From positions 904,501 through 968,500 of the forward strand of contig JAJHTX010000007.1 of the NCBI GenBank assembly GCA_032164295.1: 64,000 nucleotides of DNA, in the 5' to 3' direction. This document shows, one piece after another, positions 1 through 64,000 of the stretch (positions are counted from its first letter, which is position 1; every line of letters starts with the position of its first letter). A program made the position numbers and the translations under genes. This DNA is from Inonotus obliquus (taxonomy: Eukaryota > Basidiomycota > Agaricomycetes > Hymenochaetales > Hymenochaetaceae). Below the pieces are notes generated by a model, which had not been told where the DNA came from, did not search any database, and saw only the letters and a program-made list of their open reading frames with translations.

Positions 1-1
1 A

Positions 2-1970
2 GCCCAGGATGGTACCCAAGTGTCTTTCGACGCGTCAGTATCCTACGCCGACTTTCCCGAACAACGATTTGAGCAGCCACTGGATCATTTCTCCGATGAT
101 CCCCACACGTTCAAGCAACGTTACTGGTTTAGCAAGCGGCATTATCAGAAAGGCGGGCCTGTCATTGTTCTTGATGGCGGCGAAACGAGCGGCACAAATA
201 GGCTGCCGTTCTTGGATACCGGTATAGTGGAGATCCTTGCTAAAGCAACGAATGGTCTCGGCGTTGTCCTTGAACACCGATATTATGGGGACTCCATTCC
301 CGTGGCAAATTTTTCGACCGACTCCCTGAGGTGAAGTCTTCGGACGCTGTTTTCTCGTATATTAGGATGCTGAGGTACATATAGATGGTTAAATAATGCA
401 CAGGCCGCGGCGGATTCTGCATATTTCATGTCTAATGTCAAATTCGATGGCATTGACGATGATTTGACTGCACCTGGGACTCCATGGATTTATTATGGAG
501 GCTCGTATGCTGGTGGTAAGATATAGACCGCCACAGTAAACGGCTTGTAGCTTTGTTTACTGACTATCGCACTTTCCAGCCAGGTCAGCGCATATGAGGT
601 GAGGTATTGAGCGACATTGCTGCTGGTGCCGAGATTGAACGCGTTCCATGATTGCAGAGTTTTATATCCGGACCTCGTCTTTGGCGCGATAGCGTCAAGC
701 GGAGTTACTCATGCCGCAATTGAGTTATGGGAATACATGGATGTCATTCGGCGCGCAGCCGATCCAGGCTGCTCAGAGCATCTGGAAGTCTCCATTGCAG
801 AGATCGATCGCATTCTGTTGAACGTACCTCTCCTACGCAGGCCGCTCAAGACACTATTTGGAGTAGCCGAACTAGAACATGATGATGACTTCGCCGACCT
901 CTTATCGGTTTGTTGGATAGTTGCCTGTGCTGGTGATGTGTTCATTCAATGACTGATGATCAATAGAGTCCTCTTGGATCCTGGCAATCAAAGAACTGGG
1001 ATCCGGACGTTGGCAGCGATACGTTTGATAGATTTTGCGCTGCACTTGCTGCTCCATTCGACGGAAGGGGTTCGGAACAGCTTTTGAAACTGCCTGGCGG
1101 ACTAGAAGTCCCTATAACCGTACTGAACTATGCGAATTACATAAAGAAGGTTAGTAGACAGTCCAAAGCTCAACTTCGTGTTCTGACAAGGTTGCAGAAT
1201 TATGTTTCCCGTTGTGCCGAAGGAAACACAGTTGAAGATGTACGTCACCGTCTTGCTGCCAACAACCATGGTTTCTTACTAGATGCTCGCAGTGCTTTGG
1301 GTCCCATAATGCCGACAAATTTCAAAATACCTCGCTGTCGGAGACCTGGCGTGCTTGGACCTTCCAAGTCTGTACTGAATGGGGATACTTTATAACTGCC
1401 CCTCCAGATGAACACCAACCTCGAATTATTTCTCGACTAATCACACTCGAGTCGAGCTCCCGAATTTGTCACCAGGTTCGTAATAATACGTGTTGAGGTG
1501 ATTTCGTTCTGAGAATCTCAGGCCTATCCTCCTGGTGAACATTTCACCGTTCCATTTTTGCCGAATGTAACCGCTGTCAACGTTCTCGGAGATTTCGATA
1601 TTGCTGCAGATCGACTCGCTATAATTGACGGAGAAGGTGGGTGAACATCAAGTCAGGTCCACTGTTGTAAGTGACAAGTACATTCTCTTACAGTCGACCC
1701 GTGGCGGCCAGCTACGCCGCATAGTCAATATGCACCAAAGCGATTGGACACAATCCTCCGGCCTTTCAAACTCATCCCTGGTATGGAGTCACTTGATTAG
1801 TTGGCGTAGATGATCTGACGAGCTTTACAGACGGTGTTCATCACTATGATGAGAACGGATTACGAAATATGGAGGATGAACCGTTTGAGATCCTTAATAT
1901 ACACAAGGAAATGATCGTCTTCGTCACGGAATGGTTGAAGGACTGGAACAAGACGCAAGAGCAAATTTGA
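2..1970 (+). CDS. Serine carboxypeptidase, peptidase family S28 (3' part; start lies left of the window)
   Basis: A secreted or vacuolar prolyl-type serine protease related to lysosomal Pro-X carboxypeptidase and fungal S28 endoproteases; it cleaves after proline. The sequence opens inside exon 1, in the frame starting at base 2. Seen in order: FEQPLDHF near the N-terminus, the family motif EHRYYGDS (about 275-295), the nucleophile motif GGSYAGA split by an intron after base 515, the acid motif IDGEVDPW (split near 1635) and the base motif VHHYDENG (about 1830-1860), so the Ser-Asp-His triad is intact. Clear introns include 331-384 (SLR joins WLNNAQ), about 516-580, 600-656 and one near 910-970. 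The stop TGA is at 1968-1970. The signal peptide, if present, is outside the window. The gene converges on the next gene, with 194 bp between stop codons. The family is certain; substrate and location are inferred from it. Confidence 0.93.
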
Positions 1971-2164
1971 TTACTGTATTTTCACGACGAGAAACAGGTG
2001 CTAATATCGTATGCATTTGCTCAGTCTTCTCACCCCGTGCTTTATGCAATCTCATTCGCCAAATTCAACGAGCGCGACGAATGTTTGAAGAAATGAGCGT
2101 ATTGGTTAGGAGGCAACATGCAGAACATGCAGATACAAGCCAACCGGCGAAAACGACTTATGAC

Positions 2165-3230
2165 CTAAGTGCAAACGGCATCCTCAGCATTATCCGGATG
2201 CAAGGCATCACCCAAGCTTTTGGCACGTGTCCGCATCCTACTAGGTGTGATAGTACCCATGATGATGCTGCGAGCTAGCAGACCAAGCGCCAGAGGAAAT
2301 GAGTGCGCTCGTTGCCTGGAGCGTGTCAAGACTGAGGAGGCAAGCGTAGTTTGCATCCATGCTAAATCTGGCCTGGTTGAGTGGCGAGTGTTGGTGGGAG
2401 TGACGCCACGATCGAGGAGTGGATGGGCATAGCTTGTGGTAGCCCCATGCGCAGGGACTTCAGTTGGACTACTGGATGAGTCAATTCCTATCCTCTGCTC
2501 ACGACGTTCCTGCAATTCCTCCAACTCCTGCTGCAGCTCTTCTTCCAAGTCCTCTGAAGAGACGAGTATCCTGATAATCTCGCCCTGAAGGATCCTCTTA
2601 CGCATCGTCGAGGACAAAGTACGCCTGGACACAGTTCGAGTCCGAATCTCCATATTTTCGACTACACTTTCACCCCAGTCGAGAATCTCGAGCATTACTA
2701 ATACCCGCAGAACCGAACGTTGTTCACGATCTGAATCTGTCAGCACTTGTTCGAAGTACGAGTTCTTCGTTGATGCTCGTAAGGGTCCGACAAGGCGAGC
2801 GTGTAGAAGATGTCTCAGTACGCTTGGAAACCAATTTAGAATTCTTGCACCATCAACCTCCACGCGACGCACGAGACGCTGAGCTCCTTCGATAAGTGCG
2901 GTAACCTCCTTGATGTCTTGCCGGAGCTTGGATTCTGCCTCGACGAGGAAAGGGGTGCGGTCGTCTTTGCATGTATATAGAGTAAGTCAGACAACCCGAT
3001 TAAACCCTTGTTCATCTTACCTAGATCATACGGTAGGGTCGCTGTTCTCTGTGAGTTTGACTGACGAAAATCCACGTAGAACAACAACAGAAAACATCAA
3101 AAGGTCTCCTTATTTAGCGACGAAATGGGGTATACTTACCTGCTGGCTGGTAAGGACCGGCACTCCGAAAGGACCGCTGAACTGAGGGACTGCCAGTGTT
3201 GTCGGATGTTGAGTTGAAAGAAGGGCCTTA
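2165..3230 (-). CDS. Hypothetical protein with Glu-rich coiled-coil segment, multi-exon, 5' end unresolved
   Basis: I do not recognise this protein. A large last exon (2964 down to the TAG at 2165) reads openly and joins in frame to a 28-nt exon (3048-3021) and another exon ending at 3140. The joins give ...LTSQQ-RTATLPYDL-DDRTPFLVEAE..., with donor GTAAGT at 3139 and acceptors CACAG and GCAAAG. The protein has an Arg/Leu-rich helical stretch (ILNWFPSVLRHLLHARL), then a coiled-coil-like run (DLEEELQQELEELQERREQ), then a Ser/Thr/Pro-rich tail. An in-frame stop precedes the first visible exon without an ATG, so at least one 5' exon lies further upstream. The weak coding-like exons at 3.6-4.3 kb might belong to it. 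Gene existence is fairly likely; function is unknown. Confidence 0.5.
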
Positions 3231-3580
3231 GGTCTGTGTTTATTCTATTGGTAAGGAACGAGTATGCAGTGACTAAGCCAAGGGGGGTCGCTAGCTTTTG
3301 GCCAATAATACGGTATACGGCGACTTCGTGGAATAGAACAGCTGGTGTTGCTCGCCGAAGTTACCGGAAACTAAGGAATGCTCCTACAGATTTCAGAGGT
3401 GCAAGATTTTACTGGATCGGTATTCCCCGGGCAAACCACCTAGTCAGTCACTATGTGCACGGGGGATGAGACCTCTCGACGTGTTTCGATTGGGATCCTT
3501 TGCTGGATAGCAAAGTAAAGTTGCAAACTCTACTTTAGGCAGGTTTCCCGTGGTAACCTCGATGACTCTGCTGACTCCGT

Positions 3581-4330
3581 TCACTTTGCAGTCTTCTTAA
3601 TTTGTCGGGATGTCTAGAGTGGATTCCAGAAGAGTCCGATGTACGCTGATGACGCCAGCTTGCGCCTTCATGTCCTTCGACCACGAAGACGTGGAAGATT
3701 GCGGTTATCGGAAGTGAATAAGCTCCAGAGCTTCTCGGTCCAATGATGAACACATCGCTTGCGTAACGTGGATGAAGGGTTCGAAGTCTAGATGAAAACC
3801 CCGAAGCGACTTCTCGAACAATTGCGATGCACACGTACGGGATATACGTCATTCCATGGCAGAGTTTATCTGCCTTGTATCTGGATTGATTGATCTCAGG
3901 AAGAAACCGCGTCTGTCGTCCCCAATACAGCGTAATACAAGGGACAACCATTCTACCTCACACAGTCCAAAATCACAAGGATCTTAGCGGACTCGTTGGG
4001 CTAGCTTGCCTTCCGGTCTTCAAGCGGTCCGGTCGATCTAGACTCACGGTACGACAAAGGACTCGCTCTCCTCTCAGACTTTTGAATCCAGGGAATGACG
4101 CCACATACGGAGCCTTTTCTTCCCTGAATTTACTATGCCAATTAACGATGCATGCGTGCGATCTGAAGAAGCGACTTACACTTCTCAATATAAATCCGTT
4201 CTCGCACCTCGCCACATTGTTTCCTCCGATGTCTGAACGATCGCGGATTCTTGCGTGGTGTTCTTTGTTTGGCGTTTGGCCTTGCAGCCTCGGAAGTCTT
4301 GAATAGCTTGAAGGTTTCTAGGCGTGCGTC
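3581..4330 (-). CDS. Possible spliced coding segment, unassigned (weak)
   Basis: On the minus strand an open stretch (about 4320-4190; contains KTSEAARPNAKQRTPRKN) ends at a GTAAGTCG donor. A TAG acceptor follows about 50 nt downstream and begins another short open segment (KFREEKAPYVASFPGF...) that ends at a GTGAGTCT donor. A longer open stretch lies at 3870-3581. The spacing looks like this genome's introns, but no start codon fits, no domain is recognised and the last join is not determined. It could be upstream exons of the preceding hypothetical gene, a decayed gene, or chance. Confidence 0.2.
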
Positions 4331-5628
4331 ATATCTCCTCGTAGCTCTTTCTTAGATCTATCGCAATTTTGTTATTTCGGTAATGGATGCTCTAGGATGG
4401 ACATGGCTTGACGGCTCTTGACGGCTCCCGTGCTATGATTGGTATCATGATTGACTCTAGTCCAGTAGTCCAGTTCCACGATCTGGACTCGGAATGATCC
4501 ATTTCCCTCAATCCGTTGAGTGGTTTCATCCCCTTTCATTCATTGCTGTTATGATATTTCAGTATGCGAACCTGTCGAACAGATCCGATCCTTTCCGATT
4601 GCTGCCTACTTCCGCTCATGCTTTGACGGGTCGATACGCTTAGTTTTCTATGGATGTGGCCAACTGTTTCCGCACTTTTATGCCATGACCGTTTCCATCT
4701 CCCGATTGGTTCCAACGCGTTCTTCTTTTCCATAGGAAAATGATGGAATTGATTCGGTAAGTTGGCTCGCGGAGTCGCAACTGGTCGTAACTAATACGAC
4801 GGTCTTCTGTCTCCTAGCTTCGCACATTTCACGCGCGAGATTCTCGGACGTACACTGCAGGTCCAAGTACCTTGTTCCTCTGCTTCCGGATGACGTCGTC
4901 TATACAGTACGCTGGTCTAGCCATCGCATTCGGTAGACAGTCGGTAGAAGACGGTATTTACTGAGTGCTGAGAGCTGGGTGATATGATGTCTACACTCTT
5001 CTTTCTTCTATGACGATGCAAGCGAAAAGTACGCAGTACTTTCAACGTTTTATTGATGGCTACTCAGTGGCTTCCCGCCTCTCCTCTCGGCTCTACCCGA
5101 TATGTATACTGATATTGTTGTCCACCCTCAAAATATTTTGGTGCCACCTACCACGTTGTGTGGTGGAAAAGTGGGAAGCGGGAAAAAACAATACCAGTGT
5201 TATGTAATCGCCATGTCTCTGGGATATGGTCTTGTTATGATGTTTGTGATATTAGTATTACTCCGGTGTCAGTGAGAACGTTAATATTACCACTCGGATA
5301 TCCCTTCGACGCTTAGTGTTGAGTGCTCAATAACTGCTTGAAACAACTCACACGAGGACATTTATAGCGTGTCTTCAAGCATGGAAGATATAGATGCTTA
5401 GATACGTAGATGAGTACACTGAGATTGATGATTGATGCCGGGAAGGTACGTTGGTACCGCTCCGCTTCGGGAGAAGGAAGTTAAGGGGTGTGTTCATGAG
5501 TGAGCACAACAAAACGATCTGAACAACGCTAGTGAACTCTGATAACTGATAACGATTCGCATAAATGATAACTCGAAGCAAACGCACGATATAGATATTA
5601 TATCAATCTGAGTCGAGTCCGAGTCTGA

Positions 5629-5668
<40 letters not shown>
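5629..5668 (+). repeat. Heptanucleotide tandem repeat (ATTATGG)5 plus partial copy
   Basis: Five perfect copies of ATTATGG followed by ATTAT. Two overlapping short open frames simply translate the repeat and are not genes. Confidence 0.95.
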
Positions 5669-6413
5669 TTATGTACAGTCATGACGGCGGCCGTATGCCC
5701 GTTTATTCATTCGATTCTTCAATTCTTCAATTCCGAATTTTCTACCCAGTATACTTATACATACACAATACATCGACCGACCGGGTCGTCAAACTCATCA
5801 TCATTGTATTCAGTATTCAATACTTAGTGAGTAATGAGTAGGACCGTCAGATTTTTCCTCGTCGTCGTCATCAATTCAAATGCCATGACCACGAATCTAT
5901 ACACCTCGAGATAGCACTAGTTACTAATTACACAAAGTCCGTTCAAGGTACACGGGTAGTCAAGGTCATGAAGCCTATCGATCGATAATTTAATTTTCAT
6001 TCATATACATACATTCGCATCAAGTTTTGATGAGATCTTCTTTCTTTGTATGTTCGTTTTATGTTTTATGTTTTATGTATGTATATCGTTGTTCGCTGTT
6101 CATAATTTGTGCTACACTAAAAAACAAATGAAAGAAGGGTCAGGGTACGGTACATTGGGTCATACTGCGTCCTTTTTTGCTCTCCTTTTCTGCTTATTCG
6201 TTCGTTCGTTCTTTCGTTTGTTTCTGTTATGAGATATGGATACCAAATATGAATGTGATGAGACACAGACAGAGAGAGGGAAAGAGAGAGAGAACAGTCC
6301 GATCAGAATCAGAGAGGATCGAAACAATAAATGCGAACGTTCGCTTCATGAGAACATTCAAGGTGTAGTAATGATCTACAGAGGACGAGAGAAACACACG
6401 GATAAAAAGAAGC

Positions 6414-6456
6414 AGAAGAAGAAGGAAGAGAAGGAGAAGGAGAAAGGAAGAGAGAG
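6414..6456 (+). repeat. 43-nt homopurine (GAA/GGA-rich) tract
   Basis: An unbroken purine run on the plus strand, mostly GAAG and GGAGAA units. The complementary strand is therefore homopyrimidine. It lies about 490 bp beyond the stop codon of the AMPK beta gene. Confidence 0.9.
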
Positions 6457-6943
6457 TGATGAAAGGATAGGATATGTTACACAAACATGAGCATGGAGAG
6501 TGAACAGGAAGACGTGGAGACCAAGATGAGAGAAAGAGTGAGAGAGAAAGATGAGTGAGATAAATCCAAACCTCCGATTTTGAAGAGCTTCTATACATGG
6601 GTAGTTGAAAAGAGAAGGGCGGCGGTTGGGATGAGGGTGAGGGTGAGGGTGAAGCGTGGTGAGTATATCAAGATATAAGTGATGGCCCTATTCCTGTCAA
6701 GTTCACGCAAGGGGCATGGAATGACAGAAATGATATAAAGGGCGCAGACGAGACGTATGCGAAAAAGGTATGCAGCTACTAGACGACGCTGCGACATCGA
6801 GAAATTGAAGGTCGATGGACAAGTGAGTCATTGTTAGAAGAACAGGGGAGGAACAACCGTAAGTCGTAACGGAGGGACAGAGGACAAGAATAACCGACAC
6901 AGATGGCAATGATGGTAATGACGATTCGTGAAACAAGCCAATG

Positions 6944-8898
6944 TCATGTAGGCTTGTAATATATCGTTGTAATATACTAAATCGAAAGCGAAAGCAGACG
7001 AATAGTCAATGTCGGTGAGCAAATCAAGTAAGATACCACATACAATGGAACGCACCTTCTTCTTGTAACGGACGGTGTCCGCAACCGCTAGTACACCGTT
7101 ACGAATGGCACTCGTCCCCAAGTGGTGCAGAACAACGTGAGACGGAACAGGGAGAACACTCCCATCGTCCGCGTGGCCTGTGCCAGCTAACATCCCAGCA
7201 GGAGCATCATTAAGTTTCGTGTATGGCTCTCTAGCTGGGGGTGGACCGGCAACACCAGCAGCCGGTGCATCCCCACGTCGGCTTGTCGACGCGCAAAGGT
7301 TCGTGCCGCTCGCCGTCGTGATAGGAAGTGACCCACCCGCTCCAAACAACGCTGCGCTACTTCCGCCCGTCTTGGATGATGAGCGCGCAGAAGGTGGTTT
7401 CTGGTTCAGGATCAGTTTCTCAAGGTGACGCGGGAGGGACGGTGCTTGTGGATGTTGAGGTGGAGGTGGTTGACCCTGACCGCCATGAGAATGTGTATGA
7501 GAGTGGGAGAGCCATTGCTCTTCCTCCTCAGCTGCGCATTCAAGCTGCCAAGGCACCTTGTCTGTCCATGCGGCGTCTTCGCCTCCGGAAGTATTTTCGT
7601 CCGCAAAGAAGCTCGCGCCATTACCGGAGGTTGCAGGCGGAATTTGCTCTCGAGGACTCGGGTACGCTACAGAAGGTGGAGTATGACCGGAGATGGGGAC
7701 GGCGACATAATTGGCAAGAGTGCCATTGTCGTCCACGGCGGTAGGGAGATCATCAGCGAGGGAGGACACGCCGTCAACGAGAAACCGGATGTGGTGTGTA
7801 CCCGGAGGAAGGGTTACCCACGTCGACCACTGCTTGGTGGAGTCACTGAATGGAGGAGAAAGGGGAGTGCACAGGGCAACAGACATGTTAGCCGGGTATA
7901 ATTCAATAATAATTCAGCGGAGGTAAAGAGAAAGGGTGAGTGAAGTGGGGAAGGAGGGAAGGCATGGAGTAAGTTATGAAGAGGCAAGAGAACTTAAATA
8001 TAAACGGCACATACTCATATTCCATAGGCTGTCGCCCTTTCCAGTTATTATCTCCCGCGCGCATAAGAAACACGCTCTTGCCTCCTCCTCTCCATACAAT
8101 GGGCAACTGTGCAGGCTGCTTCTCGTCCGTCGACTGGCGCTTTGATGCGTGCTTAGCTTTTTCTTCCTCACGCTCGGCCTCTTCCTCGGCATTAGCCTCC
8201 GCTTTGCGTAATGCAAGTGGGATGGAGCTATGTACATCTTCCGGTACGAATGCTCCGTATGGATGCGAGCGGAGCACGAAGCTTGGCAATGTTTGTCCGC
8301 GGCCAGTACCGGCGAAGGAATGCGTTGAAGAATATTGCAAGGGCGCCCCTCTAATGTGTGGGTTCCCACGACCGCGAGGCGCATCCGCCTGCACGATGAC
8401 CTCCGATATAGGAAGTATATTTTGATAGGTTGCATTGGTCGTAGTTGATGGCACTTCCCGGAGACGAGACTCGAAGTTCGCCCTGGACTGTGACCCGGCC
8501 CCGACACCGGAACCTGCTTTATTAGGAATTGCTATGGGCGAAGAAGCCTGTGGTCGGCGATAAGGTCCGGCAACACCATGGTTTGACCCGGGCACGGTTG
8601 GGGCACCCTGGGACGCGGGAGTGACGGCGAGCGCCAGGTCGGGCAACTCTAGAGATTTTTTCTTGGTACGGAGTGAACGGTGCGGGAGGCGCTTTTGGTT
8701 GTTTTGACCAGGATCCTGAGACTGACCTTGGGCATCAGAAGCCCGGGATGGAGAAGGACGGTCTGACGAGGATGGTGGCGGATTTTGGTGCTGAGAGCGA
8801 GAGCGACGCGACCCCGCACGGGATGGGGTTTCGGAGGTGGAGGTTGGGGATTGAGTCGCCGACCCGCGGTTGGACTGGGACGATGAGGTGTTTCCCAT
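6944..8898 (-). CDS. SNF1/AMPK protein kinase, beta (Gal83/Sip-type) scaffold subunit
   Basis: The beta subunit bridges the catalytic Snf1 and gamma Snf4 subunits and sets kinase location. Exons 8898-8015, 7845-7056 and 6976-6944 sum to 1707 nt (568 aa). Features in order: an N-myristoylation start MGNTSSSQSN, very like animal beta subunits; about 250 residues rich in Ser/Pro/Arg; a CBM48 glycogen-binding module split by intron 1 (NNWKGRQPMEY joined to DDSTKQWSTWVTLPPGTHH); a low-complexity linker; then the C-terminal association domain (PRHLEKLILNQ ... SHVVLHHLGTSAIRNGVLA). The 33-nt last exon supplies the invariant ending YITTIYYKPT. I chose the MGN methionine rather than MLKLM four codons upstream because of the myristoylation signal. 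It is longer than yeast or animal subunits because of its disordered N-terminus. Confidence 0.94.
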
Positions 8899-11800
8899 TA
8901 GCTTCAGCATCGTCCATCGCCCGTGGAATCGCCGAAAGTGAAGTATGCGGGGGAGTCGAGGACGATGTTAGTGTCGACGACGAAGATAGGAAGAAGAAAG
9001 ACAGGAGTGGAGAAGGACTCACACGGATTCTCCACACACGCGCTTCTTGTAAACTTTACTGATGTACGACGATACCGCGTGTCAAGCAGCCCTCGCCAAG
9101 AAGAATATATGCGGATGCTGAGCTCGCTGTGGTGGACAATGAGGAGGAAGACGAAGTAAGACGAAGTGATTGTCGAGGACGATTGTCGACGGAAGGCACG
9201 CTCCGTGACCGTCGATCTCAAAGCTTACGTGATGGATTAGCCAATCAACTCCGTTTCTTTTCTCTCTCTCACCTCACCTCATTCGATAACGAGGAGGAGC
9301 GACTCGCTGCTACTCGTCACCGCGGCCGTCATTGAACAGCCCGCTCGCTTTCGATCAAAGTTCAGACCGACTTCTGAGCAATCTGAGCAATCATCCATTC
9401 CCCGCAATTCACCGTGTGGATCGACTTTTTGGTTCTCAGCATGGTCTATTTATCCTGTTTATCAAGAACAGCGTCGGTAGCATTGGTCCTGGCTCTGCTC
9501 GGAAAGATGCGCGGCGCTCAGGCATTCACCGTTCGCCATGGACCTGGTGATTGTGTATTACTGGATCTTAGTCTAAACAAATCAAGCATCGTCTATATCT
9601 GGCTTCATCCCCTATTTCCCGCATGCATCGCTCTCGTCTATGTCCTTGCCTATCATGGTCGCCTCTGGTTCTCCCCCTTGGATGCCACAAGAATGATGAG
9701 ATTCCGCGCTGGCATCTCCACTGATGCAATCCGACGAACAGAGGTTGGCTGCTACACGTTTCTACGTGAACAGGACACCAATGTGGCATAACTAACCCAC
9801 TAGCTTTAGAGGGACAGCTCTGGATCATCGGCAGGTAAGCTTAAAGCTAGCCAAGTCGAATGGCTCATCTACTTATCCTGCCCCTGTGCAACAATCTACA
9901 TCCACTTCCAGACCGGAGAGGAAACTCTAACTTTAAGACTGAACGCACCGGCGGGTGCCGTAAGGGCAGGTCAAAGCATCACGAGCGCATCACTCTCTCA
10001 CCGGGTGCCACTCGTTACAATCCCAGGAGGGGGCTGAACACTTCCTGGCTCGGAGTGACCAGCTCACATGAAGAGTTCTAGGAACGGAATCCTTCATCCT
10101 CTGGATTTCATGAGTCCAACAAGCGCCGCTAATACCACCGTAATACCAGAGCTGTGGGAGAGATGGGAAGCTCTCTTGCCATGTCAGACAAGGTCACGTT
10201 GTTGTTTTCAGCTTTTGTCGCACCGTTACGGCCGCCTTTGAAGACCCGACTGAATGATGAGTAACTCGTGACACGGCGGATGTAGATATGACGGTTCCGC
10301 AATGTCAGAAGAGAAGAAACGGTGAGTCACCTTGCTCGATTCTTCAGACGTAATTTCTAAAAGTAGGAAGAGAGTAGCAGTTGTGTAGGTCCGCTGATCA
10401 CAAGGCCACGTCATCTTTGGGGATATTACGTGTCTCTTCATACCTAAGAGAAGCACACGTGAAGGGTCCAGAAGCTCACGGGCTGTCAGATTGAGGACAG
10501 GGCTAGATGGACAATGGTAATTCCGTTTCCGTTTTGAGGAGTGATGTCAACTAACACCGATTGTTCATGCCCGAGTAGATCGTCCGTCAAGTGTACCTCA
10601 AACGTCACACCATCGTCAAGTGGCTGACTAGACTGCGATGGATTCCGACCCTTCTTCATCGTTGCTTCCCGGTACAGAAAGAAGTCTAGCCATCGTAATC
10701 TTGCGGAACAGACACAAGTCTTTCTTGTGCTGTATGAATGCACATTCTTCGAGGCGAGAAGAGTGTAGACTTCCAACCGCGGAAACGGAGCAGGGCTGGT
10801 TCGTGTGGAATCTTTCGGGGTGCCGTACCTCCATAGTGAAGAACATTCCTAACCCAATCATAGACCGAGGACAGCCTCTAAGTTCCATCCGTAGCCGTGC
10901 TTCTGTGATGCTAGGCTGATACGAGCGCTCTTCCAGATCAGTTACCTTGTAAGGTAGAGCGATAGTATGATTCGCGATGCTTCGCTCTTATGTATACACT
11001 GACAGCGAGAGTGATGTCAGCGGCGGTTCGTAGGGCGAGTTATATGCGACAAATGATGGTTCTTGAAGGGCGCGAATTCAAAGCCGAGGGTAGACAACGA
11101 ATGAGTGGAGCTGAGCAGAAGATAGATTGATCGATAAGAGATTTCCAGAGTAAGCTGCCATTGATTGAGCAACGCAGCCGAGTCCGTATCCGTATGTGAG
11201 TCGCACCTTCGTGGGTTCTCGGGACAAACACTGGCATACGTGTATCTAACGAGAGGCAAAGTCAACGGTCACTACTGTTTGAAGCACCAAGGAGGGTTTC
11301 GAAAAGTCGTCGATAATCTAATCCGATAATCTAACGCGCCGTGGATCAAAAGCCTGAGAGAAAACCTCACTGCCTGTGACTGATTGTGACGAACGACACT
11401 CTACTCCTCCGACCGACGGATGATGACCATTCGGCGTTTCATTATGGCGAGAACCAATCTTTCGCAGATTAGAGTGATAGCGTTTATCTCCTCCTCGGAA
11501 GATTGACAGCGAATGGCGAATTGAACGATGAGTGGAAGAACAAAGATGGATGTCCATTGTCCATTGTCGAGCGCTCGGTCTGCGACTTCGTTTAGGTCAT
11601 TTGACAAAGGTATTGTATGGTAGAAGGTATGCTGTATGGGCGTAATCGTTTACTCTCATCCGTCTAGATCCACTCCGTTCCTTGCCAAGTTGTCCATGAC
11701 ATGCAAATCCGTGCCGTCCTCCCGACATTCCGACTTTCGATCGGCAGCCCTCACTCTGCCCGTATGTCGATCGATTGGCAAATAAGCAGATAAATGTGTA

Positions 11801-11998
11801 GTAGAACCTACTAATGACATAATTAGTCGCTCTTTTTATTCGACATAACTTTTATGTATTCATCGACCCTGATCAACTTGAATCCGTTCTTCTCTTACGC
11901 TTTTCTGAACCCTATTTGTTTTTCATCCCTACTACTTATCTCCCGACTCCGTCATCTCCGTCACCTCTCACCCTATCCTCCACCTGCTTTCCACTGCG
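8899..11998. other. Interval without a confident gene; two weak coding candidates
   Basis: The first 400 bases are the 5' flank of the AMPK beta gene. On the plus strand, about 9430-10036, a hydrophobic start (RTASVALVLALLGKMRG) and later segments (GTALDHR, 24 nt; then QTGEETLTLRLNAPAGA to a TGA near 10036) are separated by plausible GTAAGC...TTCCAG borders, suggesting a small spliced gene of unknown kind. On the minus strand, 10776-10486, an open frame ends with GVTFEVHLTDDLLGHEQ..., also unassigned. Neither has a recognisable domain or a complete start-to-stop model. The final 300 bases before 11999 are pyrimidine-rich and probably hold the promoter and 5' UTR of the transporter gene. Confidence 0.35.
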
Positions 11999-14044
11999 AT
12001 GGCCATGGATGAATCGACTAGGTTGCTGGCGGACGATATGTACCTCAGCGATGAAGAAGACGACCCCCTTACACCGGTGTCCATATCCTCAAGCGCTTCG
12101 ACTGTATGCCTCAAACCCGATCCCAAGCCCTTTTCATGGCGTGCTGTTGCCGTCATCCTAATCCTGAACGGTGTACAACCTTTGACTTATGAACTCGTCT
12201 TTCCTTTCATCAGTGAGTATCCAGTCATTAAAAGTTATCGAACTCAAGTACTCAAATTGTATGCTAGACCAAATGGTACTGGACATTGGCGTAGTCGATG
12301 ACCCAGAACGCGTAGGGTATTATTCTGGAATCATTGAATCACTTTTTGCCGTCATGAGTTTTATTTTCGGTGAGTCAGGTGATGTCGAATTTCCCATTTT
12401 GTAAAATCTAATCTCTAGATTCCAGTCATACCTTGCTCGTTCATCTCGGATCGATATGGGAGGAAACCTGTCGTACTTGTCTCTATCTCAACTCTGGCAA
12501 TTTCTTCGTCCCTCTTTGGATTTAGTAAAAAGTATTGGTTTATGGTTATTACACGCTCGAGCGGAGGTATCTCGGCGGCAAGCTGGAGGTACGTACTGAG
12601 ACCAGAGATTTAACGCATCTTAACGTTGCGTTTTAGCACGATGAAGGTTATGCTAGGGGAGTTGACAGACAAATCCTCTCAAGCTCAGGCTTTCGCAGTT
12701 TTCGGAGTAAGAAAGTTATTCTTCAATTTCAACTTCTTTCGCTAACATGGAGCTAGGTTGCGTATAAAATTGGACAAATCTTGGGACAACCTATAGGTGG
12801 TTTGCTATCACATCCAGAGCGGAGTTTCTCCCTGTTTGATAACGAATTTTGGCGAACGTACCCATATGCTTTCCCGTGTCTGTTTTCTTCCTTCTTTGCT
12901 GTCCTCGCGGTTATAGCAGGTTGTTTCACTTTGAGTGAGGTCGGTTGGTTTATGCGCGTGGAATTATCTGCTATATCTGATAACTCGCTACTACAGACGA
13001 ATCCGAGGATTATAAGGAAAGCGGAGAAACTTAGTTGTTACGGTTCCATGTCTTGTGATGATATGGAGAATTCACCCAAGTCTGTGAAACCGAGGTCGTC
13101 ATGGAGAGATATTCTTTCACCCTACGTGGTATCGCTCTTTACCAGTCTTTTCCTAATGACGATTGCTTCCGAGGCGTTATTCGTTCTGTAAGTTGGTGTT
13201 TTTCTGTAAAGAGAGTGGGTTTAAGGTTCTTATTCTTTGTTTGGTAGGTACCCACTATTCGCCTTTACACCAGTCGAATACGGCGGATTAGGCTGTAGCG
13301 AAGCAGAGATCGGAGCACACATGGCTATCCGCTCTTTCGTCGTCATCTTACTCATGTTCCTGTTTGCGCCCATGCAAAAACGAATAGGTACTTTACGTAC
13401 TTACAAAATGACCATGTCGATTTGGCCTTTTGGATATCTGTTTTTCCCGCTTTTGAATTATTTGAAGAGGTGGGATGTGAGTGAAGTTGTGGTTGATGGG
13501 ACGCTGTTGGTGTTTTTTGTGGTTTGGGGGTTGGCGAATTGTTCGTGGCGTGAGTTGTTTTATTCATGAGCTTGTGAACATTCTTTACTTATAGGTGGAG
13601 TTGGGATGTTTAGCTGCTTCTTCGGTCTTGATTAACGATGCGGCTCCATCTGCGGAGTCACTTGCAGCCATCAACGTATGTCTTTCGCCTCTCATTCATC
13701 GCTCCTTATAACATAACATATATAATTCAGGGTATATCCCAAATGGTCATGCTACTCCCTCAAGCCGTCGTCCCCGCAGCCGTAGCATCTTTATTCGCTT
13801 GGTCAATCAGCAGTGATATACTCGGTGGGAACCTTATTTGGGTTGTCCTCATTATCATCAGTAAGTATCCCTCTCTTCCCTCTTCCCTCTTCCCTCGTAG
13901 ATGGGAATATCGTTGAACTGATTTATTTATTTATTGTGTGTGGTTATAGTTGTGTTCGCTTCGATGCAGTGTCAGACTCTTCCTGAAGCGACGACGGATT
14001 GGAGAGAGGATTATAAAAATCGGTGTGTTGATGGGAGTGAGTAG
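11999..14044 (+). CDS. Major facilitator superfamily transporter (DHA1 / ZIFL-like)
   Basis: A predicted 12-helix membrane transporter, probably a proton antiporter of small organic molecules. Exons by eye: 11999-12212, 12268-12369, 12426-12588, 12637-12706, 12757-13187, 13248-13549, 13614-13675, 13731-13860 and 13950-14044. The N-terminus is acidic and cytosolic ([12 protein letters not shown]). The loop 2-3 signature [10 protein letters not shown] and motif [13 protein letters not shown] are present, as is the antiporter-like [12 protein letters not shown] late motif [20 protein letters not shown] is typical of the zinc-induced-facilitator-like group. A 57-nt in-frame segment (about 12939-12995) between LSE and TNPRI could be an unspliced or alternative intron. 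The stop is immediately followed by a GGTT repeat. The substrate cannot be inferred. Confidence 0.9.
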
Positions 14045-14120
14045 GGTTGGTTGGTTGGTTGGTTGGTCGGTCGGTTGGTTGGTTGGTCGGTTGGTTGGTT
14101 GGTTGGTTGGTTGGTTGGTT
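14045..14120 (+). repeat. Tetranucleotide repeat: 19 units of GGTT/GGTC abutting the transporter stop codon
   Basis: Sixteen GGTT and three GGTC units in perfect register, starting directly after the TAG at 14042-14044. It would form part of the transcript's 3' UTR. Tandem GG pairs spaced by TT or TC can in principle stack as two-tetrad quadruplexes. Confidence 0.95.
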
Positions 14121-14227
14121 GTGGGTTGGGTTGATATCGAGAGGTTATTAAAAAAGATCGGATTGGAGGGATTGGATTCCGATCATATTATCATTTACAT
14201 TTTTATTTGTTTAATTTTTACACTCTC

Positions 14228-14312
14228 TTTTTCCTGTCTTTCTGTTTCCTGTTTCCTGTTTTTCTGGTTTCTGGTTTCTGGTTTCCTGTTTCCTGTTTTC
14301 TGGTTTCTTTTT
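14228..14312 (+). repeat. Degenerate TTTCCTG / TTTCTGG minisatellite
   Basis: Alternating short blocks such as TTTCCTG and TTTCTGG repeated about ten times with point differences; pyrimidine-rich on the plus strand. Confidence 0.8.
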
Positions 14313-14834
14313 TTGGTTTCTCTTTCTGTTCTTTGGCCAAGTCAATGTTTCAAGGTTTCAATGTTTCGTCACACCGCTGCATCTTTATCTTTACATGTAC
14401 ATTGTACATTGTACGTTGTACATTCACACATTTCATTTGTATCGCATATCGCACTTGTTGTTGTTGAATTCAGGTTTATTTGATTATTCGGAGAAGCATT
14501 TGGGGGGATATGGACTGTGAAGTGTGGACTATACGAGCTTGTAGATAGATGCAAAATGCAAACGCCCACAAAGTCATAGGGATTTTCGTGCGTGCGTGAC
14601 GAGGTGAGGAGGAGGAAAGACAGTCAGTCAGGACGGAGATCGGAGATCGGAGTTTGAGTTTGGAGGTCGGAGATCAGTTCCGATCATTCCAACTCAAGTC
14701 GTACCAATTCTATATTTGGATAGGAGAAGAGATTGAACTCGCCTGACGGCCTTTGTCGAGAAAAAAAACAATACTAATGACGAGACTCGGGACTCGAGAT
14801 TGAGAGTACTGCTCTCCTGTCTGTAACCGATACA

Positions 14835-14875
14835 TACCTAATACCTAATACCTAATAGTAATACCTAATACCTAT
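14835..14875 (+). repeat. TAATACC heptamer array
   Basis: Five ACCTAAT-phase copies with one interruption (TAGTAATACC) in the middle. Confidence 0.8.
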
Positions 14876-15096
14876 TGATACATCCGAGTCCCTTCCTACG
14901 CCTATGAATGATCAATCAACAACACTGACTCTGACACCGACTCCGACTCAGAACTCGGGTGTTCTTATTCTATGACTACGACTCTATGCGATGACGATGA
15001 CGACTTGGAGTTGATGAGAAGTAGTAGTTGTTGTTGTAATAGCTGGGATGGTGGATAAGACTCGGAAGCGGAAGCCTGACATGAAGACATGAAGGA

Positions 15097-15115
15097 GGGG
15101 GGGGGGGGGGGGGGG
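15097..15115 (+). repeat. Homopolymer run of 19 G
   Basis: An uninterrupted G run in intergenic DNA. Its exact length is prone to sequencing error and to replication slippage. Confidence 0.85.
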
Positions 15116-15454
15116 CAATGAAAAGAGTGTTTGTTTATTTGGGGAGTGTTTGATATCTATCTTCTATCCCCGCTTCTGCATCTGCAGCTATCTACTTCAT
15201 CATCGCAATCCGATATAACGATATAACGCAGGATCTATCATCAGTTATATGTACAGTACATGTCAAATCGGGGACTGAGTAAATGCAAGAACGACTCTTC
15301 TACACAATGATACGTTACGTTACATCTATACACGTCCAATAGAAAAGAGAAGTGATACCAAAAACCGGTCGACCCCTTTCCCTACTGCCTCCTACTTGCA
15401 AGCATCCAATCCTACCTAGTAGAACTCCCAAAAGGAGTAGGACTAGGACTAGGA

Positions 15455-18400
15455 CTAGGATATAGAAGATGGACGCATAGCTTTCGCTGCGATCAACTCG
15501 CTGGTTGGGTTTATAGCAGTGGGACTTGCAGGGTAAACGGGAGACATGATACGTTGATTAGCTCGTACTAGCTGTAATTCGCTGAGAAGAGTTTCGTGTC
15601 GATAGGCGAGTCGTATGTCTGGCACGTTTGTCTATATGAATATGAAAGGAGGATGAGAATGAGAATGAGAATGGACTTGAGTATTTCTGCGAGGCGGTTA
15701 GAGAGTAGAGTAAAAGAAAAACGGTACCTTGTTGATGTCATTCCCTGCAGCTCCGGGAAGATACCATTTGCGACCTAACCAGCGTCTTTTGACTTCCATT
15801 TCGAAACCGCTTTGGATAACTGAGTTTCGTGCGAGTTCCGCGAGGGATGCTTGTGTGAATTTGTATATCTAACAAATGAATATAGTATCTTTGGTTAGCT
15901 CAGGGAATAGGGAAGTGTAGGTGGGGAACGTACGTGAGCCGCGACGCTATACTCTTCGAGGAGTGGTTCCTGGGTTGGGTGTTACAATCGCACGAATCAG
16001 GGACCCAACAAAGGTATGAATGACGGGTAGCTCTCTCACCTTTGTAAAATGGAACTGAAGCGGATCATCCGTACTCAAACTAACATTCAAACCAATCTTG
16101 AAGAAATCCGGGAACGGATTCCGTTCATACGTAAGGAACAACGAGTTATTACTCAACGGACTCATCGCAATACCGATCTGTTTTAGGTAGAAGAGATATT
16201 GCAAGGCGGGAACTTTGCGTAGGAGGATACCGTGTGAGATGGAATGTGCGGTGAGGAATGCCGATGTGAGATGATCCGGATCACCTGCTTCGCCACAGTG
16301 CGGGCGCAAGACGAAAGTGTCTGAAGCGATTATCAGAGTCTAGTCCAACATGTCATGCGATACAGCGGACACGGTGAAGTACTCACTGAATCCGCGGGAA
16401 CGTCTCCACTCATTCAGGCTCGCAATGTTGGCATATAGGTAATATATCCTGGTGTCCTCTTAGCGTTGATTTTGTAGAGCGGATCACGAATCAAGGACTA
16501 CGCACCAGTACGAATAAGGAGGTGACTGATTCAGGTCCCAAACACGAGGGAAAGGGAACTTTCGATGAATACGCCGCTCAGGCTTCGATTCATCGTCTAC
16601 GTTATCAAACCCGATGACACGCTGCAGAAAGACGTGTAACTCGGGATAAGTACTTGGATCCTTCGTTACTTCGAAAAGCGGCTGAAAGATGTCTAGAATA
16701 CCAGTGTTGAATCTTGATGTGAACCGATGCGATTAATCAAAATGCTTACTCCTGATGACGTCCTCGAAGTTTTGTACGAACCCGTTTTGCTTGAAGAGAT
16801 CGTACAAACGGGGAATCTGAACGAGCCAGCGCACGTTATGTGAAAAGAGCTTGTTTCTAATTACCCATTTTGCTAGCTTATCCCACTCGTTGATGTTCCG
16901 TCCGTAAATACTGATCCGCCATTCACAATTCTAGATTTCTACGAGTTGAGGGACTTGACGATAGCTGAAAGTCGTGGCTTACCTGATATTTACTCTGTTC
17001 AAGATCACTCATCACCTCTTTGTAACACGAGCGTCAAGGCTGCAGTTAAAATGGGCAATATGGAAATAATTTACCTTTAGTCAGTTCTGCAAGGTACCTT
17101 CCTTCGATGTAATTGTCCGTCTTGAGGAAGATCTCCCTCAAGCGTGACTCCCCGATCGGGTTGTACTTTAGATTGAACTTGTCAAAGCGGTGGAATGAGT
17201 CAGAATGCGCATGCATGTCAAGCGTGTCTATCGACAAGTCGTATGCGCTAAGTCGTAGCGACTCAAACACCTGAGCGAGTGTGAGCTTCTGTCCGTCTCG
17301 GATAATCACAACATCCTATAGAAATTTAAGCAAAACGCTCTGCGTCGACGGATGAAACTGACATTGGGAAAACGTTTCATTTTCGACTTGATGAAGCGTA
17401 GGAGATGCTTCTGATTCATGCTGCTTGAATGATGGACATGCGTATCCACTTTTCGTACGTTATAGAAGTCACTGTCCGGTCATGAGCACTCATCGGTACA
17501 CGGTAAGAAAAGTGGGCCTAACCGGTGAGGCACTTTCTATGAAATGAAGACGCGTCATAATCCTGTCCCTGGTGAATCAACTCGTTTGCTCACCTTCATG
17601 TCAGCAACCTCCCGATATTCATTGAGGAGGCTATACATGGACCATTTACTCGCCAGGAACTTGAGGCGACGAAAGGCAAAGCTTTTGGTTGGCCCGTCGG
17701 ATATGACACTCAAGATGAAGTCTAGATCCATATAATACTCTCTAATTGAGGGAACTTCAAACAGCGGCTTCTTTTCGGAGGCTGTAATTCATAATAAAAC
17801 CGTCAACGCTGATCATGAAAACAAAACTGCTTGGGTCATACCGTTCACATCTTCATATATTTGGTAGACACCCTTGTCATCCAGCTCAAACCCACGACTG
17901 TCCGCAGGCGGGATTTCACATTGCGAGAAATCAAACTCATCGTCGACGAATTCTAAAGAGTTCGGGACGGTCGGCTTCTTGTCCTTCCAGTGCCAATGAG
18001 GTGGAGGGGGTTTCGGATAAACTTTCCAAGGTTCGAAATCCCTCTTCTTCCGTCGAAGATCCGGAATTTTCGCATCAGGGCGAACTCCTGCGACGCCTTG
18101 TATGTCCTCATCTAGGCCAATGAACTCCCCGTCATGGTCGCGCGGGTCGTCACCGAGCCTTTGTCTAGACAACCGCATATACTTATCTCGGAGGTCTAGA
18201 CATTTCTGAAGATTCTGATAGAGAGCCTGTAACTCATGAGTAAACGAAGCACCTGTCGTTAATATTAGCGTTTTTTAACACGTTCAAATGCCAACAGGCG
18301 CTAACTTTCCGCCGTTCCAATATGACTTTCTATCTTCAATTCGCTTTCATCGTCTGGTGCAAGATGTAGCGTAGTCAATTCATCCGCAAGCTGTTGCTGT

Positions 18401-18764
18401 TGCCTGGGGAGGATGAGGGGGGAGACACGCGGCGATATGTGGTCATTAAGAGGGGAAAGCTGCAACGAGGCCGGAACAGACGTCTCCCCGGAGTGTTGTC
18501 TGTGCGCGACTAGCTTCTCCTCGATCTTTGGCAACAAGAGGATATCAGTCGCCATCGCGAGTAGGAAGTTGAGTCGCTTGTACAAGGACGTACTTGTTGA
18601 AGCTTCTTCTCTTCGTTGTATGGGAAATAGCCGTGTTTCGCCTCGGTCAAGGAATCGTCTGTTCCCGATGATCCCGGGGGAGTGAAGAATTCCGTTTCAG
18701 CAGTCCGCAGCGCAGAAGATCCGCCGCCTGAGTCGTCCTCCATTCCGCCTGGCACACTCGACAT
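15455..18764 (-). CDS. AMP deaminase
   Basis: Catalyses AMP + H2O to IMP + NH3 in the cytosol, adjusting the adenylate pool. This is a multi-exon gene. Exon 1 begins [14 protein letters not shown] (ATG at 18764) and includes [10 protein letters not shown]. The middle holds the conserved block [16 protein letters not shown] and [18 protein letters not shown]. The zinc-binding motif [20 protein letters not shown] follows, then [26 protein letters not shown] and the catalytic [15 protein letters not shown]. The penultimate exon ends [16 protein letters not shown] and the last exon (15631-15455) starts [15 protein letters not shown], the usual family C-terminus plus a short Ser/Pro tail. All metal and catalytic motifs are present. 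An ATG 87 nt further upstream is in frame but less likely. It lies head-to-tail with APC2, 193 bp downstream of that gene's stop. Confidence 0.96.
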
Positions 18765-18957
18765 AGTGGATGATGATTTCTCAATATGGATCGTGATGGT
18801 CTTGTCGATGAACTGTGTTTGTGTTTTGTCTTCGAGACTTGCCAAGACCACGTGAGTAAATTTTATCTTATCACGGATAGATAATCGCGATGCAGACGAT
18901 CCAACTCAATCTCCAGATACATACATCGCTATCGACACTTATCTACACAAGGGTTAT

Positions 18958-21900
18958 CTATCGGTTAAGCTTCCATAACCCGTTGTTCACCGTCACAAGG
19001 CCTTCCCTACGTGCTGCCTCCATGAATGCAGCCAGTTGTTCAACTGTACGCGAGTAATTCGGTGCCAGTTTAAGCATCGTCTGAATCCGGTCCAATGGCA
19101 GTGCGCCGAAATTCGTGAGCATTCCCTGAATAAACTTCCAATAGACCCGCATTTGCTCCGCCTCCTGTTTCTGTGAAGGAGATACTGTAGGTCCTTGTTC
19201 TTCAATGATTTCTGCAAACACAAAGAAATGATTATGAGCGGGTAACGTAGGATAATTGGTATGCTCACCATGACGTGAAGTCGCGGGCCGTGCCGAAGTG
19301 CCAGGAGAATCATTTGACTCTTCGAGTAAAGAGAAGGTGCCGTTCCCGGCTTCGCAAACTACCCCATGGTCGGCCCATGTTCCTAAACCCTTCCAGACTG
19401 AAGCCGAATCTACGTTTAGTTCTCTGGCGAGGTCGTCGACACTCCAAGTATCTGTCCCTGATAGGTAAATCGCCCTGATTGCGAATTAAACGATGTTGAC
19501 ACACCTTTACCAGAGAATAGCTCGATAATTGCCGCTTCCAAAGGAGGCACAGTGAAGTCCACAGTCCGATCCTTTAGCTCAATTGAAAGATCGACAGTGC
19601 CAAGCTGCGGCAAGTACTTCAGCCTCTTGTCCGGCTTAAAAGCAGCGAACTCCTTTGAATAGTCGGTCATAATCTGCTGGAACTGGCCTGGCATTGTCAT
19701 CTGGGCCGCTTGAAGCGGGGGCCAGAAGTGCTTTGAAATTATAGTGGGATGCATTATGGACTGCAAAAATATGAGCTGATTCTCAACAGAAGAATATCGT
19801 AGGACGCACTGGTTTTTGCGCTTGCACATGCTGATCAACTCGTCTCGAGTCCGTCATATCTCGTAACATGACCTCGCAAACTTGCAGGGGTGCTTCACCG
19901 AATCGCACTTTCAATATCTCGATGTTCCTCCGCTACTCACGAGCGAATGAGCCCCAGTGAACAATAAAGGGGTAAGTCCATACCTCTTTTTCAAACTTCC
20001 CATCTGTGATAGCAAGCAGTCGCTGGGCAAGCAGAACTTGGAGCTCTTTGACGAAGAGATCCTTAGAATCGTAGATGCTGACAAGCGTGCTAATGACATC
20101 GCTTGGCTTGTTGGTTCGGAAATCTGCAACATCTCACGTTCAAACAGTCATGGTATAGGACTGGTCAGAAAACGTACCGGACCCAGCATCTGTTGGATCA
20201 GGTTCCCAGTTCGCGTCGGAGTAGTCCTCGACCTGCATTTGTAGAGGTTGAGGTGGCTCATTCTCGTCCACAAGATCCCCGCCTTCTCCAACGAGACTCG
20301 CTACAATACTCCGGATGGTATCTGGCCGCTCCCTGCAATTCACATTAAGACTCGCTGGAACGAAACTGTGAAGGTTGATTACCTCAGATATTTCCGCACC
20401 GGATCTGCGACTTTGTGCAAGAGTACTCCGGGTGGATCGACCACTCGTAGGCATCGAATCATGGATACGTATTGAGTCAGAACATCTTTCGTGTCGGCCC
20501 CAGGATGAAGTAGTCGTTTGCGATTTCTACGACCACTGTGAGAAAGACCGATCAATCCGTGAAGAAACTAATGCTTACAATCGACGGAGTGTCGAGACCA
20601 AATCCCCCCTCATGTCGACACGTTGGAGGCAGTCCTAGGGCAAGAGTCAGGAAGGACCACTAGCGAGTGCCCGCGCAAACATACCCGAAGATCTATCAGA
20701 GCAGGGTTTGAGTCTGGATAGTCAACGATAATATCGAATATTTCCGTCGTCCTGCGGGGAATTTTTGAAAAAATATTTGATAAAGCAGATATGAATTCCT
20801 GCCTTACCTTATTTCGCATAGAGACTTGCAAACATGAAAATCGAATCTTGTGCGTATACCAGTGACCATAGTCTGCAAATCACTCTCTAGTATTTATATA
20901 AGATCGTTAGAGAAACGCATAAAATAATAAAGGACGCGGAACGCACCAGACTTAGCGCCTCGCGCGAACGGAAAAATCATCCATGACACGATTTTTTCAT
21001 TCATCCAACTTCGTAAACCAGGCAGCATTTGCTCGCCCCAGTTTCCGGTACACGTTTCGCGTGTTCGTGCTTCGATCTGCTCATAGCATACGCTTGCTAC
21101 GAGACTCTCGTAGCGGTCAAGAAACCCAAGCATTTCAAAGGCCTTCCACAATTGATCATCTTTGGGAACACCAATGGTGGCCTCGCAAAGACTCTTGAAG
21201 GCAGCAGGAAAGAATGAAGGAAGCAAGGGGAATAGTTGTGTCTGGAACTCGCTCGTGAATGTCGTATTCAGCAGGGTGCCCAATCTGATCCGAGATATCA
21301 GATATAACGAAGGACCAAAATATTAAATGAACTGACTCGGGACCTGGTGCCCAAGCATTGTACCACTCCGCGAGTCGAGACACCATCATCCTAATTACCT
21401 CGACATCCTCCTCTTCCTTTAGAAGTACGCATGAGCGAGAGCCACAATTGACTACTTATGCGCGCATACCTCCTGATACCGTACTCTGAAGTGCTCAATC
21501 TCGTTCTTGATGAGTGTGAACTGATTCCGCAAATCCTCTGCGATGCACACAGTTATAATACGAGGCAAGATAAAGTATAGCAGGTTAAGCGACGCACGGA
21601 CAAAACATTCAACGAGGATCCAGAGCATCTTCGTCCTCGCAATCAGCTGGAAGGCCGCCTTCAGGGCTACGGGGTCTAAACACGTCAACCATAAGCAGTC
21701 CAACAGCGGGGCAGATCACTGACCGAAGTTGCGGTCCTGATGCACCCTTATATCGCGAGGCCACAGAAAATTCTGTGCAAGATCCCAGGCCTGATATCAA
21801 TCCATTAGTGCTCTGAAGTTACAGCGGAGCAAGGACGCGTACTCTCGTGAAATTCAACAACCCGTTGGCGCCAGGTTGGTCTCCATTGATACGCTGGAAC

Positions 21901-21983
21901 GCGTATTCCCATTTCTCGCGTACTGTCGCCTTGAATGCTTCGCTCGCTGCTGGGTCTGTGCTGGAAACGGAGGACTCGGACAT
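18958..21983 (-). CDS. APC2: Anaphase-promoting complex subunit 2 (cullin-like scaffold)
   Basis: Apc2 is the cullin subunit of the APC/C ubiquitin ligase; with the RING subunit Apc11 it forms the catalytic core that triggers anaphase and mitotic exit. Exon 1 starts MSESSVSSTDPAAS (ATG at 21983) and runs to GANGLLNF. The middle holds cullin repeats (NEIEHFRVRYQE, LVSIYDSKDLF...). The cullin homology region has HPTIISKHFWPPLQA, YSKEFAAFKPDKRLKYLPQL, GTVDLSIEL and VDFTVPPLEAAIIELF. The last exon carries the Apc2-specific winged helix (YWKFIQGMLTNFGALPLDRI ... GLWKLNR, TAG at 18960-18958). I spliced at least eight exons loosely; internal borders are approximate. It is divergent from NTA1. Confidence 0.9.
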
Positions 21984-22207
21984 GGTCGTTGAATTCTTCG
22001 CATGTCGCGCACGAGAATCACGCGTCGTCGCGTGCGGAACGTGACAGTACAGCCACCGCGGATCAGTTTATCGTTCGCCGCTTTCTTTCTCTTCCTTCCC
22101 TTTGCACACACGTACTCCCCTATCAAGGGTCAGCAGTCAAAGTATCCTGACCCAGCATTTTCCACCCTTTCTTTCCTCTCTTGAAGGCTGGAGCAGGCTT
22201 GAGGGGG
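21984..22207. promoter_or_regulatory. Shared divergent promoter, APC2 / NTA1
   Basis: The 224 bp between two start codons pointing outward must hold both promoters. It contains an ACGCGT hexamer at 22020-22025, the core of MluI cell-cycle boxes read by MBF in ascomycete yeasts, 37 bp from the APC2 start. The NTA1-proximal side is pyrimidine-rich (CTTTC/TTCC). No clear TATA box. Confidence 0.6.
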
Positions 22208-23406
22208 ATGCGCTCCAAGCTAAGGGTTGCCGTTGTGCAGTTTTCTCCCGCCGTTTGTCTTCTCGTTTCGTATATCACGCTTTCTCTGAACTTCCATACA
22301 AAGATAGGTCAGGTTGAAGCAAACGTGAAGAAGGCGACCGAAATGTGCTCCAAGTATGGTTGGAAATTTCTTGTTAAACAACTAGCCCCTAATAGGCACT
22401 TTTTGTTTCTGCTTGATTTTCATTCGCCACACGTAGGTTGGAGCCAGACTCTGTCGATCTCGTTTGTCTCCCCGAGATGATATTCACTGGTACATAGGAG
22501 TTGGCAGACTGCATCTCCTCCGGCTAATCGTGGATATCAGGATACGCGTTTCCCAACGCTGACGCCATTACTCCATATCTGGAAAAGCCACGGGAAGGAC
22601 CAACATCGCAGTTTTGCTCATTGCTCGCACGTAGATTGAGATGCTATGTAGTAGCCGGATATCCGGAAGTTCTCAACCCGTACGAGCAAGGACTCCGCGA
22701 GGATGGGTCACCAATGGTTGGCGCAAACAGTTCCGTAATTTACGACAAACACGGAGAGTTTGTTGGTGGTTACAGAAAGAGTCACTTATTTGAGACGGAC
22801 AGAACTTGGGCCAAACGAGGTAACGAGAAGGCAGCTCTTTGCCGAAATGTGCTCATTAATTCTGTTCCTAGGAGACGGATTTAAGTCATGGAAATTGACC
22901 GGTCTTCCCATTGGCCTACAGAATCTGAGCATGGGGATATGCATGGATCTGAACCCGCAAACGGCATCATGGTCATCGAAAGATGGACCTTACGAATTGG
23001 CCGACTATTGTCGCAGTACAGAAGGAAAAGACCGCACAGATGTCCTTGTCTTGCTGAATGCATGGTTGGACTCCAAAGAGAATACCGAATCAGACTGGGA
23101 TTCGCAAACCTTGTATTACTGGGTTGCGAGGTTACGGCCTCTCTGGCTCGTCGAGGATGGAAGAGTCTCGCCCAAAGATCGAGGAGAGGCTAAGGAGACT
23201 ATTGTCGTTATATGCAACCGATCTGGTGTTGACAACGGTGAGCGTTCTTTCTCATTCGGCTACACAGTGCAGCTAATCATGAGGCTGAAGATAACTTGTT
23301 TGCTGGGTCGTCAGTTGTACTGAGGCTACGTGAGGGTACAGGGGATTATGAGACTGTAGGTCGTCTGCGTCGTGATGATGAATGTGTCCGAGTATTCGCT
23401 GTCTAG
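22208..23406 (+). CDS. NTA1: Protein N-terminal asparagine/glutamine amidase (nitrilase superfamily)
   Basis: Deamidates N-terminal Asn or Gln to Asp or Glu, the first step that exposes tertiary destabilising residues to the Arg/N-degron pathway. Start MRSKLRVAVVQFSPA at 22208; an intron of about 50 nt joins SPA to IGQVEANVKKATEM. The nitrilase triad is visible: Glu in LPEMIFTGY, Lys in GGYRKSHLFETD, and the nucleophile Cys in LSMGICMDLNP. Other family blocks: YEQGLREDGSPMVGANSSV and NRSGVDN, split from ANHEAEDNLFAGSSVVLRL by the last intron. The stop TAG is at 23404-23406. The spacing of all three catalytic residues fits the family. It is divergent from APC2, so two ubiquitin-pathway genes share a promoter. 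Confidence 0.92.
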
Positions 23407-23923
23407 GCACAGGAGCCCTAATTAGTTCTGCTCCCGGAGTAGGTCTGGAAACAGGATGCCTAAATTTCACGGATCGACGCTGCGGTATCCTTCTTCCGAG
23501 GCACGAAGTTGGGCGGCCATATAGTTTGGCTGGTTGTCGTCGTTGATGCGGCTGGGCTGGACGCTGGTCGAGTAGGCTTGGTCTATCTTTCATTTCGGCT
23601 AAAAGGAGAGCTTTCTGTATTGTAATTCATAGCTATATCTTGTGTTTCATTAGTATGCCTGGTGAGGTATGTATTAAATGCAACCGTTGTCGCAGTCGCG
23701 GGTGTGTGTTGCCCGCCACACAAGAACTAATCGTGGGAAGTTTTGTGAATTTCCTTAAAGGATGTGTTACTTAGTGGTAATGCATAGCCACAGCCACAGG
23801 TACCGACTAGTGCTCTACCCTCTTCAACCAGTCGACTCACTTGACCTGCGTCGTTCATTCTACCCTCGACCTGCTCCGTAGCGGTCATTCCTCGCTTCGC
23901 ACCGCCCACTCAACCTTCTATTC
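23407..23923. other. Intergenic region, NTA1 3' flank and MAPKK promoter
   Basis: 517 bp with no supported gene. The left half is the NTA1 3' flank (AT-rich near 23620-23670). The right 200 bp, rich in CTACC/CGCTTC pyrimidine stretches, is the likely promoter and leader of the kinase gene. Confidence 0.5.
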
Positions 23924-25667
23924 ATGTCGACCGCTACCCCAATTGTGCGCAAGAAACGTAACTTCAAGGCCCTCCAGCTCGACGTGAGCAAGTCTGCGCA
24001 GCCCCCACCCCCTCAGCCTCCCTTGAAAGCCGAGCCAGTCGCGACCCGCGCGCCGCCCCAGGCCAATGGCCGGAAGCGCCCCCCGCCGATGAAGCTCGCC
24101 GCGCCGAAGGTGAACGCAAACGTGACGCCGGTGGAAGATAATCTTTTGACTGTCAACGGAGACAAATCAAACTCGGCACCCGCAACAGGCGCCCTGTCTG
24201 CGACACGCCCTTATCACAATGATCTGACACAAAAACTCGCAAACCTTGATATGAATGCGGAGACGAAATATGATTTGCGAAATGAGGATCTGAAGGAGCT
24301 CCAAGAGCTTGGTCAGGGTAACGGGGGAAGCGTGAAAAAGGTCCAGCACGTCCCCACAGGGAAGACTATGGCAAAGAAGGTGTGTGGTCTACGGTTTCCG
24401 TTTCCTTGCAATGGCCGTGCACCCTACGCGCTATATTTTGCTGCTTCAGTACATTAGAGCTTTCTGTCGAGGTCCATCTCGGGAGTTATTTTGGTTTGCT
24501 CATTCGGTTTTCCGTGTCGTTCTACACAACTCATCAACTTTTCGATGCTTACAAAATTGACAGATCGTTCTGATTGATGCAAAACCATCTGTGCGGAAGC
24601 AAATTCTTCGCGAACTCCAAATCATGCACGACTGCCACTCCGACTATATCATTTCCTTCTATGGTGCCTTCCTTTCGGATCCAAACATATGCATATGCAT
24701 GGAATACATGGACAAGGGCTCTCTCGATGGTATTTACAAGCGTATCGGCGCTATCGATATCGAAGTTGTCGGCAGAGTCGCGCTTGCCGTTCTAGAAGGC
24801 CTGACTTACCTCTACGATGTTCACAGGATCATTCACAGAGGTGCGTTTGGACCGCGGCTACATCCTTAGCGTCATGCTGACGCGTAATTAGACATCAAAC
24901 CCTCGAATATACTATGTAATTCCTCGGGACAAATCAAGATCTGTGACTTTGGCGTTTCTGGTGAACTCATCAACTCTATAGCCGACACCTTTGTCGGAAC
25001 TTCAACCTACATGAGCGTGAGTTTTGCTTTATAGAATTACAATATAGCTGTTGCTTACTTAGCTTCAAAATGCCTTATATGTACTTTTTATAGCCGGAAC
25101 GTATCCAAGGTGCTCAGTATACTGTAAAGTCAGACGTATGGTCGCTTGGCATTTCGCTGATCGAACTGGCGTTGGGGCGTTTCCCATTTTCCGAGGACGA
25201 CGCGTCGGATTCCGATTTATCTGATCTCGAAGATCTCGAGGGAACGCTTTCACCGCAGCGGCCCGGCTCCCTTCTGGGGCTCCCCACTCCATCTGCCCGT
25301 AAAAGGGATAAGAGCGAAAAGACAAACAAGAAGGATAAGCGGAAAAGTAAGGGTGTCAGCTTGCAAGGAGGTGGAATGACCATGAGTATTCTGGAGCTAC
25401 TTCAGCACATTGTGAATGAACCAGCACCGCGACTAACACCCGAAGGTCGCTTCCCGAAAGAAGCCGATAACTTTGTGGACAGCTGTCTTTTGAAGGATCC
25501 GGACGACCGGCCGACACCAAAAGATCTCCTGGTGGGTGGATCATCGCACGCTGATCATATCCTGTGAGATACTGATCTGGATTCTGTATGCTGAATAGAA
25601 TCACCCCTGGATAGTTCAGTCGCGGAACTCTCCCATCGACCTCGAGGCCTGGGCAAATTCCTTCTAG
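23924..25667 (+). CDS. MAP kinase kinase (Ste7/Fuz7/Mkk-type)
   Basis: A dual-specificity kinase of a MAPK cascade. Exons 23924-24379, 24564-24840, 24892-25016, 25094-25531 and 25599-25667 sum to 1365 nt (454 aa). Residues 9-17 ([10 protein letters not shown]) match a MAPK-docking D-motif (basic cluster, then hydrophobic-x-hydrophobic). A Pro-rich segment follows. The kinase domain has the Gly loop [16 protein letters not shown] split by an intron, CDFGVSGEL, and the MAPKK activation loop [18 protein letters not shown] with phosphorylatable S-x-A-x-T. Before subdomain X there is an acidic then Lys-rich insertion of about 70 residues ([18 protein letters not shown] ... [17 protein letters not shown]), longer than in most MAPKKs. 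The first intron is 184 nt, long for this genome. Pheromone/pathogenicity versus cell-wall cascade cannot be decided here. Confidence 0.94.
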
Positions 25668-27014
25668 TGCCATTTACTTGTTTCTTCACGCGCCTGGTTA
25701 CTGCGCATTTGGCTCGTTTGCCTCTTACTTCCTTATACCCGTTGGTCCAACCACACTCGATGCCATGAAGAGCAAAACGAGATGGGTAGTAGCAGGGGGT
25801 GTTCATTTCTGCATCAACTTGTGCTGGATTCTTCATTTCCCAAGTCTTGCCGTCTGCTTGCACGTCTGCATTTCCTTTCTTTACTCCTATTTGTTTTACC
25901 CTCTTCATGCCGAAATAACTGATGTGAAACAAGCTGTATGTATCTTATAGACTCTTGGATTGGTAACTGAATGGGAACCGAAACAGCATTGAATCGGCTT
26001 TAGATTGCATGCCACCACTAAACCAACGTACATTGATTTTGACCTTTTCGCTAATCGCTTCGGAGATCAGCTAGCAGGATGACAGGTATCGAAAGCTCTT
26101 GCTGCCCAGTGATATGATTGCGATCGTTCGCGTGTACGTAAAGAGAGCAAGCGACCACCGAACACACGTCCGTGGGCAAACTGTAGAGAATAAACGGCGC
26201 ACAGTGTCCGCCTACCCCCGATAACAGTTTCAGTTGCATAGTGATTCTGCGGATGTGAGTATTTTGAAGCACGGAATCTCGCCGCCCCCTAATCCAGGAG
26301 ACTTGACCTGGAGAGTTTTTGGTAACAAGCGATTGACAATCTTTCAGGAAGTCTTCCGTGTCTTCTATGGCACACTTCTGTATGTTAGAGAGCCAGAATC
26401 AAGGCGTATTGTGTTTGGGCATTCATAATCCCGAGCATCAAGAACAAGATCTGGCTCAATATTATCCACCGTGAGTACTTGATAGAAGCTTAACAGTCTC
26501 ATCGGTCATAGTTGTCGCTCGCATTGCCATGCAAAAATATGGAATCAATGTGAGAGAAAATTCTTGTCGAGCTCGCTGTGGGAGGGGAGATCTATTTCTG
26601 GATTGGTGGAAGCAGCACAGATGGACAGGAAAGGAAATATTATGTAATGGATCCTAGAGATTTCCGACGAGTCGGCAGCCGGCACTTGGTTTGGTTTGCT
26701 AACGTCACGATCAGCTTCCGTTCCGCTGTCCAACAGGACCACTCTTTCTACGAGCAAACGTGCCAGATATGCATGAACGTTAGGCGCGGCGAACTGAGTT
26801 CCTCACACTGGATTGGCCGTGTCAGATATAGAGGCATCGTCAAGTGACACCCGCAAAGTGGTACAGTCCCACGTAGAACCTCCTGGGTAGGGATGCGGTC
26901 AGTTTGGAACTGGACTGGAAGAACAATGCATCATCAAATGAACCCCTTTGGAGAGACTACATAGTACTGCGCACGTTCGGCTGGCTCGTCTCTCTTCTGC
27001 CACCCACTACCACC
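25668..27014. other. Intergenic interval, 1.35 kb, with unassigned open frame
   Basis: The first 270 bases are open in one frame but follow the MAPKK stop directly and are probably 3' UTR. At about 26590-26847 (plus) an open frame of about 85 codons (EIYFWIGGSSTDGQERKYY...) has no ATG at its head and no recognised domain. It might be an exon of an unrecognised or decayed gene. The last 150 bases lead into the DUF2235 gene. Confidence 0.4.
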
Positions 27015-28810
27015 ATGTCTTCTGCCTCTTCACCCACCAGCCCTATTAACGGTGATCCTCCCTACAAGCCCAGGGTATTAGTCCTCTGCTTTGATGGAAC
27101 ATCTAATCAGTACAATGGCGATGTATGAAATACCTCCTCATTAACATCTACGCTACTATGAGAGTACTCACGGTCATTTCTCAGAATACGAATGTCGTCA
27201 AGTTCTTTGCCATGTTAGTGTTCCATTTCCCTCGTTGCAAGGATACCCTCTCATTCCAATTCTCTTAGGCTGAGAAAGGACTGTGACGATGAGCAGCTGT
27301 GCTACTATCAGACCGGGGTGGGCACTTATTTGCCACCTGGAATATGGGGCGCAGTGGGAATGTGGGTCGCAAAAGTGATGGATGAAGGCATTGCATGGTC
27401 TGTTTACCGTAATGTAATGAGAGCCACAGCTAACGGATATCAATTCAAAGGTACCTAGATGCCCACGTCATGGATGGCTACAAGTTTTTGATGAAGAACT
27501 ACCGCCCTGGTGATAAAATCACCATCTTCGGATTCTCCCGTGGAGCGTATACGGCCCGTGCTCTTGCTGGTTTCCTCACTAAGATTGGTCTGTTGCCACG
27601 AGACAATGACGAGCAAGTGACGTTCGCATACAAGATGTACAAACGAACGGATCCAGAGGGACTTGTACTGGCTTCTGGCTTCAAGGCAACCTTCTGCCGT
27701 TCGGTCACGATTGAATTTCTTGGTGTCTGGTAATGCCGTAATCCTAGAGTCTAATGCTTTCGAGAGTACTGAATGATTCATTAGGGATACTGTGGCAAGC
27801 ACGGGTATACTTATGAGTAGAAACTTGCCGTTTACGACCAACAACAGTATGATCACGACCTTCAGACACGTTCTATCTTTGGATGAGCGCCGTGCCAAGT
27901 TTGTGCCGACATTCTGGCAACTTTCGACTGCCCAGCCACCTAAGCCAAAGCCTGGCTTGGGTGCCACGCCCGCTGCTCTGAATTCGACAAACGAACCCGC
28001 AAGTCAAAGCCCTCTTCAGGAGTCTCCGACCGTCGAAGGACAAGACGGTGGTCAAGAAGCCCGTTTGCTCCCTTCGAAGGAGAAAGGCAATAAGGTTGCA
28101 GGAAAAAGCAAAAGTTCGTTGCTTCGTCTTGGTCGCGCCATGACGGGTATCCTGAAGCACACTATTGATCCGCAAGAGAGCGAAATAAATGGAACAGATG
28201 TCAAGCAGGTCTGGTTCGCTGGTGGCCATAGTGGTAAGCGTAGCCAATTCTATGAATGAAATGAAGGAGTCTTACATCTACTTGTACTTGACCAGATGTG
28301 GGTGGAGGCGCCGTGAAGAATTCAGATCAATCAACACTATCGGATATCCCGTTACGCTGGATGGTTCGCGAGGTTGTTGCAGCGCAATGCGGTATCCAGT
28401 TTGATGCGGCCGTTATGGCCCAACTCGGCATCCACGTTTCATTGCCAGTACCGGAGTATTATCTAGCAGGAAACTCCAGTAACGGTAGTGCGACTGGCAG
28501 TGTTGGTCCGCTTCCAACTGAACAAGATTGTGCGGCGGATAAAACCGATGCAACGAAGCCCTTGCACGATGAACTTCGCCGGCAGCCGATGTGGTGGATC
28601 CTTGAGCTGATTCCTTTAGCGTTCTCGTGGCAGGACGCGAAGGGCAAGTGGCATACGAAATGGAGACTGCATATGGGGAGAGGCAGATATGTGGACCAAA
28701 TAGGACCACTACTATTCCATGAGACGGTCCGCATGCGTATGAATGATACAAACCTTAGGTACACGCCTGCTGCGAAGTATAAGAAGGGAACAGAAACATA
28801 TGTATGGTGA
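27015..28810 (+). CDS. DUF2235-family alpha/beta hydrolase
   Basis: DUF2235 proteins are alpha/beta-hydrolase-like; bacterial members include T6SS phospholipase effectors, while the role of fungal copies is largely unknown. The start is MSSASSPTSPINGD, then the family opening PRVLVLCFDGTSNQYNGDVN. Further blocks: CYYQTGVGTYLPPGIWG, YKFLMKNYRPGDKITIFGFS leading into the nucleophile motif GFSRGAYTARALAGF, then FLGVWDTVAS and WFAGGHS followed by the DVGGG turn. The acid and base are expected in the WDTVAS and WFAGGHSDVGGG regions. The SLDERRAKFVPTFW block is followed by an insertion of about 100 residues rich in Pro, Lys and Gly (27930-28150). About six short introns. The last visible residues are GTETYVW with TGA at 28808-28810; the extreme 3' end may be longer if a final intron was missed. 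Confidence 0.88.
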
Positions 28811-29445
28811 ATATGCAGAACTCGGTGCGGTGGTATCGTGGGGTGATGATAATGGGGCCTCAACGCGTTCGGACTCATTTCGCACTTCTTCTTTTTGTAT
28901 GCTTTTTCTATTCAATAAACTTCCGCGTAAATTAGCTTTTGCCTTGGCAAGGGGCCGTGCACCCCGATAGATTCTTTGTAGCTCTTTATTCATTGTAATG
29001 CGGCTCTTTATGCATTGTATCGCTTGCTAGTTGTCAATTCAAGAAACGAAACTGGGGGGTCTTCATTTAGAGCAACCGTATTACAGGGTTAGAACTCGTT
29101 ACACATGCATGAACACAGAACGGGGACTGTTTTTTTACTGTCAAAGAAGCGGGCGTAAATTGGCGTGTCTTTTTAAAGACGGGTTGGGTCTTGGCGAGAA
29201 TAACGTGAAGGTCATAAGCACAAGCGGAGAAGAGTCTAGTAAAGAATTTCGATCGAGACATGAAAAAATCGTGTCCGTTGGACAAACACGGAACATTGAC
29301 TCGCTCTTTCGCAAGATCTTTGTCCATCTGTTTTTCCTCCCTTTTTCCCTCTCACTTTCCACGTTCATAAGTATCGTAAATACAGTAAGTAGCAAGTGAG
29401 TCAAAAATGAGTAACAATTAAAAGAAGAAACTCAGATTTGTTGCG
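28811..29445. other. Intergenic DNA between convergent 3' ends
   Basis: 635 bp holding the 3' flanks of the DUF2235 and PAS genes. AT-rich with TTTTT runs; no supported gene. Confidence 0.5.
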
Positions 29446-31165
29446 TTATACGGTGGGAAGTGCAGGTCGGATGATAGCGATGACACCATCCGATTGAGGT
29501 GAAAATATCACATCAACTAGAATAGTATCTCGTGGTGTTGCGTTGACACCTCTCTCAGAAGGTGTACGCATTTTTATTCGGTTGCGGCTCGACGACGGAA
29601 TGGGCGCATCGTTAGTCGTACCTGACGTAGTAGAACTAGCAGTAGAATGCGAATGTGTCGTAGAAGAATTTCCTCTATTCTGCCCATCCCGGTGGGAACG
29701 CCCGCCGGTTGGGTCGGCGTGCGATGTACGACGGGAACGTGAATGCGGAGTTCTCGGCCGAACTCTTTTTTTCCGGAAAATAAAAATTTAGTGATTAGCT
29801 TCCATTTGACTTTCGCGTCCAGAAGGCGAGGCGAAGAGAAGACAAAAAAACTCACGAAGAATCACGTCCTCTTAAGTACAAATGAAATCTATTGAAAGCG
29901 AATCCACCGTCGCTCGGGATTTCATTATCGTATCTTCCCCAACCTTTCACAGCCTGTAAGGCGTTTCTAATCCGAATTTCGTCTCCCGGTGTCACAAAGT
30001 CGAAGAAAGATCTGTTGAGAACCAGAGATCTGGGTATAATATCGTCGTTTGTAGCATAGATGATCGTCGGGGAACTGTTCGAGAACCGATCAAGGACGAA
30101 CGCCACGCGTTTACTTGCAGTTGGCCGTGAGGGGGGTGACAAGCTAAGGCCATGCATAGATTGTGAGATTTCTTCTGATTCGTGCCTCGGAGGAGACGGC
30201 GACGGAGGTTCCAATGAGCTATCCCGAGAATGGGGCGATCCCGAACCTGATGAAGAACCATAGACCGGCGAAGTTGGCGCAGTAATTGGTGGCGGATCAT
30301 TCCAGCGCTGATTTGTGGACCTCGTTAGCTTGCTTCCCATGATCTCAAGTGAATCGTACTCACCCGAAATTCTAGATGCGCGGCATCTGGAGCGATTACG
30401 ATAACTTCTTGGGCGGTGGAGGCGTTATGCATAGCTGTCGTTGTAGATGAAGCGATCGATACAGCGCCAATGAGATGCGGTCCGACTCTGGAACAAGTCT
30501 ACGTAATCAAAGTATCAGTACCAAGACAATTCTTATGCGCAACAATGGCTACGCACAACTGAGCTGAGAACAAAGCGTTTCCTGGGATCGGAGTGCCTAA
30601 CACGGAGATACATGAGACAAGCTGCCTTGTCCTCCGAGATCATCTCCCTATTGACCGATCAGAATCAAACGGAGCGATGAAAGGATAGAATCCATACTGG
30701 TAAGCACGATAGAGATGCGGGGCATCGTCCGGGTGGCAAAAATCATAGGCGGGAGTTCCGATGATCTCTTCTGGCTCAATACCTTCCCGGGGGGGGTCAC
30801 AGACTAAGGACCTTATCGATTGCTAGAGAGATATTGACTCACCTAAAATATCTGAGACGGAACTGGATACGTAGCACGTCTTTCCCTATATGCGGGGATG
30901 AATGTCAGATTTCGTAATATGACAGGCGATTACAAAATGCTTACTTCCTTCCATGCCTCGATGGCTACAACTGGTATTCGTGTGAATCACGCGTCAATAT
31001 TCGTGGTGGGAAAGGATAGCTTACTGAAAGAAATGGACGGTGGACTACTAGCTTCGAAGCCATGGACTCCCGGTGCCACAACGGGCGAAGCAGGTCGGGG
31101 AGTATTGGTGTCTCCAGAGCCCTCTGGAGGGTCGATGAGCTTTGAGATATCCAGCTTGGCGAGTC
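29446..31165 (-). CDS. PAS-domain protein (basidiomycete PAS-fold regulator, White-collar-2-like PAS but no zinc finger seen)
   Basis: A likely sensor or protein-interaction regulator. Minus-strand exons splice to: DISKLIDPPEGSGDTNTPR..., then a 26-nt exon giving IVAIEAWKE, then GKTCYVSSSVSDILG, IEPEEIIGTPAYDFCHPDDA..., QEMISEDKAACLMYLRVRH and CSRVGPHLIGAVSIASS. This is one full PAS fold. A Ser/Pro linker follows. A second conserved region comes next (KRVAFVLDRFSNSSPTIIYA ... FFDFVTPGDEIRIR ... KGWGRYDNEIPSDGGFAFNR), ending LYLRGRDSS. The last exon encodes a Ser/Thr/Arg-rich tail and ILVDVIFSPQSDGVIAIIRP, with TAA at 29448-29446. No GATA zinc finger is encoded in the model. The start is unresolved: no in-frame ATG precedes DISKLID, so a 5' exon is missing. 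Photoreceptor or circadian roles are only suggested by the PAS likeness. Confidence 0.72.
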
Positions 31166-31850
31166 TTGGCTATTCGATTGAGTGGAAGAGTCGATGTAGG
31201 AAGCAGGTACGATTTTGAATGAATGAGAGGTGGGTGGGCGGGGGTATAAAAGCCCAAGTTAAATAGAGACGAGAGAAGGCAGTTGCTGAGAAAACACAGG
31301 CACACGCGTGTTTAGAGATCTAGCTGAGTAGCAGCGCAGGCGGTCATCGATACGCAGTGATAGCGAGATCTGAATCTGTCCTTAAATCTGAGCTTGACGG
31401 CGGCAAAGTGTGTGCACCTACGAGGTCACCGCCGACGCGGAGGGTTCTTTAAGCTAAAGGCAACGTTGTAACCGATGGGTCTTAAGCGACGCAAGGAAGC
31501 ATGGAGAGCTATATGAGGGACAAAAGAGGGTTACAGAACAGAAAGAGAGAACGGATTATGCAGGCTGTTGAAGGGAGGATGAGGAGGACCAACCCCCGCC
31601 GCGTTCACCTCGTAAATTCCGCCGACTGGAATCCATGAAGATCATCGACAAAACATCCACCCAGATCTCAAAAAAAGATCTCGGCAATTCTATTTTGCTT
31701 ACGTACAGAATTCCCTTTCTTGTAAATTTCCCAAAAATTATTCTTCTTGGCTATCCCCTTCAACCTCAAAGGCCGAGCATTGCACCTTAACCTTGTCTTT
31801 GTCGGTCCTCCACCTGGCCTAGTCATCATTGCCCCTTGATAGCCATCACC
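31166..31850. promoter_or_regulatory. Divergent region between PAS gene and TRM61
   Basis: 685 bp between outward-facing genes. It has an ACGCGT in a palindromic context (CACACGCGTGT, 31301-31311), a TATA-like GTATAAAA at about 31253-31260 on the plus strand (read toward TRM61, far from it) and pyrimidine-rich leader sequence before 31851. It probably also hides the missing first exon of the PAS gene. Confidence 0.4.
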
Positions 31851-33781
31851 ATGTGGTCAACAGCGAGAAATATCGCTGCTGGCGATCTTGTCATCCTCTG
31901 GCTCGTGAGTGTTTTTCCTTGTTTCCCCATCCCCATGCTCGATATCTCGCTTTAGACACGCGATTCAGTCCAACCTCTCACCGTCACACCTGGTCAAGAA
32001 TTCAACGGCAAGTTCGGAGTCTATTCTCATTCTGATCTGGTCGGCATTCCATTCGGCTCCAAGGTGGGTTCGCGGAATGGCAAGGGATTCATCCATGTGC
32101 TGCGTCCCACTCCTGAGCTCTGGACTATGGCACTTCCACACCGCACTCAAATACTATACATTGCGGATATTGCGTTCATTATATCTTATCTGGATATAAA
32201 ACCCGGTAGCCAAGTCGTGGAAGCAGGTAAGACTATTGACATGTAATGATGGCCACTTCATACAGCGTTAAAAATCGCGCCCCCTTGCTCACCTTCTTTC
32301 GTTCTTGGACTTATCTTGTGTAGAATTATGTTCTCGTGTTCACAGGATCTAATCAGTAATCTATAGGAACGGGGTCTGGCTCTTTCTCACACTCTGTTGC
32401 GCGAACCATAGGCCCCAATGGACATTTATATTCTTACGAGTTCCACGAAGCAAGAGCTAATAAAGCACGGTGGGTCCATCGGGTTCTCAAAATTTGTTTA
32501 GATTCGTTATCTCAATCCCTTTCGTCCAATAGAGAAGAATTTCGGAATCATGGACTTTCGGAAATTATCACATTGACTCATTGGAATGTTTGCAAAGACG
32601 GTTTTACAGTCGTCGACCAAGTGGACTCAGGTCTGCGAGTCTATATATCTGATCCAGCTAGATTCAGGCTAAACTCCATCGGTTCTAGTGTTCTTAGATC
32701 TTCCTGCTCCATGGGATGCCGTCGTGCACGCGAAAAAGGCCTTGCGGGTGAGTTTTCAATTCAAACTGGCTTTTCAAATTCACTGGAATGGCCGAGTAAT
32801 GATTGGATCCCGCTTGATAATAAAGCAAATTGTTTACTTGTGCTACTTCTTTCATCTCCGCTCTACAGTTTCTGTGCGCTCATGGCTTGATTTATCTTGC
32901 TTTAAATCTGCAGAAAGATCGGGCAACACGAATATGCTGCTTCAGTCCGTGTATAGAGCAGGTTCTGCGAACAATTGCGGCGCTCAATGATGCGGGATAC
33001 ACTGGTAAGTCTATTAGAAGCCCTCCCTTTCTGATTTGATGCTATCCTGGATGCTACTTTGACACCATCCTCAAATGACGCTTCTTGTCTGATAGATATA
33101 ACGATGTACGAAACGCTTCTCCGTCCTTACGAAGTCCATACAGTTCCAACTCTTCAGCCTATTGGAGAAGTTAGCGACAAATTGAAGCAGCAAGAAGCAA
33201 GACGTGAATACAAACGGCGCCAGCAGATAGCAGCCTCCCAGGCCAGGAAGGAAAAGGCTCAATCAGAGAAGAAACGAAAGCGGAGCATGCGGGAATCCGA
33301 AGAACTTAAAAATAAAAACGATGGTAGTGATGGGGTGGTGAAGTTGGAAGACTCTGCAGACGTGACTGATACTGGTACGGAGACGAAAAAGATACGAGTG
33401 GGAGAAGATGGGTTGGGTCAGGGTCACACAAGCTCTATGGAACCAGCAAACATCGGCGGCCCATCAATCTCGGAAATTACAGAAGATTTAAAAGTACCAC
33501 CATCGCTCTCCTGTGCCGAAAAGCAGTTAGAAATGACCGAGGACGCCGTGCGCGCGGACAGCTCAGCCGAGCACGGACCCGTGCATAAACCTCCACCGGT
33601 TCCTACCGATTCAGAATCATCAAAAATGGTTGTTTCTCGAGTTATAAACGAGGTTCGCGGGCACACTTCCTATCTGACCTTTGCCACTCTCCTTCCGAGT
33701 CACCCACCCGGAGGAAACTCACATTTACTCTCGGATACGACTGAATGCAATGACGAGAACGCTCGCAAAGACGTGACATGA
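31851..33781 (+). CDS. TRM61: tRNA (adenine-58-N1)-methyltransferase, catalytic subunit
   Basis: Trm61 pairs with Trm6 in the nucleus to make m1A58 in the T-loop of tRNAs, including initiator tRNA-Met. Start MWSTARNIAAGDLVILWL; intron; then DSVQPLTVTPGQEFNGKFGV with GFIHVLRPTPELWT and LPHRTQILYIADIAFI, all family blocks. The SAM-binding motif is split across the intron before 32370 (VVEAG joined to TGSGSFSHS), followed by HLYSYEFHEARANKA. The substrate motif FLDLPAPWDAV is encoded near 32690. After the core, a Lys/Arg/Glu-rich segment (ARREYKRRQQIAAS ... KKRKRSMRESEEL) looks like a nuclear localisation signal and linker. The classic Trm61 end RGHTSYLTFATLLP follows, plus a 27-residue tail. 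The TGA is at 33779-33781, 115 bp from the RAD4 stop. Confidence 0.94.
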
Positions 33782-33896
33782 TTAGATTTGATTTTAGAGA
33801 GAACTTGCGATTAATTGTGCTGGTACGTTGCTTCTAAAGAAATGAAATGATAGCATCCCCAACGCTAAAGCAGATGATAAGAATAATTTGATATGC

Positions 33897-36800
33897 TCAT
33901 TCAGCAACGGCTCTGCGAAACGCTGCTTCTGCTTCCTGTTCTGCTTTAATTTGTTCCGCAGACTTGGGGACCCGTGATCGCAATACTCTCGTGGAAAGAG
34001 ACGGTGGTGTAGAGACCTCTTTAGGTCGTTTTCGTTTTGGAACAGATCTCGATGAGTTAGAATAAGGACGTGAATCTCTCATTTCATCGCCACCCTCCTC
34101 ACTGATGTTGTCACCCTCACCAAGATCCTCATCGGGATCCGAGAGTTCGGATGAAGATGCTGAGGGTTTATTTTCGCGTTGTCTTCTATGATTTTTAGAG
34201 GAACGCCGTGGTTTGCGAGATTTCGTCGCAGCACTATTCTTATGCCGCGTCGTTGCAGCGGAAGACTCGAACCCCCGTGTCCGTAATGAACGCGTGGTCA
34301 AATTACCCAAATGTTGCTGTGATGAGGAGCCAACCTTTCCGAGCATCTCAGCCGAGGTCCCGTCGATGGGTGCGTTCGCTTTTGAGTTTACCGCCCGTGC
34401 CTCACTTTCCTTGGCGAAATCAAGCATTGACTTTGGAGCCTGGAGTTCTCCAGGAGCAATCTGGTTAGGATCGGGGAAGATTTGATCAAAATCATCGTCT
34501 GCCTCCCCGTCGATTGTTTGAGCGCCCACATCTGACACGGATGGTGGCTGATCACTTTCCGCGTGACCAAGAGCACTTCCATTCAGGGTGCTGAGTTTAT
34601 CATGAGCTTCATTCCGCTCAGCAGCGGTTCCAGCGCCTCCGGCCGGGTGATACGTCCCGTGCTCAAATCGCGAAAGGTGGAATGGCTGGACTATTGCGTC
34701 CGCTTCTGTCAGGAATCCACCTGGTTGTTCGATTTCCGTCTGGGAGATGAATATGAATGAGAAAAACATGCATGAACTCCGTCTATACGGCATACACACC
34801 GTAATTTCATCTACACTGTGCCGTAAACCCGACCCTGAAGGTTCATCTCCGCCCGTATACTGCTCTTGCAGGCGCTGCCGTATCCGCAATCCTTGAATAA
34901 GCCTCGACCAGCGTTTGATGACACGCTCTCTTCTTTTTGTCTGTTCCCTTTCTTCCGCCTCGCGCTCAGAGGTCCAATAAGCCTGGTAATTGACGTAAAT
35001 TGGTGCAGTATCAGATTAGTGAAATTGCCAAATCTGACCTCGAGCAACGTTTCTTCGTTTTCGGCCGCAACGACGATCCCAGAGACAACAGGGAATGCAC
35101 GTCCTTTCTTAAATTCGAAACTCGTAACAGCTTCGGCATAATCGAATCCGAGTTTCTTCGCAATCTTCGCTACTCCTTTATCTAGAGCAAAGCGGATGTA
35201 AGCATGTCACTCGATTTGTAGAATGGTTGATCTTACACGGTATGTGTGCAGCTCCCTTGGGTAACATTGAAGGCGTGTAAAGATCGATGTTCCCAAAATC
35301 ATTTTTGGGGACAACCCCCTATACATATCCAAGACTCATTGTCAGTGACATCTCATTGATACTTCCTGAAGACTCTTACATTGACTACCGGATCAGGAAT
35401 GTAGGGTTCCGTTTGTGTCTCAGAATAGAGCCCTTGAAGCATCTCGTCTCCTTCCTGCTGTGCGAGCTCTAGAACACGCCGGCGTTGAATGGTGACTGCA
35501 CGCTGCTTGACCCATTTCAATGGCTGAGCGCCCTCCTTCACTTGCCGCCCTACACGCATCCAGTTATCCGCAGTCTTCAGTGTTATTACGTTTGAACGCG
35601 GATAGACAGGCTCGCCCCTGAACTTTCCGATCTCGGTCTTTGGGAATATCACTTCCTCACGTTTGAGGTGTTGCTCCAAGACATAACTAGTGTTATCGAC
35701 CAGTCAGCTTGGCAGAATGCTTTGGACCAATGAGATCCACTTACAGAGGGTGATTCTTGAAGCCTGCAACCGACGTTGGCATGCCTTCCGTGAATTTGAA
35801 GAAGTCGAACTCTTCGTCTTCAGCGTCATCACGGACAAGCCTGTACGGGCGAGTTACGGGCGCCATCACAGACTCCCACCACTCCTTTCGCCCCTTGCCT
35901 CCTAGCTGTGCTTTAGCGGTCTTCTTGCCATATTCCCTTGCGTAGCGCGCAGTGACGTCTCTACAATATCCATCTTCCTCAATGGCAACGATGTACACCA
36001 TTCTATTGGTTCTATCATTGGGGGAAGGCTCGAATACTTTGCGTTTGTTGACGATGTATCGTGTCGGATCGACAGGCATCCACTTTCCATCTGCCCTTGA
36101 AAACACCTCCGTCCAGAAGACAGGCGGAGTACCGCCTATCGGAGGAGCTGGTGCTATCAAGGCTCAGTATATTGCGGTTTGTATCAAGACTTCCAGTGAA
36201 CATGTTCTTACTGCTTTGCCTCGAACTCGACTTTGAACCTAACCGTTGTCCAGTTGACTTCGACTTGCGTAGTTTGACGATAGGTTTGGGTAACGCCTTC
36301 CCTTTCCCTTTGTGATCCGGTTTCGTAGGCGTCGCAGAGCCTGACAAGGTCTGCCCGACTCCCGGAAAACGCCCCGCTTCTTCCTCACCTTCATCCTGAA
36401 AGCCCGGGATTGCAACCTCCTCCATATCATCGTCGTCTTCTCCATCCCCGCGTTCACTCTGTCGTGAATCATCTGCAGAAGAGTCTGCCTTCTCCTTACC
36501 CTTCTTGGACTTTTTCTTTCGGGAAGGTTTCTCCTTTCCTACATTCGCTTGCCAAGGGACGCTTTGCAGGGAGACCACAAGTCTGGCGGGGATGTCGAGA
36601 CCGCGGCACAAGGCGGTAAAGAGCTGGGAACTGACGTCTCGGCTTCCGCGACGCTTCAATGTATGTTTCATTAAGCTCTTCGGACCTCTGATCAGTTCGC
36701 CATCATCTTCAAACTCGACCTCGAACAAAAGCTTCTGAACCTCGTCGAACGTTCTTGACCGGATGTGTCCAGTGTCCTCAATCTCAAAGAACTCCTCGTA

Positions 36801-37424
36801 CCACCATTGCGTGAGACGCATCATAGACGATTCGAAGAGGCGACCACGCTTTGCCGCTTCTGGGTGACGATTCTTTGTTATCATAGAAAAGGATGTTTGA
36901 AGTGAAATTGGTGTCAAAGATAATAGTCGCGCCTAAATACGACGTCTTAGTACATGGATCAAATCACGTAGCACGACCAACGAACCTGTAGAATGTCATC
37001 ATTCAACCACTTATTCCGAATTATCGCGTTCGCCAGCAAAGCGACAGTATGAATCTTGTGGCAAGTAAGTCGCACCGCCCGCAGTTCAGCATTCTGTTCC
37101 GCTTGCTTCCTGTGACAAGAGTGAAAAAAGGGAAGAGAAAGTTATGATAGACATTTAAGCTTACTTTCGTTTCGGATCAACCTTTTGTGCCTTCTTTAAT
37201 GTGATCTCAATATTTCCTGTCCCGGCTTTGTCATTCTTGTTTGTGGAGGAGCCTTCTTCTTGATCCACTTCAAGGTTGTAGTCTGGCACACCCTCCGGAA
37301 TTGTAGATATAATTGTTGCTGCGACAGGTCGAGTAGAGACATCTTCCCAGTCCATTTCATCGTCGCTGTCCATTTCCGCTCCGGATAAGGGCGGACTTGA
37401 GATTGTGGCATGTCGCGAGCTCAT
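33897..37424 (-). CDS. RAD4: DNA repair protein Rad4 / XPC
   Basis: The damage-recognition factor of global nucleotide excision repair, acting with Rad23. Start MSSRHATISSPPLSGAEMDS with an acidic N-terminus. The transglutaminase-like domain has LFTALCRGLDIPARLVVSLQ, then a long Lys/Asp/Glu-rich insertion (KKKSKKGKEKADSSADD, IPGFQDEGEEEAG), then GGTPPVFWTEVFSRADGKWM, VDPTRYIVNKRKVFEP and EEDGYCRDVTARYAREYG. Beta-hairpin domains follow: BHD1/2 (FKNHPLYVLEQHLKREEVIF, EPVYPRSNVITLKTADNWM) and BHD3 (DLYTPSMLPKGAAHIPYKGV, AVTSFEFKKGRAFPVVSGIV). A C-terminal tail of about 300 residues is rich in Ser, Arg and acidic residues with several KRKRP/RKPRR basic patches. The stop TGA is at 33899-33897. It converges on TRM61 and is divergent from the esterase gene. 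Confidence 0.95.
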
Positions 37425-37728
37425 CGTGCGTCTTGAGGTGTGGTTCGAGCAGAACCTTGTCAGAGGCCTCCGACAAAAGAGAAAGGGTGTTTATATCCTG
37501 AACATGTGTGCAGTGACCTCCGTGGTGGTGGTGGTCGCTGACGAAGACGTCCGCTTGGTTTGTTTGGTTGACCCGTCTGGAAATATGACGCGAACGGAAT
37601 CATTACTTACTCACGACGTGGCACCGACCGACCCTGTCGTGTACATTCAGCGGAGATCTGGCTGAGTATGGTCAGTTGAAGTGGGTTGAAACTACTCAGC
37701 TCTGTTCAAGATACTTAGATTCTTAGCC
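37425..37728. promoter_or_regulatory. Divergent promoter, RAD4 / alpha-beta hydrolase
   Basis: 304 bp between outward start codons. It contains a GTGGTGGTGGTGG-type stretch near 37521 and a GACGCGAACG element near 37589, which has a CGCG core but is not a full ACGCGT. No clear TATA box. Confidence 0.45.
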
Positions 37729-38927
37729 ATGGTAGAGATCCAAGAAGAACCTCTCACTTTCCCTTACAAGAGGGTCAACCAACGAGTCAACTATGTCGAT
37801 GTCTTCTTACCACCTCAACCATCCAACGGGACTTTGAAGGTCATTCTTTACTTCCACGGTGGCGGATTGACTGCAGGAAACCGTAAAAGTTGGTTCCCTC
37901 GTTGGATCTATGGTGCGTCATTCCAAGTTTCCGCTCGTATGACTTCGCCCACAAGGCTAACTTGCATCCGAAGACCGCGCAATGCAAGCTGGCTATGCTT
38001 TCATATCGGTGGATTATACTCTCCTAGCACCAGCTACGGGTCACGATTTGTTGGACGACATCAAAGATGTGTTCTGTTACCTGGACAAACGACTGAACGA
38101 TGATCTCACTGCGAGTGGCTCGAACATTACTGTTGACGCATCTTCTATAATCGTATCGGGTTCAAGTGCCGGCGGTTTGTGCGCGTATCTGGCTGCTCTA
38201 CACGCTACTCCGAAGCCCAAGGGAGTTTTGTCTCTGTATGGACAAGGTGGCAATTTCCTGGTGAGTTTTTCAGTGCATGTTCTACCTGCCAACTCTCCTC
38301 TTACGCAGTTAGTTCCTCTAGTCTCATCAATACATTGCAATCAAAACCGAGCCTTTCTTCCTGGGACGCGAAATGCTGGATCCTGTCACCTTTCAAAGGT
38401 TCTTGTATCCCTTCCCATCAGATCTCGAGCCCACTTCAGACTCTCCGCTCGCGTATAACGCAGCCGATCATCCAACCGCACCAGGCATGCCTGCGAATTT
38501 ACGGATGCCACTCTGTAGACTCTACCTACAATTAGGGACCTTCCTGGATTATTACACGGGACAGTATAAGCCTAGCTTGAGCGCACGACTGCGGACAATA
38601 TTGGAAATGCACCCCAGTCCAGAGACGTTGTTGGATCCTCTATTTGCACTCATACCCGACAAACATATAACCTTGTTTCCTCAACTTCTCGTCGACTCCT
38701 CGTTTCCTCCGACATTTCTGTTGCATGGTGAATTGGATTCGGTGGTACATTCGGAAGAATCTCACAATATCGCTCGACTCCTTTCGGCCCATGGTGTTAG
38801 GAACGTCCTCCGTATCGTCCAGGACGAGGAGCATTCTTTTGATTACGCGGAGGGCGCTCGGGAAAAGTACGCCAAAATATTCGATGAAGCTTTCGAGTTT
38901 GTAAAGGATGTTTTCGACCAGCTTTGA
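37729..38927 (+). CDS. Alpha/beta hydrolase (HGGG-type esterase/lipase)
   Basis: A probable cytosolic carboxylesterase of the hormone-sensitive-lipase-like group. Exon 1 starts MVEIQEEPLTFPYKRVNQ and holds the oxyanion motif YFHGGGLTAGNRKSWFP. After an intron (about 37912-37973), YAFISVDYTLLAPATGHDLL leads to the nucleophile elbow VSGSSAGGLCAYLAALHA. A second intron lies near 38261-38330. The last exon has the acid motif LHGELDSVVHSEES and the base motif QDEEHSFDYAEGA, with TGA at 38925-38927. There is no signal peptide. The Ser-Asp-His triad is complete. The substrate is unknown; the relatives are fungal alpha/beta-hydrolase-3-like proteins. It converges on the sirtuin gene, 102 bp away. Confidence 0.9.
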
Positions 38928-39029
38928 GATTGCTTAGAAGTTCATGGTTCGCATTCATTAGGAATACAAAAGAGATAGAGATACAAATAGATGCAGATGG
39001 AAAGATACCATAGTTGATAGATGTGTCCG

Positions 39030-40767
39030 TTAGAGTTTCACTGTCTGTATCGAGTCACTCGAGTTCGCCGTTTGCTCAGTCGCTGGTGGGGCCTCCGGTT
39101 CCTTCATTAAGGACGTGCCCGATGAGCTGTCGCTTTCCTCTGATTTACTCGCACCAGACACATCAGATTTCGCGATATCAGAAGTGTCTTCGGCTCTTGA
39201 AGTGTCTCCTTCGATGGCTTGCTCAGTTCGACCTTCGTGATTCCTGTTTATTTCTTCCTCAAGCCTAATCTCGCTAATGGTCTCCGCCAGCTTATCGACG
39301 AGATCTCCAAGCAGTTCTTCGCTAACCGTCTTGCCATCTGAATCGACCGCCTCTCCCTTTGTACCCTCTTCCGCCTCCTCTTCCCTCGTCACCTTCTTTG
39401 TTTCATCCTTCGCATCAACTCTCTTCGCTTCCTTCTCCTTCGCCTCCGGCTCGCCATACGCTCCCCCTTCCCTTTCTCCCTCTGATTCTTTGACATGAAC
39501 CATATCTTCGAAGGCAGCAACGATGGGTTTCGGTGTAGATGTATCTGTCTCCGCCCATAATGCCTTGAGTTCCTCTCCCCAACCCAGAAGCTCGCATAAC
39601 TGCCGTACGGCTTTGTCACACGGCATAAGACACGCGACGTCGTTCGCCCTTGAGCCCCATCCTCCGACATGATCCAAGTTTATCAATAACCGTGGGCATT
39701 CTTCCGGGACCAATCCCGTGAGCGACGCAAAAGGGTGGACGGTAAGAGACGTTCCCATCACGATAAGTAGGTCTGCATCCCTCAGATTCCCTATTCCCCG
39801 GAAGAATTCCGCAGGTAACTTCATGTGGTCAGTTAAATTTGTGATTAGTAGATGTCGATGGTGATTAAAGCTTATAAGAATTATACTGCCAAAGAACTCA
39901 CATTCTCTCCGAAAAAGACGATATCAGGCTTAACATACCCACCGCAAGACTGCTTCTCGCAGATGGGGATTTCCTGGTCGTCTATCTTCTTCTTGATTTT
40001 GTCATGTGGGTATGACGCGCCGCAATTTACACAATGCTGATCGGCAAAGCTACCATGTGCCTCGACAATCTTTTCCGGAGGGACTCCAGCCGCCCGTTCC
40101 AGAGTATCTATATTTTGCGTAAAGCATGTATGCAGAAGCCCCTTCTCAGCAAGGAGCCGTATGAATGAATGAGTTAGAGTTGGGCGGAACTTTCCCGGCG
40201 CAAGCTCATGAGCGAGCACATAGACTGGTAAGTAAATAGACCAGTATTTCAGGATTGTGGCTTCAGATATAAGTTGATATCCTTACACGGGCGAGGGTTG
40301 CGCTTGAAGAAACTAATATCGAATACTGCCTCTGGGTATGGGAGGTTGAGCCTAGCAAGGTTTGCCTGAATAGACCCTGTTTTAAGAGTATGTGGCGCTT
40401 CCATAGCTCATGGTACCTACATACAGACCTAGAAGGGCCCATAACTGAGTTTTCTGCATGAAATGCAGAATTAATCCTTACCAGTATCCGGGGATCTAAA
40501 GTCGGGAATACCAGCTGATGTACTAATGCCTAAAAGCAGGTTCAAGTAAATCTTCCAGACAATGTGATGACTGGCGGAATGGAATACAGACCAGCCCCGG
40601 CCTATCAATGTATTTATTCAGTTCACAAAGTAACCATAATCAAGAATATGGCTTACCATGACAAAAACATTCTTGCACGATTCACTCTTTACATACTTTG
40701 CTATTCCAGGTAGGTCTAGAGAGTCAAGAAATTGTGGTATATCATTTTGTTGTACAATTCTCCACAT
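39030..40767 (-). CDS. NAD-dependent protein deacetylase, Hst2/SIRT2-like sirtuin
   Basis: A class I sirtuin, typically cytosolic/nuclear and acting on H4K16 and other lysines. Start MWRIVQQNDIPQFLDSLDLP (ATG at 40767), then YVKSESCKNVFVMV joined to the Rossmann motif GISTSAGIPDFRSPDTG. Further: FKRNPRP, CFTQNIDTLERAAGVPPEKI, the catalytic His in VEAHGSFADQHC, zinc Cys CVNC plus CEKQSCGG, KPDIVFFGE, LLIVMGTSLTVHPFA, LINLDHVGG, then VRQLCELLGW. The catalytic core is followed by about 170 residues rich in Glu, Lys and Ser (KEKEAKRVDAKDETKKV ...), much longer than in yeast Hst2. TAA at 39032-39030. It is divergent from RecQ with 221 bp between starts. An upstream exon cannot be excluded. Confidence 0.93.
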
Positions 40768-40988
40768 TGCAAAAGTGCTGGTGATGGTACAAGAGTAAGG
40801 TATGATGTGGGAGTCATCATGCCATAATCGAGCTATGCAAATCCTCCGTTTATTGCCAAATTTGGCATTCGGCCGAAAGACTCGGATCTGACGGTATGTG
40901 ACGTGACGGTATCTTGTGACAGACGCGTTCTGTGCGCGCGATCGGTCACTCAGGCTGTGGTCGCGAGTCGACTTGTACGTTACACACC
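40768..40988. promoter_or_regulatory. Divergent promoter, sirtuin / RecQ helicase, with an ACGCGT box
   Basis: 221 bp between outward start codons. ACGCGT lies at 40923-40928, followed by GCGCGCG, about 60 bp upstream of the RecQ ATG. ACGCGT is the MluI cell-cycle box core bound by MBF in yeasts, where it drives G1/S expression of replication and repair genes. Its use here is inference. Confidence 0.5.
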
Positions 40989-44902
<3,914 letters not shown>

Positions 44903-45039
44903 AAACAACGCCAACGCTTACATCCGTACGAATAAATTGCCTGATTGGTATGTTACACGAGCACGTGATTTTTGATTATTCTTAGATATGACGTATTGGG
45001 ATCGAGGTGGAAATAGTATCCAGAGTATTATTGCGTGGT

Positions 45040-46788
45040 ATGCAAGTACTACCACCACGTTATCCAATGGACACGTACAATATCCTCATCACAATACATC
45101 GCGCCAATAATGTCCCGGCCGCAGACTTATACAACCTATCTGCTGACCCTTACATTCGTGCATCGCTAAAAGCGCCATCACGACTACGAACATCAGACGA
45201 GCCAAAACTACGGTGGCGAACACGGACAGTCCGTGCAACTCGAGATCCTGTATGGAATGAGCATTGGCTTATTGGAGGAATCCCACAAGACGATTTCTCA
45301 CTCAAGCTGAAGGTCAATGATGAGGATGCGAATGACCGTGATGACCGGCTTGGAGTAGCAGAGGTGAACTTCACGGAGGATATGATTCGCGAAGGGTATG
45401 AGATCAGAGAGCGGGAAGTCAAAGTCAAGAAGAGACGCGGGAGTATCTTGCCATACATCATGACTTACATGGAAGGAATGTTACCTGGACGTCATGTTAG
45501 GAAGCACAACCGTGTTGTCCTGAGCGCTACGGTCCTCGGCAAGACAAAGGATAAGAATGATGTTAGAGTGCATACGATCGGCCCAAGTATGTACTTTCCA
45601 GAAATATCATTTGATAGCACTATTAACTCAATTTCAGATGCCTATAGCTTGCACTTTTCCCCGTTGATCGGCTCTGTACTGAATCGCGGAAACCAACTCA
45701 CCAAAGACCGGCCTATTCAGCAAACGGGCAACGAAAAGAAGCCGGCATCCGCGTCGACGTTTGTGGCTTGTAAACTCCAGCTAACGGGACCTGTACCTAG
45801 AGAGTTGCGCCACCGTTACGTCGGCTACAACTGGTTTATCAAAATGCTTTACAGCAGGAGGAGTCTTTCGGGGCGTATTCTATTCCAAAGCTTGCGAAAG
45901 CAATACCGTACCGTTTACTCTTACGATAAGAGCACGCTATATGGAGTCGTTGAAGTAGAAGAAGACAAAGAAACGGATGACGCTGGAGCCTCTACGGTCC
46001 TACCTTCATCAGAAGCACACTCTCGAGCATTAGCGAAACAGTTCCTGGAAATGACGAATTACGGGAGAGGTGGCCGGCTGCAAACATACGTGCTCACCCT
46101 TGATGCCCAATGGAGATTCTGCGAAACGGGAGATGAGTTTGCGATTGATTTTCTGAGTAAGCACATGATGCATGCGGGTGGCGAGCAGATTGTTGCGTAT
46201 GCTGGAGAGTTCTTCGTGAGGCGAATATCGGGCGAATCAACAAGAGATGGAGACCAACGAGAAAGCGGTCATGGTGATTTAGAAAAAGGTGAAGGAAGCC
46301 TCACTGAGAACGATGCCGAGGACGATGCAGACCCCTCACATTACGAACTTGTAATCGACAACGACTCGGGCACATACCGACCCCCAGAATCAACGCTGCC
46401 AATCTTACAGGTATGGTTATCCGACAGTCGCCGTCTCGGGGCACTCGGAAGGGTCACCGTTATGCATTGCTTTGACGAGAAGCTGCAGGCATTGAAAGAG
46501 CAGCGCATGGAGTTTAAGAAACAACTGGCAGGAGGGGAACCGCAGAAACGGCAGCAAGTGAGGCGAGCTGGGTCGAGCACGAGTAGCATTCGAGTGGATG
46601 GAAGGAAATTGAGCAGTGGGGAAGTGGAGCGGATTGTTGCAGAGCAGGAAAAGGAGAATAAGGAGACGTTGCGAGATGGTGATGCGCAAAGACAAGGTGA
46701 CCAGGAAAAGATATCATCAAAGGACGGACCGGAGGGTGAGGTGGGTGGAATGCCGAAGACGCCACCTGATTCTGGGATACATATCTGA
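45040..46788 (+). CDS. C2-domain protein, single exon
   Basis: An uninterrupted frame of 582 codons from ATG 45040 (an alternative start at 45067 gives MDTYNILITIHRANNVP). The N-terminal C2 domain (about residues 10-110) shows NVPAADLYNLSADPYIRASL, TRDPVWNEHWLIGG, LKVNDEDANDRDDRLGVAEV; the Asp clusters are typical of Ca2+/phospholipid binding. The middle has IGPSMYFPEISFDSTINSIS, a fungal C2-protein block (YVGYNWFIKMLYSRRSLSGR), and MTNYGRGGRLQTYVLTLDAQ followed by WRFCETGDEFAIDFLSKHMM. The tail is charged and probably coiled (FDEKLQALKEQRMEFKKQ). There is no signal peptide or membrane segment. The role is unknown, likely peripheral membrane. It stands out as the only long intronless gene in a window where all neighbours have many introns. 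It lies 137 bp downstream of RecQ and ends 80 bp from the MDE1 stop. Confidence 0.85.
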   Translation: MQVLPPRYPMDTYNILITIHRANNVPAADLYNLSADPYIRASLKAPSRLRTSDEPKLRWRTRTVRATRDPVWNEHWLIGGIPQDDFSLKLKVNDEDANDRDDRLGVAEVNFTEDMIREGYEIREREVKVKKRRGSILPYIMTYMEGMLPGRHVRKHNRVVLSATVLGKTKDKNDVRVHTIGPSMYFPEISFDSTINSISDAYSLHFSPLIGSVLNRGNQLTKDRPIQQTGNEKKPASASTFVACKLQLTGPVPRELRHRYVGYNWFIKMLYSRRSLSGRILFQSLRKQYRTVYSYDKSTLYGVVEVEEDKETDDAGASTVLPSSEAHSRALAKQFLEMTNYGRGGRLQTYVLTLDAQWRFCETGDEFAIDFLSKHMMHAGGEQIVAYAGEFFVRRISGESTRDGDQRESGHGDLEKGEGSLTENDAEDDADPSHYELVIDNDSGTYRPPESTLPILQVWLSDSRRLGALGRVTVMHCFDEKLQALKEQRMEFKKQLAGGEPQKRQQVRRAGSSTSSIRVDGRKLSSGEVERIVAEQEKENKETLRDGDAQRQGDQEKISSKDGPEGEVGGMPKTPPDSGIHI

Positions 46789-46868
46789 ACAAAGAATTTC
46801 TTGCACGAAATATCTATTGAACGAACCCAGTGATTTATTGACGCATCGTGTTGTACAAGAATAAAAAT

Positions 46869-47978
46869 CTAATTCTTCGTCTCTTCATTCAGCAATGTTG
46901 GGAGACCAGCCAGTTTCATCTTGACGCTAACTTCGAAGAGGTAATCCAAGCACTGTAGAGCAGTATTCCATGCAAGCATGTCAATATGAAAAGGATCTTG
47001 GCGTACCTCCGTCTGCGTCTTTGCCTTTTGCCAATCAAGACCTGTGATACAATCAGCTCATTTCCTTTGATCGTTTATTTCACACATACCCCATACATAG
47101 ATACCATGTCGCCTTACTAGTACTGCAGCAGCGTCAGGATACTCCTTCATAGCCTGCAACCAATGTAAGCACCATCCAAAAATGCCAATGACATGTGCTT
47201 CATCCAACCTCAGCCATACCGTCTTTCAGATCCTCTTCATTGGGTGTATTCTCGATAATTGGGACGACGAGTGTGTCTAGATAAGATAAAGCGGCTCCCG
47301 TTCCCGCAATGCGAACACCCTTGATCATCTAATAGGAAACAAGGATTCCAGTCAAATCGACCGCGTCAATTGTGCATGACTTACTTCCTGAGAGTATGAA
47401 CTTAGCTATCATCGTACGATCACACTAAATACAGCGTACCTGATGAGATATTCGAAACTCCTTCCCCGGCCAAAGTAACGTCGCCATAACCGCGTGTTGT
47501 GAATGAGTATGTATGCACGAACCAGCATCTCGTAGTTCAAATGCGTTCCAGAACAATGGTGTACACGCTGATTCTTTCAGACCTACATGAGGACGTCGAA
47601 GAAAGATACGATCTGTATGTGGAGAGGGCTGTGGGTAAGGGAGGACGAATATATGTGTTGGTTCAATGCGCTCCTTTTGAACACCGGAGGGCGCTATGTA
47701 CACAATATCGCTAAAGTAGCAGAAAACACGCGTTAGATCAAAGTGAAATTTGTAGTAACGCAACTTCTTACCCTTGACGAATGGTAATTCCTCCTCCAGT
47801 ACCGGTGACCCACCCGAGATGATAGAACTGTCTGCAAAGCTCTGGGATTAAGTTCGCGGGCTATCGACAAACGATGGATCAGACAGCTATAGGATGCTTA
47901 TCCCCAAGGGCGCTTGCATACATGGCTAGGATCTGACGAGGTGACGAGAGCATCTGGATTGCCGTTGATGTTTGCCAT
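46869..47978 (-). CDS. MDE1: Methylthioribulose-1-phosphate dehydratase (MtnB/APIP/Mde1), with a 3-nt microexon
   Basis: A methionine-salvage enzyme: dehydrates 5-methylthioribulose-1-phosphate; zinc-dependent class II aldolase fold. Exons 47978-47922, 47860-47772, 47710-47440, 47387-47385, 47328-47209, 47153-47090, 47041-47007 and 46952-46869 total 723 nt (240 aa, the usual family length). Motifs in order: [45 protein letters not shown], the zinc ligands in [69 protein letters not shown] with the third zinc His, and [13 protein letters not shown]. The catalytic Glu (residue 140) is encoded only by the 3-nt exon GAA, between introns of 52 and 56 nt. Skipping it would keep the frame and delete the residue. 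Intron 5 has an unusual GTTGGA donor. It is divergent from DHR1. Confidence 0.95.
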
Positions 47979-48336
47979 GCCTGCCAGTCTCGGTAGTCTG
48001 AGTCTCTAAAATGGTGCCAGGTGAGGATGAACGGCGTGATACGAGGGACGTTTCCCCCTTCCGCTTGACACGAAAGAGACAGTTGCTCTTGACCTGTTGA
48101 GAACGCACAAGCCAGGCGCGATGTGGTTGAGTGTCTTAGCTCGTCGTGGTACAGTATTAACATAATCGGTGCGCCATCAAGAACCAAAATTTCGTGGCTC
48201 AAGCTGCATGTTCACATCCAAACTAGGAAGGAAGAGCTGATCGACAGATCGACTTCCGTCCCAACTCAAAATTTCTGGTCCCGCTTCTTTGTCAATCAAC
48301 TGGACTGCACGTTCAGGTCGGCGAAAGTGGAATACG
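47979..48336. promoter_or_regulatory. Divergent promoter, MDE1 / DHR1
   Basis: 358 bp between outward start codons. An open minus-strand frame crosses it but lacks family motifs and runs into MDE1 exon 1 out of frame. No ACGCGT and no clear TATA box. Confidence 0.45.
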
Positions 48337-51300
48337 ATGGGTCATCTTAGAGAACGCCACAACGCCAAGGCGCGACGCTCATCTCGCCCTACTAAGCGTG
48401 CTAAGCATTCTCATCCTGCCACTGAGACCATTACCACAATTATAGCAGAAAATATCGACCCAAATACCTTGATTCATGTTCCAAAAAGCGAGGACCAGAA
48501 GGACCAGGAACGTCGGGAACGGTTGCGACAGGAGGCGTGTAGATATCTTTATCTCGTTCGACCTGTTGGACTAATGCTGTTTAACCACACTAGCTGCTTG
48601 AGCAGCAGGCTAATTCGAAGGTCACCTCGAAGAAGAAACGCCGGTTGGAGAAATACATTGTTTGTATTTCTCCAGAATAATTCCTGACTTAGCGTTGCTG
48701 ATTCTTTGGAAATAGGACAAGAAACTGAAGAAGGAGGAACGGGTACAGATACTCGAGAAACTAGCGTGAGCTATTCATTGATTCCTATTGATGTTCATAT
48801 CATCTAGAATTGCGCTATAGGCAGACCCAAGCGCAACTACCAACGCTTCTACATCTTCAACCTTCATCCACTCTGGGCTCTCGCAAAGCTCGGACATATG
48901 AAGACTTGCAGGCGAAGCAAGAGGATAAGGAGGTACGCCGGATGATAGAAGGAAGAACGAAGGGCAGACGTCGAAGGAGGGATCCGTATGCGGGAATGGA
49001 CATAGATTCAGATGTTGAATCTTCGACTAACGAAAGTGAACATTCAAGAGGAGGTGGCGCTCATGAAGCTGATGGAGTTATGGGGGAGCCCGACGGTTCG
49101 CAGATATCGCCTATTATCATTCGAGACGAAGAAACTATAAAAGGCGACCTCACTTATGCGCGACCCGCGGCATCTTCAGAGGTTGTCGTCGGAAGTGCGC
49201 TACGTAAGAAGGAGGACGGGACAATGGAGGAACCATTAGCAGTAAAGCGCCGTCCCAAAGGTCCTCGAGTGAGTAGGCTCCTCGTCTCACAAAATTTTGT
49301 TGACTTTCCATTAGACGTCGTTCAAGGACTGGGGGAAGCATTCCGGACATAAAATTGCCGTAGAGGTAGAGCCCATCAGTGACAGCTCCTTCGACAGTTC
49401 AGACTCTGCATATGATTCATCCGATGGAGAAAAACAGCAAGAAACAGCGGAGGAGGACAACGCCGAAACTGAGAAGTCGTACAATGATGTGATGAGTGGT
49501 TATTCAGACGAAGAAGAGACCAGCTCCGAAGACGAGGAAGAAGCAGCGCCATCACCACAGAAACGCAAGCATGGTGTATTTAAAGACTGGGCAATGCAAC
49601 AACTTAGTGTTGCGAAGGGATACGTTGTACCTCCGACTACCAGTGTGCCAGATAACGTCAGTGTTCTACCGATGCCTTCTCAGAAGTCACAGAAAGCGCG
49701 TATGCCAAGTGGACGTCACGGGATGAAAGGTCCTTTGGGGGAAGAGTTGCAACTTCCAGACACTGCCCTCGCACAACAACTCAAAAGGCCATCTTCCAAC
49801 AAACCGGAGGATGCCACTTCACAGAAGACTAGCAGGAACTTTGTTATGGTCGATCGTCCTGAAGACATCCAGGCAGCACGGCTCGAACTTCCCATCTTAA
49901 CTGAGGAACAGCCCATTGTCGAGGCTATTCGAATGCATCCAGTGGTTGTTCTGTGTGGAGAAACTGGTAGTGGAAAGACGACGCAGGTACCTCAGTTCTT
50001 GTATGAGGCTGGTTTTGGCTGTTCTGGAAGTGGTGAGATTCCTATCTCCTTTTCCCTAAGTACTTTATTTTTGACGTTCTCCCTGTTGTCAGACAACCCG
50101 GGTATGATTGGCATCACCCAACCCCGTCGGGTAGCAGCGATGTCCATGGCAGCACGTGTGAGCCATGAAATTTCCCTTCCTTCTCCGCAAGTCGCCTATC
50201 AAGTGCGCTACGATGCGACTACAGCGCCATCCACCGTGATCAAGTTCATGACTGATGGTGTTCTGTTACGTGAACTGGCCAGCGACTTTACGTTAAGCAA
50301 GTACTCTGCAATTATCGTTGATGAAGCTCATGAGCGGAGTGTCAATACGGATATACTTATTGGTGTACTGAGCAGGGTAATACGTCTGCGAGAGGAGCTG
50401 TGGAAAGAAGGCAAGGATGGCGCAAAGGTGAGCGAGACGTAAAGAGGTATTGCACACATCTGACAGAGCAATATCTGCGCTACGAAGCCGTTACATTTGA
50501 TAATCATGTCAGCGACACTGCGAGTCTCCGATTTTACAGAGAACACCACATTGTTCCCAACTCCACCTCCAATTCTTCGCGTAGACGCCCGTCAGCACCC
50601 CGTCGCCATCCATTTTGCCAGGAGGACATACCCTGACTACGTCAGTGAAACTGTTAAGAAGGCAAGCAAGATTCACGCGCGACTTCCACCCGGAGGGATT
50701 CTCGTTTTCTTGACTGGCCAAAATGAGATCACTGGTGTTTGTAGAAAGCTTCAGGCGCGGTATGGGAGGGAGGTGATAGCTGCTCGAAAGAAGCGGAGAG
50801 TGGGAGCGGCGCAGAGAGCCAGGGAAGACAGGCAGATAGACGAATTGGATGTTGTGCCGAAAGTTGCGCCGGCTTTGGGTATGTGTGTGCACTCACGTCA
50901 TGGTGATACATGTTCTAAGTATGGACTATAGCCGATGTGGAAGTCGAAGAAATAGACCTTGGAGATTTCAATCGTGAAAATGAGGATTTTGATGATGGTG
51001 ATGCGCCGAGAGATCTTGACCCCGAAGCTCTGGAGTCTGGTGAGGAATCTGAAGAGGATAAGGCATTAGGCATAGATCTTGAGGACTCCGAAGGTGTGTT
51101 CATGAGGCACAACCATAGGTCACCAACTAATTTATGTATCTTGGTAGCACCTATGCACATACTTCCCTTGTACTCTATTCTTCCGACGGAACAGCAAATG
51201 CGAGTCTTTCAACCTCCACCAGAAGGGTCAAGACTCGTTGTTGTTGCGACCAACGTAGCAGAAACGTCTCTGACTATTCCTGGTATACGCTACGTGATTG

Positions 51301-52881
51301 ACTGTGGAAGAGCAAAAGAGGTTTGCTGTTCTTTCTTAAGGCGATGTTAGTGATCGAATGACTGACGTTGTTTTTTTGAGTAGAGATTCTACGACGTATC
51401 AACAGGAGTTCAATCCTTCCGCATAAACTGGGTATCCAAGGCCTCTGCAGACCAAAGAGCAGGACGTGCTGGGAGAACCGGTCCAGGACACTGCTATCGT
51501 CTCTACTCCTCGGCACTTTTCGAGAACCACTTTGACAAGTTCGCCACACCTGAGATTCTTAAGATGCCGATCGAGGGAGTTGTTCTTCAGATGAAGGCCA
51601 TGCATGTTGATACAGTGACCAATTTTCCATTTCCAACCCCTCCTGATAGGACGCGGCTACACAAAGCTGAGATTCTTCTGACTCGACTCGGGGCCTTGGC
51701 CCCTGTGAACTCTTTAATAAAGTCACTCGAGTCTATTACGGACGGACCGATTACGGACCTCGGTAAATCAATGGCACTATTCCCTTTGTCACCTCGGTTC
51801 TCAAAGATGCTTGTCGCCGGCCGTCAGCATGGATGTTTACCTTATGTGATCACCGTTGTTGCCGCTCTTTCAGTTGGAGATCCTTTCCTCCACGAGGAAG
51901 CTCTTCGAAGCAATGAAGATCCTACAGCGAGCGAAAAGGAAGCGAAGGCGAAAGAACAGAATAGGATTCGCAGACGTGCTTTTTTCAAGTCACAGGAGGT
52001 AAGTTCGAGAGACACAGTCTGAGTTACTGCGACGTATTTATTTCCTGACAAACACTCTTAGATGCATGCGAAACTGGGAAAAGGTCTGAGTGATGTCTTC
52101 CGTCTTCTCTCCGTCGCTGGTGCGTATGAATATGCTGGTGGCGGGCAACAATTTTGCCAAGAGCATTTTGTTCGTTCCAAGGTATATTTATCACGAGCTT
52201 CACATATCTCAACCCATATATATTTTAACTCCGCATTTTAGGCTATGGAAGAAATACACAAGCTCCGTGCGCAAATCAGCAGTATCGTATCGACCAACTT
52301 TCCAGGTCTCGACGTTGGCTTCACAGACAAGCTCAAGCCTCCAAGTGATCTCCAGGTACATCTCCTTCCCCGTATGCACAATCAGAAACACGGACTCACT
52401 TCACGGAAAAGCTCAAAGTCCTGAGACAACTCATATGTTCAGCATTTATCGACCAAGTCGCTGTGAGAAAGGACCTAGTCCAGACAACGGCAATGTCTGG
52501 TAACAAGTACTCTTCCACACGGGGAGTACCTTATCGAGCCATGGGCATCAGCGAAGATGTTTACGTCCATCCATCATCAGTCCTTTACGGCAGATCACCT
52601 CCAGACTACGTAGTCTTTCAGGAGGCCGTGCATACAAGTCAACTTTGGCTTAAAAGTGAGTTCGATCTCATTATCTTCAATGCGTTGCTAAAGTTATCGG
52701 GATCGGTCTATTCATAGACTTGACCGTTGTTAACCCCGCCTGGCTTTCCGCGTTGGGGAAAGGCACAATGTGTACATACAGCAAACCGACGAAGAATAGC
52801 TCTGGAGAGTTGATGGTCATACCTCGTTTCGGTCCGGAGGGTTGGGAACTTCCTGCAGTCAAGGCTGATTCTATCAGTTAG
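48337..52881 (+). CDS. ECM16: DEAH-box RNA helicase Dhr1/DHX37 (small-subunit ribosome biogenesis)
   Basis: Releases U3 snoRNA from pre-rRNA in the nucleolar 90S pre-ribosome. Start [18 protein letters not shown], basic; a long N-terminal part rich in Lys, Arg, Asp and Glu ([38 protein letters not shown]). Helicase motifs: [136 protein letters not shown] and [20 protein letters not shown]. An acidic insertion ([19 protein letters not shown]) lies between motifs IV and V, as in the Dhr1 group. The C-terminal winged-helix, ratchet and OB regions are present. The last exon ends [14 protein letters not shown] at 52879-52881. About twelve introns. The stop lies 179 bp from the SEN1 stop. Confidence 0.94.
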
Positions 52882-53060
52882 TCCGGTATAATAAGAAAGC
52901 ATCCGTAATTCCAGTGACCATAGGACTCTACAAAGACATACAACAATGATTGATTTGCATCTATAATGCTTGATGTAAAGATACTGTATGCAAGAGTGAA
53001 ACAATTATAGCAGTGATTGAACGAAGGGCGAAATCCTGATGAAGAACGGGGGCAATATTA

Positions 53061-56000
53061 TTAGCGTTTAAGAAAAGGATTACTCGCTTCTTTCTTGCGT
53101 CTTAAGAACGCTTCGAGCTCCTTTTGCGTTCGTGCCGACGGCTGAGCGGGTTTCTTTCCGTTTTCATTCGGTGGCCGCGACCCTCCTTCAGGAACATTAT
53201 GATTCGAAGCACCAGGGGTACTAGATTCACCCACGTCCTTCTTCGACGTTTGACCGTTAGATTGTGGGCCTTGGTCCTGCTGAGCATTCGGTGGTGGCTC
53301 ATTGCTCTGAGTAGAAGACGAGCCATTGACACTGGCAGAACCTATGACCTTAACACCCCGAGGTAACTTTCGGGCCGCTGGGCCCTTCTTGGGGGAATTT
53401 TTAGGAGAGAAGAACTCCGGTTCATCCTGAGATGGTTTCGTCCGTTCCACTGGGCCATCGCCAATTCGTTCGATCAGGCTCTTTCCCTTATTCCCCGTCC
53501 TGGGAGGATCAGAAGGCTTGGAAGGAATAACTGAATTAGATAGGAAGTATGAACCGTCGCGCTATAGAATGAATCAGTACATGATGGCCAAAATTACATA
53601 GACACACATACCAGTTCAGCAAAGCAGGAACGGGAACGAGCATCCTCAATAATATCTCTCCAGACCCTGTCACTACGCTGTAGCGACGGCGCATGACCAA
53701 AGATGAAAAGAGATGATTTTGACCGAGTAATCGCGACATTCATACGGCGGACGTCTTATTACTAATTTAGTGAACCGAGAATTCAGAGGACAAATAAAAG
53801 GCATACCCGATAAGAAACCAATATTTGAAAGGGAGGGTCCAGCACGAACGCAGGATAGGATGATTATGTCCTTCTCCTGACCTTGGAATCCATCAACTGT
53901 GCTGAAGTCGACTTTTGTCAAGATTTCTCGCCCATATTGTTTCCGAAACATCTCTCGCAGGTCCCGTATTTGATACCGATACATGGAGACGATTCCTACT
54001 CGATAATCAAAGTCGACGGCTGGGAATCGCTTGCGTAGCCCATCGAAACAGGCTCTTATCATCATAGCTTCGTTGTGATTCCGGAGCGAGTGCCCATTGC
54101 CATCTGCTTCTTCGCGCCCACGCTCTACACTATAAAATCGGTAAGGCCCGAAACGGGGGTCTGAATGCCACGGCTGAGCCGTCTTCTTGTCCATGTCAGG
54201 GCCGTCTCTAAGCCGTCCGTCGTAAAATATCTTGCTTGGCAATAGGCTAATTTCTGGATGCATACGATATTGGATGCTACATTTCTGTCAGACGATCATT
54301 AGATCGGGGAGAGACTCTGATGATTACCCACCTAAGCAAGTGCACAGCTTCGGGCCTGTGCTTCTGCAAGCGGACAAAAAGCGATTGGTTATAACCCCAC
54401 TTTGATGCCTCTGGAGATAGGACAGTAGGAGGCAGCTGTTGTGGGTCTAAATGATGAACATAAACACACGTTTCGAAGGGACAGAAGAGGAGCCTTCACC
54501 TCCGACCATAACACAGCGGGCGCATTGGTATTTGAGAGGTATAAGTGAGCTCAGCTCTATCGACTGTGAGGCTTCGTCGATAATAACCATGGAGAAATCG
54601 AAAGACTCGAGTTGTTCATGGCCAGCACCGGATAGCGTACTGCATATAACATCTGCATCCGCTAGGACCTCACTGCGATATCTACGGCGAGTGGCTTCGT
54701 TGGAGCGATTCTGCGACTTCATTCTGTCCCGTACTCGATCAAGCTGCTGAGTTAGGGCTATTCGCTTGGTATTCAACGCACTAATCTCATTTTCCAACTG
54801 AAGAACCCTAGACGTATTGTTGACCGTTTTTTGCATTTCCTCTTCCTTTAGCTGCCTCGTTGCCTTTATCGTATCAATTTGTTCCCGGAGAGACTTCAGT
54901 TCAGCATTCGCATCCCCGGACGCGTTGCCGCCATTCGCACTCATCCTTGCGTCAACGAGAAAGTCGAGAGAAACCTCCTTAACGCTAGCATTGATCTGTG
55001 ATTCCGCGCCAACCCTAACGACCTTAGGAATCAGTGGCTGACCGTCAGAGCCATTGACACCTTTGATGAGACGTTTTGCTATTTCATCAACAGCGGCATT
55101 GCTAGGGGCACAAATGAGAAGCTTCTTAGCAGCAGCGCTTTGCCTTATTCGTGCTGCGGATCCGGGAGCTTGAATTCGAGTGGGGGCTGAGCGGCGGGAC
55201 GACAGGAAGGCACCGACCAAACCACATATCGTCCACGTCTTTCCAGTACCCGGAGGTCTGATCGAAATATTAGCATGGATCATAGACGAAATTGAAGCAA
55301 ACTTGCCCCTGAATCAAAGAGAAGCCATTTGTGTTCATTGACGAAATAATCGCCTTCGCCTGTGGCTCATTGACTCCGTATGCCCTCATGGTCCGTTCAA
55401 CTTCAGGCGGACTCGTAGTTACTGGATCTGAAAGTCGTGGTCGTAAAATAGCGTGGTACATGTCGTAGTACGGAAGGGCCATTAGAGCGGCATACTCTCT
55501 GTGAAGGGTGGTGAGGCTGCCCAAAACAGGGTAGATTAACATGTAGTTCCAAAAACATGCAACAGCTAATTTGAATACCTGAAAACTAGATGAAGTTGCC
55601 ATGTCGAACCAATTGAAAGGCCGGGGTCTCTTTCAAGTGCCCTCGTGCAACATCTTAAACTGACAACACGACCATCGTTACCTTTCCGGGAATTCGTAAC
55701 TTTAGCCATTATACACCGCTTTTCCGTTATATGTCGGAGAAGAACAATGTCGGTTTCTGGACTCAACCTCCAATCGGCTGCCGGATCGGTCACAAGCATT
55801 GTTTCTAGGTCCAACCAGGGAGTTATAACACTGCGAGACTTGATTTCAACCCGTAAGACTTCTGGCGTTGTCTCTTCCTTTGACTTGATTATCTGTGCCC
55901 ATGCTTCGAGCATAAGGAGGGGCTGAAAAATGCGGAGATAATGTTCATGATCATTAAACGAGTCTGGAACGTAAGAGAGCTCCGGCAGCTTCATGGGTGG

Positions 56001-59000
56001 CTCCTCTCCGCCATGGTCATAATTCCAGGATAGAATCGCAAGGTGCAGTGAGGAGATGTCCGGCTTGAGCCTCATAGCAGCCCTTCTTGCCTCTTCATGG
56101 CGCTTCAGCCTTTCTTGAGCCTCAAGACGCGCCTGTACTGCTTTGGGATCTTCGATGAGTATGGCCTTTGGTCGCTCCGACCTAATAGGTTGCACCTTGG
56201 GTCGTATCTTCAGTTTTTTTGGAGTTGGCTGCTTCTCTGGCTTCTTTATGTAGGCGAGACTGTCTTCATCCGACGACTCCGATTCGCTACCTGAAGACGA
56301 AGACGACGAAGTTGCGGAAGCACCCGAGGCGCTTGTTCCAGATTGAGATCTATATGATCCTTCAAACTTCGGCCCACGCCTACCAGCTTTGGTTGAAACC
56401 CGCCTGACAATTGGTTCATCCAGAGGTGGCTTCTGGGGCAGCTTTAGACGCGTGGATTTGTCAGGGAAAGGAAGCTTTGTCTGCTTCTTGCTCTTTGAAA
56501 CGACTTTAGCAGCGTCAGAAGCTCGAGGTTTATCCGTCTTCAGCTTCTTACGTACGACGGGCCCCTCTACCTCCTCGATCTCTGGTGATGAGAACCTATC
56601 GGACGACTTCCGTTTGCCCTTCCTTCTTCGACTGATGGACAAAATCTCCACTTCATCCTTCTCTGGCTCCATAAAAATGGCGATGGCAAGCTCAAGCTCG
56701 GCCAAATCTGCCTTGTTGAGGAACGAAGTGCGCTGACTATCATCGTCGGACGATCTGTTGCGCTCAATGAAGTTCGACAACTTGGCTAAAGCCTCAGAGG
56801 ACGGCTTCACTCCCACCGTACGAAAACAGTCGAACAATGACCTCAAGAGTGCGAAGGCCTGATACAAGAGCTCTGTATCCGTCAGACGGAGCCAAGCTTG
56901 CAGTTCTGAAAGGACACCTTGCAGGTCCTCGACCATCTGCCTTCCGATTGAAGACGTTTCGCTCGGGGATCCCATAATGTCTACGTCCGGAATCCCCAGA
57001 CTGGCTGCTTCAAACGTCCTACGTTGTTCAAGCAAATCTCGAGCGAAAATCAATGCATCCCGCATCCATTCTGCCATTGCTTTCTTGTCAAAGTAGGCAG
57101 CCCATTTCGGCGTTTGCTTGAAGACGACTGCGATGGACGTCGTCATGGCTTTCCATAGCTTCGGCAATTCCGTTTCCAGAGAGAAAGCTTCCGTGGTGTT
57201 TTTCTTGACGTAGTCAGCATCTTTCAGGAGAGCGGTAGGAGATCCTCCAAGAACATCAAGTACGTCTGTCAAGCAGCGCACTAGTGCCTTCGAGACGTTG
57301 CAGGCCTCCGTGACGCTCGGTGCGAATGAGTTGAAGTCAGCGATATAGTTATAAAGACCGATAAACGACGATTCGGGTGCTGCCTTAAGGATTTCGCGAA
57401 AGCAATCTACTCGGACATCAACGTCGTAAGCTTGACCAATCAATGTCTGCACAGAAACATGGAGGTCTTCCACGGGAGAGATCATGAGTGGGATAAGGTA
57501 TTTGGCAAGATCGTGTTGACGAATCGAAGTCCTTAATACCGTAGACGTGTTGCAATTTGCAAATTTTGTCACGGCATCCAAGAAACCATCTCGGGTAATT
57601 GTCAAGGAGGTGTTCACGGCTTCCACCGCAGCATCTACTGCTTCTAGAAGATCCTCTGGAGGTGGTGCCTTGTTCCCATCGTAAAGCCTCCAAATTGGCC
57701 GCGAAACTGTTTTCTTGGAGAGTTTCTCAAGCTTCGCGGATCGTGCGGCGAGCTCTACAAGCATCGATATACCTAGATCGGCTTTTCCAGTCACGTTGAC
57801 GTATATTTTCCACCAAACCTGGCGCCGCATGGATGGAGCAAGATTTCTAACGAGGTCGCTAGTAAATGGCGCCGATAGTGCTGAAAGCTCCGAGACGGCT
57901 TTGACAGCCTGATCGACGTCTTTCGATAGCAGATTCTTTATTACGGAAAGTGCTTGAGAGCGAGCGTTAGTCCACTGTGCTTCGTCGTACTCCTTGGAGA
58001 GTGAAACGGCCACAAGCATATCAAAATGGATGTCGACCACATCCAGGATGCTCTGTCGATGCGATTGAGATTTGAGCTTGTTCGCCCTCGTCAAAGTAGC
58101 AGATACAATCTATTGAAAATTCGTTAGCATTTGCCTAGAGATACAGCAGTGCCTGGTACCTGCAAAGCAATGGCCATCACAATTGGGCGCTTTCCACCGA
58201 AACGATCGTGCTGTAACTCATCGAACGTAAAAGCAGCAAACCTCGCTAGAATATCCCCAAAAATACGCATGGCCCAGATACTTTTAAAGTATTCAAGAAA
58301 GAAGTATAGAAACCAAGGTTCTTCCTTCTGGGTATCAAGTGTCAATATCAAGTCTATATAACTGGGGTTGTCCTTGATAGCATCAAAGACGACTCGGGGG
58401 TAGTCGTTGTCGCCGTCTGACCAAAGTTTTCCGCCCATTCTCCTCATTACTAGAAGCATACAACGTAAAACTTCGCGAAAATCTAGGAGAGACAATGTGA
58501 CATGAGCTGATTGCTCGTAACAGAGAAGATAGACCTACGTGGTGCGGTATCATGCAAGTGGCTGGTGATTGCCCGATGCACTCCGAAAGTCTCGTAAAGT
58601 TCAACAGGAATGAGGTGTAATACGGATTTGAATCCAAACCACAGATCAGACTGATGCTCTGTGAAGGGATACGCGGAATCGATACTTCTTGCAACAGAAC
58701 TCAAGCTTCCTAGATTGTTGAACTCATCCTGTCCAGCTTTCTCCGAAGCGCGCTTCAGAAGGATATGCAGAAGTAACTCGTAGTTACTGTCAAAATGCTC
58801 CCGGGGCATTGCCTTGCACTTCGCTACATCCCTTACGGCCCAATCTCGAACTTCTTTGTCTTCATGTACGACGAGTAACAAATACCCTGGGGACGGGGGT
58901 TCCATCGGCCAATCAATCGCACGTGGGAGAAATGGCTGCGAAGATATTAGACCGAGGATGAAGGGATTACTGAGTGCTGCAGGCTTGGAAAGAATATGGT

Positions 59001-59548
59001 AGAATAACGGCGCCGATACATCCGCAAGAGACTTTCCTGATTCTGGGGTGATATTTGCTGCAGTCAACTCTTCGACAATCGTTCGCACCTCAAAGTTCGC
59101 GAAGTCACTCCAAAAGTTTGTTATAATGGTGTCTGAGAACGCGCCAAAGTATCTACAGAGACAAAAATATCGATAAGGGACGTGCCTTTGTGCATAAGAC
59201 AAACACTCACGTTGTCCTTGATGTACTCTTCGCCTCGTCCATAGACCTTATACAATCCGCGCACCCTTTCCAGACTTCGCTCAATCGTGTACGCCATTCT
59301 TGAATCGTGGCATTCCTATACGCATGCAGGCGCAATAAGAATATCGCCAGGTCTCGTGTGACTTGATCGGCGCGAGAGCAGAACCAATGAAGGGTGCCAT
59401 TCGATTCGGATTTCACGCTCATAAGAGCGGTGTATAATGGGATCAGGTCCTTGTCTTGTGTTCCAGCTGTCGTAGCAGGGGAATCGCGCAGCTGTTTGAG
59501 TTTGGCTTCGAGTTCATGTCTGGACGGCCCGGGGTTATCTGGTGGCAT
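53061..59548 (-). CDS. SEN1: Sen1-type superfamily 1B RNA/DNA helicase (senataxin homologue)
   Basis: Terminates RNA polymerase II transcription and removes R-loops. Start MPPDNPGPSRHELEAKLKQL. The Sen1_N region (about 59.5-57 kb) has DLAIFLLRLHAYRNATIQEW and PAALSNPFILGLISSQPFLP. One exon of about 2.5 kb (58094 to about 55600) carries the rest of the N-domain, then a Lys/Ser/Glu-rich linker (ISRRRKGKRKSSDRFSS; ASGASATSSSSSSGSESESS) and the helicase prelude. Helicase motifs: PPGTGKTWTICGLVGAFL, LLICAPSNAAVDEIAKRLI, DADVICSTLSGAGHEQL, VIIDEASQSIELSSLIPLKY, VDFDYRVGIVSMYRYQIRDL, DFSTVDGFQGQEKDIIILSC and MNVAITRSKSSLFIFG. A disordered Ser/Pro/Lys tail ends EASNPFLKR; TAA at 53063-53061. It is the largest gene of the window and is divergent from translin. 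Confidence 0.94.
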
Positions 59549-59824
59549 TCCAATCTCTGACAGGAGGAGGTTTGTGTAAAAGCGAGTTACGTTGAGTCAG
59601 GTCGTCCAGTCAGTCCTGTAAACGGCTAGGACGCAGGTCAGAGGCCACCGAAACAAAGAGAGGACGCACAAAATGCGGGACCGCGTTACTTATGTAGTCA
59701 GTGACGCGACGCGTTGGGAATTTATTTTCCGTCAAAGGCTGTGACACGGGACAACACGCGAATTGACCACGTCTTGAACTCACTACTGTCACCCCCCACA
59801 ACATTTCACCCTCTTACTCCCATC
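59549..59824. promoter_or_regulatory. Divergent promoter, SEN1 / translin, with ACGCGT box
   Basis: 276 bp between outward start codons. It contains overlapping CGCG-core elements TGACGCGACGCGTT at 59702-59715 (full ACGCGT at 59709-59714). No TATA box seen. Confidence 0.5.
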
Positions 59825-60879
59825 ATGGATCAAGCTGAGCTGGAACACCTCAACGTCCTCTTGGACCGCGACATAGAGATAAGAGAGGTCAAGGTCGTCT
59901 TTCCTGGTCTGCTAGACCAAGTCGCTTATTACCCTGTTCACGACAGAAAATCAAGGATAGCGTACAGGAGTTTGAGAAGAAGACACGTTCGATCGTGGGG
60001 TCTCTGGGCAAAATACATGGCACCCCTTCAGATTCCAGTACGCTGTCCACACTTCTTCGGAGCCATAGACAACCTAACTCAACTTCAGTTCCGACACTAC
60101 TCGATAGTGTCCGACCGATGCTCAGAGAATGTTCGGACAGTATTTCGTCCTTGGCCAACCTCTTCCCAGAGGACGAATGTGCGATTCCCTTCTCTATGGC
60201 ACATTGTGAACAAGCATGCTTACTCATTTCTATAAGACTGGCGTTGGTCAACAATGTGGACAAATACGCTGCGGTCCGCAGTCTTCGCCACACTACTTGT
60301 CCAATATTTAGATACCGGAAGACTCCTATCTCAAACGGGCGTGGCAACTTCTCTTGGAGGTGAATACCATTGGTCATGCAAATCTCTTGATGCTGAATTG
60401 CACCAGTCAAGGACGATTCAGCCACACGACTGATGGTACAAGCGGAAGACTACTTGCATGGCTTAATCACTTTGGTAAATGAACTGGTATGTCTTGTTAC
60501 ATGCGTTCTGCGCTAGCTCGCATGTGCCAATTAGGCTCTCCCAGTCTCGATGGGCGGTGAATGCCGTTACTCTCGGCGACTTTGAACGACCTATCCGCAT
60601 TAGTCTATTTGTCAAGAATCTTTTCGCTGGTTTTTCTATGGTAAGCTAACTGGCACACCTTGACTCATGAGTAGACTCTGACAAGAACTTAGCTTAACCT
60701 CAAAAATGATGCGCTTCGACGACGCTTTGATAGTCTCAAATACGACATCAAGAAGATAGAAGAAGGTCAGTTATTAATTTGTTTCTGATTTCTCTTCCTC
60801 AGCTGAATATGTCCTAGTCGTCTACGATGTATCCTTACGAAAACTGGTCGATCCTAAAGAGGTAGAATCGCACGCATAA
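59825..60879 (+). CDS. Translin
   Basis: A single-strand nucleic-acid-binding protein that forms an octameric barrel and, with TRAX, the C3PO endoribonuclease; it is absent from budding yeast but present in fission yeast and many basidiomycetes. Start MDQAELEHLNVLLDRDIEIR. An intron with an unusual GTCAAG donor joins IRE to KIKDSVQEFEKKTRSIVGSL. Family blocks follow: GKIHGTPSDS, FYKW-type block (about 60.23 kb), WTNTLRSAVFATLLVQYL, VQAEDYLHGLITLVNELSRW, then AVNAVTLGDFERPIRISLFV, KNLFAGFSMLNLKNDALRRR, FDSLKYDIKKIEEVVYDVSL and RKLVDPKEVESHA, TAA at 60877-60879. The length fits translin (about 230 aa). No separate TRAX gene was seen in the window. Confidence 0.92.
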
Positions 60880-61123
60880 GTTCATGATGTATCCGTAGAT
60901 TTCGCTATGTTCTGTTTTGCACGTTCTGCACTATACGTCTTACCTCATAACTTCTATAAATAGTAATGCATTTGTCATATGCGATTATCTCCAAATTTGG
61001 CATGACGCGGACTTTGAATGTGGCTGTGGGTGATAGCCGGAACCAAGAAGGCGCGCGCTGAACTCGCCACTTCCTCATTCTCTTTCTTGCTCATCTTATT
61101 TTTTTACCATTACACGCCAATAT

Positions 61124-62569
61124 ATGGATCGTCGTCGCGCACTCACACAGCGTCCAGCCTCAACTGAGGGTAAGGGCATTCTTGTTCATTGTTTCAACGA
61201 ACGAAGTCTCACGTGTCATGATGTGCCATTTCCCTGACGCTCTCAACCAAACCAACACGTCTCGTCTTGCCTTATCGGGTAATTTTCGGGCTTTTAAAGA
61301 ACTCCAATGCTGGACCCACGCAATGGCGAAATTAAATGTTTGTAGGCAGACATACGAAAACCCATCGACACTGGATGCGATGAGTCGTGTAAACCGCTCC
61401 ATTTCCGCGTGGCCTTCTATGAGCGGCGAAAACGGAGAGCCGCTCGAGTCATTTGAGACTATAAAAGCAACCTATAAGAAACTGAGTTCCGGTTTCGCCG
61501 AAATTAGAGACGCTGCCGAGATCGAAGCGAAGTAAGTTGTAGATGTTATCTGGCGGGCTGTTGTTGTTGTTGAATATACTCATCCTCATCGGAAATGTCA
61601 AGAGCTATTGAAGAGGCTATGGAATCGCTTTCCGTTTTAATAGCGATAAGGAAAGCTCCTGAGAATCAAATGAATCCAGGTTCTTTGACTCAATTGGTTA
61701 TACCCAATTCCTCGTCACACTGATATCTTCCTTTGATTTACAGACAAGCGCAACAAAAGACATCGCGGATCGTCCCCGCTATCTGCTCCGGGGACGCCTA
61801 CGCCAGCTCCCGTCAATAAAGTTACTCTAAAAATGGATCGCGACCGGGCGTCCGAAGGTCCAGCAGGACTACCTCCACAACCATTCAAAGGCGATGTCAA
61901 AGCACGCAATAGGTTTTATGCAAAGCAACTTCCCCTTCAAGAGGGACGAAAAGTCGCCTTCCATCCTCCTAGTACAGGAGGTGCCGAGGCAGACGAGAAT
62001 ACTTGGATTCTCGCTGTCGTCACCCGGTGTATAAGCCAAGAAAAGAACAGGTAGGCTTTAAGGAGCCGTTTCGGTTACACTCACAGCTGCTGATGAAAGG
62101 CTAGATATGAGGTTCAAGACGCTGAGCCTCAGGAGGACGGCCAGCCCGGACAGTTCGTTCTTTTAACTCCTATCAAATTGACTAAACCAATGTGACACAT
62201 TTAAGGCGCTATTCATCTAATTTAAAACAAATGATCCCATTACCCGATCCCGACGCACCTCCGAACAACCCATCTCACCCGAACGCATATCCAGTTTTCA
62301 ACACAGGTTCAACAGTTATGGCTCTATATCCAGATACAAGTTGTTTCTATCGTGCAGAGGTTATCGAAGTAGTCGATGCACCTCGGGAAGGGAGGGTAAG
62401 TGGTGCCTTCCCCATCCACAATTTATTTGGAAATTGGTTGTGATGCTGATGATGGTTTTGCATGTAGCTTGGTTCTGCGAAACAGGCATATCGTCTTAGA
62501 TTTGAAGACGATGATGATCAAGTACACGCTGTCAAAGCTCAATGGGTCGTTGAATGGCCCGGAACATAG
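61124..62569 (+). CDS. SGF29: SAGA-associated factor 29 (tandem Tudor, H3K4me reader)
   Basis: A subunit of the SAGA histone acetyltransferase; its C-terminal tandem Tudor domain binds H3K4me2/3. Exon 1 encodes MDRRRALTQRPASTE. A helical N-terminal part follows (ELQCWTHAMAKLN, SFETIKATYKKLSSGFAEIR, KAIEEAMESLSVLIAIRKAP). A Pro-rich linker (SSPLSAPGTPTPAP) leads to the Tudor region: GRKVAFHPPSTG, ENTWILAVVTRCISQEKNRY, EVQDAEPQEDG, SSNLKQMIPLPDPDAPP, GSTVMALYPDTSCFYRAEVI and AYRLRFEDDDDQVHAVKAQW, ending VVEWPGT, TAG at 62567-62569. The aromatic/Asp residues expected for methyl-lysine binding (ALYPDTSCFY) are present. Two introns use GTTCTT and GTTCGT donors, weaker than the genome's usual GTAAG/GTGAG. 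The N-terminal exon borders are approximate. Confidence 0.88.
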
Positions 62570-62909
62570 CATCAGTCGTTTGCTATTGATTTCGATGTCT
62601 TGCGCGATCTTGTTTTCAATTTTCTTTCTCTATTTTGTTTAACGTACCCACCGTATCCCGTATTTCACGTGTCTTAATCGTATCTTAGTTACTTTTGCGT
62701 TGATGCCAGTCGGAATTGATGGTCATTTTGAATGACTCGGATGAGGTGTAATACGGGAAGACAGCATTGCAAACATCGGTGAAACAGTCTTTGGTTTACA
62801 GTGACCACACCGCGGAAGGTGTGTTATTCGTGCCTCACTTCGGGCTGAATCAGACTGAAATTACCCTATAGAAATGCGGAATCCGATCTGATGTGGTTAG
62901 CGACAATTG
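62570..62909. other. SGF29 3' flank
   Basis: 340 bp, T-rich just after the SGF29 stop. No supported feature. Confidence 0.4.
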
Positions 62910-63322
62910 ATGGCCGTGTTATTACAGTATGATCATGAATCTCCCGTGGGGCCAGCTCACTTGCGCATGAGGCGAGGCAAATGTCCACTTTGTGGCTTTG
63001 TGGCGGCTGTCCACTCCGTTCTGAATTCTTTCCGAGGGGAGGGATTGACTGGCACCAGAACTTCCTACTCGAGCTCGAGCAACAACTCTATTTTGTTGAA
63101 CGTGGATAGCACAGCAAGGTATGAGATACTTCTCTTTTGCCATGCCATTGACCACTACGATCGACTCGACTAATTTCCCTATCTTACTTTGTTTTCTTTC
63201 TTAGGGCCCATCGGCATCGTTCAATCAAGTGGCACGGAGTCACTGTGGGCGACAAAACGGTCGGTGATGACGAAGTTGGGCGCACAAAAATGACAGAAGA
63301 AACTCCGATCCGTGATCCGTGA
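62910..63322 (+). CDS. Candidate small two-exon gene of unknown function
   Basis: An open frame from ATG 62910 (MAVLLQYDHESPVGPAHLRM) contains KCPLCGFVAAVHSVL, a single Cys pair, and Ser-rich sequence. A GTATGAG donor after 63118 and a TTCTTAG acceptor before 63205 join it in frame to a second open exon (AHRHRSIKWHGVTVGDKTVG ... ETPIRDP, TGA 63320-63322). The total is 327 nt, 108 aa. The splice sites and kept frame favour a gene, but no family is recognised and it sits in the 5' flank of the heat-shock gene. The 5' end might instead be an exon starting at the CAG acceptor near 62929. Confidence 0.3.
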
Positions 63323-63442
63323 TATTAGTCCAAATATAGAGTAAAGGACCGATGATCGACGTCTCTGGAACTCTCTCGGAGGATCGGAGCCCGTCATTGC
63401 TATTACCGACCAAGACCTTCGTTCTTACTTGAATTGTATGGT

Positions 63443-63460
63443 GATGATTCTGGATGATTC
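63443..63460 (+). promoter_or_regulatory. Heat-shock-element-like array upstream of the small HSP
   Basis: Units GAT-ga-TTC-tg-GAT-ga-TTC (63443-63460) have exact 5-bp phasing of alternating GAA/TTC-type triplets, two perfect TTC and two GAT (one mismatch from GAA each). They lie 22 bp upstream of a TATA box. HSF binds such arrays; activity here is inferred. Confidence 0.5.
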
Positions 63461-63481
63461 GACACGGCTGGGGACGGGGAG

Positions 63482-63489
63482 TATATAAG
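63482..63489 (+). promoter_or_regulatory. TATA box of the small HSP gene
   Basis: TATATAAG, 131 bp before the ATG at 63621. The leader after it is C/T/A-rich, as expected for a strongly expressed stress gene. Confidence 0.7.
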
Positions 63490-63620
63490 AGGATGGATGA
63501 GTTGGACCCCTAAATTGTTTACAGTACAGTATCGTCTTTTGCTATCCTCAGCTTTCACATTTGTCTATCTCCAAACCTCTAACATCCAAACTCCTAACTA
63601 TCAGCGTTCTTGAAACCAAT

Positions 63621-64000
63621 ATGTCGCTAACACGCCAATTCCTTCGCGAATTCCGTCCTCTCTTCCGGATGCTCGAAGAGCCCTTCGGTCGTCCCATCAG
63701 CGGTAGCCTAAGTTACCCCTCCCGCCGTTCATCCCTCTCACCATTCTTCAACGACCCTTTCTTCACCAATGGCTCTTCATCACTAAACGTTCCTGCTGTT
63801 GACGTATCTGAGGAACAGAACGCGTATGTTGTGGAAGCGGAATTACCGGGTGTGAAGAAGGAGAATGTAGAGTTGAGAGTCGGAGATGGAGGACAGAGTT
63901 TAACTATCGAAGGGAGGACTTTTATTCAGTTGACTGCAGCACCTCAAGGTGAGGCGACTGCTACTACGAATGGGCAGGCTAGTGCTAGTACTGAGGGCAC
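63621..64000 (+). CDS. Small heat-shock protein, Hsp20/alpha-crystallin family (5' part; runs off the window)
   Basis: An ATP-independent chaperone holdase that binds unfolding proteins as an oligomer. Start MSLTRQFLREFRPLFRMLEE. The N-terminal arm is rich in Phe, Pro and Ser (SSLSPFFNDPFFTNGSSS). The alpha-crystallin domain begins at about residue 53 with VPAVDVSEEQNAYVVEAELP, GVKKENVELRVGDGGQSLTI and EGRT. After EGRT there is a Thr/Ala/Gly-rich insertion (AAPQGEATATTNGQASAS) inside the crystallin domain, common in basidiomycete Hsp20s. No intron in the visible part. The end and the C-terminal I-x-I motif are outside the window. Confidence 0.95.
   Translation, partial: MSLTRQFLREFRPLFRMLEEPFGRPISGSLSYPSRRSSLSPFFNDPFFTNGSSSLNVPAVDVSEEQNAYVVEAELPGVKKENVELRVGDGGQSLTIEGRTFIQLTAAPQGEATATTNGQASASTEG

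Follow-up and report, generated by a model that had tools for sequence, protein, structure and literature searches.

A probable three-nucleotide exon for the HQEMIKG glutamate of methylthioribulose-1-phosphate dehydratase (MtnB) in Inonotus obliquus

The methylthioribulose-1-phosphate dehydratase (MtnB/APIP) gene of Inonotus obliquus very probably contains a genuine internal exon of three nucleotides. This is the GAA at 47387-47385 on the minus strand, which would be part of the normal mRNA and would encode the glutamate of the motif HQEMIKG; its inclusion is probably constitutive, and the arrangement is probably common to many Agaricomycetes. Coordinates are those of the window, meaning the whole 64,000-nt stretch of DNA that was analysed. 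How the gene is spliced in I. obliquus, that the exon is included constitutively, in which order the introns are removed and that a protein lacking the codon would be inactive are what we infer from the gene structure and from comparative evidence consisting of predicted proteins.

Gene model and product

The minus strand from 48800 to 46500 was read and the gene reassembled exon after exon. It occupies 47978-46869 (minus strand), with the following features.

47922..47978, minus strand: exon 1, 57 nt, with the start ATG
47772..47860, minus strand: exon 2, 89 nt
47440..47710, minus strand: exon 3, 271 nt, with IHTHS (probable zinc-site histidines) and the C-terminal end ...ISHQ
47388..47439, minus strand: intron 3, 52 nt, GTACGC...CTCTCAG, branch-like GCTAAG
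47385..47387, minus strand: exon 4, the candidate microexon GAA, 3 nt, Glu of HQEMIKG
47329..47384, minus strand: intron 4, 56 nt, GTAAGT...CCTATTAG, branch-like TTGAC
47209..47328, minus strand: exon 5, 120 nt, N-terminal end MIKGVR
47090..47153, minus strand: exon 6, 64 nt, with VRRHG (probable third zinc-site histidine)
47007..47041, minus strand: exon 7, 35 nt
46869..46952, minus strand: exon 8, 84 nt, with the stop TAG

All seven introns are GT-AG, and the joined exons (57+89+271+3+120+64+35+84 = 723 nt) give 240 amino acids and a stop in a clean frame, in agreement with the original prediction of phase-consistent exons. The last bases of exon 3, CATCAG, run to 47440, and the donor after them is GTACGC, a hexamer that recurs as the donor of intron 7. 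GAA is preceded by CTCTCAG and followed by GTAAGT, the consensus donor; after TATTAG, exon 5 opens at 47328 with ATGATCAAG. If a microexon is an internal exon of at most 15 nt with its own flanking introns, GAA would qualify, with 3 nt between two GT-AG introns. The lengths of 52 and 56 nt had been called typical, and they are ordinary for this gene, whose remaining introns measure 61, 61, 55, 48 and 54 nt; a single intron of 111 nt is about twice the usual length there. A match to the branch consensus YTRAY was found neither in intron 3, which has GCTAAG only, nor in intron 5. As a separate matter, intron 7 (46953-47006, minus strand, 54 nt) has a length divisible by three and no stop in frame; its retention would silently add 18 residues, and annotation programs could easily take it as coding.

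Alternative splice solutions were enumerated from every GT/GC...AG pair between about 47480 and 47290 with introns of at least 30 nt, yielding 92 one-intron and 770 two-intron combinations. The frame is open to the normal stop in 117 of the 862, and HQEMIKG is restored by a single one, the combination of 52- and 56-nt introns around GAA at 47387-47385; the predicted position and bases of the exon, and the predicted lengths, were right. Retention of intron 3 or intron 4 leads to a premature stop. Skipping of the microexon, in which exon 3 is joined to exon 5 and 111 nt are removed, stays in frame, as had been claimed; other in-frame mis-splices are also among the 117 open products and involve unlikely site choices.

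From its matches, the product of 47978-46869 (minus strand) is identified as a predicted methylthioribulose-1-phosphate dehydratase. The protein scores 129.3 bits with Pfam PF00596 and 296.9 bits with human APIP (4m6r); with TIGR03328, whose equivalog cut-off is 137.05, it scores 198.7 bits with the glutamate and 188.0 without, above the cut-off in both forms. The HQEMIKG glutamate is present in the predicted protein only when the 3-nt exon is included. In the 4m6r alignment it corresponds to chain position 121, which we take to be Glu139 of human APIP by an offset of 18 residues, and for which Kang et al. in 2014 reportedly described a catalytic (acid/base) role. The original prediction had made the same equation and regarded the role as established; the equation follows from the alignment together with this offset, while the role enters here as background. 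HTH and RRHG are presumably the positions of the zinc-site histidines in MtnB, and by alignment these three predicted residues match those of human 4m6r. The MtnB family needs three conserved zinc-binding histidines, according to the part of the source covered (PMC3532061).

A genome search gave one clear MtnB locus together with matches to other methionine-salvage genes, MtnA-like and ARD, so that a working MtnB enzyme is expected. MtnC (enolase-phosphatase) was not found in the genome with TIGR01691, a model that exceeded its cut-off in only one of 14 control genomes. Two more loci with class II aldolase domains are present, L001 and L002 (C9:46869-47258, minus strand; C1:2752693-2753253, plus strand); the one on C9 has a weak TIGR03328 match (25.5 bits).

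Annotations of relatives

Three protein searches were made, and the best 120 of 3870, 4117 and 476 matches were taken, together 176 distinct proteins. An intact motif was defined as [HR][QLM]EMIKG. Taxon groups were assigned from the listed names and general systematics, with six names checked; one protein with the glutamate (P0166) was left unclassified and kept outside the groups.

The closest relative among the matches listed is Sanghuangporus weigelae (92%), which by itself would probably place the window in Hymenochaetaceae; its annotation reads HQMIKG, without the glutamate. Among the matches listed, the intact motif is absent from 49 of 86 genome-annotated proteins of Agaricomycetes outside Cantharellales, and from 0/13 in Cantharellales, 0/12 in Tremellomycetes and 1/16 in Pucciniomycotina. 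These counts fit the expectation that automatic annotation would miss the exon, and the faults are of the kind that a Glu codon on a separate 3-nt exon would produce. The 49 faulty annotations in these matches comprise 32 with HQ-M, one with RQ-M, two with HL-M, four with HQQM, one with HLQM and nine otherwise garbled. The motif is intact in the other 37 of the 86 listed, from which presence or absence of the microexon is therefore not readable. In this group of matches, over half of the annotations lack an intact active-site motif, a fault that would mislead gene cloning, models of metabolism and surveys of active sites; the same error pattern offers a cheap search route to more 3-nt exons.

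A further 48 proteins among the matches listed come from jgi, lgn and ena contigs that carry no annotation, and the motif is missing from none of them. A motif test for full length on contigs of at most 5 kb was passed by 28 of the 48 (22 Agaricomycete-like, five Pucciniomycotina-like and one Tremellomycete-like); the 20 outside this strict count include some that look complete but did not pass the motif test (such as P0098 and P0104), partial ones and apparent genomic read-through. The glutamate is present in all 22 full-length Agaricomycete-like proteins among these matches, on contigs of 924-4,348 bases. The short contigs are most simply transcripts, since they carry an unbroken full-length frame in about 1-4 kb and the gene has seven introns here. 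The difference between 49/86 and 0/22 has a Fisher p of 2e-7, a value that ignores kinship of the sequences and applies to the matches listed. By the proxy of predicted proteins, the microexon appears conserved and yet misannotated, with five frames seemingly without the introns.

Even annotations that share a genus or a species name can differ in the presence of the glutamate; Favolaschia claudopus has models both with it (P0045, P0046, P0065) and without it (P0114). The strongest single case for a separate Glu exon, as read from predicted proteins, is Pisolithus microcarpus. Its annotations P0087 (HQ-M) and P0073 (HQQM, strain 441) and the short-contig sequence P0066 (HQEM, 927-base contig) differ only at the Glu residue over 235 positions. 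If ordinary splice sites lie between whole codons, then with a Gln codon before Met in the P. microcarpus genome the Glu codon would adjoin neither neighbouring exon and would form an exon of its own. A tandem NAG-GAG acceptor on one intron was considered and is disfavoured for P. microcarpus, since P0073 has Gln before Met and P0066 has Glu; it may apply in some other species. A pattern of the exon-intron architecture, run against a collection of viral contigs in search of relatives' genomic DNA, had 0 matches, as is to be expected of such a collection.

Some of the faulty annotations look instead like intron read-through. Translation after HQ begins Val-Arg or Val-Lys in P0067, P0105, P0080 and P0100, and after HQE it begins VN or VC in P0024 and P0072; valine after Gln as well as after Glu is consistent with GT donors in both places. 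The microexon model explains the garbled annotations P0020, P0077, P0105 and P0107 incompletely. P0020 (HQADNAPGLFLQEMIKG) was dropped as proof of an extended microexon, because one intron followed by an exon that carries the Glu explains it just as well.

Alternative readings and mechanism

The original prediction proposed that the microexon acts as an on/off splice switch, and this part found no support. A real but regulated exon would be skipped conditionally, for example in methionine-replete growth, to give a Glu-less off state or a poisoned oligomer subunit; mushroom fungi would then tune methionine salvage through splicing of one active-site residue, in an MtnB otherwise full-length. 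In its favour, skipping is in frame where intron retention brings a premature stop, so that a skipped mRNA might escape nonsense-mediated decay, and a regulated fungal microexon has precedent in the 20-nt exon of Trichoderma Xlr2, according to the part of that paper covered (PMC11121469). However, no Glu-less form is seen among the 48 unannotated-contig proteins listed, including 34 retrieved with a Glu-less bait, a weak test in that a minor isoform could go unseen in a database clustered at 90% identity. The intron used in skipping would be 111 nt long, against 48-61 nt for the introns of the gene, and the donor of intron 4 is the consensus. We consider regulation unlikely. The simplest reading is constitutive inclusion, in keeping with one clear MtnB locus, the other salvage genes and the uniform presence of the glutamate in the unannotated-contig proteins.

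It is highly improbable that the public Glu-less models are correct, with HQ joined directly to MIKG in a divergent or non-dehydratase MtnB. Their number, and the predominance of plain HQ-M among them, speaks for such models, but they conflict with one another inside genera and under a single species name, belong to an error class with apparent read-through, and are contradicted by the short-contig sequence matching P. microcarpus and by the 22 full-length Agaricomycete-like short-contig proteins listed, all of which carry the glutamate.

We give hardly any credence to a chance AG-GAA-GT, with the glutamate coming from a different splice pattern or from editing: AG-GAR-GT is indeed not very rare, but HQEMIKG is given by none of the remaining combinations of one or two introns that were enumerated, the pyrimidine-AG and GTAAGT context is rarely matched at random, and the relatives indicate the same site. 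The 111 nt that separate exon 3 from exon 5 contain AG-GAR-GT a single time. When the 99 nt enclosed by the outer hexamers of donor and acceptor were put through 20,000 dinucleotide shuffles, it appeared in 163, of which 34 left each intron 45 nt or longer, and YAG-GAR-GTAAGT appeared in one. Both strands of the window hold 32 AG-GAR-GT (0.028 per 111 nt) and two YAG-GAR-GTAAGT, a weaker yardstick than the shuffles.

For a genuine, constitutively included microexon, the following mechanism may be proposed. Each flanking intron appears complete, with donor, branch-like site and acceptor, and under intron definition could be recognised singly. Only 3 bases separate the intron 3 acceptor from the intron 4 donor; the two would not be occupied together, so removal is presumably sequential. 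Exon length would otherwise be no hindrance, because a short intron is probably recognised as a whole. The warning that so tiny an exon strains exon-definition models loses weight, as introns of about 50 nt are probably the recognised unit. The arrangement has probably been kept in many mushroom-type fungi because the glutamate is needed, and it would provide a natural test of how the spliceosome handles sites 3 bases apart by intron definition.

Known ultra-small exons and intron history

Ultra-small exons are already known; apparently unusual in MtnB is an exon that makes up a whole codon, encodes a proposed catalytic residue, seems common to many Agaricomycetes and is widely misannotated. 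No report of the MtnB microexon was found in the literature searched, a search with most subscription papers outside its scope. The comparisons below hold for the parts of the cited papers that were covered.

Fusarium CYP621A contains a 1-nt exon confirmed with SRA reads (PMC12940212). Like the MtnB exon it is fungal, ultra-small and flanked by introns, was revealed by a conserved motif that no other reading could put together, and escapes automatic annotation; an intron gap of about twice the usual length is the warning sign in both (PMC12940212). Unlike the MtnB exon, this ascomycete one is a single base of a glycine codon, and its omission breaks phase (PMC12940212), whereas the three MtnB bases form a whole codon that can be skipped in frame and that specifies the proposed catalytic residue. 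If confirmed by reads, the MtnB microexon would be among the smallest fungal exons described in the literature covered, next to the published one of 1 nt (PMC12940212).

Plant APC11 and VPS55 have 1-nt exons (PMC4674806; PMC8831610), that of APC11 being described as constitutive; earlier records were 6 nt for the smallest constitutive exon and 3 nt for the smallest alternative one (PMC4674806). These plant exons resemble that of MtnB in being conserved across species, missing from reference annotations and, in some lineages, absorbed by a longer exon once an intron was lost; they differ in being 1 nt long and less than a whole codon. Animal microexons of 3 nt are found in mouse Ncam and Drosophila troponin T (PMC8042270) and in Drosophila homothorax (PMC7392893), and like the MtnB exon they are one codon that can be skipped in frame. 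Unlike the probably constitutive MtnB exon, those of troponin T (PMC8042270) and homothorax (PMC7392893) are alternatively spliced, and in homothorax the 3 bp are the start of an exon that extends further (PMC7392893). None of these animal microexons is described as catalytic in the text covered (PMC8042270, PMC7392893), in contrast to the role proposed in MtnB.

P450 genes of the basidiomycete Phanerochaete chrysosporium are similar in having tiny exons and many introns of 45-55 bp, although no exon shorter than 6 bp, or two amino acids, is reported for them (PMC1184071). The Trichoderma Xlr2 microexon is likewise fungal and missing from the consensus gene model, but it is 20 nt long, regulated by glucose and part of an ascomycete transcription factor gene (PMC11121469).

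The microexon arrangement is not universal, as five apparent read-through frames carry HQEMIKG uninterrupted, with affinities to Coprinellus (P0144, P0162), Ramaria (P0151, P0158) and Clathrus (P0153). The contigs of P0144 and P0158 (17.9 and 52.6 kb) are surely genomic; those of P0151, P0153 and P0162 (1.1-2.2 kb) could be partly spliced RNA. To judge from these frames, the Coprinellus-, Ramaria- and Clathrus-like lineages probably lost or never had both introns around the Glu codon.

An Exidia (Auriculariales) annotation lacks the glutamate, and its closest Glu-bearing match in the first two lists, the short-contig P0109, reads RQEM; this one pair, at 84% identity, would put the microexon early in Agaricomycetes. 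In P0165 (Microbotryum silenes-dioicae), 54 residues of apparent retained intron separate HQ from EMIKG, which suggests an intron at HQ|E outside Agaricomycotina, one that may predate the microexon. The Pucciniomycotina-like frames P0136 and P0148, however, are uninterrupted, without the HQ|E intron. The two introns flanking the Glu codon seem to be jointly missing from the Coprinellus-, Ramaria- and Clathrus-like frames, a pattern that resembles joint intron loss.
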